NCBI RefSeq assembly: GCF_003991425.1
Contig: NZ_CP034346.1
Location: 5,059,501-5,123,500, forward strand
Source of the DNA: Paenibacillus lutimineralis
Lineage (GTDB): Bacteria > Bacillota > Bacilli > Paenibacillales > Paenibacillaceae
Direction: 5' to 3'
Length of the DNA: 64,000 nucleotides
The notes below the pieces were generated by a model. It did no database searches. It had not been told where the DNA came from and worked only from the letters and a program-made list of their open reading frames with translations. This document shows, piece by piece, positions 1 to 64,000 of the stretch. How positions within the stretch are numbered: the stretch's first letter is position 1; each line of letters opens with the position of its first letter. A program made the position numbers and the translations under genes.

Positions 1-157
1 GATCCTCGGAATCCAAAGGAACGACCATCATATATTTGGCGTCGGAACCGTCAACTTCGAACTTCATAATTACTTCGAATTCTTCTTCATTCCCCTCTTC
101 GTTGGGAATATAAATAATCTCCGGTTCTTCTTCATAGCCAATACGATCTTTAGACAT
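1..157 (-). CDS. yrzB: DUF1292 family protein (YrzB-like), C-terminus cut by window edge
   Basis: The minus frame opens with ATG at 157 and runs off the left edge. It encodes a very acidic small protein beginning MSKDRIGYEEEPEIIYIP, with a cluster of Glu and Asp residues and then a beta-rich stretch (FEVIMKFEVDGSDAKYMMVV). This is the pattern of the DUF1292/YrzB family. The function of the family is not established. It lies 11 bp downstream of the RuvX gene and is the last visible member of the conserved ireB-ruvX-yrzB order, so it is probably co-transcribed with them. The normal length is about 90-110 residues; only 52 are visible. Confidence 0.85.
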   Translation of the reverse strand, partial: MSKDRIGYEEEPEIIYIPNEEGNEEEFEVIMKFEVDGSDAKYMMVVPLDSED

Positions 158-168
158 AGCGATCACCC

Positions 169-585
169 TCACTTTTTACTCTTAGAGTCCAAATAATTTT
201 GCAAAATCAAGCTCGCGGCCATTTTGTCCACGACCCCTTTGCGTTTCTTCCTGCTCACATCTGCCTCGATCAGCGTTCGATGTGCTGAGACCGTAGTCAG
301 ACGCTCATCCCACAAGTGCACAGGCACCTGCAGCATTTCATGCAATTGCTCCGCAAAGGCCTTGCATATTTCACCACGGGGACCAATCGTACCATTCATA
401 TTCTTCGGAAGCCCGACCACGACCTCTTCCACTTCATGCTGGCTAACCAGCTCAGCAATCCGCTTCAGCTCCGCCCCTTCTTTGCGGCGTTCAATGACTT
501 CAAGTCCTTGGGCCGTCCATCCGAGCTCATCGCTAATCGCGACTCCGATTCGTGCATCCCCATAATCAAGACCTAGAATTTTCAT
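169..585 (-). CDS. ruvX: Putative pre-16S rRNA nuclease / Holliday junction resolvase-like RuvX (YqgF)
   Basis: A 138-residue RNase H-fold protein of full family length. Acidic residues expected in the active site are visible: D7 in LGLDYGDARIG, E94 in WDERLTT and D120 in VVDKMAA, with the family motif GLPKNMNG at about 59-66. Members of YqgF/RuvX have been described both as Holliday-junction resolvases and as nucleases that mature the 5' end of 16S rRNA; which role applies cannot be read from sequence. It is only 8 bp downstream of the IreB-like gene and directly upstream of the DUF1292 gene, the same order as yrzL-yrrK-yrzB in B. subtilis. Cytoplasmic. Confidence 0.93.
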   Translation of the reverse strand: MKILGLDYGDARIGVAISDELGWTAQGLEVIERRKEGAELKRIAELVSQHEVEEVVVGLPKNMNGTIGPRGEICKAFAEQLHEMLQVPVHLWDERLTTVSAHRTLIEADVSRKKRKGVVDKMAASLILQNYLDSKSKK

Positions 586-593
586 AACTTCTC

Positions 594-854
594 CTAACGA
601 TGACCAGCCAGATAGTATCTCACCAGTTCCTCAATCAGCTCGTCGCGCTCCTTCTTGCGAACCAAGCTTCTTGCGTTGTTATGCCGTGGTATATACGCCG
701 GATCACCCGACAGCAAATACCCGACAATCTGGTTAATCGGATTATAATCCTTCTCCTGAAGCGCATCATACACCGTAAGAAGGATACCTTCTGCCGACGC
801 TTGCTGCTCATCTCCTGTTACATTGAACTTGACGGTTTTATCCATGGAGTCCAT
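594..854 (-). CDS. ireB: IreB family regulatory phosphoprotein (YrzL)
   Basis: An 86-residue protein with the highly conserved block [20 protein letters not shown] of the IreB (formerly DUF965) family, followed by a charged C-terminus. The length is normal. In enterococci IreB is a small substrate of the PASTA kinase IreK and tunes cephalosporin resistance; that role is known only there and is not shown for this organism. It sits between alaS and ruvX, as yrzL does in B. subtilis. Start ATG at 854 is preceded by GAGGTG. A copy of the dispersed repeat separates it from alaS, so it may have its own promoter. Confidence 0.92.
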
Positions 855-982
855 GACGACACCTCGCTTCCTCAGACATCCACCATCTGCTTAAATCGTC
901 TTGATCTAACCTTACTATATCATATCACGGGCTCCATAAGGAAACATTCACTGAATAAAAGCTTCCATGATCTCAGGACTTT

Positions 983-1155
983 AAGAGGTTGTTTCAAAAA
1001 GTCCACTTTTGATCACGATGTAATACTAAAGGCTTATTCGGCATCGAATCTTGAATTCACCCGGGACCTCCGGTGCTCACGTACCCACTACGTACGCTCC
1101 GCTCCTCAGTCCCTAGCTTCATCCAACCTTCTCGGTGCTGAAAACCGACCTTTTT
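983..1155. repeat. Dispersed ~180-bp repeat, copy A
   Basis: First of seven copies of a repeat family. Its left end is AGGTTGTTTCAAAAAGTCC and its right end is GTGCTGAAAACCGACCTTTT, approximately inverted complements of each other. The inner block holds CACGTAC and GTACG arms that can form an apical hairpin. The right end runs up to and supplies the stop codon of alaS (complement 1155-1157), so the element abuts the gene with no spacer. Confidence 0.9.
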
Positions 1156-3779
1156 TACACCTGGGAAGCGATCCATTCTTCTGCTACCTTCAGGGCTTCC
1201 TCCAGTTTGGAAGCATCCTTGCCGCCAGCTTGGGCCATATCCGGGCGGCCGCCACCGCCACCACCACATACCGCAGCGACTTCCTTGACCAATTTGCCAG
1301 CGTGCAGCCCACGCTTCACTTCCGACTCCGGAACTACGACAACAAAATTCACTTTATCTTGTGCAGGCGCTCCAAGAACTAGAACAGCATCAGGCAGTTT
1401 GCCCTTCAGCTCATCCGCCAAGGTGCGCAGCGCATCCATGCTTCCTGCATCGACGCGAGCGGCCAGTAGCTTCGTCTCGCCAATGGTCACGACCTGGCTG
1501 GTCAGTGATCCGGCTTCGATTGAGCTCAGCTTGCCTTGTAACGATTCATTCTCACGCTCCAGCTCTTTTAATTGATGCTGCAGTGCCTCAACCCGCTTCG
1601 GAACATCGGCGATGTTTGCTTTGAGTAAACCGCCAGCCTGCTTCAGAAGATCAAGCTGCTCTTCCATGAACTGATAAGCTCCGCGACCAGTTACTGCCTC
1701 GATCCGTCGTACACCCGAGCCGATTCCACTCTCACTGATCAGCTTGAACAGGCCAATCTCCGCCGTATTGTTCACATGACACCCTCCGCACAACTCGAGG
1801 CTGTAGTCCCCTGCTTTAACGACACGGACGACATCGCCATATTTCTCGCCGAACAGGGCCATGGCTCCTAATGCCTTCGCTTCATCAATTGGCATTTGCC
1901 GGGTGATGATATCGAGTGCATTCCAGATCTGCTCATTCACACGGCGTTCTATTACCGCAAGCTCCTCCGCAGAGATGCTGCCCAGGTGAGAGAAGTCGAA
2001 GCGCAAACGCTGCGGCTCTACCAAAGAACCTGCTTGATTAACATGTTCGCCAAGCGTCTCTTTCAACGCTTTGTGCAGCAAGTGCGTAGCCGTATGGTTC
2101 TTCACGATGTCGCGCCGCATCTCGCCACTTACTTCCGCCTTCACTTCCGTACCGGAACGCAGCTCGCCGGACAGTACGGTCACTTGATGCACATGCTGAC
2201 CACGCGGAGCCTTGAATAATCCGGTAACCTCAGCACGCGAGGAAGCATCGGAGATGATCCCCTGGTCGCTGACCTGTCCACCGCTCTCCGCGTAGAAAGG
2301 CGTCTTCTCCAGAATGATTTGGCCTGTCTGCCCTGCGGACAGCACATCAACAAATGCACCCTCAGAGACGATCGCCACAATTTTAGTAGTAACATTAAGC
2401 TCATTATATCCAACGAACTCTGATTTAGTCGTTAAATCAGAGAGGACTCCGCCCTGAATTTTCATGCTAGCTCCATCATGACGAGCTGAACGCGCACGCG
2501 TACGCTGTTCCTCCATCGCCGCTTCGAAGCCCTCACGGTCTACATTCAGACCATGCTCAAGCGCAAAGTCTTCCGTCAAATCAAGCGGGAATCCATAAGT
2601 ATCGTAGAGCTTAAAGGCATTGGCCCCACTAATCACCGTATGACCTGTTGACTTGGCCTCTGCACTCATCTCTGCCAGAATAGACAAGCCTTCCGTCAGC
2701 GTCTCATGGAAGCGTTCCTCTTCGTTATGAACGACCTTCTCGATAAATTCACGTTTCTCTACGACATCTGGATAGTAGCTGCCCATTACTTCACCAACAG
2801 TTTCCACTAGTGTGTACATGAACGGCTTGTCCAGGCCGAGCATCTTCCCATAGCGAACCGCACGGCGCAGCAAACGGCGGATGACATACCCGCGGCCTTC
2901 ATTAGAAGGAAGCACGCCATCGGACACAGCGAACGCAACCGTACGAATATGGTCAGCGATGACTTTGAACGCTACATCCAGGTCTTCTTTCTCCCCATAC
3001 TTCACATTAGCCAGCTTGGCCGTCTTCTGAATCAGCGGCTGGAAAATATCGGTATCGAAGTTGGAGTTCACATCTTGCAGAATTGAAGCAAAGCGCTCCA
3101 GGCCTGCCCCGGTATCAATGTTCTTGTTAGGGAGCGGTGTATAGCTGCCGTCCTTATTGTGATTGAATTGCGAGAATACGAGGTTCCATACTTCGAGATA
3201 GCGTTCGTTCTCTCCCCCCGGGTACATTTCCGGATCAGTAGCATCTCCATACGCTTCGCCGCGATCATAGAAAATTTCTGTACAAGGCCCGCATGGACCT
3301 TCACCGATATCCCAGAAGTTGTCCTCCAGTTTGATAATCCGTTCAGCCGGCAGGCCTACCTTCTCATTCCAAAGCTTGAAAGCTTCTTCATCTTCAGGAT
3401 ATACAGTTACAGACAGGCGCTCCGGATCGAAGCCAATCCACTCTTTGCCGGTCAGGAATTCCCAGGCCCAAGTGATCGCTTCCTCCTTGAAATAATCTCC
3501 AATGGAGAAGTTGCCCAGCATCTCGAAGAAAGTATGGTGCCGACGCGTCTTACCCACATTCTCAATATCATTGGTACGGATACATTTCTGCGAATTCGCC
3601 AGGCGCGGATTCTCCGGCTTCACCCGGCCATCAAAATAAGGCTTGAGCGGTGCCATACCGGCATTGATCCAAAGCAGGGATGGATCGTTATGCGGTACGA
3701 GCGAAGCGCTCGGTTCAATTTTATGCCCTTTGCTGGCAAAGAACTCCAGCCATTTGGAGCGAATTTCACTTGCTTTCAT
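1155..3779 (-). CDS. alaS: Alanine--tRNA ligase
   Basis: An 874-residue class II aminoacyl-tRNA synthetase that charges tRNA-Ala in the cytoplasm. It starts [19 protein letters not shown] and has the N-terminal catalytic domain (motif around [12 protein letters not shown]), the internal editing domain with the zinc-type sites HTATHLLH and CGGCH that clears Ser/Gly-tRNA, and the C-terminal DHHA1 domain with a glycine-rich [15 protein letters not shown] tract. Length matches the family (about 875). It is preceded by a T-box leader with its own sigma-A promoter, so expression should rise when uncharged tRNA-Ala accumulates. Its stop codon falls at the edge of repeat copy A. Confidence 0.98.
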
Positions 3780-3863
3780 TGAATACTCCCCCTAATTATT
3801 AACGTTTGGTTAAGCTTGTTTGCTACATCGAATTGTAAACATTTGTGAAAATTTGTGACAATC

Positions 3864-4250
3864 TGAAAAACAAAAAAACGTCCTCTGAAATTCAGGGACG
3901 ATTTAATCGCGGTACCACCCTGGTTATCGCTGGAACAGTGCCGGCTGAAGTATCCTATGGAACATTCTCCAAAGTCATCTTCCGTCATCCGGATTCTAGC
4001 GATCGCCTTGTCAGTCCGATAACGGGGACCTGCCGGTGATTTTGAACTCACACTCAGAAATCAGCTTTCCATCCGCCCGTATTTCGGGTTCTCTCAGCCA
4101 TCATACCTTGCTATGTCTATACAGACAATCGGATATGAAGAAACCCTTCTCTGCAAAAATCCGTTTACGAATGTACTTCATCTCATCATCGCTTTTCTGC
4201 TATAACTGGGGCTTCCCCCAATAGCTTCAAGACATATTTTTCGAACATAA
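3864..4250 (-). promoter_or_regulatory. T-box riboswitch leader of alaS
   Basis: On the minus strand the conserved T-box AGGGTGGTACCGCG lies at complement 3908-3921. It is followed by an intrinsic terminator whose stem is at 3879-3900, with a U-run down to about 3864. The stem I internal loop shows AGTA (complement 4174-4177) facing GGAAAGCTG. The triplet after GAA-A, GCU at complement 4063-4065, is an alanine codon and is the likely specifier. Uncharged tRNA-Ala would pair with GCU and the T-box to block termination and allow alaS transcription. Confidence 0.95.
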
Positions 4251-4257
4251 CATTTTT

Positions 4258-4286
4258 AGTATATAGGGCAATATGCACAGTGTCAA
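4258..4286 (-). promoter_or_regulatory. Sigma-A promoter of the alaS T-box leader
   Basis: Reading the minus strand, a perfect -35 TTGACA (complement 4281-4286) and a -10 TATACT (complement 4258-4263) are separated by exactly 17 bases. Transcription should start near 4250, at the beginning of the T-box leader. The -35 overlaps the stop codon of the RbsB-like gene remnant just upstream. Confidence 0.88.
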
Positions 4287-4396
4287 TGCACCAAGGGGAT
4301 CACATCGTTATGCGCAAATACCGTTTGTACATCGCCGTTGCTTTGCAGGATATTCTCCATCACGCTAAGTCCTTTGGCCCGGTCGAGCTGTATATC
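4283..4396 (-). pseudogene. Fragment of a ribose-type (RbsB-like) periplasmic-binding protein gene
   Basis: Directly after the stop codon of the AI-2E family gene the minus strand holds a 37-codon open stretch reading DIQLDRAKGLSVMENILQ, then SNGDVQTVFAHNDVIPLVH and TGA. It closely resembles the internal region of RbsB-type sugar-binding proteins (compare E. coli DRIKGLNVMQNLL...PDVQAVFAQNDEMALGAL, recalled from memory). There is no start codon context, ribosome site or rest of the gene, so it reads as a relic. Its terminal TGA lies inside the alaS -35 box. Identification is by motif similarity only. Confidence 0.72.
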
Positions 4397-4399
4397 ACT

Positions 4400-5467
4400 C
4401 TATACCGTCTTCCGACGTACATAGTAAGTATAGAAATGTTGTAGAATCACCTTGCCAACCGCGAACATGGGAACCGCAACAATAAGCCCGGGAACGCCTG
4501 CGATCTCACCACCGACCAGCAGAGCGAAAATGATCAACATCGGGTGCAAATGTAACGTTCGTCCCACCACCTGCGGCGAGATAATATTGCTCTCGATTGT
4601 CTGGCACAGCATATTAACGAGCAGGACGAACAGCGCCATTTTCCAGGAAATCGTCAGTGCCATCAGCATGGCTGGAGCAGCCCCAAGAAAAGGGCCTAGA
4701 TACGGAATGATGTTGCATACAGCAACGACACCTGCCAGTAAGAGAGCGAATGGCATGCCGATAATCATATAGCCAATATAAGCCAGCACACCGATAATGA
4801 CGCAGACGAGCAGTTGTCCGCGTATATAGTTCCCCAACGCTTCGTCAATCTCCTTCAGTAACGAGACGATCGATTTGCGATGCGTTCGGGGAAGATACTG
4901 CAGAATCATACGCTCGAATGTATCAAAGTCTTTGAGGATATAGAAGATGAGGAAAGGGATAATGAACACGTTGAAGACAATGTTTAAGGTCGTGCCAATA
5001 TTGTTAAGAAAATCAGAGATTGACGTGGCCATTCGTTGTTCGACCTGGAAGAACCAGTTGTTCATTCCCATGCGAATGCTTCCCGGAAGGATGCTGTTAT
5101 CAAAGCGGTTCATAAATTGCTGCGTATGCATGGTAAGCTGCGGCAAATGTTCGCCCAATTCTTCAAGCTGTTCTACGAACATTGGGATGACATTCATTAG
5201 AATGACCGATAGGCTCGTTAGAAACACTGCATAAATGAGCAGTACCGCCATCGTCCTTGGTACCTTACGCCCGCCAAGCATTTTTACAATTGGATTAAGT
5301 ACATAGGAGATTATCATAGCGATCACGAACGGGGCAAAGATCGCTTTCAGGAATCCGTAAATGACAGCAAACATCGGACGAAGTTGCCAAATAAAATATA
5401 AAATAATGAGCCCCAGCAGCAGCCAGACTCCATAACGGAATAGCTTGCTTTTTAGGAACGGCTCCAT
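4400..5467 (-). CDS. yrrI: AI-2E family transporter (YrrI-like, PerM/TqsA superfamily)
   Basis: A 355-residue integral membrane protein with paired N-terminal helices (FRYGVWLLLGLIILYFIWQL, then an Ile/Leu-rich second pair) and a C-terminal bundle with the family pattern GPFLGAAPAMLMALTISW and SNIISPQVVGRTLHLHPM. Length is typical. The family was named for putative autoinducer-2 export, but members have varied substrates (some are Na+/H+ or Na+/Li+ antiporters), so the cargo is unknown. It sits upstream of alaS as yrrI does in B. subtilis. Transcription is toward alaS, but the alaS leader has its own promoter. Confidence 0.9.
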   Translation of the reverse strand: MEPFLKSKLFRYGVWLLLGLIILYFIWQLRPMFAVIYGFLKAIFAPFVIAMIISYVLNPIVKMLGGRKVPRTMAVLLIYAVFLTSLSVILMNVIPMFVEQLEELGEHLPQLTMHTQQFMNRFDNSILPGSIRMGMNNWFFQVEQRMATSISDFLNNIGTTLNIVFNVFIIPFLIFYILKDFDTFERMILQYLPRTHRKSIVSLLKEIDEALGNYIRGQLLVCVIIGVLAYIGYMIIGMPFALLLAGVVAVCNIIPYLGPFLGAAPAMLMALTISWKMALFVLLVNMLCQTIESNIISPQVVGRTLHLHPMLIIFALLVGGEIAGVPGLIVAVPMFAVGKVILQHFYTYYVRRKTV

Positions 5468-5548
5468 TGTCTCTCATTCCTCCCTGCATATGGACCAGCT
5501 ATGGAAAGTATATGCGAAGGCCAGGAAAAATAACCGCCGACATGCAAA

Positions 5549-5579
5549 AAGCCCTTCTCCCGAAATGGGAGAAGAGCTT
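5549..5579 (-). terminator. Intrinsic terminator after the zinc-ribbon gene
   Basis: The inverted repeat AAGCTCTTCTCCC / GGGAGAAGGGCTT has a 5-base loop. On the minus strand it is followed by TTTTTG. It lies 26 bp beyond the stop of the small zinc-ribbon gene and before the AI-2E gene start. Confidence 0.85.
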
Positions 5580-5604
5580 CGTTGCAATCAGACTGTTGTT
5601 TTCA

Positions 5605-5814
5605 TTAAGAGAGATGTATTTGCGAGAAATCCTGCATGGATTCATCACCAAAGAACAAATCATCTAGAGAGCTGAGGGTTCCATCTTCTTCTACTTGATA
5701 GACCGACATCTTATCTCCGTTCACAGTCAATTCTATAAAGCAGCCCCAGCAATAATATTGGTGCGAACCGATCTTGCCAATATCCTTGGAACTGCAATTT
5801 GGACATTTCATCAT
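5605..5814 (-). CDS. Small zinc-ribbon-like hypothetical protein
   Basis: A protein of about 69 residues starting MMKCPNCSSKDIGKIG and carrying two CxxC knuckles (CPNC and CWGC) 14 residues apart, the signature of a small zinc ribbon. The C-terminal half is acidic (MSVYQVEEDGTLSSLDDLFF). I do not recognise a named family. Start choice: an ATG at 5814 with AGGTG six bases upstream; an in-frame GTG at 5823 is possible. It is followed by a strong terminator and lies 21 bp from the YrrD-like gene, so these two probably form a short transcript. Function unknown; nucleic-acid or protein binding would be a guess. Confidence 0.75.
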   Translation of the reverse strand: MMKCPNCSSKDIGKIGSHQYYCWGCFIELTVNGDKMSVYQVEEDGTLSSLDDLFFGDESMQDFSQIHLS

Positions 5815-5835
5815 ACACATCACCTATCCTATACG

Positions 5836-6351
5836 TTAACTGAATTCATCGTTCTCCAGAAGTCTTTGCTCACTATTTGCAGGGACCATAATGGCATGCT
5901 CCCCCTTCGTCATTTCCGAAATATAAGGAAGCTTCTTGCGCCCCTCAATCAGATCGGACAAGAAGCCGTCACTGATTTCAATACCTGTAATTGTATTACC
6001 CATTTCCTGGTCAAAATAAACATCGCTAACATAACCTATCATCGAACCGTCCGCTGTAAGAATGGGCAGTTCCTTAATTCTGCCGCTACCTGATAAGAAG
6101 GTAAGCTGTATATTCTCGGCATTCCATACTTGGATAGCCTGTTGATTACGAATCATCACGGCATCTTCGCCGTACGCGACGATATCATTCCAAGGGACCG
6201 CTCTAAGATGCGGAGAGAAGAACATCTTCCCCTCTAATTGAATCCCCGAGATGGCCCAATCCTGATCTAGCAGGATATCAGAGACCTTCCCGACCCTTTT
6301 GCCGTTCTCTATATCAAATACAGCAAGTCCTATTAATTGCTGCAGCCTCAT
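5836..6351 (-). CDS. yrrD: PRC-barrel domain protein (YrrD-like)
   Basis: About 171 residues with two PRC-barrel-like repeats: an N-terminal one (MRLQQLIGLAVFDIENGKRV, then VSDILLDQDW) and a second (LPILTADGSMIGYVSDVYFD, then TGIEISDG). PRC barrels are small beta domains found in RimM and photosynthetic reaction-centre H subunits and usually mediate protein contacts. The ATG at 6351 is chosen because AGGAGG lies eight bases upstream; a longer frame from 6396 lacks such a site. B. subtilis YrrD occupies the equivalent place near the desulfurase and alaS. Function unknown. Confidence 0.85.
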   Translation of the reverse strand: MRLQQLIGLAVFDIENGKRVGKVSDILLDQDWAISGIQLEGKMFFSPHLRAVPWNDIVAYGEDAVMIRNQQAIQVWNAENIQLTFLSGSGRIKELPILTADGSMIGYVSDVYFDQEMGNTITGIEISDGFLSDLIEGRKKLPYISEMTKGEHAIMVPANSEQRLLENDEFS

Positions 6352-6438
6352 AGTATGCGGTCCTCCTAAAGCAGGGTATCCCTGAACGTACCGCAATAAA
6401 AAACTTAATCCTCCTCCCTCAGATTGGATAGAAAACGA

Positions 6439-7599
6439 CTAATATTTTCTACTACGTATACGATCGAGAATGGTTGCAATTTTTTTTGCAGTAATTTTAA
6501 TTTCTTCTATAGTATTACCCAATCCGAAGCTAAATCGAACCGCGGATTGTAAAAGATTTGGCGGAAGATGCATCGCTTCAAGCACATGCGAAGGCTCTAA
6601 TGATCCTGAAGTACATGCCGAACCGCTCGAAATAGCAATTCCCTCCATATCCAGATTCATGAGCATCGTCTCTGTACCGCATTCCGGGAAGCTAATGTTC
6701 AGGATGTGAGCCAGATGATGCTCAGGATGTCCATTAATATGATAGTGGCTGCTGCCGACCAGTTCTTCAAGCTCTGTAAGCAGCGACCCGCGCAGCTCTT
6801 CATCACGGCTTGTCCGTTCGTGGAGTTCAAGTTTGGCCAATTCTGCCGCTTTGGCGAAGCCAGCAATTCCGGCCATATTTTCGGTGCCAGCCCGGCGTGT
6901 CCGCTCTTGCAGGCCGCCATACTGCAGCGGCTCCAGCTTGATATTCTTACCTACGTACAATGCACCTACGCCTTGTGGGCCGTTAATTTTATGTGAAGAG
7001 AAGCTCATCAAGTCGACTGGCAATTCGCTAAGATGGATCGGCAATGCTCCTAGCGCTTGCACAGCGTCAACATGAAAAGCGATGTCACGCTCAGCCGTTA
7101 TCTGTCCGATCTCTGAGATCGGCTGAATCGTTCCAACTTCATTGTTCGCGTATATGACCGAGACGAGAATTGTATCAGGACGGATCGCTTCCGCAACTTG
7201 CTCCGGATGAATTCTACCATAGCGATCGACTGGTAAATAAGTAACCTCATACCCATCCTTTTCCAACCTTTGGCATGTATGCAGCACCGCATGGTGCTCA
7301 GTCCCTGTCGTGATGATATGCTTGCCCCGTTCCGCACGGGCGGCAGCGACTCCGAACAATGCCAGATTATCGCTTTCCGTCCCCCCCGCGGTGAAGACCA
7401 GTTCATCTGGTCGGCAGCCTACCACAGCGGACACCTGATCCCGCGCTGAACTGATCAGTCTCTTGGCTGCCCGTCCGAAGGAGTGAACGCTGGAAGCATT
7501 CCCGTATTGCTCGGTCATCACCTTCATCATCACTTCAGCCACTTCGGGGCGGATGGGTGTAGACGCCGCATGATCCAAATATATATTGTTCATTTTCAT
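6439..7599 (-). CDS. iscS: Cysteine desulfurase (NifS/IscS-like, YrvO-type)
   Basis: A 386-residue fold-type I PLP enzyme that removes sulfur from L-cysteine as an enzyme-bound persulfide. Visible features are the opening MKMNNIYLDHAASTP, THDAV-like TEHHAV for PLP stacking, HVDAVQALG, the Schiff-base lysine in SSHKINGPQG (about 204) and the active-site cysteine in SSGSACTSGS (about 329). In B. subtilis the equivalent YrvO donates sulfur to MnmA for 2-thiouridine; mnmA is encoded 1.1 kb away here, supporting the same role. ATG at 7599 is preceded by AAGGTG; an ATG at 7608 lacks a site. Confidence 0.94.
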   Translation of the reverse strand: MKMNNIYLDHAASTPIRPEVAEVMMKVMTEQYGNASSVHSFGRAAKRLISSARDQVSAVVGCRPDELVFTAGGTESDNLALFGVAAARAERGKHIITTGTEHHAVLHTCQRLEKDGYEVTYLPVDRYGRIHPEQVAEAIRPDTILVSVIYANNEVGTIQPISEIGQITAERDIAFHVDAVQALGALPIHLSELPVDLMSFSSHKINGPQGVGALYVGKNIKLEPLQYGGLQERTRRAGTENMAGIAGFAKAAELAKLELHERTSRDEELRGSLLTELEELVGSSHYHINGHPEHHLAHILNISFPECGTETMLMNLDMEGIAISSGSACTSGSLEPSHVLEAMHLPPNLLQSAVRFSFGLGNTIEEIKITAKKIATILDRIRSRKY

Positions 7600-8026
7600 G
7601 AATATCACCTTATCCCTATAGATCTATGTCAATCAGTATTAACTGCACCTGATACTTCAATCTGAAAACTCAATCAGAACTTCAATCGGATACTTCAAAC
7701 TGAACTTCAAATCTGACAATCCAACCTTCCACAAATGCAAACGGACGGCTTCCCAACGGAGAAACCACCCCATGAAAACTTCCCTAGCGGATCAAACTAA
7801 TTATGACTCTTTTCGTGCTGATCCATTACGCTCTAAAACTGCCTTAATCCGCTCAACCATGCGATTCTTGGCATGGATACTATAGCACTGTTGTCACGGC
7901 TCAGCAATGCCCGCTTCTGCGATTTGATGCAAAAATGACTCCTGGTAAGGAGTCATTTTTGTGAATTTATATCCGGATTTTCCACTTAAGGAAGGTAAGT
8001 AGCACTAAATTAATCTACAGATTCAT
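7600..8026. other. Intergenic region between iscS and cymR
   Basis: No convincing gene. From about 7645 to 7725 there is a run of loosely repeated ACTTCAATC(T/G)GA-like units. A bidirectional terminator sits at 7931-7960. On the minus strand, between about 7780 and 7875, a short open stretch ends VERIKAVLERNGSARKES and a stop; it has no start or ribosome site and I do not recognise it, so it may be a relic or chance. Confidence 0.5.
7931..7960. terminator. Bidirectional intrinsic terminator downstream of cymR
   Basis: AAAAATGACTCCT and AGGAGTCATTTTT form a perfect stem around a 4-base loop, flanked by A-run and T-run. It ends cymR transcription on the minus strand. Confidence 0.9.
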
Positions 8027-8446
8027 TTAGATATAGAACATATAGTTCTCTTTAGTACTTTGCTCTTCGAATGTAATTAAATCCTCCAGGGTCGTAGAAT
8101 CCAACACTTCAGCGATGCTATCGCGGATTCTAAGCCACAGATCACGTTTGGCCGGATCGTCCTCCTCCGTAAAATCCACCGGTGAGATCGGTCCTTCAAG
8201 TACACGGATAATATCTCCGGCTGTAATCTCGGAGGCGTCGCGGGACAGGATATAGCCGCCATACGCGCCGCGGATGCTCTTGACAAGGCCAGCATTACGA
8301 AGCGGGGCAATCAATTGTTCCAGATAATGCTCCGATAATTGATTTTTCTCAGCGATACTTTTCAGGGAAGTTGGTCCCTCGCCGAATTTTGCCGCCAGCT
8401 CCATCATGATCGTTAAGCCATAGCGTCCCTTTGTAGAAATCTTCAA
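8027..8446 (-). CDS. cymR: Rrf2-family transcriptional regulator CymR
   Basis: A 139-residue winged-helix regulator almost colinear with B. subtilis CymR: KISTKGRYGLTIMMELA, SLKSIAEKNQLSEHYLEQL, RNAGLVKSIRGAYGGY, ITAGDIIRVLEGPISP and the C-terminal YMFYI. CymR is the master repressor of cysteine metabolism in Bacilli and works in complex with the cysteine synthase CysK. It has no Fe-S cluster cysteines, as expected for CymR rather than IscR. A TTG start at 8446 is preferred because GAGGTGG lies just upstream; a second in-frame TTG at 8464 precedes that site. Its place beside the desulfurase and mnmA matches B. subtilis. Confidence 0.95.
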   Translation of the reverse strand: MKISTKGRYGLTIMMELAAKFGEGPTSLKSIAEKNQLSEHYLEQLIAPLRNAGLVKSIRGAYGGYILSRDASEITAGDIIRVLEGPISPVDFTEEDDPAKRDLWLRIRDSIAEVLDSTTLEDLITFEEQSTKENYMFYI

Positions 8447-8657
8447 AGAAGCCACCTCTTTCAATTTTCAAATAATCTTTATATAATGGAACCTTGATCA
8501 AGAAGAGAATAGTATTACTCTCTATTCCTATCACTTACCTCTGCTTATCGTATCATATCCTTTATAGCTTTGGGAAATAAATCTCTCATCAAAATCGTAC
8601 AATTTATTCAGCGATGCTAGCTGAGGGTAAACTGATCGTATACATCGCCGGGGTATA

Positions 8658-8666
8658 TGTTACAAT
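8658..8666 (+). promoter_or_regulatory. Possible extended -10 promoter of mnmA
   Basis: TGTTACAAT gives a TGn-extended -10 (TACAAT) about 40 bp before the mnmA ATG. No good -35 is visible at 17 bases upstream. Confidence 0.4.
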
Positions 8667-8700
8667 AAAGAACAGGCCAATATCGGTCCTAAAGGAGTGA

Positions 8701-9828
<1,128 letters not shown>

Positions 9829-10100
9829 GCAACTGTCAGTTGAAGTTAATGTAATAAACAAACAGTGTATTGAGCAAAACCGGCTATTTCGGAAGCTAAG
9901 CGTACACTCAGGCATCTAACACAAAAAGAGAGGGATATTACGTATTACGCCCTCTCTTTTTGTGTTAGATGAAAGTTTCCAAGGCGTTGCCCAGGAAGCG
10001 GCTGCCCTTGATACTGGTGTACTAATCAATCCTCAGTAATGGTTGGAAAATATTAAGCAAAAGATAAGCATTCTTTAAGGTTTGGGCACGGATTCGTTAA
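9829..10100. other. Intergenic region after mnmA
   Basis: Apart from the terminator at 9914-9970, no gene is supported. An open stretch after it (about 9962-10039) reads DESFQGVAQEAAALDTGVL and ends INPQ-stop. It looks codon-like but has no ribosome site and no family I can name. Confidence 0.4.
9914..9970. terminator. Strong bidirectional terminator after mnmA
   Basis: A perfect 21-bp inverted repeat (9914-9934 with 9950-9970) containing GAGAGGG / CCCTCTC flanked by A5 and T5, with a 15-base loop. Confidence 0.93.
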
Positions 10101-10105
10101 GTTCT

Positions 10106-10149
10106 CCCCTCTAGACTGTTGGTAGAACATCTAAGAGGGGGATTTTTTT
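10106..10149 (+). promoter_or_regulatory. Hairpin plus T-run overlapping the ribosome site of the deacetylase gene
   Basis: CCCCTCTAGA (10106-10115) pairs with TCTAAGAGGGG (10130-10140, one bulged A), followed after GA by seven T (10143-10149). The 3' arm is the Shine-Dalgarno sequence of the next gene, and the T-run contains its TTG start. The structure could act as an attenuator or as a translational lock. Confidence 0.5.
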
Positions 10150-11329
10150 GAAGATTACCCAAAATAATATGAACAAGCTGATTATACCCGTCTTACTTTT
10201 ACTTGCTATAGTGATCGGCTGTGTCCCAGATAAGAGCATGACAGAACAGCCGATTACCGTTACGTTGAACGGGCATGAGGTCAAGGAAGCCGACATTCGT
10301 CTGGTGAATGGACAACTCCATATGTCGACTTCCTTTATTGAGCAAGAACTAGGTATGCGCATTCAGCTGACCGAGGAAGAGGAACCGGGGAAAAAGAAGT
10401 CATACTACTCGAATCAAGTTTCCGTCCTTATGTATCATGATCTCGACGATATTCCGCAGGAACCGCAGATCCTTCCAGTTTCGACATTCGAAAAACATAT
10501 GGAGCTGCTGAAAACGAATGACTTCCATGTAATCAGCATGGAGGAATACACTAACTTCATGCAAAAAGGCACAAGCATTCCGGATAATGCGGTACTGCTG
10601 ACCTTTGATGATGGATATGTGAGCTTCTATACGAAGGCATTTCCAATATTGCGGAAATACGGATACACCGCCACTAACTTTATTATCGTATCCGCTGTCG
10701 ACAATCAGACTGGCCGTCCGAAGATCACATGGGATCAGATGCGTGAGATGAAGGGGTACGGTATGAGCTTCTTTAGTCATACATATGATTCTCATCAATA
10801 TGCGGAGATCAATGCCGAGAGGGAAGAAAGCCCCATGCTGTCCAGCCCCTTGTACTTGAAAGATAAGCAAAGAGCAGAGTCTGAAGATGAGTATATTCAG
10901 CGTATTACGCATGATCTATCGATGGCCGAGCAAAGGCTAAAGAAGGAACTGGGCAATACCTATGGTATCCTTGCGTTCCCATACGGAGTCTATAACAAGC
11001 ATGTACTGGCTGTGTTGAATAAGCTGGACGTTAAACTCAGTTTTACGATAAAGGAAGGCATGACTTCGCAAAAGGACAGTATTGCTTACCGCTTCAATGC
11101 AGGCAGCCTTAAGAAGACGCCTGAAGAATTGATCCAGCTCTTAAAAGAGACGTCACGAGAAGAGGAAAACGGGAAAGTATCCGTTGGTGTCAAGAAGCCA
11201 TCTCTTGGCAAAGTGTGGACAGATGATGGCGGCAAGGTAATGATACCGCTACGCGAATTTTGCACGTTGAACGGCATACGGGTGGACTGGGACAACGATC
11301 GTAAGCATCTCTATTTAACCCAAGAGTAA
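10148..11329 (+). CDS. Polysaccharide deacetylase family lipoprotein with stalk-like domains
   Basis: A 393-residue exported lipoprotein. The signal peptide ends in a lipobox with C25 (AIVIGC). Residues about 35-70 and 350-393 resemble the copper-amine-oxidase-N-like stalk domain common in Paenibacillus surface proteins (VTLNGHEV, then MIPLREFCTLNGI). The centre is a CE4-type polysaccharide deacetylase: VSVLMYHDLD, LLTFDDGYVSFYT (D154, D155) and the metal-site histidines H211 and H216 in SHTYDSHQY. Such enzymes remove N- or O-acetyl groups from cell-wall or exopolymer sugars; the substrate is not evident. The start is a TTG at 10148 behind AAGAGGGGG, itself held in a hairpin. Confidence 0.88.
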   Translation: MKITQNNMNKLIIPVLLLLAIVIGCVPDKSMTEQPITVTLNGHEVKEADIRLVNGQLHMSTSFIEQELGMRIQLTEEEEPGKKKSYYSNQVSVLMYHDLDDIPQEPQILPVSTFEKHMELLKTNDFHVISMEEYTNFMQKGTSIPDNAVLLTFDDGYVSFYTKAFPILRKYGYTATNFIIVSAVDNQTGRPKITWDQMREMKGYGMSFFSHTYDSHQYAEINAEREESPMLSSPLYLKDKQRAESEDEYIQRITHDLSMAEQRLKKELGNTYGILAFPYGVYNKHVLAVLNKLDVKLSFTIKEGMTSQKDSIAYRFNAGSLKKTPEELIQLLKETSREEENGKVSVGVKKPSLGKVWTDDGGKVMIPLREFCTLNGIRVDWDNDRKHLYLTQE

Positions 11330-11433
11330 TGGACAATTATATCATGGTACTGCAACAAGACTTATTGACGACTCAATGAGCCTTTTTGAGGCTAATCCAT
11401 ATGTGAGGCGTAATGCTTAACAAGAATACGCGG

Positions 11434-11475
11434 AGAATCCCCGTAATCCAGTATCCTAGCCTGAACGGGGATTCT
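11434..11475. terminator. Hairpin between convergent genes
   Basis: AGAATCCCCGT (11434-11444) and ACGGGGATTCT (11465-11475) form a perfect 11-bp stem between the converging deacetylase and rarA genes. No clear T-run, so terminator function is tentative. Confidence 0.5.
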
Positions 11476-11485
11476 GCATTCACTA

Positions 11486-12790
11486 CTATCTGCGTCGCAA
11501 CTCCTGGTTATGCCGGATCTTGGCTTCATTGCCTTGCTCTGTGGCTTCATAGAATATCCTCTTGGATATGCTATCCGGCAAGTACTGCTGCTTCACATAA
11601 TGGCCTGGATAGTTATGCGGGTATTTATATCCTTCATGTCCCAGCTTAACCGCGCCTTTGTAATGAGTGTCCCGCAGATGAAGCGGCACCTCCGCCGACC
11701 TTACCTCTTCGATCGCCATCATCGCTTTGTCGATGGCCATCGTTACCCCATTGGATTTCGGGCTCTCCACCGCGAACAAGATAGCCTGAACAATGTTCAG
11801 TCTGGCCTCGGGCCAACCGTTGTTCCTGTAAGCTTGCAGAGCACTTACCGCCTGCACCATTGCCTGTGGATTAGCCAAGCCGATATCCTCGCTGCTGGCC
11901 GCGATCAGGCGGCGGATGAAGGTCATCGGATCCATGCCCAGCTTCTCGACCGCATACAGGAACCAGAACACCGCTGCATCGCTGGAGCCGCGAATGCTCT
12001 TGTGAAATGCCGATAAGACATCATACTGCGTGGACTCATCCGCTTTGACCAACGGCCGGCGGATCGATTCCTCCGCGACTACTAGCGTCACATGAATCGT
12101 GCCATCTTCTAGAGGAGGTGTCGTTAGTACCGCCAGTTCGAGTGCGTTCAAGGCCCGGCGTATATCACCGTTAGCCATCGTGGCGATATGCTGCAGCGCA
12201 TCTTCATCCACCTTGAGCTTCATGAAGCCGAGCCCTTTCTCTCGATCCTCAAGCGCCCGTCGCATTGCCGAGAGCGAATGCTCCTTGTTCAGCGGCTCAA
12301 GCTGGAACAGCGTCGAGCGGCTCATCAAAGCGCCATTCACATAATGGAACGGATTCTCCGTCGTAGCGCCGATAAATATAATCGTACCCTTCTCTACCGC
12401 TGGCAGAAGTGCATCTTGACGAGAGCTGTTGAAGCGATGTACCTCGTCCAGGAACAAGATCGTCTTTGTACCGTAAAATGCTTTATCATTCTGTGCCTTC
12501 TCAATCACTTCCCGCACATCCTTGACGGAAGCGTCCACCGCATTTAGCCGGACAAATTCCGCCTGAGTATGGTTCGAGATAATATGAGCAAGCGTTGTCT
12601 TGCCGCAGCCCGGTGGGCCATATAGCAGAATCGATGATACCTGGTCCGCTTCGATCGCCCGTCGCAGCAGCTTGCCAGGCCCAATAATATGCTCTTGTCC
12701 GATATATTCATCCAGGGAAGCAGGGCGCATCCGATCCGCAAGCAAGCGGCCCGACGGCTTCTGTTCCTGGCTATAAGAGAATAAATCCAT
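11486..12790 (-). CDS. rarA: Replication-associated recombination protein A (AAA+ ATPase RarA/MgsA, YrvN)
   Basis: About 434 residues. The N-terminal AAA+ module has Walker A GPPGCGKTTL (around 58-67), Walker B LFLDEVHRF and sensor ATTENPF. The C-terminal part (LIAASSEDIGLANP, then LPDSISKRIFYEAT) is the MgsA tetramerisation region. RarA acts at stalled replication forks and resembles clamp-loader ATPases and RuvB. The ATG at 12790 is chosen because AAGGAAG lies eight bases upstream; the GTG at 12799 touches that site. Position next to the cymR-desulfurase group is conserved from B. subtilis. Confidence 0.94.
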   Translation of the reverse strand: MDLFSYSQEQKPSGRLLADRMRPASLDEYIGQEHIIGPGKLLRRAIEADQVSSILLYGPPGCGKTTLAHIISNHTQAEFVRLNAVDASVKDVREVIEKAQNDKAFYGTKTILFLDEVHRFNSSRQDALLPAVEKGTIIFIGATTENPFHYVNGALMSRSTLFQLEPLNKEHSLSAMRRALEDREKGLGFMKLKVDEDALQHIATMANGDIRRALNALELAVLTTPPLEDGTIHVTLVVAEESIRRPLVKADESTQYDVLSAFHKSIRGSSDAAVFWFLYAVEKLGMDPMTFIRRLIAASSEDIGLANPQAMVQAVSALQAYRNNGWPEARLNIVQAILFAVESPKSNGVTMAIDKAMMAIEEVRSAEVPLHLRDTHYKGAVKLGHEGYKYPHNYPGHYVKQQYLPDSISKRIFYEATEQGNEAKIRHNQELRRR

Positions 12791-13299
12791 ACCGTTCACT
12801 TCCTTACTCCAAGTTCAACGCTAAAATAAGTTCAACACTATAATAACGGAAATAGCCAAAGGGTGAAATGATTCTGGAGAAGCGTAGCGCTCGCCTTTGT
12901 GAACGGATTTCTACCTTGTTGGAATCTATAAGATCAAGAAATCCGTGAACAACAGCGATCGAAAGAACATTTCATCCGCAGCCTTATCCTGGTAATCACT
13001 TAACTTATGGAGCTCACACTCCCTCTATTCTAGCACACCAAAAGTAAAAAACATTTATAATCGTTCTTTCGCTTCCAACTGCTGACAATATATGAGTTAA
13101 TATAGTTGTCGGGCCGACGAATCACGTGAAAGGGGGCTGATCGAAGTGATTTCAGTGATTGAGGTGGTTTCCGCGTAACGCGGAAACTCTAACAGTGAGG
13201 GTGGCTTCACAGCCATCCTCTTATTTCCGTTTGAACCAGACTATGCTAATATAAATGTTATGTACGACACTAAATTGCCGAAAGGGGGATTAACGAGCC
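12791..13299. other. Structured intergenic region upstream of rarA
   Basis: No gene supported. It contains a long imperfect palindrome (12861-12977) and two consecutive short hairpins (GTTTCCGCG/CGCGGAAAC at 13167-13187 and GAGGGTGGCT/AGCCATCCTC at 13197-13220), described separately below. These may be a structured RNA, but no known family was recognised. Confidence 0.6.
12861..12977. repeat. Long imperfect palindrome
   Basis: Outer arms GGGTGAAATG / CATTTCATCC and inner arms AACGGATTTCT (12902-12912) / AGAAATCCGT (12937-12946) give a nested stem of about 117 bases. There is a single copy in this window. It resembles a MITE-like or RNA-forming intergenic element. Confidence 0.7.
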
Positions 13300-13398
13300 A
13301 TGTTGACTTTACTTGACTTGCATACCAAATACGAATTACTGAGCAAGGAGGAACATGACCGTGAATTACAAAAATGGGAAGGATGTGCTTCCCCCTAG
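13300..13398 (+). CDS. Possible 32-residue upstream ORF overlapping the CD3324 gene
   Basis: ATG at 13300 is preceded by AAAGGGGG (13281-13288) at a workable distance and opens a 32-codon frame, MLTLLDLHTKYELLSKEEHD..., ending at TAG 13396-13398. It overlaps the first 38 bases of the next gene in another frame, and the next gene's own AAGGAGG lies inside it. This suggests translational coupling, but a chance frame cannot be excluded. No homologue recognised. Confidence 0.4.
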   Translation: MLTLLDLHTKYELLSKEEHDRELQKWEGCASP

Positions 13399-13660
13399 GC
13401 TGCTGAAGGAGCTCCAATATTATATTCAAGGAGAGCTGCTCTACATCCCCAAACCGGAACGCGCAAAAGCGCATTGGGGAGAACTCAGCGGAACCCGCAA
13501 GCAAATTGCCAAGCGTAATGAAGAAATATATTATCATTACCGTACCGGACGCTCTGTCAAGGATTTGGCTGAGGACTACTACCTGTCCGATGAGAGCATC
13601 CGTAAAATATTGTGTAAAATGCGTGCTTCTCTCAAAGAAGTCGCTTCGGTTACAGAATGA
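13361..13660 (+). CDS. CD3324 family protein (putative HTH)
   Basis: About 99 residues beginning MNYKNGKDVLPPRLLKEL from GTG at 13361. AAGGAGG lies nine bases upstream; ATG at 13355 is an alternative but sits three bases from that site. The first half has the family hallmark VLPPxLLKELQxYIQGxLLYIPK. The second half, RTGRSVKDLAEDYYLSDESI then RKIL, is a clear helix-turn-helix, so it likely binds DNA. The family is common in Firmicutes and resembles Mor/MarR-like small regulators, but its targets are unknown. It lies between helD and rarA, where B. subtilis has no gene, and ends before a strong terminator. Confidence 0.82.
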   Translation: MNYKNGKDVLPPRLLKELQYYIQGELLYIPKPERAKAHWGELSGTRKQIAKRNEEIYYHYRTGRSVKDLAEDYYLSDESIRKILCKMRASLKEVASVTE

Positions 13661-13685
13661 AGATCATGAAGAAAAAGAAACTAAA

Positions 13686-13725
13686 AAAGACCGTCCGAAC
13701 ATTCACATAATTTCGGACGGTCTTT
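13686..13725. terminator. Bidirectional terminator between the CD3324 gene and helD
   Basis: AAAGACCGTCCGAA (13686-13699) and TTCGGACGGTCTTT (13712-13725) are perfect complements around a 12-base loop, with A- and T-rich flanks. Confidence 0.93.
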
Positions 13726-13736
13726 AACTTTATCTA

Positions 13737-13766
13737 TAAAGGTAGTTCAACTGGCCTTTTGGAACC
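13737..13766. repeat. Remnant of the dispersed repeat (both ends only)
   Basis: AAAGGTAGTTCAAC followed at once by GGCCTTTTGGAAC: the left and right tips of the repeat with the interior missing, in the same orientation as the full copies. It lies just beyond the helD stop codon. Confidence 0.55.
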
Positions 13767-13770
13767 TTAC

Positions 13771-15897
13771 CTATACCTCTGTCACCACGTACTCAGGAAT
13801 TTGATCCCCGTACAGCAGCCACAGTTCATGCAGGGCCCGTGTGCATCCGACATACAGCAACTTTGCATCCTGCGGCCCATAATGCTGCGCATCTACATCC
13901 GTGACAATAACGGCATCGAATTCAAGCCCCTTGGACAAATACACCGGAAGAACCGAGATTCCCCCCGCATATTGCGTCTTGTCTCCATCGATCAAGTTAG
14001 CGATCAATCCCTCAGCCGTAAGCGACTCATACATCTGCTTCGCCTCATCCAACGTTCTTGTAAGAATCGCCGTTGTGCGATATTCGCCATTCAATACTTT
14101 GGTTAATGCCTGCTTAATCAGCTTCAGCTTACTCTCACCGGACTGCGCGTGCTCCAGCCGAACAGGATCGCCACTGCGGAATACGGGAACAGCCAGCAAG
14201 TCAGTACCTACTCCGCGCTTCAATATCTCATTGGCATACTCGATAATTTCCATCGTCGAGCGATAGCTCCGGGTTAGAGCGAAATACGCCGTCTCTTCTT
14301 GAGCGAATAGCCCCTGCATCTCTTGCCAATCATCAATTCCTTTGTAGTAATGAATGCCCTGCGACAGATCCCCCAATATTGTAAAAGAATGACCCTTCAC
14401 GAACCGGTCCAGCACTGCCACCTGGAAAGGACTGAAATCCTGCGCCTCATCGATTACGATGTGGTCAAAGGTTAGCGTGCTATCCAATTCATTGACTCCG
14501 GCGAAGAGATACAACAGTGCGGCTAAATCGTCTTCCTGCACGGTTCCATTCTTCAAGCTGTCCTTCGTCTCTTTCCAGACCGCGGCCGGGATTCGAGCTT
14601 GTAAATCCTCCACCGCAAAATCAGCATTCTTCTTCATCTGGAACAGATTCCGGTACAACTGGAACGAATCCAGCTCGGGCCATTTCTTCGCATAAGCCTT
14701 CTCGCGCTGCTGCGCCTTCTTCTTCCGTTCCTTCAATGCCGCAGCCGAAGGAGATTTCTTCAGCTCCATTTCAACCCAGCGATGAATCCGGGCCAACAAC
14801 CGCTCCTTGCGCCGAGCCACTGGATAGTATTTATACTCCCCTTCGAACCACTCCAAGATTTCCGCACGTGACAGCCGATTGCCGTCCCAAGGCTCAAAAT
14901 CAACCTGAGGCACACACTCCGCCTCGATCCTCAGCAGATAATCGTCCAATAAATTCTTGAACTCCATCGAGCCTTTATACCTGCCAGGATAAATTTGTTC
15001 CGTCCGTATCTCTTGCTTCCGTGCATGATCGTCGAACCAGCGCATCAGCCCCGCAGAACCATCCGCTGGTACTGTCATAAGTCCGATCACCTTAGCGGCC
15101 CAATCGGTAAATGTGCACTGCTGAATATCACCAACGCCAAGCTCAGGCAGCACTTCGGAGATATAATCGATAAACATTAAGTTCGGAGCGAATATAACCA
15201 TCCGCTCCGCTCTAATCTGTTCCTTATACTGATATAGCAAATAAGCCAATCTATGAAGGGCAACTGTCGTCTTACCGCTCCCTGCGACCCCTTGAATAAT
15301 CAACGCGGTATTTTTCAGAGCACGGATAATCTGATCCTGCTCCGCCTGAATCGTCGAGACGATATCGCGCAGTCGGTTATCCTTATTCTCACCAAGTCGA
15401 TAGACGAGAAACTCGTCAGACACCCCAGGAGTGTCGGCATTCTCATTGAAAGTATCCACGACCCGCTCCAGCTTCCTCTGACGGATCACGATATTCCGTT
15501 TCAGCGAGACTTTGCCTTCGATCAACCCTTCTGGAGCCTCGTATGAGGCTGAATCCCCACCGGTAAAAGAATAGAATAAACTGGCAACTGGAGCCCGCCA
15601 ATCGATCACCATCGGCTGCTTGCCCACTGTATCGCTCACGCCCGCTTTTCCAATATAGAGCGGCATAAATTCCCGGCCAGACTCCTCAAAATCCAAGCGT
15701 CCAAAATAAGGCTCCTGTGCGGACTGTATCAGCTTCTGACGCTGTCCTTCCCTGCTTGCCTCAAGAGCTTGCTCCGTGAAATCATCCCCTATATAGACTG
15801 GGATGCTCCGAAGCTGCTGCAGCTGATCATCAATACTCGCCAGGGCACGGTCGAGCTTCCGTTCCTCTTCTTGATAGGCACTTTGAAATTCACTCAC
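13771..15897 (-). CDS. helD: RNA polymerase recycling motor ATPase HelD (UvrD/Rep-like)
   Basis: A 708-residue superfamily 1 helicase-like ATPase. The N-terminus is a charged coiled-coil (QSAYQEEERKLDRALASIDD), which in HelD reaches into the RNA polymerase secondary channel. Then comes the family block FGRLDFEESGREFMPLYIGK and PMVIDWRAPVASLFY, Walker A GVAGSGKTTVALHRLAYLLY, the motif II HIVIDEAQDFSPFQ, and later UvrD motifs (RSYRSTMEII, LSKGLEFDAVIV, YVGCTRALHEL). HelD releases stalled polymerase from nucleic acid. It is an insertion between tcdA and rarA relative to B. subtilis gene order. Slightly shorter than B. subtilis HelD (774). Confidence 0.92.
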   Translation of the reverse strand: MSEFQSAYQEEERKLDRALASIDDQLQQLRSIPVYIGDDFTEQALEASREGQRQKLIQSAQEPYFGRLDFEESGREFMPLYIGKAGVSDTVGKQPMVIDWRAPVASLFYSFTGGDSASYEAPEGLIEGKVSLKRNIVIRQRKLERVVDTFNENADTPGVSDEFLVYRLGENKDNRLRDIVSTIQAEQDQIIRALKNTALIIQGVAGSGKTTVALHRLAYLLYQYKEQIRAERMVIFAPNLMFIDYISEVLPELGVGDIQQCTFTDWAAKVIGLMTVPADGSAGLMRWFDDHARKQEIRTEQIYPGRYKGSMEFKNLLDDYLLRIEAECVPQVDFEPWDGNRLSRAEILEWFEGEYKYYPVARRKERLLARIHRWVEMELKKSPSAAALKERKKKAQQREKAYAKKWPELDSFQLYRNLFQMKKNADFAVEDLQARIPAAVWKETKDSLKNGTVQEDDLAALLYLFAGVNELDSTLTFDHIVIDEAQDFSPFQVAVLDRFVKGHSFTILGDLSQGIHYYKGIDDWQEMQGLFAQEETAYFALTRSYRSTMEIIEYANEILKRGVGTDLLAVPVFRSGDPVRLEHAQSGESKLKLIKQALTKVLNGEYRTTAILTRTLDEAKQMYESLTAEGLIANLIDGDKTQYAGGISVLPVYLSKGLEFDAVIVTDVDAQHYGPQDAKLLYVGCTRALHELWLLYGDQIPEYVVTEV

Positions 15898-15994
15898 TTT
15901 CAGTTACCTCCTAAGATAAAATTTGTCAAAAGGAATTCAATTATATCACTGCGATCCATAAAAAGCGAACAAGAACTTTCAGCATTACAAAAAT

Positions 15995-16028
15995 AGACGC
16001 CCGAGGCTTCATAACCACCGCAGCGTCT
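15995..16028 (-). terminator. Intrinsic terminator after tcdA
   Basis: On the minus strand AGACGCTGCGG pairs with the CCTCGGGCGTCT arm, followed by ATTTTTG. It lies 8 bp beyond the tcdA stop codon. Confidence 0.8.
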
Positions 16029-16035
16029 GTTCTTA

Positions 16036-16791
16036 TTATTTATTGGCTTGTTCTTTATCCAAAAGATCTCGTACAGCTACACTAACCATGATCAGACCGA
16101 CGACCGGCGGAACAAAGGAATTGCTTGCCGGAGGCTGCTTCGCTTTGCGAATTTCTGGTGCATTGGCAGGTACGATTTTCTTCGTTACTTCGGCGCGCGG
16201 TTTAACCGGCTGCTCCGTAGAGAAGACGACCTTAACACCCTTCTTGATGCCAAGCTCGCGCAGCTTCGTACGCACAACTCTGGCTAGAGGGTCCATATGA
16301 GTCTTAGATATATCCGCAACCTGGAATTTCGTAGGGTCCATCCGATTCGCCGCTCCCATACTGGACAGCATCGGTATGCCTCTCTTACGGCATTCAAGAA
16401 TAAGATGAATTTTATAAATGATTGTATCCGAAGCATCAAGCACATAATCGATATCGTATTTGAACAATTCCTCATAGGTTTCTTCCGTATAGAACATGTT
16501 CAAGGCGATCGTTTCACATTCGGGATTGATCAATTTGACCCGCTCACACATCAGATCCGCTTTTTTCTGGCCGATCGTCGTCGTCAGCGCATGAATTTGC
16601 CGATTCAAATTTGTTATATCTACAACGTCCTTGTCGATTAGAATAATACGGCCTACTCCGGTCCGGGCCAGAGCCTCTACCGCCATCGAGCCGACGCCGC
16701 CGATCCCAAGCACTGCTACTGTACTATTCTTCAGAATTTCCAGCCCTTCTGCTCCGATGGCCAGCTCTGTCCGTGAAAATTGATGAAGCAT
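16036..16791 (-). CDS. tcdA: tRNA threonylcarbamoyladenosine dehydratase TcdA (YrvM)
   Basis: A 251-residue E1-like (ThiF/MoeB superfamily) enzyme that uses ATP to cyclise t6A37 to ct6A in tRNAs reading ANN codons. Visible are the nucleotide-binding GIGGVGSMAVEALARTGV, IDKDVVDITNLNRQIHA, the conserved DYVLDASDTI and LSSMGAANRMDPT. Length is normal for the family. It stands between aspS and helD; in B. subtilis yrvM is also beside aspS. Cytoplasmic, probably membrane-associated in other species. Confidence 0.94.
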   Translation of the reverse strand: MLHQFSRTELAIGAEGLEILKNSTVAVLGIGGVGSMAVEALARTGVGRIILIDKDVVDITNLNRQIHALTTTIGQKKADLMCERVKLINPECETIALNMFYTEETYEELFKYDIDYVLDASDTIIYKIHLILECRKRGIPMLSSMGAANRMDPTKFQVADISKTHMDPLARVVRTKLRELGIKKGVKVVFSTEQPVKPRAEVTKKIVPANAPEIRKAKQPPASNSFVPPVVGLIMVSVAVRDLLDKEQANK

Positions 16792-17017
16792 GATTCATAT
16801 ACCTCCCATTAGCCCTGACGATAAATTCAATTTCCTGTATGCAAATGAACCGTCATTAACTATACAGAAGATTGTCCCGTTTGTCATCATATCACCCCGA
16901 TGCATCTCTACTCAAGCTTCTCCTTCAGTTTTACACAAATTACATTTAAACAATAGGGTTAATGGGAGTTTCTTGTTTGTTCATAATACCAAATTGGATC
17001 ATATTAGGAATTTTAAA
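16792..17017. other. Intergenic region between aspS and tcdA
   Basis: No gene seen. A TATGAT -10-like box lies on the minus strand near 16885 ahead of tcdA. I recall B. subtilis having its 6S-1 RNA gene in this interval, but I see no long closing stem here that would support one. Confidence 0.45.
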
Positions 17018-17052
17018 AGGACCTCACCCCGCAGCAAGCGGAGTAAGGTCCT
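17018..17052 (-). terminator. Intrinsic terminator after aspS
   Basis: AGGACCTTACTCCGC and GCGGGGTGAGGTCCT (minus strand) pair along 15 positions with G-U pairs around a 5-base loop, followed by TTTTAAAA. It lies about 55 bp beyond the aspS stop. Confidence 0.88.
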
Positions 17053-17107
17053 AGTGTATAACTCACTATAAGTAGTCTGTTCAGGCAGATTGCCCGAGAC
17101 TGCTATA

Positions 17108-18886
17108 TTATTTTGCAGCTACAGGAGGCTTAGTTGCCACCTTAATATGCAGTTGCTCCAGTTGAGGCGTATCTACCTCGGATGGTGCATTCATGAGTAG
17201 ATCGGTCGCACTTGCCGTCTTAGGGAATGCAATCGTCTCACGCAGGTTGGAGCGTCCAGCCAGCAGCATGACCAGGCGGTCGAAACCGAAGGCGATACCG
17301 CCATGTGGCGGAGTACCATACTCGAACGCATCCATCAGATATCCAAATTTGTCCTTCGCTTCTTCCGGCGACAAGCCAATTGCGTTGAACATCTTCTCCT
17401 GAACATCGCGCTTAAAGATCCGCATCGAACCGCCACCTACTTCATAGCCGTTCAATACGAGGTCATAGGCTTGAGCCAGGATTTTGCCTGGGTCTGTATC
17501 GAACAGTTCCAGATCTTCTTCGCGCGGACGGGTAAACGGATGGTGCTCAGCTACATAACGCTTCTGTTCTTCATCCCAGCCCAGCAGTGGGAAGTCCACT
17601 ACCCAAGCGAATTTATAGACATTGTCATCGATCAGGCCAAGATCGCGTCCGATCTTCAGACGAAGTGCACCAAGCACATCGGCAACAACCTTCTTGTTAT
17701 CTGCGGAGAAGAGCAGCAAGTCGCCTTCTTCAGCTCCTGTACGCTCTTTCAGAATCTCGATTTCTTGCTCGCTCAAGAACTTCACGATCGGTCCGCGGAA
17801 CGTTCCTTCCTTAACCTGTACCCAAGCCAGACCTTTGGCTCCATAGCGTGCCGCATAGGGTCCAAGATCATCGATATCCTTACGGCTCCAGGTTCCGCAG
17901 CCCTTCGCGTTAAGGACTTTAACCTCTCCGCCCTTCTCAATAACGGAGGAGAATACCTTCACACCGCTGGTTGCGACGATATCGCTAACGTCAACGAGTT
18001 CCAGACCAAAGCGAAGATCTGGCTTGTCAGAGCCATATTTGCCTATAGCATCGGCATAGGTAAGACGCTGGAACGGAGTCTCAATATCGATCCCCTTCGT
18101 CTCTTTGAACAGACGAACAACCAGCTTCTCCATCATTTCCAGCAGCTCATCACGCGACAGGAATGAAGTCTCAATGTCCACCTGAGTGAATTCCGGTTGA
18201 CGGTCAGCACGCAAGTCTTCGTCACGGAAGCAGCGGGCGATTTGATAATAGCGCTCAACACCACTCACCATAAGAAGCTGCTTGTACAGCTGCGGAGATT
18301 GCGGCAGAGCGAAAAATTCACCAGCATGCACACGGCTAGGTACCAAATAATCGCGTGCGCCTTCTGGAGAGCTCTTCGTCAAGATCGGAGTTTCCACTTC
18401 GATGAAGCCTTCCCCATCGAGGAAATCACGGAATACCTTAGCTGCCTTGGAACGGAGCCAGAGTGTCTTCTGCATTTCAGGACGGCGCAGGTCCAAATAA
18501 CGATATTTCAGGCGCAGTGATTCATCCACTTCCACTCCATCTTCGATGAAGAATGGAGGTGTCTTCGCAGCGTTCAACACTTCAATCTCTGTAATTTGCA
18601 CCTCGATGTCGCCGGTTGGCATATTCGGGTTGATCGTCTCGGCGTCACGCTTCACTACTTTACCGCTGACAGCAAGGACATATTCGCTGCGCACTCTGTC
18701 AGCAATACTCAAAGCCTCGCCGGAATAAGCAGGGTTGAATACGATTTGAACCAGGCCGCTGCGGTCACGCAAATCGATGAACAGCACGCCACCCAAGTCG
18801 CGACGGGTCTGAACCCAGCCGTTCAGCGTAACTGTTTCTCCAATGTTTGCGGCGCTAAGCGTTCCGCATTGATGAGTACGTTTCAT
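17108..18886 (-). CDS. aspS: Aspartate--tRNA ligase
   Basis: A 592-residue class IIb synthetase of the bacterial type. It has the N-terminal OB fold ([20 protein letters not shown]), the class II catalytic core with motif 2 [20 protein letters not shown], the bacterial GAD insertion domain (about 290-420) and motif 3 [15 protein letters not shown]. It charges tRNA-Asp. The organism may also use it with GatCAB if AsnRS is absent; this window does not decide that. It follows hisS as in B. subtilis, but a repeat copy lies in the 250-bp gap. Expression is probably from the hisS T-box promoter. Confidence 0.98.
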
Positions 18887-18913
18887 GATATAAATATCTC
18901 CTTTGCCATTTTT

Positions 18914-19093
18914 TAAGGTTGTTCAAAAAGTCCACTTTTGATCACGAAGTAATACTGAAAGCATATTTGACATCGAATCTTGAATTCAGCCGGGCCTTCC
19001 GATGCTCACGTAGGTTTGGCATACGTTCCGCTTCTTTCGTCCCTAGCTTCATTCAAGCTTCTCGGTGCTGAAAATCGGACTTTTTGAACACGC
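18914..19093. repeat. Dispersed ~180-bp repeat, copy B
   Basis: A full-length copy from AAGGTTGTTCAAAAAGTCC to GACTTTTTGAACACGC in the hisS-aspS interval. Its apical arm reads CGTAGG...CATACG instead of the CGTAC...GTACG of most copies. Confidence 0.92.
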
Positions 19094-19136
19094 ATTTTTA
19101 TGAGTAAAAGCTCAATTGAAGCTCTTGATCATTTCA

Positions 19137-20384
19137 TTATTTCTTCAATTCATTGGCCAGATCGTCCAGTTTGACATTACGCTGTTCTCCGGTCTCCATC
19201 GATTTCAGCATAATCTCACCTCGCTCTAGCTCGTCATCACCGAGAATCGCTGTGAACTTAGCCTGCATCCGATCTGCCGATTTCATCTGAGCCTTAATCT
19301 TACGCCCCAGATAATCGCGGTCCGCCGAGAAGCCTGCCTGACGCAGCTTGGCTGTCTGGATCGTAACTTCCTTATCGGCCGCTTCGCCCAGTGATACGAG
19401 ATAAATATCAAGCGGTCTGATTCCGCTGATCCCAATCTCCTGTTTCTCCAGAATCAAAGCGATGCGCTCCAGACCGATCGCCATGCCGATACCCGGCTGA
19501 TCCGGACCGCCCACTTCACTGACAAGTCCGTTATAACGTCCGCCGCCGCCAATCGTATCAATCGCACCGATCCCCTGAGCCTTATATTCAAACGCTGTGT
19601 GCGTGTAATAATCAAGTCCACGTACAAGACGAGGATTAATGACATACTCAACCTCCATCGCGGTGAGCAGCTCTTGTACCTTGGCAAAATGCGTCGTGCA
19701 CTCTTCATCCAGACTATCCAGAATCGAGGGGGCATTCACAAATTTACCTTGATCTATTTTGCAGTCGAGAACGCGTAGCGGATTACGCTCCATACGGGAC
19801 TGGCAATCCTTGCAAAGCGTATCCTTCATTGGTGTGAGGAAATCAAGCAATGTCTGACGATAAGCAGCCCGACTCTCCGCATTTCCTACCGAGTTAATCT
19901 CCACCTTAACATCCTGAAGGCCGAGCTCACGGCAGAACTGATAACCGAGCGCCACTACTTCAGCATCAATCGCCGGATCTGTCGCTCCGAACGCTTCGAT
20001 ACCAAATTGGTGGAACTGTCTTTGTCTTCCGGCCTGCGGGCGCTCATATCGGAACATCGGCCCGATGTAGTACAGCTTGCTCACATCTGGCTCTCCGTAC
20101 AGTTTGTTCTCCACATAGGCTCGTACAACCCCGGCAGTGCCCTCCGGACGCAGTGTCATGCTGCGGTCCCCTTTGTCCGTGAAGGTGTACATTTCCTTCT
20201 CAACAACGTCTGTCGTCTCACCGACGCCACGTTCAAAGAGTGAGGTCTGTTCAAATATCGGTGTACGAACCTCTCTGTAGTTATAACGCCGACATAAATC
20301 GCGCGCTTTCTCTTCGATGAACTGCCATTTTTCCACCGTGCCCGGCAACAAATCCTGTGTACCTGTCGGTTTCTGAAAAGCCAT
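19137..20384 (-). CDS. hisS: Histidine--tRNA ligase
   Basis: A 415-residue class II synthetase that charges tRNA-His. It begins MAFQKPTGTQDLLPGT and shows motif 2 region GPMFRYERPQAGRQRQFHQF, the HisA signatures VRGLDYYTHTAFE and GGGGRYNGLV, and the C-terminal anticodon-binding alpha/beta domain. Length is typical (B. subtilis 424). It is the first gene after a T-box leader with a consensus promoter. The downstream aspS is likely co-transcribed. Confidence 0.98.
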   Translation of the reverse strand: MAFQKPTGTQDLLPGTVEKWQFIEEKARDLCRRYNYREVRTPIFEQTSLFERGVGETTDVVEKEMYTFTDKGDRSMTLRPEGTAGVVRAYVENKLYGEPDVSKLYYIGPMFRYERPQAGRQRQFHQFGIEAFGATDPAIDAEVVALGYQFCRELGLQDVKVEINSVGNAESRAAYRQTLLDFLTPMKDTLCKDCQSRMERNPLRVLDCKIDQGKFVNAPSILDSLDEECTTHFAKVQELLTAMEVEYVINPRLVRGLDYYTHTAFEYKAQGIGAIDTIGGGGRYNGLVSEVGGPDQPGIGMAIGLERIALILEKQEIGISGIRPLDIYLVSLGEAADKEVTIQTAKLRQAGFSADRDYLGRKIKAQMKSADRMQAKFTAILGDDELERGEIMLKSMETGEQRNVKLDDLANELKK

Positions 20385-20414
20385 AATATCGATCCTCCAT
20401 CGTTATGAATTGCT

Positions 20415-20848
20415 CGAAAATAAAAAAACTCCCGCCCCTGTCATCTATAACAGGGACGAGAGAATATATTTTCATATTGCCCGTGGTACCACCCATATTC
20501 CGAATACGTGCAAGGAATCCGCCCCACATACAACACTCAGTACTGTACGCGTAACAAACCTGCCTGCATTCGCTCCATACGGTTAACGCCCGTTCCACGC
20601 TGCACGTCTACTAAGCACTCCTCGCAATAACCATTGCAAATGCCTTTCGTCGCCAGTTCTCGGGGAAGTCCTTCCTTCAATCATCAACCAGAATCCTTCC
20701 AGCCAGCTGCTTCAATTGCTACCAAACGGTGATACCGCCATACAGCATATTGAACAGTCAGGGATTCTTCTCTGTGGGTGTGGGGCTGAAGTACTCGTCC
20801 CGTCATCAAATCGCTATAAATGTTGCTCATACTCAAACTAATATATAT
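20415..20848 (-). promoter_or_regulatory. T-box riboswitch leader of hisS(-aspS)
   Basis: The T-box TGGGTGGTACCAC is at complement 20483-20495, followed by a terminator stem (20429-20462) and U-run. AGTA of stem I is at complement 20793-20796. Directly above it CAGCC can pair with GGCTG, after which comes GAA-G-GAU; by analogy with the alaS leader, GAU (complement 20693-20695, an Asp codon) is the specifier candidate. No CAC/CAU His triplet was found in that context. The assignment of the specifier is tentative; the T-box itself is clear. Confidence 0.92.
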
Positions 20849-20854
20849 TTTTTG

Positions 20855-20883
20855 ATTTTAATTAACTAATGCGACAAAGTCAA
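20855..20883 (-). promoter_or_regulatory. Sigma-A promoter of the hisS leader
   Basis: On the minus strand TTGACT (complement 20878-20883), 17 bases, then TAAAAT (complement 20855-20860), placing the start at the 5' end of the T-box leader. Confidence 0.8.
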
Positions 20884-20901
20884 GTCCCCTATACAAGAAA
20901 A

Positions 20902-20928
20902 AAACCTGTTACCAACGGGGTACAGGTT
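20902..20928 (-). terminator. Intrinsic terminator after the 148-residue hypothetical gene
   Basis: AACCTGTACCCC / GGTAACAGGTT on the minus strand forms a stem followed by TTTTTTTCTTG, separating the upstream hypothetical gene from the hisS promoter. Confidence 0.82.
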
Positions 20929-21022
20929 CAAAAGGTATATATTAAAAAGGGGGTCATGTCTTTATTATAAACAGGCTATGTTAAAGGACTGTGAAGCGAA
21001 TGTTACAGTTAGATTACAAAAA

Positions 21023-21469
21023 TCACATATCAGCCGGTTCAATATAGGCCCCCAAAGACCGCAATTTAAGGACGACACGCTCATACTGATCATCGCTTAC
21101 TTTAGCGCTCAGCGCATACTGGAATTGGTCCGTATCATCCGCTACTGCATCATCCAGTGCATCGTCTCTAACTGCATTTCCATGATCAGCATCCGCGCTA
21201 TTGCTTCCATCCAGATCACTGCGTACATCGCCATCCCTCATGTCAACGACATGGAATAATCCTTGGGCAGACATCGTCCCAGGTCCGGTGGCAACTGTAA
21301 AGCCGTTGTTACTCATCGGGTAGAAGGCAGGAGCAGACCAATCGCTGCGAGCTACCGAGTCGGACAATCGCCCGACCTCAACGTCATCGGCCTGGAAGGC
21401 CATCAAGCTTGCTCTGGCTCCTTCAGCCTCATCCTCATTATGAAAATAAGCTTGAATATGTTTGGACAT
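21023..21469 (-). CDS. Hypothetical protein, acidic, with stress-protein-like halves
   Basis: A 148-residue protein I cannot assign to a named family. The N-terminal half (KHIQAYFHNEDEAEGARASL, then DVEVGRLSD) and the C-terminal end (QYALSAKVSDDQYERVVLKL, then GAYIE) look like two beta-alpha-beta units, as in general-stress proteins of the YflT type. Between them is a disordered, Asp/Ala-rich stretch of about 50 residues. It has no signal peptide or membrane segment. It is flanked by a terminator on one side and 390 bp of gene-free DNA on the other, so it is probably a single-gene transcript. The ATG at 21469 has AAGGGAGTG upstream. Confidence 0.65.
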   Translation of the reverse strand: MSKHIQAYFHNEDEAEGARASLMAFQADDVEVGRLSDSVARSDWSAPAFYPMSNNGFTVATGPGTMSAQGLFHVVDMRDGDVRSDLDGSNSADADHGNAVRDDALDDAVADDTDQFQYALSAKVSDDQYERVVLKLRSLGAYIEPADM

Positions 21470-21862
21470 CCTTGTTCACTCCCTTATAGAGGTTGCTTCA
21501 AAATATAACGAACAATACATCGCATGACTATACGGTAATTGCTTAACGACGCGGCAGATATTCGCTAGAAGGTCTGAAATCCCGCAAAGATTCGAACTCA
21601 TCCTTCTGTCCCGACTTCGCTAGCTTTCCAGCCTCATTACAGCTCCCTACCGGGATGTGTGAGAGACTCTGCCATATTTTTGATTTTAAGGATTGGCGCA
21701 TAACAAACAAGCTCCCTCACTGATCTTCTATGCGGCAAATGCTTGTCCAACAAGTCGCCATGATTGAACCCAATCTCGGTAACTTTATTGAACTCTCTAC
21801 ATAGAAGGGTATCCAGTGAAGGAGCCCTTTATCCGTAATATACAGCGGTGGCTAACTAACGA
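21470..21862. other. Gene-free interval between the hypothetical gene and dtd
   Basis: No ORF with a ribosome site. A short AGAGGTTGCTTCAAAA at about 21486-21501 resembles the left tip of the dispersed repeat. No terminator with a T-run is evident for dtd. Confidence 0.45.
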
Positions 21863-22309
21863 TCAAGCGCTAGGGCTGTCCAGCACAATGGTAACAGGTC
21901 CCCAGTTCGTCAGAGCGACGTCCATATTGGCACCAAATTGGCCAGTCTCCACCACAAGACCTTTCTCACGCAGCATCTCATTGAAGCGGTTATAGAGAGG
22001 CTCAGCCTGTTCTGGTCTGGCAGCAGCGATGAAGCTTGGGCGCTTGCCCTTACGGCAGTCACCATAAAGCGTGAACTGCGATACCGACAAGATAGCTCCT
22101 CCGATATCTGTAACGCTAAGATTCATCTTCCCTTCCTTGTCTTCAAAAATCCGCAATCCCGCGATCTTCTCAGCAAGATAAGCGGCTCCTTTGTCCGTAT
22201 CCTCATGCGTAATTCCGACCAGCAGCATAAGGCCTTGCCCGATTGAGCCAATAACTTCACCCTGTACCGTAACACTAGCTTCTTTACACCGTTGTAAGAC
22301 GACTTTCAT
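21863..22309 (-). CDS. dtd: D-aminoacyl-tRNA deacylase
   Basis: A 148-residue DTD1-type enzyme that hydrolyses D-Tyr and other D-aminoacyl-tRNAs (and Gly-tRNA-Ala), recycling tRNA. The two diagnostic motifs are present: [17 protein letters not shown] and the C-terminal [12 protein letters not shown], which form the chiral-proofreading site across the dimer. Length matches the family (145-150). It lies 46 bp downstream of rel, an arrangement conserved in B. subtilis (relA-dtd/yrvI), and is likely co-transcribed. Confidence 0.95.
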
Positions 22310-22355
22310 TTCTGCATTAACTCCGTTCTTCTTGAAATTACAGGTTCAGAATAAG

Positions 22356-24533
22356 CTATTGCATGATCCGATGAACTGTATAGACATCCTTAACACGCTT
22401 GATCCTCTCGACGACGGACTGTAAATGATCTGTGTTACGAATGAGGATAGTCATATGAACCTGGGCCATTTTGTTCTTATCCGAGCGCCCTGACACCGCA
22501 GAAATATTCGTCTTGCTCTCCGATACTGCCTGAAGAACTTCATTTAGGAAGTTGCGCCGATCATGACCCGTGATCTCGATATCAACACTATAGTTGGCTT
22601 CGATCGCTCCAACCCATTCTACTTCGATAATACGTGCTGCCTCTTCGCCGTCTCCGTCATGAGGAATATTCGGACAGTCACTGCGGTGTACAGATACGCC
22701 CCGTCCCCGAGTGATGTATCCAACGATTTCGTCCCCCGGAACCGGATTACAGCATCTCGCGAAGCGAACGAGCAGGTTATCGATCCCCTTCACGACAACG
22801 CCATTGGTCGGACGAGATTTACGGGCCTCTGGCCCCGGCTTCACTTCTTTGATCTCCGAAGTGAGCTCGATGGAATTGCTCTCTTCCTGCTCCTTGCGCA
22901 GCTTCTCTGTGAGCTTGGTGCATATTTGTGCTGCCGTAATCCCACCAAATCCGATAGCCGACAGCATATCATCGATATCATTGAAAGAGTATTTCTTTGC
23001 GGCATCCAACAATTTATCGTCCGTCATCCATAACGATGCATCAATACCGGCGCGCTTCAGCTCACGTTCAATCGCTTCGCGTCCCTTTTCAATATTCTCC
23101 TCGCGCTTCTCTTTCTTGAACCATTGCTTAATCTTACTTCGGGCATGGGAAGACTGCGCGATCTTCAGCCAGTCCTGACTTGGTCCGTAGGAATGCTTCG
23201 AGGTCAATATCTCGACGATATCCCCTGTCTTCAGCTGGCAATCCAGTGGAACAATCCGCCCGTTCACCTTGGCACCGATCGTTCGATTGCCAACCTCCGT
23301 ATGGATGCGATATGCAAAATCGAGCGGAACAGAACCCGCGGGCAGTTCAATGACCTCTCCGGAAGGGGTGAACACGAACACCAAATCGGTGAAGAAGTCC
23401 ATCTTAAGGGATTCCACGAACTCGGAAGCATCCTTGGCTTCATGCTGCAGCTCAAGAATTTCATTAAAGAACGTCATCTTATTCTCCGGACCACCCGCAT
23501 AGCTGCCTTCCTTGTAGGCCCAATGCGCCGCGATCCCATACTCTGCCGTTCGATGCATTTCCCAGGTACGGATTTGTACTTCTGTCGGCTCACCATTCGG
23601 CCCAACTACGGTCGTATGGAGCGATTGATACATATTCGCCTTAGGCATTGCGATATAATCTTTGAAGCGCCCAGGCATCGGTTTCCATAAAGTATGGATA
23701 ATTCCAAGGGTTGCGTAGCAATCTTTAATATTGTTCACGATAATACGAATAGCAAGCAGATCATAAATCTCATTAAACTGCTTGTTCTTCGTCGTCATCT
23801 TCTTATAGACACTATAGATATGCTTAGGGCGGCCCAATAGATCAGCTTCTACCCCCATTTCCTCCAGCTTTTCTGTAATCCGCCCGATCACGTTCGCAAT
23901 ATATTCTTCTCGCTCTGCCCGTTTCTTGCGCATTAAATTGGCGATCCGGTAATACTGCTGAGGGTTTAAATAACGCAGCGCAATATCTTCCATTTCCCAT
24001 TTAATGGCCGAGATACCGAGTCGATTTGCGATCGGACAGAAAATTTCCAGTGTCTCATAGGCAATACGACGCTGGCTCTCTTCTGATTGATATTTCAAGG
24101 TCCGCATATTGTGAAGACGGTCGGCAAGCTTAATCACAATCACGCGAATATCCTGCGCCATAGCTATAAACATTTTGCGATAATTCTCATTCTGCTGCTC
24201 TTCCTTGGAACGGAACTTAATCCGTTCGAGCTTAGTCAGACCATCAACCAGCAAGGCGCATTCCGTGCCGAATTGATTCTCGATCTCCTTCAAGGAGACG
24301 GTAGTATCCTCCACCACATCATGAAGAAGCGCTGCAATAATCGACAAAATGTCCATTTGCATGCTAACGACGATATCCGCCACCGCCAAAGGGTGCAGAA
24401 TATACGGTTCTCCGGATTTCCGTAACTGGCCATGGTGGGCCTGTTCCGCGAAATCATACGCCTCCCGAATACGAGGAAGATCCGGTTCTTTTATATAGGC
24501 GGACGCCTTTTCAAGTAATCGCTCTATGCCCAT
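22356..24533 (-). CDS. rel: Bifunctional (p)ppGpp synthetase/hydrolase (Rel/RSH)
   Basis: A 725-residue long RSH protein. Domains in order: HD hydrolase (H71-D72 in ALLHDVVEDT, later LADRLHNMRTLKY), the RelA/SpoT synthetase (YDLLAIRIIVNN, KDYIAMPKANMYQSLHTTVV, QIRTWEMHRTAEYGIAAHW), TGS (VFVFTPSGEVIELPAGS), a helical and zinc-finger-like region (RFARCCNPVPGDEIVGYITR) and a C-terminal ACT domain. It makes and degrades the alarmone in response to uncharged tRNA on the ribosome. A consensus promoter lies about 90 bp upstream. Intact HD motif means hydrolase activity is expected. Confidence 0.97.
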   Translation of the reverse strand: MGIERLLEKASAYIKEPDLPRIREAYDFAEQAHHGQLRKSGEPYILHPLAVADIVVSMQMDILSIIAALLHDVVEDTTVSLKEIENQFGTECALLVDGLTKLERIKFRSKEEQQNENYRKMFIAMAQDIRVIVIKLADRLHNMRTLKYQSEESQRRIAYETLEIFCPIANRLGISAIKWEMEDIALRYLNPQQYYRIANLMRKKRAEREEYIANVIGRITEKLEEMGVEADLLGRPKHIYSVYKKMTTKNKQFNEIYDLLAIRIIVNNIKDCYATLGIIHTLWKPMPGRFKDYIAMPKANMYQSLHTTVVGPNGEPTEVQIRTWEMHRTAEYGIAAHWAYKEGSYAGGPENKMTFFNEILELQHEAKDASEFVESLKMDFFTDLVFVFTPSGEVIELPAGSVPLDFAYRIHTEVGNRTIGAKVNGRIVPLDCQLKTGDIVEILTSKHSYGPSQDWLKIAQSSHARSKIKQWFKKEKREENIEKGREAIERELKRAGIDASLWMTDDKLLDAAKKYSFNDIDDMLSAIGFGGITAAQICTKLTEKLRKEQEESNSIELTSEIKEVKPGPEARKSRPTNGVVVKGIDNLLVRFARCCNPVPGDEIVGYITRGRGVSVHRSDCPNIPHDGDGEEAARIIEVEWVGAIEANYSVDIEITGHDRRNFLNEVLQAVSESKTNISAVSGRSDKNKMAQVHMTILIRNTDHLQSVVERIKRVKDVYTVHRIMQ

Positions 24534-24622
24534 TGAATCCAGTCCGAGTCCTTTCTATATATAAATCTAGATTGAGATTTGTACGTTAGAGGGCACTATA
24601 CCCCCAATTTTGATTTCCTATA

Positions 24623-24651
24623 ATTATGACTCTTACATACCTTGCCGTCAA
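24623..24651 (-). promoter_or_regulatory. Sigma-A promoter upstream of rel
   Basis: On the minus strand TTGACG (complement 24646-24651), 17 bases, CATAAT (complement 24623-24628), about 90 bp before the rel start codon. Confidence 0.65.
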
Positions 24652-24838
24652 CTATTGAGTCATCTATTTTAGCTGCTTGTGGAAGGTTGTACTGAATCTG
24701 TCCGACAGGTTCCAACTATTTTCCCGTTTATTTGAAAATAATGTTTCATATTTGGGAGGAATTAACCCCCATACTGACGAATATCCATATAGCAGAAAAT
24801 CTCGATTTTATATCTTAATTAGGAGGAATCCCATTCTT

Positions 24839-25186
24839 ATGAACAATGTGAATGTCGATCCATCCTCGACCGGGTTAGACCCAAAAGTGGCCGGTCTTCT
24901 ATGTTATGTATTCAGCTTCATTTCAGGTATCATCTTCCTCGCTATCGAGAAGAAAAGCCAATTTGTTAAGTTTCACGCGGCCCAATCCCTCATCGTCTTT
25001 GGCGCCTTAACACTAATTAATATTATTCTAGGCTTCATTCCGATTATCGGGGCGATCATTGCTTTTATTGTTTGGCCGCTTTCTTTTGTGCTATGGATCG
25101 TGCTTATGCTCCTTGCCCTGCAAGGGAAGCAGACGAAGTTGCCTATCGTCGGCGATTACGCCGAACAGCTCAGCAGAAGCTTCTAA
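24839..25186 (+). CDS. DUF4870-type small membrane protein
   Basis: A 115-residue protein starting MNNVNVDPSSTGLDPKVAGL from ATG at 24839, chosen because AGGAGGAAT lies ten bases upstream. It has three or four predicted transmembrane segments (LLCYVFSFISGIIFLAI, LIVFGALTLINIILGFIP, AFIVWPLSFVLWIVLMLLAL) and the family pattern FVKFHAAQSLIVFG of DUF4870/Tic20-like small proteins. Function unknown. It is a plus-strand gene inserted between rel and apt. Its stop codon overlaps the first base of repeat copy C. Confidence 0.82.
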   Translation: MNNVNVDPSSTGLDPKVAGLLCYVFSFISGIIFLAIEKKSQFVKFHAAQSLIVFGALTLINIILGFIPIIGAIIAFIVWPLSFVLWIVLMLLALQGKQTKLPIVGDYAEQLSRSF

Positions 25187-25290
25187 AGGTAGTTCAAAAA
25201 GTCTGCTTTTGATCACGAAGTGAATCAGGAAGCAATTCGGCATCGAATCTTGAATTCACCCGGCTCTTCTGGTGCTCACGTACAAACTAC
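25185..25290. repeat. Dispersed repeat, copy C (3'-truncated)
   Basis: Starts AAAGGTAGTTCAAAAAGTC right at the stop codon of the DUF4870 gene and runs through GAATCTTGAATTCACCCGG to CACGTACAAACTAC, where similarity stops. The right half and right terminal inverted repeat are missing. Confidence 0.88.
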
Positions 25291-25309
25291 ATAAAATCTC
25301 TTGAAACTG

Positions 25310-25349
25310 GGTCCGGATTTGCAGAAATGCAAATACCGGGCCTTTTTTT
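25310..25349 (+). terminator. Intrinsic terminator before the uracil permease
   Basis: GGTCCGG + ATTTGC pairs with GCAAAT + CCGGGCC (25310-25342), followed by seven T. It ends the DUF4870 transcript. Because it precedes the separate uraA promoter, attenuation of uraA is unlikely. Confidence 0.9.
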
Positions 25350-25445
25350 GCTTCTGTGCTTCTAATTACCTGCGATATACGATTGAGAATATTCAACTTT
25401 ACACGGGGGATTCTGAAGGATAGCGTGACTCGGCTAAATTTGTTG

Positions 25446-25474
25446 TTGAAAAATGTCAGGATTGTCCTTATCAT
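25446..25474 (+). promoter_or_regulatory. Sigma-A promoter of the uracil permease gene
   Basis: TTGAAA (25446-25451), 17 bases, TATCAT (25469-25474), about 50 bp before the start codon. Confidence 0.72.
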
Positions 25475-25522
25475 ATTAGGGATGCCTTAAGAACGTTAAA
25501 TAAAATAGAGGAGTGACCCTGC

Positions 25523-26809
25523 TTGCAACGTGAAATTCAAGTTAATGAGAAAGTTCCTTTCGGGCCTGGCGTACTGTTAAGTATTCAGCATTTATTCGCC
25601 ATGTTTGGCAGTACAGTTCTAGTACCGAATCTATTCGGTGTAGATCCGGGCATGATCCTGCTGATGAACGGAATTGGCACCCTGCTCTACATTCTTATCT
25701 GTAAAGGCAAAATTCCTGCCTATCTTGGATCAAGCTTCGCCTTTATCGCCCCTGTTAGCCTGGTACTCAAAGAATACCCGGGCAATGGATATTCACTTGC
25801 TTTGGGCGCTTTCATCATTACCGGTCTTATTTTCATCCTTGTAGGATTACTCGTAAAATATGCTGGAACCAAGTGGATTGATGTTGTATTCCCACCAGCC
25901 GCTATGGGCGCTATCGTAGCATTAATCGGTCTTGAATTGATTCCAGTAGCTGCCGGTATGGCAGGATGGATCTCTAAAAATCCTGGAGAAGCATTTACTC
26001 CAAATGCTACCAGTATTACTCTGTCACTAGTAACTCTAGGTGTAACCATTCTCGGTGCAGTACTCTTCCGCGGCTTCCCTAAGATCATTCACATTCTGAT
26101 TGGCATTGTGGTCGGCTATATCCTCGCTCTAATCCTCGGTGAAGTGAATACAGGAGCAATTGGCGCCGCAAAATGGCTCTCCATGCCGACTGTAACGACA
26201 CCTCAATGGAACCCGGCAGCCATTATTACGATCATCCCAGTTGCACTGGTCGTTATCGTCGAACATATCGGTCACTTGCTCGTTACTGGCAATATTGTCG
26301 GTAAAGATCTATCAAAGGATCCAGGACTGCATCGATCCTTGCTGGGGAACGGTATTTCTACCGTATTATCCGGGTTTGTCGGCTCCACGCCAAATACAAC
26401 CTATGGTGAGAATATCGGTGTTATGGCATTAACCAAGGTGTACTCCACGTACGTAATCGGTGGAGCTGCAATCTTTGCCATCCTTCTCTCGTTCTCAGGC
26501 AAATTCTCGGCCGTCATTGCCAATATACCTGAACCGGTTATGGGCGGAGTATCGTTGCTCCTGTTCGGCGTCATCGCCGCTTCCGGTCTTCGTATCTTCG
26601 TTGAACAGAAGGTCGATTTCTCCAAGGCTACAAATATGATTCTAACTACCGTCGTATTTGTGGTCGGACTTAGTGGCGCTACATTGAAATTCGGAAATGT
26701 GCAATTGAAAGGCATGGCGCTTGCCACGATCGTAGGTATCGTGCTCAGCCTGTTCTTCAAGTTCATCCAGCATTTCGGCCTCTCTAACGAGAAGGAAGAC
26801 GCTGCTTAA
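25523..26809 (+). CDS. uraA: Uracil/xanthine permease family transporter (UraA-like)
   Basis: A 428-residue nucleobase:cation symporter-2 family protein with about 14 membrane segments. Family motifs are evident: SIQHLFAMFGSTVLVPNLFG, AYLGSSFAFIAPV, the substrate-site region VVIVEHIGHLLVTGNIVGKD and GFVGSTPNTTYGENIGVMAL. These fit the uracil branch (UraA/PyrP) better than xanthine or urate carriers. The start is TTG at 25523 behind GAGGAGTG. It has its own promoter and is followed by a large hairpin. Beside apt, it suggests a small nucleobase-salvage neighbourhood, though the two genes converge. Confidence 0.9.
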   Translation: MQREIQVNEKVPFGPGVLLSIQHLFAMFGSTVLVPNLFGVDPGMILLMNGIGTLLYILICKGKIPAYLGSSFAFIAPVSLVLKEYPGNGYSLALGAFIITGLIFILVGLLVKYAGTKWIDVVFPPAAMGAIVALIGLELIPVAAGMAGWISKNPGEAFTPNATSITLSLVTLGVTILGAVLFRGFPKIIHILIGIVVGYILALILGEVNTGAIGAAKWLSMPTVTTPQWNPAAIITIIPVALVVIVEHIGHLLVTGNIVGKDLSKDPGLHRSLLGNGISTVLSGFVGSTPNTTYGENIGVMALTKVYSTYVIGGAAIFAILLSFSGKFSAVIANIPEPVMGGVSLLLFGVIAASGLRIFVEQKVDFSKATNMILTTVVFVVGLSGATLKFGNVQLKGMALATIVGIVLSLFFKFIQHFGLSNEKEDAA

Positions 26810-26824
26810 TTTTATAATATAGAC

Positions 26825-26870
26825 AAGGGCGGTCTCCCAGTAGTGAACTACTACTCTGGAGACCGCCCTT
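26825..26870. terminator. Bidirectional hairpin between uraA and apt
   Basis: AAGGGCGGTCTCC and GGAGACCGCCCTT (13 bp) flank a smaller AGTAGT/ACTACT stem. T-runs are weak but position between converging genes fits a shared terminator. Confidence 0.75.
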
Positions 26871-26907
26871 GCTGTATCATAAAAAGGTTGAATTCAGGCG
26901 CACCTGA

Positions 26908-27426
26908 TTAATAATCATATTTTGCGAGAGAGAATACACTAATGTCCGGCAGCTTCGCACGCCCGTTCAACTCGCTTAGCTCTATTAGGAAAGCCGTGCC
27001 TACAACATTGCCGCCTAGCTCGCGAACGAGATTGACAGAGGTTGCGATGGTGCCGCCCGTTGCCAGCAAATCATCAGCGATCAATACGTTCTGTCCAGGC
27101 TTGATGGCATCCTTATGCATCGCTAATTTATCTTTGCCATATTCAAGATCGTAGCCAACCTCAATTGTCTCATATGGTAGCTTGCCGCTCTTGCGTATCG
27201 GTACAAAACCAACTCCTAGCGCATAAGCTAGCGGAGCTCCTACAACAAAACCGCGGGCTTCCGGTCCAGCGATGACATCGATCTCCAATTCGCTTACCAT
27301 CTCTTTAATCGCATTGATTGCTTCCTTGTATTTCTCACCATCATTCAGCAAGGTCGTAATGTCCTTGAAGCTGATGCCTGGCTGTGGGAAGTCAGGAATG
27401 ACGCGAATATACGGTTTTAAATCCAA
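26908..27426 (-). CDS. apt: Adenine phosphoribosyltransferase
   Basis: 172 residues, matching the usual 170. It converts adenine and PRPP to AMP in purine salvage. Seen: [20 protein letters not shown] at the start, [39 protein letters not shown] and the PRPP-binding loop [14 protein letters not shown]. The TTG at 27426 is preferred because GGAGG lies eight bases upstream and the protein then aligns with B. subtilis Apt; an upstream in-frame ATG would add 17 unlikely residues. It is 60 bp downstream of recJ, as in B. subtilis. Confidence 0.94.
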
Positions 27427-27486
27427 CAAAATCTCCTCCATCAAAATAAAATAGACTTCAGCGTAAGACTTGAACAAAATTCAATA

Positions 27487-29892
27487 CTATGAAACCCCCT
27501 GCAATTGACAGGTGATCCATTCCGTAATTTGTGGCACTTCTTCATGAAGCAATATTTGCTCCATCTCGGCAAGCAGACCCAAGCTTTGATAGCCCGATGC
27601 CGATTCTAACGGACGTTTAGATGGCGCAGAATTTACTGTAATCCGTCCTTCACCTCGAACGATGAAATCCAATTCTACAAATATATCCAGAATAAAATAT
27701 AACATACGGCGAGAGATTCCAAAACGGGACATTAATTCAGCAATGACCCGTTCTTCCAGGCATTCATCCTGGCCAGCATATTTCCTGAGAAATATATAGA
27801 CCTGCTTGAAACGCTCCCGCGACGGGGCTTCGATCGTATCTACCGATGAGCGTGGATGAAGCAGAAATACCCGTTCCAGATTAACAAAGCTAGTTAACAT
27901 TTTATTCCAAATATCCGCCGAATCCGGCAATTCTATTACAAATAATGTTTTTACTGTAACCGCATCGCCACGATCCGATTCAGACCTGCCAGGGCTAATC
28001 CCCTGTTCCTGGTCATAGACCCAGACCGAAGTTCCCTCCAAATGGCCAACAGCGAGCAAATCAGCTCTACGACTAGAGACCGCAGCCATCGATCCTGCAC
28101 TGCAATATGAAGTCTTCAAGATGCCCTGCTGCAATTCCTCGATTTTAGTACCAGGGTCCAGTGGATCGCGATAATCAAACACCTGCAGATGCGGAATCGA
28201 AATATCCTGAATGAATAGCTGCGGTTTACGCTGACCGTTCCATTCATTGATCCCGGCTTCTACAACCAGATCAACTCTCGCTTCCGGTGTTAAAAGCTTG
28301 AATATTTCCCCTTTTCCAAAAGCAACGGCCTCTATCATACTTCCATCCTGACGGATCGTCAACTTCAAATGCTTGCCATCCTTACCCATCTGCCTATAAT
28401 CGAGCAGTTCAGCGCCACGAACGAGCAAACGTGGGGAAGGATTCCCCATGCCGAATGGCGCTAATTGGGCCAATTGTTCAATCACTGGCAGCGTGATCTC
28501 TCGCAATCTGCATTCGAGATCCGCCTGTAGGGAGGGGATGAAATGCTCCGGCCTAAGTACGTTCCGAGCAAACTCATTCAGCCTCTGTTCGAACTCCTCC
28601 AGACGGTCTCTATGCAATGACATACCTGCCGCGGAAGGATGTCCACCATAATGATCAAGCAGCGCATCGCAATACGTTAAGGCTTCATAGATATCAAAAC
28701 CCGGGATGGAACGCGCCGACCCTTTGCACTCTCCGGTAGCAACATCAATGCCCAGCACCAAAGTCGGACGGTAGTATCGTTCTAGTATTTTAGAAGCTAC
28801 AATGCCAACTACTCCGACATTCCAGCCCTCTCCAGCAACTACTAGCACATCCGGTAGCGTTCCAGCAGCTTCTTTTGCCTCAATTCGTTTGAACGCTTCA
28901 CCTACGATATCATCGACAAGCTGCTGTCGCTCCCTATTGAGCAAATCCAGCTTCTCTGCCAAGTCCTCTGCCACTTCCATGCTCGTTGCGGTTAGTACGT
29001 CGAGCGCGCTGAATGCATGGCTCATCCGCCCTGCCGCATTGATACGTGGTGCTAGACCGAAGGCTACATTCGTAGAGGTCACTTCCCCCTGATTCCATCC
29101 GGCAGTATGAAGTAAGGCTGAGATACCTGGGAAAGAAGAAGCTGTCATCTGCTCCAGCCCCATGCGGACAAGTACTCTGTTCTCGTCCGTCAACGGCATC
29201 AGGTCCGCTATGGTTCCTAAGGCTACCAGCTCAAGCCATGCAGCGGGAGTGTCCTTACCTAGCAGAGCATAGGCCAGCTTATATGCAACACCTACGCCAG
29301 CCAATCCTTTGAACGGATAAGGGCAATAAGGAAGCTTCGGATTGATCAGCGTATAAGCTTCTGGCAGCTTTGCCGGTGGCTCATGATGGTCGGTTACAAT
29401 CACGTCAATGCCTAGCTCAGCAGCATAAGCGATCTGTTCCACTGCGCTAATTCCGGTATCTACCGTAACGATCAGGCTGACTCCATTGTCATGAGCCTGC
29501 TTGAGAACATGATTATGTAATCCATAACCTTCCTTGGAGCGATGCGGAATATAGAATTCAAAGTTCGCCTGCAGCGTTCGCATCAGCTCAATCATAAGAG
29601 CAGTTGACGATAGTCCGTCCGCATCATAATCCCCGTATATCAATATCCGCTCCCCGGCGTCCACCGCCTTGCGGATTCTTGGAACCGCTTCCTCGATTCC
29701 ACTCATCTGATATGGATCATGCAGTTCCATTAAGGAGTGATCCAGAAATTTCGAAGCATCCTCGGAATTGGAAATTCCCCGCGTCACTAACAGTGATGCC
29801 AGCAGAGCCGGAATCTCTAACTGCTGTTGCAGTTGACGAGAGGCCTCCAAGTCATAAGGAGATATATTCCAATGGTATTTCGATTGAAGCAA
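27487..29892 (-). CDS. recJ: Single-stranded-DNA-specific exonuclease RecJ
   Basis: An 801-residue DHH-family 5'-3' exonuclease used in recombinational repair and mismatch repair. Motifs: YGDYDADGLSSTALM, VTVDTGISA, VTDHHEP and the DHHA1-domain motif YGGHPSAAGMSLHRD, followed by the OB fold (LKLTIRQDGSMIEAVAF). It is about 200 residues longer than E. coli RecJ because it has the C-terminal extension (from about 590) typical of Bacilli, which ends in a winged-helix-like region. It lies between the CDF transporter and apt, all minus strand. Confidence 0.95.
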   Translation of the reverse strand: MLQSKYHWNISPYDLEASRQLQQQLEIPALLASLLVTRGISNSEDASKFLDHSLMELHDPYQMSGIEEAVPRIRKAVDAGERILIYGDYDADGLSSTALMIELMRTLQANFEFYIPHRSKEGYGLHNHVLKQAHDNGVSLIVTVDTGISAVEQIAYAAELGIDVIVTDHHEPPAKLPEAYTLINPKLPYCPYPFKGLAGVGVAYKLAYALLGKDTPAAWLELVALGTIADLMPLTDENRVLVRMGLEQMTASSFPGISALLHTAGWNQGEVTSTNVAFGLAPRINAAGRMSHAFSALDVLTATSMEVAEDLAEKLDLLNRERQQLVDDIVGEAFKRIEAKEAAGTLPDVLVVAGEGWNVGVVGIVASKILERYYRPTLVLGIDVATGECKGSARSIPGFDIYEALTYCDALLDHYGGHPSAAGMSLHRDRLEEFEQRLNEFARNVLRPEHFIPSLQADLECRLREITLPVIEQLAQLAPFGMGNPSPRLLVRGAELLDYRQMGKDGKHLKLTIRQDGSMIEAVAFGKGEIFKLLTPEARVDLVVEAGINEWNGQRKPQLFIQDISIPHLQVFDYRDPLDPGTKIEELQQGILKTSYCSAGSMAAVSSRRADLLAVGHLEGTSVWVYDQEQGISPGRSESDRGDAVTVKTLFVIELPDSADIWNKMLTSFVNLERVFLLHPRSSVDTIEAPSRERFKQVYIFLRKYAGQDECLEERVIAELMSRFGISRRMLYFILDIFVELDFIVRGEGRITVNSAPSKRPLESASGYQSLGLLAEMEQILLHEEVPQITEWITCQLQGVS

Positions 29893-29968
29893 TGACTTTA
29901 CACCCTCTTTCTCCAGTCGATCCCCCGATATTGATTACAAAGTGAAACAGGAAGTATGATTGGAAGTA

Positions 29969-30937
29969 TTATTGCAGCAGGTTCGGCATATCGTCATTCG
30001 CCCCGAGCTGATTGCTCTTATAGGGATAGCCGGGATCATAAGGTAGAACAAGAATACTGACATCATTCACATGAGAGAAGCGATGCATGAGCAGTACCTT
30101 GGCTCTATTGGCGATATCATTTGCCTCTGTCACCGTAATCTGCGGATTTACGCTAATCTTAGCGATAACCCTCACATAGTGCCCCTGCTCTTGTGCACGC
30201 AAATCTTCGACGGTAATAATTCCATGGACGCGCTGAACGGTCTCTATGAGTCGTTCTGTATCCTCTCGGAACAACGTTGTAGTCAACGTACTGTTAATCA
30301 CCCTACGAACCATAATATAGGCTCTGTAGGCTATGAGAATAGCCACGATGATTGCCATGATCGGATCGAAATAGAGCATCATCGGTATATCCAGAGCATG
30401 ACCCGCCATCGCACCGAACACACCCAGCATGACGATTATTGAGCAGTACAACGAATAACGGTGGTTCTCGACATAAGCTTCGCGCTCTTTCTCAGCCCGA
30501 GTAGATGAAGACCGATACTGTATCTGAAAAATAAGTTCCTTCATGACGAGAGAGACAACCACAACGACACCAGCTACATAACCAGGCGCAAGGATATCTC
30601 CTTCGAAAATCGCCGTTACCGTCGTGATCATCGTCTGCATAGCACCTAGCAAAATCAAGACAGCTATGAATACAGCAATAGGAAGAAACGATTTCGCCTT
30701 CTGAGCCGGGTCCTGTCGGGAAAGTGGTGATTTGTGCTCATAGAATCGTCTCCATGCATCCGTTAACGAAGAACTGACTGTAGTTAAAATTTCAGCTAAA
30801 GAGAATAATGCATCTGCCAGCAGAGCATAGCTATTAAACAATATTCCTATGATTCCTTTTAATGCTGTTAGAGCAAAATTGCTTGCCATACTTACTGCAG
30901 CGATGGAATCACCAGCAGCAGTTTGTTCGCGTCTCAT
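29969..30937 (-). CDS. Cation diffusion facilitator family transporter with altered metal-site motifs
   Basis: 322 residues: six membrane segments and a C-terminal cytoplasmic domain (TVQRVHGIITVEDLRAQEQG, then YVRVIAKISVNPQITVTEA) typical of CDF exporters. The ATG at 30937 follows a G-rich ribosome site; upstream in-frame codons lack one. In the TM2 motif, usually LADGxHSxxD, this protein has LLADALFSLAEIL: the first Asp is kept but His becomes Phe and the second Asp becomes Glu. In TM5 the usual H(x)RSDALSS reads NHRYSLYCSII, with Asp replaced. Substrate and even transport activity are therefore uncertain. It lies between recJ and secF. Confidence 0.83.
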   Translation of the reverse strand: MRREQTAAGDSIAAVSMASNFALTALKGIIGILFNSYALLADALFSLAEILTTVSSSLTDAWRRFYEHKSPLSRQDPAQKAKSFLPIAVFIAVLILLGAMQTMITTVTAIFEGDILAPGYVAGVVVVVSLVMKELIFQIQYRSSSTRAEKEREAYVENHRYSLYCSIIVMLGVFGAMAGHALDIPMMLYFDPIMAIIVAILIAYRAYIMVRRVINSTLTTTLFREDTERLIETVQRVHGIITVEDLRAQEQGHYVRVIAKISVNPQITVTEANDIANRAKVLLMHRFSHVNDVSILVLPYDPGYPYKSNQLGANDDMPNLLQ

Positions 30938-30978
30938 GATATCCCCCCCTGAAACCCGAGAACTAATTAAGAATGATA

Positions 30979-31004
30979 GAGCCGCGTCGTAAACGACGCG
31001 GCTC
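30979..31004 (-). terminator. Hairpin downstream of secF
   Basis: GAGCCGCGTCGT and ACGACGCGGCTC form a perfect 12-bp stem with a 2-base loop, 38 bp beyond the secF stop codon. The T-run is weak (TATCATTCTT). Confidence 0.75.
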
Positions 31005-31042
31005 TTCATACCCAGCAACAATACTTCTCTCTATATAATCGC

Positions 31043-31945
31043 TTAAGCCGCCTTAGCCGGTTTTTTCTTTTCTCTTACTTTAAGCACAAACCACAATGGG
31101 CTAGCGATAAAGATGGTCGAATAAGCCCCGAGCACAAGACCGATCGTCATAGCAAGTGAGAACATTTTAATCGATTCCCCGCCGAGCAAGAACAGGAAGA
31201 ATGCTGCGATGAATACAGTCAAGACCGTATAAATCGAACGCATGATCGTCTGAGCAATACTGTGATCGACGAGTTCTTTGAGATCATCTCTGGTCTTCAG
31301 TTTGGCGAATCGCATATTTTCACGAATCCGGTCAAAGATAACGATCGTATCGTTGATAGAATAGCCGATGATCGTAAGTACGGCAACGATAAACGTAAGA
31401 TCGACCTTGAGCTGGAAGATGGAGAATATCGCTATGACCAGAATTGCATCATGCAGCAAAGAAATAACAGCTGCTATAGCAAAACGCCATTCAAAACGGA
31501 TACTTACATAAATAATAATCCCTAAGCACGCAATAAGAACCGCTTTAATCGCATTTTGCGCCAGCTCCTTAGCCATTTCCGTATCTACGGTATTAACCTC
31601 AAATGCTGCACTCTCATCGAGCTTGCTTATTTCTTTCTTCAACGCTACATCCTGATCTTCATTGAGAACCTTCGTGAAGCGGATGCTTATCCGCTCCTCC
31701 CCAACATTAATGGTTGTTCCCTCTGCAATGTCGAGATCCTTGACAACAGATTCAATCTCGCCCTTTGAAATCGACTTCGAGACCGTCACGTCTACGTTGG
31801 AGCCAGATTGAAAATCTACACTATAATTCAATCCAAAAAAGGATAGAGACGCTACGCCAAGTACGATTAAAGCAATCGATATGGCGAAGAAATATTTACT
31901 TAGATGGACATAATCCAGTCTTTTAATGCTCTTATCAAAGTGCAC
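31043..31945 (-). CDS. secF: Protein translocase subunit SecF
   Basis: About 300 residues with six membrane segments and the SecD/SecF family core: GLNYSVDFQSGSNVDV, SIRFEWRFAIAAVISLLHD, LTIIGYSINDTIVIFDRIREN and the repeated TLTVFIAAFFLFLLGG region. SecDF uses the proton gradient to pull preproteins out of the SecYEG channel. GTG at 31945 has AAGGAGA nine bases upstream; GTG at 31954 is too close to it. It overlaps the secD end by 11 bp, indicating translational coupling. B. subtilis has a single fused SecDF; here they are separate genes. Confidence 0.94.
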   Translation of the reverse strand: MHFDKSIKRLDYVHLSKYFFAISIALIVLGVASLSFFGLNYSVDFQSGSNVDVTVSKSISKGEIESVVKDLDIAEGTTINVGEERISIRFTKVLNEDQDVALKKEISKLDESAAFEVNTVDTEMAKELAQNAIKAVLIACLGIIIYVSIRFEWRFAIAAVISLLHDAILVIAIFSIFQLKVDLTFIVAVLTIIGYSINDTIVIFDRIRENMRFAKLKTRDDLKELVDHSIAQTIMRSIYTVLTVFIAAFFLFLLGGESIKMFSLAMTIGLVLGAYSTIFIASPLWFVLKVREKKKPAKAA

Positions 31946-33188
31946 GAATCTCACTCTCCTTAACCCCGAAGTATTTCGGTTTCATCAGCTTACCAGCCTT
32001 GAGCAGCAAGTTAAGGAGGAACCGGACGAAGTAAACATTCGTTGCGATACTAAGCACGATTTCCACGATGAGCACAAGGGCAAACCCTTTAACTGATCCA
32101 GTTCCGTAAATATACATCACGATAGCTACAATAATCGTCGTAATGTTGGAGTCCAAAACCGTACGGAGTGAATGCTTGCCGCCTGCTTTTACGGACGACA
32201 TCACGCTCTTGCCGCTCCTGAGCTCTTCTCTTATCCGTTCGTTGGTAATGATATTGGCATCGACGGCCATCCCGATCCCGAGAATGATCGCGGCAATCCC
32301 CGGTAGAGTCAACGTGAAGTTCGCCCACGCGAACACCGCAATCAAGAGCCAAGTGTGTAAAATCAATGCAAAGCTAGCAATAAGTCCAGGTGCCCGGTAC
32401 ATTCCGACCATGAACACTAAAATAAACACGGAGCCAATCAAACCTGCTTCAATCGTAGACTTCAGCGATTGTTGGCCAAGGGTTGCTCCAAGGCTCTGCG
32501 AATATTTCTCATGAAGCTTCAAAGGCAAGGCGCCAAGGTTGATAACATCGCGAAGCTCTTTTGCTTCATCCATACTGCCCCCAACGCTGATTGACGCTGT
32601 TCCATCGGTAAGAACGGCTTGTACAACTGGCGCTGAGATCAATTCATCATTCATATAAATAGCAAGTGGTTGACCGAGCAAACGTTTCGTTATTTCAGCA
32701 AATTTATCTTTACTCTTCACCTTGATGCTTACCTGCGGCTTATTCATATTATCGAACTGAAGCGCAGCGCCATTCTCGGCAAAGTCGGTACCGATCATTT
32801 CGATCTTGTTATATTCGTCTGCGTTTTTCTCAGTTCCATCCTTACTACGGAACGTCAATTCCGCAGGCTCCTTCATCATTTTACGCACTTCTGCTTCGTC
32901 GGTCACACCGGCCAATTTCACACGAATCCGGTTCGTGCCTTCCGTAGTAACTTCCGGCTCACTCGTACCGAGCTTGTTCGCACGCTTCTCTAAGCTTTGC
33001 GCTGTTTTGACGAGCGATTCTTTTGTTACTTTAGCCCCAGCCTCCAAAGGCGAAGCCTCGTACAAAATCTCGAATCCGCCCTTCAAGTCCAGGCCGAGAC
33101 GCATGCTTTTCAGTAAACCAGGGGTTGTCCAACCCATCAGGGCTGATACGACAACCACGACGGTTATGAATGCCACTATTCTTTTCAT
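31935..33188 (-). CDS. secD: Protein translocase subunit SecD
   Basis: About 417 residues. The N-terminal membrane anchor is MKRIVAFITVVVVVSALMGW. The first periplasmic domain has the hallmark RLGLDLKGGFEILYEA, and the membrane region has GMAVDANIITNERIREELRSG, the SecD TM4 signature. It partners with SecF in late-stage protein export. The ATG at 33188 is preferred because the signal-anchor begins there and GGGATCGAAG precedes it; the frame extends 28 codons further upstream without a ribosome site. Gene order secD-secF and proximity to yajC fit the SecDF-YajC complex. Confidence 0.94.
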   Translation of the reverse strand: MKRIVAFITVVVVVSALMGWTTPGLLKSMRLGLDLKGGFEILYEASPLEAGAKVTKESLVKTAQSLEKRANKLGTSEPEVTTEGTNRIRVKLAGVTDEAEVRKMMKEPAELTFRSKDGTEKNADEYNKIEMIGTDFAENGAALQFDNMNKPQVSIKVKSKDKFAEITKRLLGQPLAIYMNDELISAPVVQAVLTDGTASISVGGSMDEAKELRDVINLGALPLKLHEKYSQSLGATLGQQSLKSTIEAGLIGSVFILVFMVGMYRAPGLIASFALILHTWLLIAVFAWANFTLTLPGIAAIILGIGMAVDANIITNERIREELRSGKSVMSSVKAGGKHSLRTVLDSNITTIIVAIVMYIYGTGSVKGFALVLIVEIVLSIATNVYFVRFLLNLLLKAGKLMKPKYFGVKESEIRAL

Positions 33189-33345
33189 CCCGTACTTCGA
33201 TCCCCTTTCAATTCTCAATATTCCTATTATAGCTAGGCAGGAATCGACCGTCAATTTAACGAATTTTGTCATTTTTATTACGATCGACTCTTATACCTGT
33301 GTTCAGAAAGATCATTTTTTAGTGATAGAGCACAAAAAAGACCCC

Positions 33346-33603
33346 TTAATCTAAATGGGATCCACGAAAAGCTGAAATCGTCAAATAATTCATAAAATGG
33401 GTTATCTTCAAAGAAAGGATATCATTTACCAATTGATGCAATGGCGGAAAGCCATTCTTTTCATACTTCTGGCTGACACAGCTCCATATTTCCTCTTCAG
33501 TCACATGTTCATAACCGATCATTCGGAATTCTTCCACTTTGCTGCGGCACAAATTCTCGATCGTCTCAAACAGTTCCTTCCTCGTGTAATCCTCTTCAGC
33601 CAT
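33346..33603 (-). CDS. comN: Post-transcriptional regulator ComN-like protein
   Basis: An 85-residue protein resembling the Pfam 'post-transcriptional regulator' family: ELFETIENLCRSKVEEFRMI, GYEHVTEEEIWSCVSQKY and LHQLVNDILSLKITHFMNYL. B. subtilis ComN (YrzD) controls comE mRNA and localises with DivIVA; it lies between secDF and spoVB as here. Length fits. The role in competence cannot be assumed for this organism. It is transcribed toward secD from a region that also contains a short right-tip remnant of the dispersed repeat. Confidence 0.85.
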   Translation of the reverse strand: MAEEDYTRKELFETIENLCRSKVEEFRMIGYEHVTEEEIWSCVSQKYEKNGFPPLHQLVNDILSLKITHFMNYLTISAFRGSHLD

Positions 33604-33686
33604 CCTGGTGCCTCCTTCCTCATCCCCATCTAAATAACATTCTACTTCATTTTTCCGATTCCTGCTTGATAGAATTATTGAATTAT

Positions 33687-33706
33687 AATCGGACTTTTTG
33701 AACTTC
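33687..33706. repeat. Right-tip remnant of the dispersed repeat
   Basis: ATCGGACTTTTTGAAC matches the right terminal inverted repeat of copy B; no other part of the element is nearby. Confidence 0.5.
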
Positions 33707-33801
33707 CTCTTAAAGACAAGTCATGAATTGGGACAGGACCAGCATATGGTTAATTAACATTGATATTCGTAGAGGCTTATTTAGGGAGAGAGGGAATCAC
33801 T

Positions 33802-35379
33802 TTGAATAAACAAACCTTTATCCAGGGCACGATGATCCTGCTCTTGGCAAGTGTTGTTAATCGTATTCTCGGCTTCATTCCGCGCATTATGCTTCCAAGG
33901 ATCATCGGTACAGAAGGCGTTGGCTTGTATCAGCTCGGCTATCCCTTTTTCTTGGTGATTGTTACCCTCATAGCGGGCGGCATTCCGCTGGCCATTGCCA
34001 AGCTGGTGGCCGAGGCAGAGTCGGCGGGGAATCCACAGCGATCTGCTACTATTTTACGGACAAGCCTGGTCTACGCGACGGCAGTCGGATTTCTATTTAC
34101 GTTCATCTGCCTCTTCGGGGCCCCTTGGGCAAGCCGCTATATTCTCACAGACCCACGGGTCTATCACACCTTTATCGCGATGAGCCCAATGATCGTCATT
34201 GTCGCTGTGTCTTCCGTCTATCGCGGGTATTTCCAAGGGAAGCAGAACATGGTCCCCTCCGCCGTCTCATCAGTCACAGAGACCATTGCAAGAATTGTCT
34301 GTGTCCTCTTATTCTCCTACCTGTTCCTTCCTTTGGGAATCGAGTATGCCGCAGCTGGAGCGATGCTTGGAGTCGTATTCGGGGAGATTGTCGGCCTCGT
34401 AGTCTTGCTATGGCAATATAGCCGTATACGCCGGAAAAATCCATCCAATGCTGCAACGGCTCCCGTCGTCATAGGGCAACAGGACAAGAACTCCTTTTTC
34501 TCACAGATCTGGCAGATCCTCAAAGTGGCTATTCCAGTAACTGGTGGTCGCTTAGTTGGTTCGATGTCTTACCTGTTAGAGTCCATTATTACAGCACGCA
34601 GCCTCGCCATAGCTGGAGTCGCCACAGCCATCGCCACCTCTCAATATGGCGCGTTACAGGGGATGATCATCCCGCTCCTGCTGCTGCCGGGCGCATTGAC
34701 CTCTTCGCTTGCCATATCACTTGTTCCTTCTCTGGCGGAAGCTCAGGCCAAAGGGGATATGCGAACGATTCATCTAAGACTTCATCAATCGATCAGGCTG
34801 GCGCTAGTGACCGGCGCACCTTTTGCAGCGATCATGTATGTCTTGGCCGAACCGCTCTGCCAGCTTCTATACGACAACGGGAGTATCGCAGGAATGCTGA
34901 AAGTTATGGCTCCGATCGCCCTCTTCTCCTATGTGCAAGCCCCGCTGCAAGCCACACTACAAGCACTAGACAAACCTGGGCGGGCATTGATCAATACTTT
35001 AATCGGGGCTACCGTCAAGCTAGTTCTCATCTATTATCTCGCCTCGAACCCTAGCATGGGCATTTACGGAGCTATTTTCGCGATCATTATCAACATTGTT
35101 GTCGTTACTATACTGCATGGCTTCAGCGTCTCACGCGCGCTTCGCTTCCGATTTCCCTTGCTTGATATTTTAAAAGTCGCTTGTCTGATGATCATCATGA
35201 GCGGGGCCGCAGCCTATCTCTATAACGAATTACTTACTATCTCAAGTAAGGGATTTCGCTTCATCATTACCTCACTGATCGCTGTAGTGATCTACTTAAT
35301 CCTGTCCGCAGGCATGAAACTGATAGATTGGCATGATATTAGCCGAATTCCAATTTTACGGAGATGGATTAAGAACTGA
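33802..35379 (+). CDS. spoVB: Stage V sporulation protein B (SpoVB)
   Basis: A 525-residue polytopic protein of the MOP/MATE-like polysaccharide flippase superfamily. It begins MNKQTFIQGTMILLLASVVN from a TTG at 33802 (GAGAGGGAATCAC upstream), then GFIPRIMLPRIIGTEGVGLY and IAGGIPLAIAKLVAEAES, with about 14 membrane segments. SpoVB is required for spore cortex synthesis and probably flips a lipid-linked peptidoglycan precursor across the spore membrane. It is divergent from the comN gene. A sporulation promoter (sigma-E) is expected but I could not define one. Confidence 0.93.
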   Translation: MNKQTFIQGTMILLLASVVNRILGFIPRIMLPRIIGTEGVGLYQLGYPFFLVIVTLIAGGIPLAIAKLVAEAESAGNPQRSATILRTSLVYATAVGFLFTFICLFGAPWASRYILTDPRVYHTFIAMSPMIVIVAVSSVYRGYFQGKQNMVPSAVSSVTETIARIVCVLLFSYLFLPLGIEYAAAGAMLGVVFGEIVGLVVLLWQYSRIRRKNPSNAATAPVVIGQQDKNSFFSQIWQILKVAIPVTGGRLVGSMSYLLESIITARSLAIAGVATAIATSQYGALQGMIIPLLLLPGALTSSLAISLVPSLAEAQAKGDMRTIHLRLHQSIRLALVTGAPFAAIMYVLAEPLCQLLYDNGSIAGMLKVMAPIALFSYVQAPLQATLQALDKPGRALINTLIGATVKLVLIYYLASNPSMGIYGAIFAIIINIVVVTILHGFSVSRALRFRFPLLDILKVACLMIIMSGAAAYLYNELLTISSKGFRFIITSLIAVVIYLILSAGMKLIDWHDISRIPILRRWIKN

Positions 35380-35440
35380 ACAACTGACATACTTCTGAGT
35401 TGTCATAACCTCCCCTGCTTGACCATAAAATAATATCAAT

Positions 35441-35681
35441 AGAGGTTGTTCAAACACGAAGTGAATCAAGAGGTATCCCTACGTCGAATCTTTAATTCAG
35501 TGGGGACTAAGCAGATGCTTAAGAAGTTATGTTTCCTACGAAACCATTTCAGGTGCTCACGTAGGTTTTGCCTACGCTCCGCTCCTTTCGTCCCTGACTT
35601 CATCCAACTGAAGCGTTTCGGAGAAACGTACATCGGAAGCATAAGTTTCGGTGCTGAAAACCGACCTTTTTGAACATGCAC
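35441..35681. repeat. Dispersed repeat, copy D (long variant)
   Basis: About 240 bp. It begins AGAGGTTGTTCAAACACGAAG (about 18 bases after the left tip are deleted) and ends CCGACCTTTTTGAACATGC. It carries two extra segments, 35506-35550 and 35609-35649, which are imperfect reverse complements of each other. The apical arms read CGTAGG and CCTACG. It fills the interval between spoVB and the YrzE-like gene. Confidence 0.88.
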
Positions 35682-35707
35682 TATTAATAGGAATGGAGGA
35701 ACGCGTC

Positions 35708-36100
35708 ATGAATTTCATCCGCCGCATCGTTTCAATCCGTATTTCCCATCCGACCATATCCGGGCTGTGGTACGCTTTTCTCTGGATGATGATCGGCGCT
35801 CTCGTACTCTCTCTGCTTCTACAGTCCAATATGCTAGAGGAGCAGGAGCTTGGCTTGTATACTTACATCGTTCATTCCATAGCTATCCTATTCGGAGGAC
35901 TAGTCTCCGGCAAGCGCGCTCAGATGAAAGGTATGTACCAAGGCTGCATCACAGGTCTAATCTATGGAATTCTCGTATTTGTAATCAGTTTCCTAGCCCT
36001 CGACAGCTCGATTCAGCTTGCTACATGGCTCTTACTGCTGCCAGCACTGATCATCGGCGCGATCGGAGGTGTATTTGGAGTCAATTTGAATAGACGTTAG
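35708..36100 (+). CDS. yrzE: TIGR04086 family membrane protein (YrzE-like)
   Basis: 130 residues with four hydrophobic segments (LWYAFLWMMIGALVLSLLLQ, TYIVHSIAILFGGLVSGK, GLIYGILVFVISFLAL, LLLPALIIGAIGGVFGVNL) and the GGLVSGKRAQMKGMYQGCIT loop typical of this family. ATG at 35708 follows GGAGG. Function unknown; the family is linked by position to spoVB, comN and yajC in Bacillales. A small ORF extension upstream would run into the repeat and is not credible. Confidence 0.85.
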   Translation: MNFIRRIVSIRISHPTISGLWYAFLWMMIGALVLSLLLQSNMLEEQELGLYTYIVHSIAILFGGLVSGKRAQMKGMYQGCITGLIYGILVFVISFLALDSSIQLATWLLLLPALIIGAIGGVFGVNLNRR

Positions 36101-36116
36101 CGGATACAAAAAAAAA

Positions 36117-36141
36117 AGAGCCTGAATTTAGGCTCTTTTTG
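36117..36141. terminator. Bidirectional terminator between yrzE and yajC
   Basis: AGAGCCT and AGGCTCT around a 6-base loop, with a run of ten A on one side and five T on the other. Confidence 0.9.
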
Positions 36142-36170
36142 TTATTCACTCAAGGATTAACGGATTAAAC

Positions 36171-36476
36171 TTACGACTCTTTAACTTGGTGACTAATCGC
36201 ACTGCGCTCGAATGTAAGCTTAGTTACATCATTGACGCGAAGTACAACGGTGTCGTCTGTCAACTCTAAGATCGTACCATGCAAACCGCCGATTGTTACA
36301 ATCTTATCGCCCTTTTGCAAAGCATTCAGCATGTTATTGCGTGTACTCTGTTTTTTCTTTTGCGGACGAATCAGCAAGAAATAAAATACCGCAAACATAA
36401 TAATAAGAGGCACTACAAAGGATAGCAATTGGCCAGATGTCGATGGCGCTGCTGCACCTTCTGCAAGTTGAAACAT
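36171..36476 (-). CDS. yajC: Preprotein translocase subunit YajC
   Basis: A 101-residue single-pass membrane protein: LLSFVVPLIIMFAVFYFLLI, the family motif RPQKKKQSTRNNMLNALQKG, and a small cytoplasmic beta domain (GDKIVTIGGLHGTILELTDD). YajC joins SecDF in the holotranslocon; it is usually dispensable. The order queA-tgt-yajC is conserved across bacteria. It lies 35 bp downstream of tgt and is likely the last gene of that operon, ending at a bidirectional terminator. Confidence 0.95.
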   Translation of the reverse strand: MFQLAEGAAAPSTSGQLLSFVVPLIIMFAVFYFLLIRPQKKKQSTRNNMLNALQKGDKIVTIGGLHGTILELTDDTVVLRVNDVTKLTFERSAISHQVKES

Positions 36477-36511
36477 GTTCTTATCCTCCTTCCATTTATC
36501 TCCTAATTAAT

Positions 36512-37660
<1,149 letters not shown>

Positions 37661-37673
37661 TCATTCCGTAGAC

Positions 37674-38702
37674 CTAATAAATAAACATCGCATCGCCAAA
37701 GCTGAAGAAACGGTATTTCTGCTCAATCGCTTCCCGATAAGCATTTAATATATTCTCCCGCCCAGCTAACGCACTAACTAACATCACCAGCGTAGACTTC
37801 GGCAGATGGAAGTTAGTAATCAAAGCATCGACCAGCCTGTACGTATACCCGGGATAAATGAAAATTCCCGTCCAGCCGCTACTCTTCACGATTGGACCAT
37901 CACCGCACTTCTGCGCCACAGTCTCCAGTGTCCGCGCTGATGTCGTGCCAACAGCAACGACTCTCCCGCCCCGCTGCTTAGTAGCATTCAAGAGATCAGC
38001 CGTCTCCTGCGGCAGGACATAATATTCCTCATGCATCACATGATCCTCTATGCGGTCAACGGATACCGGACGAAATGTGCCGAGCCCGACATGCAACGTT
38101 ACAAAAGCGATGTCAACCCCTTTATTGCGAATCTGCTCCAGCAGTTCCTCCGTGAAATGCAATCCCGCCGTCGGCGCCGCCGCAGACCCCTCGTGCTTGG
38201 AATAGACCGTCTGATAACGCTCCTGATCATCTAATCTTTCCTTAATATAAGGAGGCAGCGGCATCTGTCCCAACCGATCGAGAATTTCATTGAAAATTCC
38301 TTGGTAAGAGAAGCGCAGCACTCTGCCACCCATCTCTCCTTCTGATTCAATAACCGCCTTCAGCTCATCACTGAAGACGATGACTGATCCCGTCTTAAGC
38401 TTCTTGCCAGGTTTCACTAATGCTTCCCAGCTGTCATTTCCCAAATTCTTGAGCAGCAGTACTTCCGCCTTAGCTCCTGTATCTTCTTTGACACCGAAGA
38501 GGCGAGCCGGAAGCACTCTTGTATCATTCAGTACAAGAGTATCCCCTGGCTGTAAATACTGGGTAATCTCCGAGAAATGATGATGCCTGGTGCTTCCACT
38601 GCGCTTATCCAGCGTTAGCAAGCGCGAAGCGCTCCGATCCGACAAAGGGGTCTGAGCGATCAGCTCTTCCGGAAGCTCAAAGTCGTACATATTTATATCC
38701 AT
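37674..38702 (-). CDS. queA: S-adenosylmethionine:tRNA ribosyltransferase-isomerase
   Basis: A 342-residue enzyme that transfers the ribosyl moiety of SAM to preQ1-modified tRNA to make epoxyqueuosine. Hallmarks: [66 protein letters not shown] and [18 protein letters not shown]. Length typical. It lies between the SpoIID/LytB gene and tgt, all minus strand with short spacers, so the operon probably runs from the SpoIID-like gene or ruvB into queA-tgt-yajC. Confidence 0.97.
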
Positions 38703-38709
38703 ATCTTGT

Positions 38710-40815
38710 TCATTCCTTAACGATAGTTACATTTTGGTAGTAGTGTTGCAAAATCTTTTGGTAATCATACCCGGCATCCGCCATTCCCTTGGCTCCCCAC
38801 TGGGATAGTCCAAGGCCATGCCCGTTGCCGCGTCCTACAAAGAGGAACTGATTGGATTGGTCAACCACACGAGCAACCCCGTCTCCATCCATAACGACCA
38901 TATTACCGCCGCTCCAGGTTTTCTGACCGGAAGCCGTTAGAACAGATGTGCCAGAAGCTGCTGTACCGCTTGTAGTCGCTCCTGAAGCACCCAGTACAGT
39001 ATACCTTCCCGTTGCCTTAATATCAAACAGGGTGCTTGGCAAGCTACCTAACGCGGAACGGAAGGCATCTGGGTACTTCACATCAAGATTCTGCCCGTTC
39101 GCTTTGATCTGCGTGACCCGACCCGAAGGTCCTCTCTGTGTAACCTCCATATTATAGATCGACGACGGAGCCGGCGTAGAGGTCTTGCCGCTTAGAGACT
39201 TCACTAATTGATCCGATGTAAATGGACCGCGAATCCATGCATAAGTGCTAGATTCATCGACTTTATCAAGTACGATAGCCTCATCACCAGGGTTCAGCTT
39301 AGCTACAGGATCGACATCGGATTGAATCTGTGGCAGAGGCCGAACTGCTACGGAATTAGTCGTTACACTTAGCTTCTTCAAGCCAGCAGCTGTAGTTCCG
39401 CCAATCAATTCTGTATTATCCTCACGTACGTATCCCGTCTTACCGTTAGACAGCAAAACATAGTACCACGACTTTAGCGCGGCCTGTGCCGCCTTGTCCC
39501 ATTCACTGTTTACGCTCGAGAATGTCGGATTCACACTGCCCCATACCTCGGAAGAATCAGCCGACACGCCGCCGCTGTTGGACGAGAATATGGCTTCGAC
39601 AATTTTACCATTGGACTTGATAACTTCACCTGCAGTGCTATTAACTGCCTCGATGATGCTGTCCTTCTCGTTATCCACACCGTTATATACTTGACTCAGA
39701 GTCGTATCGATGAGCCCGGCGACCTTGAACCGATTCGTCGAGGCTGAATAGAGGGCATAGCTGCGCGCAGCAACGGCTTGTGCCTTCAAGGATTCCTGTG
39801 GCCAAGATGCTGGAACTTCCCCGGAAACTACCGAATACAAATATTTCTCGAGTGGAAGTTCATTGACAAGGGCGAGTTGACCGTTAAGCTGGCTAATCTC
39901 AAAACTCCCTCGATAATTGCGCCCCGATCTTTCGACGACCTGGGTTGCAAGCATATCATCTCCATTAACAATCAACTTGCTATCCGTCCCTCTCAGCTCG
40001 TAGTGATCCACTGGGGACGGCGAATTGAGATTAAGCGTTACGTCCTGTTGCACGATCACTCCTGGCTCGGAATCGTCAACCTGGGACCAGGAAGCCTGCG
40101 GTAATGAACCACGCACTGCTGACAATTCAGACTCGCTCGCTGCTCCACCAGCCCATACCGTATATTGCTGCTGCCCAATCAAGACGAGATAGGCATCCAC
40201 ACCAGCAGCAGACACAGATTTTCTTAGAGCTTCCGCTTCTGACTTGCTGCCAAGGACCCCTGCGGAATAATAATAGCCGCCTTTGACAGAAGGAGCTTGT
40301 CCGCTAATAACTCCAGACAAACTGCCGGATACTCGACTTACCGCTTTCTTAGCTTCTGCCGCGCTCGCATAAGGCCCAGTATAAATTTGATAGACTGTGC
40401 CTCCCGACTGCTCTACAGCGTAAGCCACAGGACGGTCTGCCGTACCCTGCAGCTTTTTAACAGCTGCGGCAATCGATTTCCAGTCGGAGCTCTCCGCCGC
40501 TTTAATTCTATTGCTTCCTGCGCTGAAACGCACAGTTTGGCCGGAATCCAGGGTAAGCAATGAATTATTGCCGCCAAAGGAAGTCTGAAGCACCAAATCC
40601 ATCGCGGATCCTGGTTTTAAGGTCACTGCCGGTACTGTTAATTTATAGGTACTGCCAAGATCAAGGAACATCGCTACGCGTACGCGATCCCCCGACCAAT
40701 CATCGGCAGATACGGGTGCAGATACAGGAAGCTGTAGAGCCCCTGCCAGCAAAACTCCCGCTAATATCCCCCTTCCCCATTTTAACAGCTTGAATGTTGT
40801 CTTCTTCTCCTTCAC
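38710..40815 (-). CDS. SpoIID/LytB domain protein with SPOR-like region (amidase enhancer type)
   Basis: A 701-residue exported protein. After an N-terminal signal ([20 protein letters not shown]) come two SPOR-like segments (about 115-245: [20 protein letters not shown], then YTVWAGG), and a SpoIID/LytB domain with [52 protein letters not shown] and the C-terminal [20 protein letters not shown]. SpoIID is a lytic transglycosylase in engulfment and LytB enhances amidases; this large version is probably a vegetative or spore wall remodelling protein. An SH3-like insertion lies near 480-540. GTG start at 40815 with AAGGAGGAG upstream. Confidence 0.9.
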
Positions 40816-40872
40816 TTGTTCGCTCCTCCTTCGTGTTGTCTTTTTATTGTAATGTCAATAATTGCTTCAAAC

Positions 40873-41063
40873 GAATAGTTGCAAATATACACTTATAACC
40901 TAAAAGCCTGCATGAAATGAAGAAATAGCTGCACAGGTGCAACTATTTCCTGACTAAAGCCTCGATCGTCAGAAAATCGATCCAAATAGTTGTATAAATG
41001 CAGTTATCTTCCCTGTTTAGGGTACAAAGGCTACTTTTAGGTGCAAATAAGCACTTATTATCT
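40873..41063. repeat. Cluster of four short palindromic repeats
   Basis: Four related units of about 27 bp, near 40873, 40922, 40983 and 41032. The clearest is GAAATAGCTGCA...TGCAACTATTTC (40922-40949), a near-perfect palindrome. The others (AATAGTTGCAAATATAC, AATAGTTGTATAAATGCA, GGTGCAAATAAGCAC) are diverged. Spacing is roughly 50-60 bp. They lie upstream of the SpoIID-like gene. Confidence 0.6.
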
Positions 41064-41095
41064 GTATTCGGCCCTCAAGGGAGGGGAGCCGGGCT

Positions 41096-42103
41096 TTAGC
41101 CCCTGTCTTCTGGATAAGGGATTCCCAAGTGATTGTAAGCAGCAGCTGTTACAATTCTGCCACGCGGTGTCCGCTGTAAATAACCGATTTGCAGCAGATA
41201 AGGCTCATAGACATCCTCGATCGTCTGGCTCTCTTCGCCGATTGTTGCTGCGATCGTATCTAGTCCAACGGGACCACCCCGGAAGCCGGTGATCATCGCA
41301 TTGAGCATTTTGTGGTCGATCATATCCAAGCCCTTCGGATCCACCTGCAGCATTTGCAGCGCTTCTCCGGCAACTGCCTCCGTAATCATTCCATCACCGC
41401 GAACCTGGGCATAGTCGCGCACTCGCTTCAGCAGGCGATTGGCAATTCTTGGCGTCCCACGCGAACGTAGAGCAATCTCATCAGCTGCATCGCCAACAAT
41501 CTGTATACCGAAAATATCCGCACCACGAGATACGATATAGCTCAGTTCTTCCATCGTATAGAACTCGAGCCGACTGACGATGCCGAACCGATCCCTGAGT
41601 GGTGCAGACAACAGTCCAGCCCGGGTCGTAGCCCCCACTAATGTAAAAGGCGGCAAGTCAAGGCGTACGGAACGTGCACTTGGTCCCTTGCCGATCATAA
41701 TATCCAGCGCCGAGTCCTCCATCGCCGGATACAGGACCTCTTCGACAGTCCGATGCAGACGATGAATCTCGTCAATGAACAGGACATCGCCCTCTTGTAG
41801 ATTGGTCAGCAAAGCCGCCAAATCTCCAGGTCGCTCAATCGCTGGCCCTGAGGTCGTACGCAGATTTACGCCAAGCTCATTGGCAATAATGTTGGCTAGT
41901 GTCGTCTTCCCGAGTCCTGGCGGACCATACAACAGCACATGATCCAACGCCTCTTTGCGCATTTTAGCCGCTTCAATATATATCTTCAAGTTCTCCTTGA
42001 TCTGATTCTGTCCAATATATTCAGACAAGTAGCGGGGCCGAAGGCTCAGCTCCTCCACTTGATCCTCCATCATTAAATTCGCGGAAATGATTCGATCCTC
42101 CAC
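41096..42103 (-). CDS. ruvB: Holliday junction branch migration DNA helicase RuvB
   Basis: A 335-residue AAA+ motor. Walker A is [19 protein letters not shown], Walker B FIDEIHRL, sensor [18 protein letters not shown], and the arginine finger region is intact; the C-terminal winged helix ends [17 protein letters not shown]. RuvB hexamers flank a RuvA-bound junction and drive branch migration. Length is normal. It follows ruvA with a 58-bp gap and is part of ruvC-ruvA-ruvB. Confidence 0.98.
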
Positions 42104-42161
42104 CGCTCTCCCACTCTCCTTCTATCCCTCTCGCCTGTTAGAGGTTGTTCAACATGTACTT

Positions 42162-42785
42162 CTAACCTGCATACAACAGCTTGAGGGCCTTCTTCATTAA
42201 CGAGTCAACCTCTTCATCTGGCTTCAATTGATCTTTCAACTTCGCCCACACACGATCAAGCTCTGCATCCGTATAGCCCAATGCCTTCAGAGCTTCTCTA
42301 GCCTCCGGCCAGCCTGGTGTAACATTGACGTCATCCAGTTCTGACACATCCGCCGAGATCGGATTGAACAGAGTCGCACCACCCAGACCTTCGAGCTTAT
42401 CCTTAAGATCCAGAATCATTCGCTGCGCCGTCTTCTTACCAATTCCTGGCAGCTTAGTCAGGAAAGCGATGTTCTCATTATGAATCGCTGCAATCACTCC
42501 ATCCGGATTACCGCCGCTAAGAATACCGAGCGCTACGCGCGGACCAATTCCCGATACCTCGATCAGCTTGCGGAACAGCCGCTGCTCCTCCCGAGTCGGA
42601 AATCCGAACAACAACTGGGCATCCTCCCTGACATGATGGTGAATGTACACCGTAATCGCATCCTGCCCTTTGGCTGGGAATACGTACGGATTCGGACAGA
42701 ACACGCGGTAGCCCACACCCTGTACATCAAGTACAATATATTCCGTCTCTACATAAGCAACTTGGCCTCGCAAAAAATCGATCAT
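42162..42785 (-). CDS. ruvA: Holliday junction branch migration protein RuvA
   Basis: 207 residues: N-terminal OB domain (MIDFLRGQVAYVETEYIVLD), the tandem helix-hairpin-helix region (LIEVSGIGPRVALGILSGG and LTKLPGIGKKTAQRMILDLK) and a C-terminal domain III (EAREALKALGYTDAELDRVW) that contacts RuvB. It binds the four-way junction as a tetramer. The start overlaps the ruvC stop in an ATGA arrangement, indicating translational coupling. Confidence 0.97.
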   Translation of the reverse strand: MIDFLRGQVAYVETEYIVLDVQGVGYRVFCPNPYVFPAKGQDAITVYIHHHVREDAQLLFGFPTREEQRLFRKLIEVSGIGPRVALGILSGGNPDGVIAAIHNENIAFLTKLPGIGKKTAQRMILDLKDKLEGLGGATLFNPISADVSELDDVNVTPGWPEAREALKALGYTDAELDRVWAKLKDQLKPDEEVDSLMKKALKLLYAG

Positions 42786-43285
42786 GACCTCAATACCTCA
42801 TTTAACTTGGAATTTAAAGTGTATGAATGCGCGTGGCAAATAGCAATCGCCAATGCGTCAGCCACATCATCCGGCTTCGGAATCGCCTTCAGCTTCAGGA
42901 ACATCCGGGTCATCTCCTGCACCTGGCGCTTCTCCGCCTTCCCGTATCCGACGATGGCCTGCTTGACCTGCATCGGCGTATATTCGGCTACTGGCAGTCC
43001 CTTCTGGACCGCTGCAAGCACAAGCACACCTCTCGCCTGTGCAACTGTCATCGCCGTCGTTACGTTGCGGTTGAAGAACAGCTTCTCGAGTGCAACCGCA
43101 TCAGGTTTATATTTCTCGATCAACTGGACCATTCCTTCATATACATAGAGCAGCCGGTCTTCCTCCGGCGTATGGGCCTTCGTCTCAATGCATCCATACT
43201 GAACCGGTGTACATTTGCTGCCTTCTTTATCGATAAATCCGAACCCGACAATCGCAATTCCCGGGTCTATCCCCAATATTCGCAA
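42782..43285 (-). CDS. ruvC: Crossover junction endodeoxyribonuclease RuvC
   Basis: A 167-residue RNase H-fold nuclease that resolves Holliday junctions. It opens MRILGIDPGIAIVGFGFID from a TTG at 43285 (GGGAGAGA seven bases upstream), with the first catalytic Asp in GIDPG, Glu in VALEKLFFNRN, and the C-terminal acidic pair in PDDVADALAIAICH. Length is typical. An upstream in-frame extension (to 43339) would read through repeat copy E and is rejected. B. subtilis uses RecU instead of RuvC; the presence of ruvC fits Paenibacillus-type gene content. Confidence 0.95.
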   Translation of the reverse strand: MRILGIDPGIAIVGFGFIDKEGSKCTPVQYGCIETKAHTPEEDRLLYVYEGMVQLIEKYKPDAVALEKLFFNRNVTTAMTVAQARGVLVLAAVQKGLPVAEYTPMQVKQAIVGYGKAEKRQVQEMTRMFLKLKAIPKPDDVADALAIAICHAHSYTLNSKLNEVLRS

Positions 43286-43304
43286 ATACAATCTCTCCCT
43301 AATA

Positions 43305-43577
43305 TCCACTTTTGATAAGAAAACCTCCAACGAGGCCATTCAGTGATGAGCGATCGCGACTCAAAGGTTGGTTTTCTTGCGATATAGAATTTCATCAGCA
43401 TAGCTGATAACTTATAAATTCTATATCTAACACGAAGCAACTCAAGGAAGTGGATTCGACATCGAATCAATTCAGCCGGGCCTTCCAGTGCTCACGTACA
43501 AACTACGTACGCTCCGCTCCTCATGCCCTAGCTTCATCCAACCTTCTCGGTGCTGAAAACTGGACCTTTTGAACTCA
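43305..43577. repeat. Dispersed repeat, copy E (interrupted by a second palindromic element)
   Basis: The left part TCCACTTTTGAT (43305-43316) is separated from the body (from AACACGAAGCAA, about 43429) by about 112 bp. The insert holds two inverted repeats: AAGAAAACCTCCAAC with GTTGGTTTTCTT (about 43316-43380), and GATATAGAATTT...AAATTCTATATC (43381-43427) with an inner ATCAGC/GCTGAT. The right end CTGGACCTTTTGAAC is intact. The extreme left tip is missing, replaced by the ruvC start region. Confidence 0.85.
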
Positions 43578-43735
43578 GGTTTCAAGCCTTTATATCAAGA
43601 ATTCTTCCAGTAACCTTCTAATTTCCGCTTCCCCGAGCCGGGAAGAACGCATGTCCGATAAGCGAACATATGTATTCACTTCATTATAACAAAAGATTTC
43701 CACCCTTGCGGAAAAAGTTTGAGGGAATAACAAAA

Positions 43736-43777
43736 GGAGCTATCCCAAGTAGATATCACTACTTATGGAATAACTCC
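43736..43777 (-). terminator. Intrinsic terminator after bofC
   Basis: Minus strand: GGAGTTATTCCATAAGTA pairs with TACTTGGGATAGCTCC, followed by TTTTGTT, 17 bp beyond the bofC stop codon. Confidence 0.85.
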
Positions 43778-43793
43778 CGGTCTGGCCTTGTTC

Positions 43794-44486
43794 TTATTTA
43801 TGCTGTTTTAGTGCTTCCTGCGATACTTCCACCGCGAAATCACTGAAGGTTGACAGCACACTGTTATATTCATCGACATCCTGAACCCGGATTCCTTGTT
43901 GCAATTGTCTCACTACATCTTCAGGCAGCACACTCTCCATCGTCTCTACATCCAATTGGAAAAAAGTACGCAGTACTTTCTCTTCCTTGGGCGGTCCTTC
44001 GAATAAGCTCAAATTCCCATCTTTATCGATGCCCATATACCCTGATCGCTGACATTCCTCGGATAGTCCGACGATATGTTCCTCCAGCCAGACTTCGCCG
44101 AGCGCATCCACCCGTCCTGTCCATTCTGGATGCTCCTTGGCTAACACTTCAATTTCCTTCGCATCCATTATCCCGAGTACAGAGCGTTCCTCACCACAGG
44201 TATATATTTTATTTAAATGGACGATACGAGCTCGCTTCCGATCCTGAAGTCCCTTCACCCAATCAGCGGATGGCGGTCCAGCCTGATCCTCGGCATAGCT
44301 GCGCAGCTTGCCTAATGTCTCAAGCGCGAGCGGCTCACCGGTCATCAGCTTCTCAAGCTGACCAGACAGCTGCAATCCCATCCATGCCATTGCCGCAACC
44401 ACAGCGCAGGCACTAAAGGTCCAAATCGCACGTCTCCACCTTTTCCAGCGTCTTCTCCATTGCTTTTTTGTACGGAATATATTCAC
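43794..44486 (-). CDS. bofC: BofC-like forespore signalling protein
   Basis: A 230-residue protein with one N-terminal membrane anchor (WTFSACAVVAAMAWMGLQL) after a very basic cytoplasmic tail, and an extracytoplasmic part ending in the BofC C-terminal domain: YMGIDKDGNLSLFEGPPKEE, RTFFQLDVETMESVLPEDVV, GIRVQDVDEYNSVLSTFSDF. In B. subtilis BofC is secreted from the forespore and restrains SpoIVB, delaying pro-sigma-K processing. Its place near ruvAB is conserved. GTG start at 44486 with AGAAGGGG upstream; a right-tip remnant of the dispersed repeat lies immediately before that site. Confidence 0.85.
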   Translation of the reverse strand: MNIFRTKKQWRRRWKRWRRAIWTFSACAVVAAMAWMGLQLSGQLEKLMTGEPLALETLGKLRSYAEDQAGPPSADWVKGLQDRKRARIVHLNKIYTCGEERSVLGIMDAKEIEVLAKEHPEWTGRVDALGEVWLEEHIVGLSEECQRSGYMGIDKDGNLSLFEGPPKEEKVLRTFFQLDVETMESVLPEDVVRQLQQGIRVQDVDEYNSVLSTFSDFAVEVSQEALKQHK

Positions 44487-44502
44487 GATGATCCCCTTCT
44501 AT

Positions 44503-44527
44503 CGACCTTTTTGAACATGCACTAATA
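44503..44527. repeat. Right-tip remnant of the dispersed repeat
   Basis: TCGACCTTTTTGAACATGCAC matches the right end of copy D and lies just upstream of the bofC ribosome site. Confidence 0.55.
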
Positions 44528-44590
44528 TTGTGACCGATAGAATCAGGAAATATACGGCGTTACCACTCTGTACACTCTTCAGCAAACACA

Positions 44591-44617
44591 AAAAAACAGC
44601 CATTCGCAAATGACTGT
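44591..44617 (-). terminator. Terminator after tRNA-Pro
   Basis: ACAGTCATT and AATGGCTGT (minus strand) with a 4-base loop, followed by a run of T. It lies 7 bp beyond the tRNA 3' end. Confidence 0.88.
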
Positions 44618-44623
44618 TCTTGA

Positions 44624-44697
44624 TCGGGACGACACGATTTGAACATGCGACCCCCTGGTCCCAAACCAGGTGCTCTACCAAGCTGAGCTACGTCCCG
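44624..44697 (-). tRNA. tRNA-Pro (anticodon UGG)
   Basis: A complete cloverleaf on the minus strand. The acceptor stem is CGGGACG with CGTCCCG plus discriminator A, the D arm holds AGCTCAGCTTGGTAGAGC, the anticodon stem CCTGG/CCAGG encloses the loop TTTGGGA (anticodon UGG, complement 44661-44663), and the T arm carries GTTCAAATC. CCA is not encoded. A lone gene with its own terminator. Confidence 0.97.
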
Positions 44698-44790
44698 AAG
44701 TAAAAAACCTGACAAAGAAGATAATAGCACATCTAACTTGGTATAGCAAGAAAAAGTAGATTTAAAAAGAGAAAGGGGAATAATCACTCA

Positions 44791-46530
44791 TTATGCCCCT
44801 GACATAGCCACCCAATGTCCCTGAGATACCTCTACTAATCTGGAATGCTCGAGCTGATACTTGTCCGCCTCGGTATAATCGTAGAGGGCCGATCTCGTCT
44901 TTTTCGCCTCGATCTTCGGATCAGGTACGGGGATTGCTTTAAATAACGACTTGGTATATTCATGCTGCGGATTGGCATAGAGCTCCTCGCTCTCGGCGAG
45001 TTCCACGATCTTGCCCATATACATCACAGCTACTCGATCACTGATATGCTTCACCATAGAGAGATCATGCGCAATGAACAGATAGGTTAGTCCAAGCCGC
45101 TGCTGCAGCTCTTCCAACAGCTTGACGACCTGTGACTGAATCGATACATCAAGCGCAGAGAGCGGCTCATCACAGACGATGAACTTCGGTTCGACCGCAA
45201 GCGCACGGGCTATTCCAATCCTCTGTCTCTGCCCTCCCGAGAACTCGTGAGGATATCGCATGGCGAAGGATGGATCCAGTCCTACCATATCAAGCAGTTC
45301 CTCAACTCGCTTCTTCCGTTCCTCCTTGCCGCCGACAAGACGATGGACATCAAGCGCTTCCCCGATAATATCAAGCACCTTGAAGCGAGGATTCAGCGAG
45401 GCATATGGGTCCTGGAAGATCATCTGCATGTATCGACGCATCGTCTTCATCTCTGCTGAAGTTAGACGGTTCACCGCCATCCCCTGATATAATACTTCTC
45501 CCCCTGTTGGCTGATGAAGGCGAAGAATTGCCCGACCGGTCGTCGATTTGCCACTGCCTGACTCACCGACAAGACCCAGCGTCTCTCCCTCGCGGATATG
45601 GAAGCTGATATCATCGACGGCCTTCAATATGTTGCCTTTGCCCAAATCAAAATGCTGTCTTAACGATCTAACCTCAAGCAGAGAACTTGCACTATCCGAG
45701 TTCGTTATGATAAGAGGTGATGGCTTCGCCTTCTTCTTCTCGTTCAGCCTTGGCAACGCATTTAATAGCTTCAACGTATACGGATGAGAGGGCTTTTCGA
45801 AGATTTCCTCGGTCGTACCGCTCTCTACAATTGCCCCTTCCTTCATAACGACGACACGATCGCACATCCCGGCGACCACCCCAAGGTCGTGTGTAATTAA
45901 AATGATCGAGGTACCGAATTTCTCTTGGATATTCTTCATTAGACTCAAAATTTGCGCCTGAATCGTCACATCAAGTGCCGTCGTCGGTTCATCGGCAATC
46001 AGCAGAGCAGGACGGCATGCCAGGGCAATCGCGATCATAACCCGCTGACGCATCCCACCGGAGAATTCATGCGGATATTGATTATACCTGACTTCACTAT
46101 TGCGGATCCCTACCAGCTTGAGCATTTCCAGAGCCTGCTGCTTCGCTTCCTTCTTCGATAGTTGCTGATGCTTGATCAGACTCTCTGAGATCTGTTTTCC
46201 GATTTTGATGGTCGGATTTAAGGATGTCATCGGGTCTTGAAAGATCATGCCGATATCACGACCACGAATGCTTTCCATCTCTTTTTCCGAATAATCGGCC
46301 AGGTTTTTACCTAGAAAAGTAATCTCTCCTGCTTTCATATATGAAGGCGGCGAAGGCAGTAAACGCATAATCGAACGAGCCGTTACGCTCTTCCCGCTGC
46401 CGGATTCCCCTACAATCCCCAGGGTCTCTCCCTTTCTAACCTCGAAGCTTACCCCGCGGACCGCTTCAACTTCTTGTTCACGTGTCTGAAAGGAAACCGT
46501 TAAATCCTTCACTTGTAGTATAGTTTCCAC
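44791..46530 (-). CDS. Peptide-type ABC transporter, fused double ATP-binding protein
   Basis: About 579 residues with two complete oligopeptide-type ATPase modules, a DppD-like then a DppF-like half. Each has Walker A ([26 protein letters not shown]), Q-loop, signature ([34 protein letters not shown]) and Walker B ([26 protein letters not shown]), and the OppD/F C-terminal extensions. This fused layout is like GsiA. It should energise the two permeases encoded divergently next door. GTG at 46530 is chosen (AGGTG eight bases upstream); GTG at 46539 abuts that site. Substrate class (di/oligopeptide, nickel or similar) is not resolvable. Confidence 0.93.
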
Positions 46531-46582
46531 ATTAATCACACCTGTCTAGTATGTATTATCGTTAAATCTATCATTTCGAGTG

Positions 46583-46611
46583 TTGACATAAAAAACAACC
46601 TACCATAATAT
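46583..46611 (+). promoter_or_regulatory. Sigma-A promoter of the ABC permease operon
   Basis: TTGACA (46583-46588), 17 bases, TAATAT (46606-46611), about 50 bp ahead of the first permease. It lies in the intergenic region shared with the divergent ATPase gene. Confidence 0.85.
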
Positions 46612-46663
46612 ATACTATATCCATCGGAATAATGCAAATTGTTACATCAGGAGGGGAACTGTT

Positions 46664-48118
46664 GTGGAAGTTGCTAGAGCGACCAAAGAGCAAACTAGAG
46701 AATCGCATTTTATCCATTACATAAGTAACACCTATGCCAAAATGCTGCGGAATCCTTCCTATAAATATTTTTTACTAATCCTGGGAGCACCCGTTAATCT
46801 CGCTGTTCTACTATTTCACTTATCTCGCCGAAAGAATGACGTCTATCACACTCTACTTGACGAGACTCATCACGAATTACTTGAATCCGGCTATATGGGG
46901 CAACTATTAGAAGAGACGCGAGAGCAGCTACTGAGAAAACAGCAATTCTTCAAACAGAACGTAAGCGCGGAGCAGACGGAGCGCGAGGCCCATAAAATAG
47001 CCAAGGCCAGATTTCAGGAGGAGCTGACCGAGAGCACGAATCGCAAGCTACTACTTAACGGACAACAGAGATTAAGCTATGCCGAGACTTTTGCCTCGTG
47101 TATTCAGAACCGGGTCTTTCTGCTCCTCTCATTCATTCCTGGGATTCTTATGTATCTGCTGATCTTTCTCTATAGCAGCCCTTATGTGAAATATGTGTTT
47201 GAGAGATTGCTTATGAGTCTGCTCGTCATTATGGGTGTATCGGTGCTCGTCTTTACAATTCTTCATTTGTCACCGATGAATCCGGCAGCGAATATTCTCG
47301 GCGAGACGGCTACGGAAGAACAGATCGCTAACTTTAATAGAATCTATGGACTTGACCAGTCCTATCTATCCCAGCTATGGAACAACATCAAGGGAATCGC
47401 CACCTTCGATCTGGGCAAATCGTTCTCCGGCAATGAACAGGTGACAGCGACAATCGCCAGGAAGTTTCCAATTACCTTTACGCTGACGATGATCTCCCTG
47501 CTAATATCCATGATCATCGCCATACCCGTGGGGATTATATCAGCGATGAAGCGCAATTCCTTCTGGGATTATACGTTTATGTTTATTGCCCTGATCGGCT
47601 TGTCTATTCCAAGCTTCTGGCAGGGACTCATCTTCATATTGAATTTCTCGATCAAGCTTCACTGGCTGCCGGCCACGTATAATCCGCAGAACTGGCTGTC
47701 GATCATCATGCCGACGATCGTGCTAGGAACTGGGCTTACTGCATCAGTTGCCAGAATGACCCGTTCTTCCACCCTGGAAGTCATCAATGAGGATTACATT
47801 ATTACAGCCAAAGCTAAAGGGCTCAGCAAACGTCAAGTGCTCTGGAGACATGCGGTCCGCAATGCGATGATCCCGATCATTACCGTCATCGGCTTGCAAT
47901 TCGGCGGTATGCTGGGCGGATCGGCGGTCACCGAGAAAGTATTTAATATTAGCGGGATCGGCAGCTATATCGTAGATAAGCAATTTATTCCTGATATCCC
48001 GAGCATTATGGGCGGGGTTGTCTATACCGCAATCACGATATCGCTGATCAACGTCATTATCGATATTCTGTATGCCTTTTTCGATCCAAGAATCCGAACC
48101 AGGATGAAACAATATTAA
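46664..48118 (+). CDS. ABC transporter permease (DppB-like) with a long N-terminal extension
   Basis: 484 residues. From about 175 it is a standard DppB/OppB permease: YVFERLLMSLLVIMGVSVLV, HLSPMNPAANILGE, GKSFSGNEQV, SIPSFWQGLIFIL and the EAA-type loop LEVINEDYIITAKAKGLSKR. Residues 1-174 are additional: a membrane helix near 33-53, a charged and probably helical stretch (about 60-135) and a second helix near 150-171. Typical family length is 310-340, so the extension is unusual. GTG at 46664 follows GGAGGGG. It is the first gene of permease-permease-binding protein. Confidence 0.88.
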   Translation: MEVARATKEQTRESHFIHYISNTYAKMLRNPSYKYFLLILGAPVNLAVLLFHLSRRKNDVYHTLLDETHHELLESGYMGQLLEETREQLLRKQQFFKQNVSAEQTEREAHKIAKARFQEELTESTNRKLLLNGQQRLSYAETFASCIQNRVFLLLSFIPGILMYLLIFLYSSPYVKYVFERLLMSLLVIMGVSVLVFTILHLSPMNPAANILGETATEEQIANFNRIYGLDQSYLSQLWNNIKGIATFDLGKSFSGNEQVTATIARKFPITFTLTMISLLISMIIAIPVGIISAMKRNSFWDYTFMFIALIGLSIPSFWQGLIFILNFSIKLHWLPATYNPQNWLSIIMPTIVLGTGLTASVARMTRSSTLEVINEDYIITAKAKGLSKRQVLWRHAVRNAMIPIITVIGLQFGGMLGGSAVTEKVFNISGIGSYIVDKQFIPDIPSIMGGVVYTAITISLINVIIDILYAFFDPRIRTRMKQY

Positions 48119-48131
48119 AGCAGGTGTAGAT

Positions 48132-49616
48132 ATGATCAAGACGAACTTGAAAACTTCCGAGGAATACAGCAAAGCGATCTTCGCTCTGGTGGTCTCCCTT
48201 GCCTTATCCGTACTGCTGCTGCTGAACAGCTACAATTTCTCAGCACAGACAGTTAAGCCATATGTTTTTGCCGCTTTTGTTGCGTATGCGCTGTTCACTA
48301 TCATTCAGACGGCCATTACCCTGCTGATCAGGAGAGATATTCTCCTATACGGAGAGATTAGAAGCTTCACGCGTGCACTCGGCTATGTACAGTTGGCTAG
48401 TATTGTGACAGGGAATCTATTCACGGTCACTTCGGCTTTTTATCTCGTTAAGAAGCAGAGGACCCCGGAATATGCCCTGGCTGTATATACATTACTTACA
48501 GGTATCTTTGTCATTGCGGTATCGGCGCTCAATCTGTTCAAGCCGTATGTATCAGATACATTCCTGCCGGCGATGTTCATTCTAGTAATCGTAAGTCTAT
48601 TTCATCTCATCGCATTGCTGCTTGTGGCGAAGTATGTACGTGGTCACCAACCCATCGCCTCGTGGATGTCAGTCGTTGCTTGTCTACTAATCCTGACCGC
48701 CACTACTGGCAATCTATTTGCTCTACTGCTCGGCATCAATCTGCTGCTGAAGATCCGCAACCAAGGAAATCCCGCCTCGGCAAAGTGGGAGGATATCTGG
48801 GAGAAAATCACGAGAAATACGGCGGCGATGATCGGCTTGTTCTTTATCATTTTCCTGTTCTCGATATCGATCTGTAGCCTATTCACCTTCGATTACGCGA
48901 TGGCAACCGAGAATAACTACAGCGCTATATTGCAGCATCCGAGTCTTGCTTATCCGCTTGGTACGGACAATTTCGGCAGATGTCTATTCTCGCGCATCAT
49001 ATTCGGTGCACGTACTTCCCTGATTGTTGGACTGATCTCTACAGCGATCCCTCTCGTTATCGGCGGTATCCTTGGAGCGGTATCCGGCTATTATGGACGG
49101 CGCACCGACAATATCATTATGCGGCTGCTTGATATTCTATATGCGATTCCTGGGGTTCTGCTAGCGATTGCGATTATAGCCGCCTTCGGCGCCAACACCA
49201 TTAACCTGATCCTGGCGCTAAGCATTGGCTCCATTCCTACTTACGCCAGGACGATGCGGGCCAATGTACTGCTAGTCTCTACCTTCGAATATGTAGATGC
49301 TGCCCGAGCTTTCGGATCCAAAGATACTGCGATCATCTTCAAGCATATCGTTCCGAACTCGCTCGCACCCATGATTGTTAAAGCGACTTTAACGATCGGT
49401 GCAGCGGTGATCTCTACAAGCAGTCTCAGCTTCCTCGGCCTCGGCGTAGAGCCGCATATCCCGGAATGGGGAAATATTCTGAAGTTGGGCAGCACTTACT
49501 TGGAGACAAATTCTTACTTGGCTATTTATCCTGGGCTGGCCATCATCGCTCTCGTTCTATCTTTTAACTTTCTTGGAGACGGGCTTCGCGATGCATTGGA
49601 TCCTAAATTAAGCTAG
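48132..49616 (+). CDS. ABC transporter permease (DppC-like) with an N-terminal six-helix extension
   Basis: 494 residues. The C-terminal part from about 218 is a normal DppC/OppC permease: KITRNTAAMIGLFFIIFLFS, HPLGTD-like YPLGTDNFGRCLFSRIIFGA, and the ATPase-contact loop TFEYVDAARAFGSKD. Residues 1-217 form about six extra hydrophobic helices (IFALVVSLALSVLLLL, PYVFAAFVAYALFTII, ASIVTGNLFTVTSAFYL, LTGIFVIAVSALNLF, FILVIVSLFHLIALLLV, VACLLILTATTGNLFALLL). Canonical DppC is about 300 residues. The source of the extension is unknown. It is 13 bp after the first permease. Confidence 0.88.
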   Translation: MIKTNLKTSEEYSKAIFALVVSLALSVLLLLNSYNFSAQTVKPYVFAAFVAYALFTIIQTAITLLIRRDILLYGEIRSFTRALGYVQLASIVTGNLFTVTSAFYLVKKQRTPEYALAVYTLLTGIFVIAVSALNLFKPYVSDTFLPAMFILVIVSLFHLIALLLVAKYVRGHQPIASWMSVVACLLILTATTGNLFALLLGINLLLKIRNQGNPASAKWEDIWEKITRNTAAMIGLFFIIFLFSISICSLFTFDYAMATENNYSAILQHPSLAYPLGTDNFGRCLFSRIIFGARTSLIVGLISTAIPLVIGGILGAVSGYYGRRTDNIIMRLLDILYAIPGVLLAIAIIAAFGANTINLILALSIGSIPTYARTMRANVLLVSTFEYVDAARAFGSKDTAIIFKHIVPNSLAPMIVKATLTIGAAVISTSSLSFLGLGVEPHIPEWGNILKLGSTYLETNSYLAIYPGLAIIALVLSFNFLGDGLRDALDPKLS

Positions 49617-49754
49617 CTTCATATCTTTACCTGGCATTAGTTTTTACCATTTGCGGTTGGCCTTCATTTTCATCAGCTATGCGGAGGCTCGCCTCTCATT
49701 TGTCGTATGAGAATGAATCAATATATATAACAACAATTCAGGAGGGAACTATTC

Positions 49755-51578
49755 ATGAAAAAATCTTCTTTGCTTGCACTACTGCTTACGTTTGTGCTGG
49801 TGGCGAGCGGTTGCTCCGTGAAAACCAAGACAGATGTAGCAAGTAACCCAGATAACTCTGGAACAACACCTGCCCCGAACAATACCTCGGTGGATATTGA
49901 AGTGCTTAGCATGAGTTCAAATGAATCAGATATTAATATTATTCGCGACCAATTAACAAAGAATGGCTTCAATGTGAAGCTGAACATTCAACCAGACTAC
50001 GGCAGCTTCAAGGCACAGGAGGACGCGGGTAACTTCGATATCGCCCTGTCCAGCTGGACAACCGTTACCGGGAATCCCGATTATGCCGTTAGATCGCTGT
50101 TCAAGACCGGTGGCGACTACAGCATTATCTCTAATCCTGAGCTGGACAAGCTAATCGATGAAGCTGCTGCCCAGACGCCGGATCAATACACAGAGACCTA
50201 CAAGCAATTGGAACAGCATCTCGTATTTGACAAAGCTTATATTGCTCCGCTCTATATTTCCCTGAAGAGCCAGGCAGTGAACAAGGATGTGCTGAACCCG
50301 GATACTGTCCGACTCTCGAAATCCCGTTCCCTGGCTTGGGAGACCATTGATTTCAACGATATATCCAAACGGGACAAGGAGCCGCTTATTCTGACGCAAT
50401 CTGCTTCAGTCCTGACATCCCTGGACCCGATCAAAGGCAATGACGGATCGATTAACCAGCTTAACACAAATATGTATGTACGCCTGATTAATCTGACGGA
50501 TGATGACAAAATTACTTCTGACGGCTCTCTATCCTATAATCACAGCATCGCAGAAGGCAATACGGAATATTACTTCATCCTTAGAGACGACATTAACTTT
50601 GCCAAAATCGATAACAAAAAGGCTGTCGACACCGGTGAGCGCGTAGGTGCGGATGACGTCATCTTCTCCCTCGACCGGGCCAAGGACAAAAATTCGGTAC
50701 CAGATCACCGTACATACAGCCTGCATGAGCATATTAAAACCGTTGAGACCGTTACTGACCTGGCCGCTCTGGACAATGTGAAGCAATCTTCGGGCAGCGG
50801 CACAATCAAGGAAGCGCTGGAAGCTGGACTCGATACGAAGATCAAAGAACTCGTAGCTGACAAGAACCAAGCCGACAACAAAGCAGGTAAATACCAGGTT
50901 GTGAAGCTGACAACGACTGAGCCTTTCCCGCAAGTGCTGAATTACTTGGCACACCAGTCTGCCGGGATTGTCTCCAAGAAGCAAGTGGAGAGCATCAATA
51001 CTTATGATGTAGCCAAGTTCGATGTTAATAAGGATATTCCTTACGGGGATCAGAACACAGTTACGGAAGGAAGCAAATACAACAATACTCTGTATGCCAG
51101 CGGACCTTATATTTTGTCTTCCAAAAATGACTATGAAGGAATCTTCTACAAGAATCCTGGCTATCGCAAAGGTACAGAATCCGAACCAAAGATCTCAACT
51201 GTAAAAGTCCGCTTTATCGCCGATACCGATAGCGCTTTGTCCGCACTGCGCAGCGGTGAGATCCAACTCTTCTACGGTGTACCGGAGACGAAATATGATA
51301 CGATAGAGAGCGACAGCAAGCTGAAGCTGCAAAGTATTGAGAGCAACGCTGTATCCTATCTGCTGTTCAATACGAGCAATCGTGATGTAGCCAAGAGCGA
51401 TGATCTGAGAAAAGCCGTGCTCTACTCGATCAATCAAGATGAGTTCCTGCAATTCTATAACAACAAGAAGATCAAGGCGGTCTCGACTGTTAGTCCGATC
51501 GTCAAGACCGGCAATGAGCTGACGGCTGATCCGGCCAAGGTAAAGGAATACCTGGATAAATATAATGCGGCAAAATAA
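49755..51578 (+). CDS. Family-5 solute-binding lipoprotein with apparent circular permutation
   Basis: 607 residues with a lipobox ending at C20 (LVASGC) and a Thr/Asn/Pro-rich linker to about 45. Residues 46-202 match what is normally the C-terminal part of DppA/OppA proteins: VDIEVLSMSS, IIRDQLTKNGFNVKLNI, FDIALSSWTTVTGNPDY, SNPELDKLIDEAA and YIAPLY. Residues 207-607 then match the normal N-terminal and middle parts: PLILTQSASVLTSLDPI, GADDVIFSLDRAK (298-310), ASGPYIL, LRKAVLYSINQDEF, ending DPAKVKEYLDKYNAAK, exactly where the missing piece would begin. Length overall is family-typical. It probably binds a peptide-like ligand for the adjacent permeases. Confidence 0.88.
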   Translation: MKKSSLLALLLTFVLVASGCSVKTKTDVASNPDNSGTTPAPNNTSVDIEVLSMSSNESDINIIRDQLTKNGFNVKLNIQPDYGSFKAQEDAGNFDIALSSWTTVTGNPDYAVRSLFKTGGDYSIISNPELDKLIDEAAAQTPDQYTETYKQLEQHLVFDKAYIAPLYISLKSQAVNKDVLNPDTVRLSKSRSLAWETIDFNDISKRDKEPLILTQSASVLTSLDPIKGNDGSINQLNTNMYVRLINLTDDDKITSDGSLSYNHSIAEGNTEYYFILRDDINFAKIDNKKAVDTGERVGADDVIFSLDRAKDKNSVPDHRTYSLHEHIKTVETVTDLAALDNVKQSSGSGTIKEALEAGLDTKIKELVADKNQADNKAGKYQVVKLTTTEPFPQVLNYLAHQSAGIVSKKQVESINTYDVAKFDVNKDIPYGDQNTVTEGSKYNNTLYASGPYILSSKNDYEGIFYKNPGYRKGTESEPKISTVKVRFIADTDSALSALRSGEIQLFYGVPETKYDTIESDSKLKLQSIESNAVSYLLFNTSNRDVAKSDDLRKAVLYSINQDEFLQFYNNKKIKAVSTVSPIVKTGNELTADPAKVKEYLDKYNAAK

Positions 51579-51614
51579 ACAGCTAACCCTATAGCTTCAC
51601 AGCCAAGCAAGAAA

Positions 51615-51668
51615 AGAACCCTCGAATCCAGGCCATGACCATCATGGCAGATTCAAGGGTTCCTTATT
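51615..51668 (+). terminator. Intrinsic terminator after the binding protein
   Basis: AGAACCCTCGAATC and GATTCAAGGGTTCC with an inner CCATGA/TCATGG stem, followed by TTATTTT. Repeat copy F starts right after it. Confidence 0.9.
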
Positions 51669-51670
51669 TT

Positions 51671-51852
51671 AAGAGGTTGTTCAAAGAGTCCGCTTTTGAT
51701 CACGAAGTGAGTCAAGAAGCAAATTCGACATCGAATCTTGAATTCAGCCGGGCCTTCCGGTGCTCACGTACAAACTACGTACGCTCCGCTCCTCAGGCCC
51801 TAGCTTCATTCAACCTTCTCGGTGCTGAAAACCGGCCTTTTTGAACACGCAC
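51671..51852. repeat. Dispersed ~180-bp repeat, copy F
   Basis: A near-complete copy, from AAGAGGTTGTTCAAAGAGTCC to CCGGCCTTTTTGAACACGC. Apical arms are CGTAC and GTACG. Confidence 0.92.
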
Positions 51853-51857
51853 TTTAA

Positions 51858-52706
51858 TTATAAAATTTCAAATAACGGTGCCTCAGAAATAAAATGAACA
51901 GGTATATCAGGCAGCTTCGTCTGGAGCGATTCAGCTAAATATTTCATCCCCGGTGCCTCACTCGCCGCATGTCCTAGGATCACAAGTGCCCTCGGCTTGT
52001 TTTGAGAGATTGAATCCTTAACATATTCCGGCGTTTCCCATTCTGGTCCCTCGCCATATAGGATTAAATCGAGATTTTCGCGCTCAAATAGAGGAATCAC
52101 CGGATTTCCCCCGCCTCTATAGCCAACCAAAACTCCGATTCTCTCGCACGACATCGTGCGATCTCCGACGACACGCACTTGTCCCAAGCCTAGCTTGTTC
52201 TTAACATGAGCTGCTATTTCCGCAACCGTCAGCCCCGGCAGTCTGATCATCGCAGCAAATGAACGATATCCATCCAGTTCATCTAACCAGTCCAATTCCC
52301 GTACCAAGCCGTAGGTTATTCCATCGGGCTGGGAGCGGTGTACCCCATCATGATTGCGATAGATGGCAACTCCACTCTGCTCGATCATACTTTTCTTCTC
52401 ACGTACTACGTCTGTTCTTGCAATCTGTTCCCCCGGCTGAAAATGATTATAAAATAAACCTTCATGGGTAATCAGTAAATTGACTTCGAGGGACTTCGCC
52501 CTTTCAATGACATGCTGGCTGGCAATGAAAGCTGTGGCAATCCCCTTCACCGCTGTATCCGGGTCCCCATACTCGAGCCTGTCGACACCGTTCTCCGGCG
52601 AGCCTCCATCAGAGTCTGCCAACAGCTCTAATACCTCACGTATGCTTATACTCAATGGAATCGATACCCCCTGCTTCGTCTCACCTATATATGGTGAACT
52701 AATCAT
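51858..52706 (-). CDS. Nif3-like (DUF34) dinuclear metal centre protein
   Basis: A 282-residue protein of the Nif3/DUF34 superfamily. It has the typical GIATAFIASQHVIERAKSLE, the metal-binding THEGLFYNH and RNHDGVHRSQPDG motifs, and the C-terminal DLILYGEGPEW, LGHAASEAPGMKYLAE with its His and Glu ligands. It lacks the PII-like insertion found in longer Bacillus homologues. The family may act on metal handling or as a GTP cyclohydrolase-like hydrolase, but no function is firmly set. It lies between the ABC operon (convergent, across copy F) and the AraC gene. Confidence 0.8.
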   Translation of the reverse strand: MISSPYIGETKQGVSIPLSISIREVLELLADSDGGSPENGVDRLEYGDPDTAVKGIATAFIASQHVIERAKSLEVNLLITHEGLFYNHFQPGEQIARTDVVREKKSMIEQSGVAIYRNHDGVHRSQPDGITYGLVRELDWLDELDGYRSFAAMIRLPGLTVAEIAAHVKNKLGLGQVRVVGDRTMSCERIGVLVGYRGGGNPVIPLFERENLDLILYGEGPEWETPEYVKDSISQNKPRALVILGHAASEAPGMKYLAESLQTKLPDIPVHFISEAPLFEIL

Positions 52707-52798
52707 TGTATCTTTTCCTCCAACCTATCATGCTCGCAGACAAATAACCATAGCCACTTCTATCGGAAGTTTATCCAAATTACGCTTTGCCAGCGAGT

Positions 52799-53767
52799 TT
52801 ACAGTTTGCTTCGTCTTCTAAATTCATTTGGTGTTAGTCCAGTTATCCGTTTGAACACTTCGGAGAAGCTGGCATGCCTCTGATACCCTACATCGCAGGC
52901 AATTTCTCCAACTCCCTTCGCTGAATCCAGCAGCATTCGCTTCGCTCTGTCCGTACGGATTATCTGTACATACTCGGTAATCGTTAATCCATAAGCCCGT
53001 TTGAAATAGCTGGTTAATTTACTTGAGCTCATACAAGCGAGTCTTGTGAGATGCGCCAACGGGATCTGTTCAGCATAATACCGTTCAACATGGGTCTTTA
53101 CCCTGGCCAAGGCCTCCAAATCCTTACCGGGGATTTCATGAGCAGCATGGACCATAAGCTCATTCGTTCCCCACTGCATCACCAGTGAAATAATCTCCAG
53201 AACCTTGCCTTCATAATACATTCGCGCAAAATGATCTGTCGGCTTAGAAGCGCGAATTTGCTTTAATATCTGTTCCACCTCCGGGATGGTTCCCGTTCCG
53301 TCGAGCCTTGTGCAGATCGTAGGTAAAGCCTGGAAATCCTCTGAATATTTTGTCGGCAGAATCTCTTGGTAGAACTCTGGAAGCAAATTTATGCTAACGC
53401 CCCGAATAGGCATATTCTTCTGAAAAGTCTCTCTATGTATACTCTCATTACCCATGCAGGCGATCAGATTCTCTGTCCGTGAAGCCTTCCTGCTGCAAAT
53501 CAGATGGGCCAACGGTGATTCATAATACCCTAGACTTAAGGATGCTGGGTGCTCGCATAGAAAGGATATGTCACGATAAAATACAAGGTCGCATACGGCG
53601 ATCGCGTGCCAGCGATCTATGGGATATATCCAGTAGTACCCTCTTCCTTCTGTCGGGGCAAGGCAATAGCAATAACCGCTGCGTTTGAAGTTATGCTCCT
53701 TCTCCACAGGCATCAGCCCGATCCCGGACAAATAGGGCAGAAACAGCTTATCCAATATGTTCCCCAA
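52799..53767 (-). CDS. AraC family transcriptional regulator
   Basis: 322 residues. The C-terminal 100 form a double helix-turn-helix of the AraC/XylS type: HVERYYAEQIPLAHLTRLAC, SSSKLTSYFKRAYGLTITEY and GEIACDVGYQRHASFSEVFK then TGLTPNEFRRR. The N-terminal domain (cysteine-poor, with CYCLAPTEGRGYYWIYPID) is not a clear cupin; it could sense a small ligand. TTG start at 53767 follows GGGAGG. It is divergent from a MATE exporter across 174 bp that contains a Fur box, so it probably controls that exporter, in the style of siderophore regulators such as Btr or YbtA; this link is inference. Confidence 0.88.
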   Translation of the reverse strand: MGNILDKLFLPYLSGIGLMPVEKEHNFKRSGYCYCLAPTEGRGYYWIYPIDRWHAIAVCDLVFYRDISFLCEHPASLSLGYYESPLAHLICSRKASRTENLIACMGNESIHRETFQKNMPIRGVSINLLPEFYQEILPTKYSEDFQALPTICTRLDGTGTIPEVEQILKQIRASKPTDHFARMYYEGKVLEIISLVMQWGTNELMVHAAHEIPGKDLEALARVKTHVERYYAEQIPLAHLTRLACMSSSKLTSYFKRAYGLTITEYVQIIRTDRAKRMLLDSAKGVGEIACDVGYQRHASFSEVFKRITGLTPNEFRRRSKL

Positions 53768-53839
53768 GGCTCATCCTCCCTGTAATTACTGCTGGAAGCC
53801 TAAGCTTTTCCTCTAAAAACCATAGTTGCTCTCCACTCA

Positions 53840-53868
53840 TTGACGCTGTAAAACCCGAATTATATGAT
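53840..53868 (+). promoter_or_regulatory. Sigma-A promoter of the MATE exporter gene
   Basis: TTGACG (53840-53845), 17 bases, TATGAT (53863-53868). The -10 overlaps the left side of the Fur box. Confidence 0.82.
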
Positions 53869-53884
53869 AATGATTATCAATATC
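53866..53884. promoter_or_regulatory. Fur box
   Basis: GATAATGATTATCAATATC matches the 19-bp Fur consensus GATAATGATAATCATTATC at 15 of 19 positions. It covers the -10 and likely start point of the exporter promoter, the classical position for iron-dependent repression. Confidence 0.85.
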
Positions 53885-53941
53885 ATTTAGTTGATTTTAT
53901 ATTACATTCTTTAATAAATCAATGTTCCGGGAGGGTTCACC

Positions 53942-55348
53942 TTGAATGAGGAAAGTACATTAGAGAAGGCTGATCAAACGAAGCTCATATTAAATGAGAA
54001 GCTATACAAAGTCATGATTAGATTATCCTGGCCAGCTATCATCGCTATGGTCTTATATGGCTTAAATGCCGTCATTTCAGCCTTTTTTGTTGGTAGATAT
54101 GTTGGCGAGAACGCATTAGCCGGCGTCTCGGTAGCCTATCCGCTAAGCCAGATCAGTGCAGGATTAGGCTCTCTTATCGGGGTCGGAGCAGGATCCGTAT
54201 TAAGCATTGCTATCGGTCGTCAGGACAAGAGCACCCAGAAGCGACTGCTTGGAAATGTTAATTGCCTCGCTCTAATTGTCACAGGCATCTATATGATCCT
54301 TGGTCTGGTCTTCTCTACACAATTCATCAAAATGATGGGTGGAGAAGGCGAAGCATTATTTTTCGGCGATCAGTATTTTCGAATCACAGTCCTCTGCTCA
54401 TTCTTCTGGATCTATGGCCTGGCCGCTAACATGATCATACGGGCAGAAGGCAAGATGAAATCCGCGGCTTTGCTGATGGCGATCGGCCTGGTAGCTGACG
54501 TTGCGTTTCATTATATTCTTGTCGTTCTTCTTAATCTGGGGGTAGAGGGTGCAGCATGGGCCACCAACATCGGCATGATTGTATATACGCTGTTGGGCTG
54601 GATTTATTTTAAGGGCGGATTCTCTTCCTTTAAGACGAGCACGTTCGCCTTTTATTGGAATGGTTCTATTCTTAAATCGATCACAAATCTGGGAATGTCC
54701 TCGCTGATCATGAACATTATGAATTTAGTGCAGGCCGTCATCGTATTCAACGCTCTTGCCAAATACGGTACAACGCTCGATATCGCTTTCTACGGGGTCG
54801 TATTCCGTATATTCACTTTCCTGCTCACGCCAATCTTCGGTCTAATGCGCGCACTTCAGCCTGTTATCGGAATAAACTATGGCGCTAGACAGTATGACCG
54901 GGTCATTAGCTCGTATAAAGTCTTCACATTCGCCTCAATGTTGTTAACCTTGCCATTCTGGATCCTTTCAATGGTCGCTCCGCAGTTCATTCTGGGAATG
55001 ATGCTGCCCGATCAAGCTTTCACAGGGGCCCAATTCTTGCATTTCCGAATTTATATGGCCATTTTGCCCCTCTTATCTTCGATCTTCATGGCAATGACCT
55101 TCTTCCCTTCTATTAATAAGGGAAGACCGGCCGTGCTCATCGGGATTGCCAGACAACTGGTGTTCTATGTTCCAGTAATGCTGCTGCTCCCCAGAGTATT
55201 AGGCGTATCCGGTATTTATTACGGCTCGCTTGGCATTGATACAATCATCGTACTATGGACCGTGATTATGGTCAGACAGGAATTCATAGCTCTGAGAGCA
55301 GCAAAAGCTGAGGACTCCGAAGCAGCAGGACAGCTCAGTTGTACTTAA
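53942..55348 (+). CDS. MATE family efflux transporter
   Basis: A 468-residue protein with twelve predicted membrane segments in two six-helix halves: MIRLSWPAIIAMVLYGLNAV, GRYVGENALAGVSVAYPLSQ, GVGAGSVLSIAIGRQD in the first half, and MSSLIMNIMNLVQAVIVFNA, GLMRALQPVIGINYGARQYD in the second. MATE proteins export cationic drugs or metabolites with Na+ or H+. The start is TTG at 53942 behind GGGAGGG. The Fur box over its promoter and the divergent AraC gene suggest a role in iron starvation, for example export of a siderophore or related compound. No biosynthesis genes are in the window. Confidence 0.92.
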   Translation: MNEESTLEKADQTKLILNEKLYKVMIRLSWPAIIAMVLYGLNAVISAFFVGRYVGENALAGVSVAYPLSQISAGLGSLIGVGAGSVLSIAIGRQDKSTQKRLLGNVNCLALIVTGIYMILGLVFSTQFIKMMGGEGEALFFGDQYFRITVLCSFFWIYGLAANMIIRAEGKMKSAALLMAIGLVADVAFHYILVVLLNLGVEGAAWATNIGMIVYTLLGWIYFKGGFSSFKTSTFAFYWNGSILKSITNLGMSSLIMNIMNLVQAVIVFNALAKYGTTLDIAFYGVVFRIFTFLLTPIFGLMRALQPVIGINYGARQYDRVISSYKVFTFASMLLTLPFWILSMVAPQFILGMMLPDQAFTGAQFLHFRIYMAILPLLSSIFMAMTFFPSINKGRPAVLIGIARQLVFYVPVMLLLPRVLGVSGIYYGSLGIDTIIVLWTVIMVRQEFIALRAAKAEDSEAAGQLSCT

Positions 55349-55360
55349 CACTGAGCTGTC
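55330..55360 (+). terminator. Hairpin at the end of the MATE gene
   Basis: GACAGCTCAGT and ACTGAGCTGTC, a perfect 11-bp stem spanning the stop codon. There is no T-run, so termination is uncertain. Confidence 0.45.
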
Positions 55361-55443
55361 TGACGCTCTCGGCCTCCTCAGCCACTGTAACTAGGCTGAC
55401 TTCACAGCCTAATGGATATTCAGGTTCATCCTGTCTTCTGCTT

Positions 55444-56106
55444 TTACAATAAAGAGTTCAACAGGTCCACATTCAATCCCGATGTGTTCGGGAGCACAAT
55501 ATCGGCGCCAGCTGCCTTCAATGCTTCGGCTTCACCGATGCCGACCGCCTTCATTCCGGCTGCTTTGATGGCTTCAACTCCGGCTGTTGCGTCCTCGATA
55601 CCTACGCAATGCTCCGGGTTGGCTCCAACCTCCTCGGCGCCGCGCAGGAACAGATCTGGCGCTGGTTTGCCGCGCTTCACAGAATCCGGATGAACGACAT
55701 AGCGGAACAGATTGTCGATCTCCAGCGAACGCAATATTTGCGGCGCATTCTTGCTTGCCGAAGCGATGACGGCCGGAATGCCTTGGGCATTCAAATCAGT
55801 CAGCAATGATACGATACCAGGATAAGTGTCGGCTGGAGTAAGATTAACCAGCAATGAGACATAATGTTCATTCTTTTGCCGAGCCAGCTCCGCCTTCTCT
55901 TCCTCTGTATAATCGTTCTCCTTTCCACCCAGTCGCAAGATTCGCTCCAGTGATTCACCGCGGCTAATTCCCTTCAGCGTCTCGTTAAAGTCACGGTCGA
56001 ACGGAATTCCGATCGATTCGCCCAGCTGCTTCCAAGCTACATAATGGTATTCCGCAGTATCGGTAATGACACCATCAAGATCGAAAATAACTGCTTCCAG
56101 CTTCAT
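55444..56106 (-). CDS. pgmB: Beta-phosphoglucomutase
   Basis: A 220-residue HAD-superfamily phosphomutase that converts beta-D-glucose-1-phosphate to glucose-6-phosphate. The catalytic pair D9 and D11 is in VIFDLDGVITDTAEYHYVAW, the cap has the substrate-recognition block KGISRGESLERILRLGG, and later motifs are VIASASKNAPQILRSLEID, HPDSVKRGKPAPDLFL and GIEDATAGVEAIKAAGM. Length is typical. It is the last gene of the minus-strand sugar locus and is the expected partner of the GH65 phosphorylase encoded at its start. Confidence 0.96.
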   Translation of the reverse strand: MKLEAVIFDLDGVITDTAEYHYVAWKQLGESIGIPFDRDFNETLKGISRGESLERILRLGGKENDYTEEEKAELARQKNEHYVSLLVNLTPADTYPGIVSLLTDLNAQGIPAVIASASKNAPQILRSLEIDNLFRYVVHPDSVKRGKPAPDLFLRGAEEVGANPEHCVGIEDATAGVEAIKAAGMKAVGIGEAEALKAAGADIVLPNTSGLNVDLLNSLL

Positions 56107-56150
56107 GCTCTCACTCCAACTCCTCTTGTTTATTTACAACCTTAAGGTAT

Positions 56151-58358
56151 TTACATGTTAAGTTCAATGAGTTTCTCTGTACTCGAAATCGTCTGTCCAT
56201 TCCATTCCACAGTGACAGTCCACCCGGCATCATTGCGAATTTGTCCAGTTAGGACGCCGTCTTGTTCTGTCAGAGACAGATCAAATTCAGCATCGGCGAT
56301 AACCAGACGCTCCAGCGTGCATGCTTTACCCCTCCAAGCTGAAGGCAGCTGTGGCCGCAAATTCAATTCTTGACGGGCAGCGAACGGTGCTACGCCGAAG
56401 AAATGCCGTATAAACGGTACAGCCAATGCATAGATTGTCCAAGCCTGCACAACACAGCCATAATCAGGTGACATCTCAGAGAAGGAACCTGGAAGGACGC
56501 GTGAGAAGCTGCGGCGCATCCGATTCAAGAGATCAAGCGCGGCATCGGCATTTCCGTTAGCTGCCTCAGCTACTGCATGTACCCCGGTAGAGATCGTCAT
56601 TGTACCTTGCTGGAATGTTCCGGACAAATACGTACCGTATTCACCGATAAATGTATCGTTACGCATATTATCCAGCGCTCTACGCGCCTTATTAGGCTCT
56701 GCAATTCCCGCTTCCATCGGGGTTACAATAACCCAGTTCTTGTTCAGTAGCCAACCGTGATCCGAGTCGGCAGTTCCGCCATTGGTAGCTTTAGCAAGTA
56801 GACCTTCTACATACTCGCGATAGCCGGTCACACCCTGCCCTTCGGCAAGCGAGACAAGGTAATCCACCTTCGGTGCTACATCGCTAGCCGGTGCGACTGC
56901 ATCGGCATACAAGCCTTCATCCTCTTGCCAGAATGAGCGATTGATCGCATCTATGCAGCGCGTTGCTAGCTCGCTATACTTGCTCTCTGCCGCAGCGTCC
57001 TGCAAATATGCGCTCATTTCAGCCATAGATTGTAGAGCTTTCGCCGTATAGACAGCGCTGTCGATGAGCTCCATATTCAGGCCAGCGATTTCAATAATGC
57101 CGTAACCAGAAGGGAATAGATCATGATCCGGGTCCATCTCCTCTAGCAGCCAATCGATGCCTTTTACACAATAAGCATAATGACGGCGCAGCAGCTCTTC
57201 ATCCCCAGTCCAGCGGAACAAATCCCAGACAAAGGCGATATAATGCGCTGTCTCCTGTGTATTGCCCGGGTTGGATACAGCGCCAAGTGTCGTTACCTCA
57301 TGGATGAAGCGTCCATTGCCGTTAACCTCTTCGGATTTTTGCAGCAGTAAATTCAGTGTGTCCTTGGCAAGCTGTGGATCGCCAATTGCTAGTACACCTT
57401 GCAAGGAATAGGTATTGTCACAGCCGAACCACCAAGGATATGTCGGTCCGCCAGCAGTCAGAGCACGCCCGATCCCATCTACCTTCTGGATCAACCATTG
57501 GTTATTCCATTTTGCCCAGGCGAAGACATCGTTCCAGTCTGCTTCCCCCTCGATCGTAAGCTTGGCCCGATCTGCCACGGCATTGTACAACTCTTGCTTC
57601 TCAACAAGAAGCTCTTGATGATGCGCAGCAAGCCGACGATATGAGTCCGCACATTCTTCTGCGGACACATAGGAACCAGCAACGAACAGATTGAAGCGGC
57701 GGCTCTCGCCGGCCGGGATCGTCAACTCGGTTCGGAAGGCAATCCCGCAGCCCGCTCCGGCAGTGAATTCCGGACCATACAGCTCGGATCCAACCTCCAA
57801 TTGATCCCCCGCCAAATCCGTACCAACTTGCACGAACCAGTCATTCTCAGGATCGCGAACAAGCACTTCACGCGGATTCAACACGGTAGCTTGGTCTCCA
57901 GCCCCCTTACGGACACCGACCTCATCAGAGTACCAAACCGCCCGCAGATCAGTGCGCGCGAGCAGTTCTACCTTCAGATGAAGTTCCCCTTCTCCATAAT
58001 GACGAAGCTCATATCCTGCAGTCATGCCTTTCACTTGTTCAGGCGCAAACTGTGTACGTTCCATAGCTATAGGTATATAACTGAGGCCATGGTCGTATTG
58101 GAACCGACTGCCCCACGGCTCGCTTGTAAAGCCATCAGCCCGGGACCAGACGGAAATATTCCGTTTGGTATCGGTGAGCTTCAACCAGAAGCCGTCGAGA
58201 AGTTTAACCGGATGCAGCCAGATCCCGCCCATTTCATTAGCCACATGATGGCCGAAATCCGGAAAGTACCCGTCCTGTGTACCACAAATTTTGACGTATT
58301 CTCCGCCGTTATAATATAAGTTGAATGGATGTTTGCTGTTAATGCCAGCTACCTTCAC
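56151..58358 (-). CDS. Six-hairpin (alpha/alpha)6 glycosidase-like protein
   Basis: About 735 residues. After an N-terminal beta-sandwich region (to about 260) comes an (alpha/alpha)6-barrel resembling amylo-alpha-1,6-glucosidase and related families: GPTYPWWFGCDNTYSLQGVL, IHEVTTLGAVSNPGNTQETA, YIAFVWDLFRWTGDEELL, DSDHGWLLNKNWVIVTPMEA. A short C-terminal beta domain ends the protein. The exact GH family is not identified. Start: GTG at 58358 has GGAGG eight bases upstream; an ATG at 58373 and one at 58364 lie too near or before that site. It probably trims an oligosaccharide for the neighbouring phosphorylase. Repeat copy G separates it from the permease gene. Confidence 0.75.
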   Translation of the reverse strand: MKVAGINSKHPFNLYYNGGEYVKICGTQDGYFPDFGHHVANEMGGIWLHPVKLLDGFWLKLTDTKRNISVWSRADGFTSEPWGSRFQYDHGLSYIPIAMERTQFAPEQVKGMTAGYELRHYGEGELHLKVELLARTDLRAVWYSDEVGVRKGAGDQATVLNPREVLVRDPENDWFVQVGTDLAGDQLEVGSELYGPEFTAGAGCGIAFRTELTIPAGESRRFNLFVAGSYVSAEECADSYRRLAAHHQELLVEKQELYNAVADRAKLTIEGEADWNDVFAWAKWNNQWLIQKVDGIGRALTAGGPTYPWWFGCDNTYSLQGVLAIGDPQLAKDTLNLLLQKSEEVNGNGRFIHEVTTLGAVSNPGNTQETAHYIAFVWDLFRWTGDEELLRRHYAYCVKGIDWLLEEMDPDHDLFPSGYGIIEIAGLNMELIDSAVYTAKALQSMAEMSAYLQDAAAESKYSELATRCIDAINRSFWQEDEGLYADAVAPASDVAPKVDYLVSLAEGQGVTGYREYVEGLLAKATNGGTADSDHGWLLNKNWVIVTPMEAGIAEPNKARRALDNMRNDTFIGEYGTYLSGTFQQGTMTISTGVHAVAEAANGNADAALDLLNRMRRSFSRVLPGSFSEMSPDYGCVVQAWTIYALAVPFIRHFFGVAPFAARQELNLRPQLPSAWRGKACTLERLVIADAEFDLSLTEQDGVLTGQIRNDAGWTVTVEWNGQTISSTEKLIELNM

Positions 58359-58379
58359 CTTCATCTCCTCCATCTAATA

Positions 58380-58555
58380 AGAGGTAATTCAAAAAGTCCT
58401 CTTTTGATCACGAAGCAAACTTAGAAGTGTTCTCGGCATCGAATCTTGAATTCAGCCGGGTCTTCCGGTGCTCACGTACCCACTACGTACGTTCCGCTCC
58501 TCTGACCCTAGCTTTATCCAACCTTCTCGGTGCTGAAAACTGAACTTTTTGGACC
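58380..58555. repeat. Dispersed ~180-bp repeat, copy G
   Basis: Full-length, from AGAGGTAATTCAAAAAGTCC to CTGAACTTTTTGGACC. It lies between the malG-like permease and the glycosidase-like gene, interrupting the sugar operon. Confidence 0.9.
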
Positions 58556-58563
58556 TTATTTTA

Positions 58564-58592
58564 TGAGGTAATTCAAAAAGTCCTCTTTTGAC
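58564..58592. repeat. Extra left tip of the dispersed repeat next to copy G
   Basis: TGAGGTAATTCAAAAAGTCC then TCTTTTGA repeats the first ~28 bases of copy G, 9 bp beyond its right end, in direct orientation. Confidence 0.8.
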
Positions 58593-58626
58593 TCTCATTA
58601 TAAGAACATGAACGCATTTAGCCGCA

Positions 58627-59475
58627 TCAGCCTTTTATAGCCGAAGAAATCGAAATGCCTTCAATGAAATATTTTTGCGCAATAAAGAACAGAATCAATG
58701 CCGGCAGCATAATGAGAATCGTCGCAGCCATCAGCATGTTCCACTCGACATTATACATCCCTTTGAACATGGACAAGCCGAGTGCCAGCGTATACTTTTC
58801 ATTGGAGTTCAAATAAATCAATGGTCCTTGGAAGTCGTTCCATACGCCCATAAAGGTGAAGATCGATACCGCAATCAGCGGAGCCTTCGAGAGAGGAGCC
58901 ATAATCCGAATGAAAATTTGCCAACGGTTCGCTCCGTCTACAAATGCCGACTCATCCAGCTCGCGTGGAATACCGCGCATGAACTGACGAATCAAGAAGA
59001 TGTTAAATGCTCCTCCACCAAGTCCACCAAAAAATGCTGGCAGAATCAAAGGCAGGAAGGAATTCGTTAAGCCTACTTGTTTAAAGAGCAAGAAGGTTGG
59101 AATCAATGTTACCTGGCTTGGCAGCATCATTGTAGCCAGCAAGATCAGGAATAGGGTCTGCTTGCCGCGGAAATTGAAGCGTGCAAATCCATAAGCACAA
59201 AGAGCACCTGTAAATACGGTCCCAATCATAACAGGAACGAGAATAATCAACGTATTGCGAAGGAACAAAAAGAACGGAATTGCACGAACTGCATCCGAAT
59301 AGTTAGACCAGATCCATTTCTGTGGAAAGAAAGAATTGCCGAACACTTCAGCCGGTGTCTTTAATGATGTAGATACTGTCCACAGCAGCGGTACCAGTAC
59401 AATGGCCGAGCCCGCGATCAGAATAAGAAGAGCGAGCCACTGGGATAGATTGAATTTTCTAAGTGAAGTTTGCAT
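58627..59475 (-). CDS. Carbohydrate ABC transporter permease (MalG-like)
   Basis: A 282-residue permease of the CUT1 sugar importer class with six membrane helices: LALLILIAGSAIVLVPLLWT, FLLFKQVGLTNSFLPLIL and the EAA loop GIPRELDESAFVDGANRWQI, then FMGVWNDFQGPLIYL. It ends ISISSAIKG, as MalG-type proteins do. It pairs with the MalF-like gene 20 bp upstream. No ATPase is encoded here, so an MsmX-type shared ATPase elsewhere is expected. Confidence 0.94.
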   Translation of the reverse strand: MQTSLRKFNLSQWLALLILIAGSAIVLVPLLWTVSTSLKTPAEVFGNSFFPQKWIWSNYSDAVRAIPFFLFLRNTLIILVPVMIGTVFTGALCAYGFARFNFRGKQTLFLILLATMMLPSQVTLIPTFLLFKQVGLTNSFLPLILPAFFGGLGGGAFNIFLIRQFMRGIPRELDESAFVDGANRWQIFIRIMAPLSKAPLIAVSIFTFMGVWNDFQGPLIYLNSNEKYTLALGLSMFKGMYNVEWNMLMAATILIMLPALILFFIAQKYFIEGISISSAIKG

Positions 59476-59495
59476 AGTAGGTCTCTCCCTTCCTT

Positions 59496-60389
59496 TTAGT
59501 CTCGATCATCGCCCTGGTAATATACCCAGAAGGACGAGCTGCGGATAACCAGAAGCGTGAATAATAGAATGATAATAAACAATATCCAGGAGAGTGCGGA
59601 CGCGTAACCCATATCGAATTCGATAAACGCTTTGTTGTACAAATACAGATTGTAGAACAAGGTTGAATTGAGCGGACCGCCATTCGTCATAACGAACGCC
59701 TGGGTAAAGTATTGGAATCCACCGATAATCCCCATAATCAGATTGAAGAATATAGTCGGAGTAATCAGCGGCAGAGTAATGCTGAAGAAACGGCGGAATA
59801 TACCGGCACCATCAAGCTCTCCGGCCTCATACAAGTCCTCAGGCACCCCTTGAAGACCAGATAAATAAATAATGATCGTGTTGCCGACTCCCCACAGACC
59901 CATAACGATCAGCGCGCCGAGCGCATAGTTCGGATCTTGGAGCCAAGCTGGACCTTGAATGCCGAACCAGCCTAGCGCCTCGTTCAGAATTCCGTATTCC
60001 GGGTTGAAGATCATGACCCACATCATCGAAGTGGCAACAGCTGGAATTACAGACGGCATAAAGTAAATAAGGCGGAAGAACTTCATTCCGCGTGAACGCA
60101 TATTGAGCAGTACGGCGATTAGTATCGAAGCGACCTGGAACAGCGGTACAGACACCAATGCAAAAATAAAGGTAACTTTTAGAGATTGATAGAACAGTGG
60201 ATCATGGAAAATGGCTTTAAAATTGTCCAGTCCCACATATTGAATAGATTCAACGCCGGTGATAACATCCCATTTGCTGAAGGATAGAATCAGCGAAAAG
60301 ATCATCGGCCCAAGCGTGAAAATGATAAGTCCCAATAGCCACGGAAGAATAAACAAGTACCCCGCCCGATCCGATTTGGAATTATTCAT
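59496..60389 (-). CDS. Carbohydrate ABC transporter permease (MalF/UgpA-like)
   Basis: A 297-residue CUT1 permease with six helices: AGYLFILPWLLGLIIFTLGP, YVGLDNFKAIFHDPLFYQSL, YFMPSVIPAVATSMMWVMIF and the EAA loop QGVPEDLYEAGELDGAGIFR. It sits 59 bp downstream of the binding-protein gene and 20 bp upstream of malG-like. A GC-rich hairpin lies in the gap after the binding protein, probably setting relative expression. Confidence 0.94.
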   Translation of the reverse strand: MNNSKSDRAGYLFILPWLLGLIIFTLGPMIFSLILSFSKWDVITGVESIQYVGLDNFKAIFHDPLFYQSLKVTFIFALVSVPLFQVASILIAVLLNMRSRGMKFFRLIYFMPSVIPAVATSMMWVMIFNPEYGILNEALGWFGIQGPAWLQDPNYALGALIVMGLWGVGNTIIIYLSGLQGVPEDLYEAGELDGAGIFRRFFSITLPLITPTIFFNLIMGIIGGFQYFTQAFVMTNGGPLNSTLFYNLYLYNKAFIEFDMGYASALSWILFIIILLFTLLVIRSSSFWVYYQGDDRD

Positions 60390-60408
60390 GACATCCTCCT
60401 TGATGGAA

Positions 60409-60441
60409 GCGGGCGAGGCGCCTTATCGACACCTCACCCGC
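60409..60441 (-). promoter_or_regulatory. Intercistronic hairpin between binding protein and permeases
   Basis: GCGGGTGAGGTGT pairs with GGCGCCTCGCCCGC (minus strand) with no T-run after it. Such hairpins stabilise the upstream binding-protein mRNA or cause partial termination in sugar ABC operons. Confidence 0.65.
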
Positions 60442-60448
60442 AGCGATT

Positions 60449-61759
60449 TTACTTAATTTTAGAGTCCGCAGTTTTGGCCGCTTCATCAAGCGCGCTCTTC
60501 ACATCCATCTTACCAACCAGAATTTTCTCAAGGGCTTGAGTAAATGCATCTTTGAAGATTGGACCGTTAGCAGAACGCATGGTTACCGGCTTGCGAGCAA
60601 AGCTCATCATTTCAATGACTGGCTTATCTTTCTCTTCAGTTGCCTTAACTTCTTCAAGTTCAGTTGTAGTAGCTGGCAATACTAGACCGTCTTTGGAACG
60701 AAGCTTCTGAGCATCGGTACCGGACAACCATTTCATCAGTTCGAAAGCTTCTTCTTTATGCTTCGTCTTAGAGTTCATTGCCCAGCCTGCTGCAGCGATA
60801 ATGCTTGCGCGGTCGCCGTTCGGACCTTTTGGAATCAGAGCGGAACCGTATTCAACATTCGATTTATCCAAGTCGGACTTGATCCAACGTCCTGTAACCA
60901 TCATAGCCAGCTTGTCGGTCATGAACATGGAGGAGTCTCCACCCATTGTTTCCGTATCTTGCGGTGTTGGGGATACTCTGTTCTGACCCGTCGACAGGTC
61001 TACGTATTTCTGTATCGCAGTTACTGTCTTTTCACTGTTCATGAAGCCTTCAGCTTTAGTACCTTCTTCGTTGGCAATGTCAGTTCCATATGCCCACAGA
61101 TAAGTGTAGATCGGGTATTCCCAAGTTCCAGCGTTAAAGCCGAATTGCGTATATTTATTGTTCTCTTGCTTGGTCAGCTTCTGTGCTGTCGCGATCAAAT
61201 CGTCCCAAGTCCATTCATCGCTAGGATAAGCAATGCCAGCTTCATCAAAGATACGCTTGTTATACCACAGAGCGAGTGGATTGAAATCTTTAGGCAAGTA
61301 GTACAGCTTGTCGTTGATGCGTTCCATATCGATCAGGTCCTGCTGATACATTTTCAGATCAAAAGAGCTATCCTTAGCAACATAATCATCAAGCGGCTCA
61401 ACTACGCCTTTATCTACATAAGCATAGAAATCGCCTTCACCAATCAGGAATACGTCAGGAGCAGTACCACTAGCAAGCGAAGTAGTCAGCTTCGTTGCAT
61501 AACCGTCGCCAGGCACTGGCTCAAATTTAACTTCAATATTAGGGTGAGAAGCATTAAATTCATCTGCCAGCTTCTGCTCGCTAGAGCTGCTGTTTACATC
61601 TCCCCAAGTAGTAAATGTAAGATGTACTTTCTCTTTGCTGCCGCCATTACCAGCAGAGCTGTTGCCCGAATTTGCTGTGTTACCGCCTGTGGAACAAGCG
61701 GAGAGGAGCAGAACTGAACTTAACACTGCTGCAAGTGTAATCGACAATTTCTTTTTCAT
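60449..61759 (-). CDS. Extracellular sugar-binding lipoprotein (family 1)
   Basis: A 436-residue lipoprotein: lipobox LLLSAC with C22, a Gly/Ser/Asn-rich linker, then a family-1 sugar-binding fold: VHLTFTTWGDVNSSSSEQKL, EFNASHPNIEVKFEPVPGDG, LASGTAPDVFLIGEGDFYAY, DKLYYLPKDFNPLALWYNKR and TGRWIKSDLDKSNVEYGSAL. It would deliver an oligosaccharide to the MalF/MalG-like pair. It lies 32 bp downstream of the GH65 gene, indicating co-transcription. Confidence 0.94.
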   Translation of the reverse strand: MKKKLSITLAAVLSSVLLLSACSTGGNTANSGNSSAGNGGSKEKVHLTFTTWGDVNSSSSEQKLADEFNASHPNIEVKFEPVPGDGYATKLTTSLASGTAPDVFLIGEGDFYAYVDKGVVEPLDDYVAKDSSFDLKMYQQDLIDMERINDKLYYLPKDFNPLALWYNKRIFDEAGIAYPSDEWTWDDLIATAQKLTKQENNKYTQFGFNAGTWEYPIYTYLWAYGTDIANEEGTKAEGFMNSEKTVTAIQKYVDLSTGQNRVSPTPQDTETMGGDSSMFMTDKLAMMVTGRWIKSDLDKSNVEYGSALIPKGPNGDRASIIAAAGWAMNSKTKHKEEAFELMKWLSGTDAQKLRSKDGLVLPATTTELEEVKATEEKDKPVIEMMSFARKPVTMRSANGPIFKDAFTQALEKILVGKMDVKSALDEAAKTADSKIK

Positions 61760-61791
61760 TTAAATGACCTCCCTAAATATTCACTTTATGA

Positions 61792-64000
61792 TTAAAAAAT
61801 AGCAGTATCTTGGACTACCTGCAGTTCGCCGTTAACGAACAATTGTACTGGCTCGCTTGCAGTGTTTGTTATCGAAATCTGCTGAGGTGTGATGCTGATT
61901 TCAAGCGGCTTGCCTTGCCAATGCAATGGGAAGCTTAATTTCTCCCAGTGATCTGGAAGCTTAGGCGCCAAATGAAGCTGACCATCCAGCATTCTTACTC
62001 CGGCAAATCCCATTACAACACACTCCCAGATTCCGCCGAGCGATGCAGCATGAATACCGGCATCCGATGAGTGAATCTTCGGCCCCAGATCGATCTCAGC
62101 TGCTCTCTTGAAAAGATGATAAGCGAGTTCTTTATCGCCGAAGTCGCTGGCCAAAATCGAATGAGTCGAGAGTGACAGCGATGAATCATGCAGCGTCTTC
62201 TCTTCGTAGTATTCGTAGTTCGCCAGCTTCACTTCAGGAGCGAATTTATTTTCTAGCAAGAAGAACAGCATCATGATGTCCGCTTGCTTCGAAATCTGCA
62301 TGTTACCAACCTGATCCAGGTTGTAGTCGTTAAATATGCTGCCCACTTTTTCCTGATCCTTGTAAGGAGTCAGATCAATAATTTCTTTCTGCAAATAAGT
62401 ATCGTCCTGTGGAATAATCCGATTTTCATTTGGCTGTGGAAGGTAGATCAAATCCAGCTTGCTCTCCCATACCTTCCGAGCTTCCTTCAAGTTCAACAAT
62501 TCATCATAATGCTTGAACAGTTCAGGACGCTCTGTCTCCAGCTTGCTGTAATACTGCATTGCTAGTTCGATATTGAAATGAGCCATATAATTCGTGAAGG
62601 CGTTGTTGTCTACATGCTCTTTGTATTCATCAGGACCAACAACTTCGTTAATCTCATAACGTCCTTCCGCCTCGTCCCATTCCAGTCGGCTTGCCCAGAA
62701 TATTGCCGTATCGAAGATCATCTCGTAGCCATAGCGCTCCATGAAGTCTTCATCTCCGGTGGCCCGGTAGTAATGCCATACGGCATAGACGATATCGGAT
62801 GTAATATGCTGCTCGATAAATCCGGACCAGATCTTCGTCTGCTCTCCTGTCACAATATCAACCGCGCCCCATACCGGTGTCACTTCACCATCGGATGGCC
62901 AAGCGGCTTCCCATGGATACATCGCTCCGGCATAACCGTTCTCCTTCGCTTTGCGGCGTGCGCCTTCAAGGCCCAGATAACGGTATTCCAACAGCGAACG
63001 CGCCGTCTTCGGATTGCTGTAAATATAGAATGGCAGGATGAAAATTTCTGTATCCCAGAAGGAATGACCTTTGTAGCCTTCACCACTAAGACCTTTCGCT
63101 CCAATTCCCATTCTCCGATCATGGGCCGGAGTCATAACTACCATGTGATACAGAGCAAAACGCAATGCCAGAAGGTCAAAGGAATTCTTCGATTCGATTG
63201 TGATTCCATATTCATTCCATACCTTTGCCCAAGCTGAGGCATGATCTTGGAACAGTGCATCGTAACCTGCGGCGTACACGCTCTTCAAGTCGCCGAGAGC
63301 ATGTTCTCTCATAGCCGGCAAGCTGTAATCTTGCGCATAAGCTAGGTCGCGGCTTGTATGAACCGTTGCCACCTTCTCGAAGCTGAGGCTTTGCCCTTCC
63401 TGAAGATCTACGCTGTAAGCGACTGCCACCTTGCGGCGATCAATCTCCATTGCCGGGCTATTCTCGATTTCTTGGCCATCCAATTTTAACCGATGTGCAG
63501 CTCCGATAACAAAATCAACCTTGGATTCCGTCGTCGTCTGGATCAGCTCCAGATATTTCTTATCATAAATCCGTTTCTCGCCCTCATGGAAATGCTGGCT
63601 TCCGCTATTGCTCACCTGAGCATCGATACCCGATGCAATCGACACTTTGACCGAGCCGCTCAATGATTTGATATCCAGCTTCATTCCGATCAGATGCAAT
63701 CGATCCAACGATACGAATCTGCGGAATGTAAATTCCAGCTTCTTGCCTTCCGCATTGGTCCAAATGAAGGAACGAACCAGCTCTGCATCGCGCAGATTCA
63801 AACTGCGGCTGTATTCCGTTATTTCTCCTTGTTCCAATGTGAATCTCTTGCCGTCAACTCGGATATCTAGACCAGTAACATCGGCCGCATTCGGCAGTTC
63901 ACTTACTTCAAATTCATCGAAACGGTTAAAGGTACCGTTCACGAACAAATTGCGCTTCTCTCCAACATAGGATTCTTCAGCAGCGGAACGAAGTCCCATA
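61792..64000 (-). CDS. GH65 disaccharide phosphorylase (kojibiose/maltose phosphorylase type), N-terminus cut by window edge
   Basis: At least 735 residues; the frame is open at the right edge, and by comparison with the family (…NGYxGxRG) about 30-80 residues are missing. Domains: N-terminal beta-sandwich to about 230, (alpha/alpha)6 catalytic barrel (GYKGHSFWDTEIFILPFYIY, AMYPWEAAWPSDGEVTPVWG, the general-acid Glu region VVGPDEYKEHVDNNAFTNYM), and the loop QADIMMLFFLL, ending in a small beta-sheet domain. GH65 phosphorylases split alpha-glucobioses with phosphate to beta-glucose-1-phosphate. Which linkage (kojibiose, nigerose, trehalose or maltose) is not decided. It is the first visible gene of the sugar operon. 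Confidence 0.93.
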   Translation of the reverse strand, partial: MGLRSAAEESYVGEKRNLFVNGTFNRFDEFEVSELPNAADVTGLDIRVDGKRFTLEQGEITEYSRSLNLRDAELVRSFIWTNAEGKKLEFTFRRFVSLDRLHLIGMKLDIKSLSGSVKVSIASGIDAQVSNSGSQHFHEGEKRIYDKKYLELIQTTTESKVDFVIGAAHRLKLDGQEIENSPAMEIDRRKVAVAYSVDLQEGQSLSFEKVATVHTSRDLAYAQDYSLPAMREHALGDLKSVYAAGYDALFQDHASAWAKVWNEYGITIESKNSFDLLALRFALYHMVVMTPAHDRRMGIGAKGLSGEGYKGHSFWDTEIFILPFYIYSNPKTARSLLEYRYLGLEGARRKAKENGYAGAMYPWEAAWPSDGEVTPVWGAVDIVTGEQTKIWSGFIEQHITSDIVYAVWHYYRATGDEDFMERYGYEMIFDTAIFWASRLEWDEAEGRYEINEVVGPDEYKEHVDNNAFTNYMAHFNIELAMQYYSKLETERPELFKHYDELLNLKEARKVWESKLDLIYLPQPNENRIIPQDDTYLQKEIIDLTPYKDQEKVGSIFNDYNLDQVGNMQISKQADIMMLFFLLENKFAPEVKLANYEYYEEKTLHDSSLSLSTHSILASDFGDKELAYHLFKRAAEIDLGPKIHSSDAGIHAASLGGIWECVVMGFAGVRMLDGQLHLAPKLPDHWEKLSFPLHWQGKPLEISITPQQISITNTASEPVQLFVNGELQVVQDTAIF

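Follow-up and report, generated by a model that had tools for sequence, protein, structure and literature searches.

A putative circularly permuted SBP_bac_5 lipoprotein of the GisD family in Paenibacillus lutimineralis

Substrate-binding proteins of family 5 (SBP_bac_5) deliver ligands to ABC importers, and the blocks of their sequence follow one another in an order that is the norm for the family. A gene for a lipoprotein of this type (P0001), found in a stretch of 64,000 nucleotides of the Paenibacillus lutimineralis genome (the window), seems to break this rule. Behind its lipid anchor come the motifs that normally close a DppA- or OppA-like protein, followed by those that normally open it. 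The original prediction took the gene for a circularly permuted family-5 protein, and the motifs quoted in its favor are all present as written. The locus raises the question of whether one fold has been permuted, to which transport system it belongs, and what follows for the attachment of the protein to the membrane. Our reading, to which we give a probability of roughly 0.85, is that P0001 is a permuted lipoprotein of the GisD family that captures the substrate for a dedicated ABC importer; this estimate does not extend to the ligand.

Order of the two blocks

SBP_bac_5 (PF00496) is the sole Pfam-A match of P0001, with 134.4 bits against a cut-off of 32.4, and no NCBIfam model reaches its own cut-off on this protein. 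The match is split into two stretches, the better of which places residues 264-602 on positions 11-275 of the 368 in the profile. In a PF00496 search of the organism's own genome, window positions 50544-51566 correspond to profile positions 11-277 and window positions 49920-50117 to positions 301-366. Because the N-terminal stretch falls on 301-366 and the later one on 11-277, the chain of P0001 opens with the closing part of the profile. Nearly the whole profile is present, in an order reversed with respect to the family norm, order not being a Pfam criterion. Indeed, when the start and the end of the profile are compared as partners of the N-terminal block, it is the end to which this block aligns. 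The same picture emerges from a phmmer comparison with PDB chains, in which residues 59-166 resemble 5u4o 378-489, residues 221-318 resemble 3tpa 19-112, and residues 448-600 resemble DppA 181-335; no close PDB chain was found by this program (best E 1.2e-11).

A more sensitive comparison was made with hhalign, by which an alignment of 64 permuted proteins (51 kept by the program) was set against a profile of ten canonical proteins, namely, DppA, OppA, NikA, and GsiB of Escherichia coli and six paralogues from the genome of P0001. In the native order, residues 217-603 align with residues 36-366 of the DppA precursor (E 7.2e-28, score 217.8) and residues 55-179 with DppA 388-516 (E 2e-11, score 94.9), and two additional weak alignments (E 0.09 and above) were treated as noise. 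Once the blocks are reordered, a single main alignment of 456 columns covers DppA 36-516 and runs across the seam (E 1.9e-39, score 304.3). It puts residue 46 of P0001 at about DppA 372 and the cut at about DppA 370-372. Comparisons of single sequences by phmmer move in the same direction. The score against GsiB rises from 40.6 bits in three pieces to 49.1 bits in one piece (GsiB 184-489) and that against DppA from 37.3 to 44.1 bits; the values for OppA (21.6 to 21.8) and for one paralogue, own2 (20.0 to 20.3), hardly change, and the other six canonical proteins have no match to P0001 in the native order. The top phmmer score among the ten belongs to GsiB, the glutathione-binding protein of E. 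coli. GsiB and DppA, canonical SBP_bac_5 proteins of cluster C, are thus members of the same profile family that carry the opposite block order and align completely when the blocks are exchanged.

As judged from its sequence, P0001 is an SBP_bac_5 protein whose halves are circularly permuted, and the circular permutation put forward in the original prediction is borne out by Pfam, by both kinds of phmmer comparison, by hhalign, and by the homologues described below. Neither the E-values nor the conservation of the permuted order leaves room for chance. The block boundaries first proposed, residues 46-202 and 207-607, were nearly right, except that residues from about 180 to 216 form a joiner outside both main alignments (Table 1). 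The N-terminal block on its own does score as a distinct stretch, as would be expected if two unrelated or separately folding pieces had been fused, but this is very improbable, since the two blocks match different, complementary portions of the profile that do not overlap, and after reordering the alignment runs unbroken across the seam with a score close to the sum of the parts (304 versus 218 + 95). Complementarity and the alignment across the seam likewise rule out the N-terminal block as a separate extra domain. An artefact of assembly, frameshift, or annotation can be dismissed, because the open reading frame (ORF) is intact and all 299 homologues examined, from many independent genomes, share the permuted order.

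Table 1. Features of the importer block and of P0001 (positions in the window)
Feature	Position	Strand	Basis
Fused OppD-OppF-type ATPase, 582 aa, two ABC_tran domains	44791..46539	-	Pfam, NCBIfam
OppB-type permease, 484 aa, N-terminal extension of ~174 aa with two hydrophobic segments	46664..48118	+	Pfam, NCBIfam, hydropathy
OppC-type permease, 494 aa, N-terminal extension of ~215 aa (48132-48776) with six hydrophobic segments	48132..49616	+	Pfam, NCBIfam, hydropathy
Putative permuted SBP_bac_5 lipoprotein gene, P0001, GisD family, 607 aa	49755..51578	+	ORF, Pfam, hhalign
Predicted signal peptide and lipobox VASG|C, residues 1-20, lipid-bearing Cys20	49755..49814	+	Read from sequence
Thr24-Lys25, just past the lipid cysteine	49824..49829	+	59-row alignment
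N block, residues 47-179, similar to the C-terminal part of canonical family-5 proteins	49893..50291	+	hhalign, Pfam profile 301-366
Val104, at the place of DppA Asp436	50064..50066	+	Val in 80/80 loci
Joiner, residues 180-216, from canonical end to canonical beginning	50292..50402	+	Between the two main hhalign alignments
C block, residues 217-603, similar to the N-terminal part of canonical proteins (DppA 36-366)	50403..51563	+	hhalign, profile 11-277

Conservation of the order and of the importer block

A protein search from P0001 gave 1519 homologues among 7997 candidates scored, and the best 120 of the 1519 have a query coverage of 96-100% and an identity of 75-97%. A second search, from a staphylococcal member, gave 219 homologues, with the best 120 listed. 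A scan of genome contigs gave 116 loci, 80 of which were kept (68-97% identical). The order of the blocks was surveyed in 299 proteins, consisting of 219 protein identifiers (P0001 included) and 80 locus proteins, with some near-duplicates among them. The canonical profile was used with the HMMER filters off, and an automatic rule was followed by reading of the exceptional rows. The rule alone called 273 of the 299 permuted. In all of the 26 remaining rows the late block precedes the early one: 23 have a weak extra match between the signal-peptide region and profile positions 4-61, and in three the N-terminal block starts at position 386-387, just below the threshold of 390. The permuted order is thus kept in 299/299 homologues, and the ten canonical controls, which also built the profile, all give a single span (10/10). 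A run with default filters returned 243/299 permuted, 2 in canonical order, and 54 without a match (P0123 and P0127, described below, among them); in the unfiltered run, two exceptions and 24 further rows were resolved by inspection.

The family is common in the Paenibacillaceae, where 92 of the 295 sampled genomes (P. lutimineralis included) have a full-length match and five have pieces only. The 92 genomes hold 93 full-length matches, one with an internal stop, and one genome (G276) has two full-length copies. The pieces (G189, G215, G223, G237, and G281), three of which contain a stop, are probably decaying copies or the result of contig breaks. Among 398 genomes of Bacilli, a full-length match is present in 34 and a partial one in one further genome. 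At a threshold of 1e-30, a phylum-wide set of 398 genomes yields four matches, all in Paenibacillaceae, P. lutimineralis among them. Phyla beyond Bacillota were covered by the protein searches and the genome-contig scan only. All 80 loci are labelled Bacillales except one labelled Arthrobacter (L091). Horizontal transfer to Actinomycetota was rejected as its explanation: Arthrobacter is GC-rich, the stretch has 38.5% GC and is sister to a Sporosarcina row, and a contaminant is probable. A homologue labelled as the fungus Irineochytrium (P0036) is probably a contaminant sequence as well. In a tree of 32 proteins, six rows of staphylococcal type cluster together (100/100) and are set off by a long branch.

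The permuted gene is the last of a block that comprises an ATPase on the opposite strand, two permeases, and the binding protein. This four-gene block is present in the same orientation in 79/80 loci, and in the exception (L086) it is cut by a contig end. Both permeases carry N-terminal extensions that E. coli DppB and DppC do not have, with hydrophobic segments estimated by a simple hydropathy count. When the OppC-type extension alone was searched in the same draw of 398 Bacilli genomes, it was found in 34, which are exactly those with a full-length permuted protein (Fisher p 5e-50, shared ancestry being ignored); in the three genomes of staphylococcal type among them the match spans only about residues 106-205 of the 215. 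The co-occurrence of permuted protein and extended permease is that of a fixed module and is no proof of a functional need. Just past the end of the ATPase gene lies a tRNA-Pro (TGG) gene (window 44622-44698, - strand). In 18/80 loci an uncharacterised ORF is located directly downstream of the binding protein on the same strand (for example, L097:11841-12401, +), which may encode an accessory component within one branch of Paenibacillus.

Kinship with GisD and the putative ligand

A homologue labelled Staphylococcus aureus (P0123), a cluster of 4289 sequences, is colinear with P0001 in one alignment (242/612 identities, 40%) and is equally permuted. The entry for SAUSA300_0203 (GisD) in PMC5020093 gives a signal of 18 residues, an LSG C lipobox, and a mass of 66 kDa. 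The signal length and lipobox of P0123 fit this entry, and its precursor has a computed mass of 67.0 kDa; P0123 may accordingly be linked to GisD by signal length, lipobox, and mass only. Given the full-length colinear homology, which includes the permutation, P0001 is a predicted member of the GisD protein family. Other full-length homologues are labelled S. gallinarum, S. warneri, and Mammaliicoccus (P0130, P0136, P0138, and P0152). Three clusters of 873 residues (P0125-P0127), one of them labelled S. aureus, have an OppC-type permease that runs in frame into a permuted protein; they are without a lipoprotein signal, and in P0127 the two proteins meet at FLG, a short stretch that both have.

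In S. aureus, the gisABCD-ggt locus is laid out as ATPase, permease, permease, binding protein, and ggt, and gis mutants grow poorly on glutathione (GSH) or its disulfide (GSSG) as sulfur source (PMC10355420); growth on GSSG was reported to depend only on Gis (PMC12510641). S. aureus and P. lutimineralis share the genes for the ATPase, both permeases, and the binding protein. Three diverged copies of the locus, from Staphylococcus-like genomes (L140-L142), have the same four-gene block followed by a long ORF, which in L140 is a gamma-glutamyltransferase (Ggt) by Pfam and which in L141 and L142 was judged to be one from the similar start of the ORF. Unlike S. aureus, P. lutimineralis has no match to Ggt (PF01019) in its genome (0/1), and for this reason P0001 is filed in the GisD protein family and not in the five-gene system. 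Its permeases are also longer, 484 and 494 residues versus 448 and 390 in L140, which reflects longer extensions. Complete Gis systems have been reported only in the S. aureus complex (PMC10355420), although the full-length homologues named above carry labels of other staphylococci and of Mammaliicoccus.

The two branches differ in the motifs of the pocket region. A regular expression for these motifs, which proved too strict, matched 156/213 proteins and let 57 escape. Of the 156 matched proteins, 142 have WTTVTGNPD and 13 have W[TM]TVFGDPN. For the second motif 154 proteins are shown, of which 141 read NDGSIN and 13 mostly IAP[SN]VY. A further clue concerns Asp436 of DppA, which contacts and pairs with the amino group of the dipeptide ligand (PMC12136057). 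At this column the residue is Val in 80/80 permuted loci, whereas five of the ten canonical proteins have Asp (DppA, OppA, and three paralogues from the genome of P0001), GsiB and one paralogue have Ser, NikA has Ala, and two have a gap. Because of this Val, a DppA-like mode of ligand binding seems unlikely for P0001. The loss of the charge pair formed by DppA Arg383 and the DppB scoop loop was rejected as a signature of the family, since the nine canonical proteins other than DppA lack the Arg383 loop just as P0001 does, and the scoop-loop residues vary among the controls.

The most likely ligand of P0001 is glutathione, or else a small peptide or sulfur compound that resembles it. Glutathione is the best single guess for this strain, with a chance that we put at no better than even. 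A quite balanced alternative, about as probable as its contrary, is that the Bacillales branch takes up another ligand and that the S. aureus type has re-specialised as a side branch. It agrees with the motif differences and the long branch of the staphylococcal rows, and also with the lack of a Ggt match in the genome and among the other ORFs flanking the 80 Bacillales loci; on the other side, the whole transporter is homologous to Gis, both branches have Val at the position of the Asp of dipeptide binders, and enzymes other than Ggt and ChaC could degrade glutathione, ChaC being likewise without a match in the P. lutimineralis genome (0/1). Two further sources of information on the substrate were dropped. 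At Rfam gathering scores, window positions 44000-53000 contain one tRNA only, with no sulfur riboswitch or T-box, and nothing was found in six loci; conserved neighbors are scarce, the commonest other family near the block occurring in just 18/80 loci.

The lipid anchor and the meaning of the permutation

The signal peptide and lipobox predict that P0001 is exported. By sequence, its chain sets out inside the canonical C-terminal half and continues to the canonical end, from which a joiner of about 37 residues leads to the canonical beginning and on to the place where the chain set out. In the glutathione-binding protein GbpA, A380, S430, and D432 are contacts of GSSG in the C-terminal lobe (PMC3295651). 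As the cut at about DppA 370 falls shortly before these positions, the new N-terminus and the lipid anchor would lie in the C-terminal lobe, which agrees with the proposal of the original prediction that the protein is anchored through the lobe that is C-terminal in its relatives. By the alignment, a linker of about 25 residues would tie the anchor to this lobe instead of the N-terminal one. As was also proposed, the gene may have arisen by duplication and trimming, a process of which no intermediate was seen, and the protein may be reoriented on its permeases. Homology and the published S. aureus gis mutants suggest that the lobes of P0001 close around the ligand, that the ligand then passes to the pair of N-extended permeases, and that the fused ATPase drives import.

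Natural permutation is known from another class of binding proteins. TpMglB-2 (Tp0684) is described as a naturally permuted glucose-binding lipoprotein of "Type Ic / Cluster Bc", in which the canonical N-terminal strands of a Type I / Cluster B sugar-binding fold have moved to the C-terminus, and tethering is among the reasons that its authors consider for this topology (PMC4990184). Like P0001, it is a tethered ABC binding protein with a natural circular permutation. P0001 is outside the Cluster B sugar-binding family, SBP_bac_5 being its sole Pfam match, and since TpMglB-2 is of a different family the two permutations are presumably independent events. For family 5 and GisD no earlier report was found. 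The word stem "permut" is absent from the main texts of PMC10355420, PMC12510641, and PMC5020093. Among the open-licence papers listed by searches that combined circular permutation with binding-protein terms and by searches for GisD or GisABCD, none reports a permuted family-5 protein in its title or abstract opening, and the sections seen of a preprint on permutation detection (PMC12667903) contain no passage on ABC binding proteins. This agrees with the earlier statement that no permuted SBP_bac_5 protein had been described, with the qualification that permutation is known from a different class of binding proteins and that P0001 is one of a large family with a studied S. aureus homologue.

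Whether the permutation matters for function is a question on which the evidence is divided. It may equally well be a neutral accident, by which fold, docking, and function have stayed canonical and the place of the anchor is irrelevant given the long linker. The linker, residues 21-45, is mostly variable, TpMglB-2 binds its ligand and closes on it despite its permutation (PMC4990184), and the joint inheritance of one block alone would yield the co-occurrence of permease and permuted protein. Against this, Thr24 is invariant and Lys25 is present in at least 90% of the 59 rows of the homologue alignment, in which Cys20 is invariant too, and the full-length permuted protein always comes with the extended permease (34/34). 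A loose regular expression for the motif past the cysteine matches 174/219 proteins, a pattern too loose to be relied upon. The more far-reaching proposal sets the GisD family apart as a permuted subclass of the cluster C binding proteins, one whose mechanism includes attachment of the anchor to the C-terminal lobe; the motif past the lipid and the extra permease helices would together hold the protein in a non-canonical orientation. This is rather doubtful at present; if true, the GisD family would use an orientation that is unused by canonical family-5 proteins.

The predicted membership of P0001 in the GisD family, as a permuted binding lipoprotein of a dedicated importer, has several consequences. 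The permuted order explains the piecewise profile matches of GisD-family proteins, and modelling GisD on canonical templates without reordering would give a wrong structure. Gis-like systems would range wider than the one reported in PMC10355420. A natural circular permutation exists in the large family-5 class, spread over the Bacillales and present in an S. aureus-labelled GisD homologue, and it may serve as a natural experiment on whether delivery to the permease depends on where the lipid anchor is attached.
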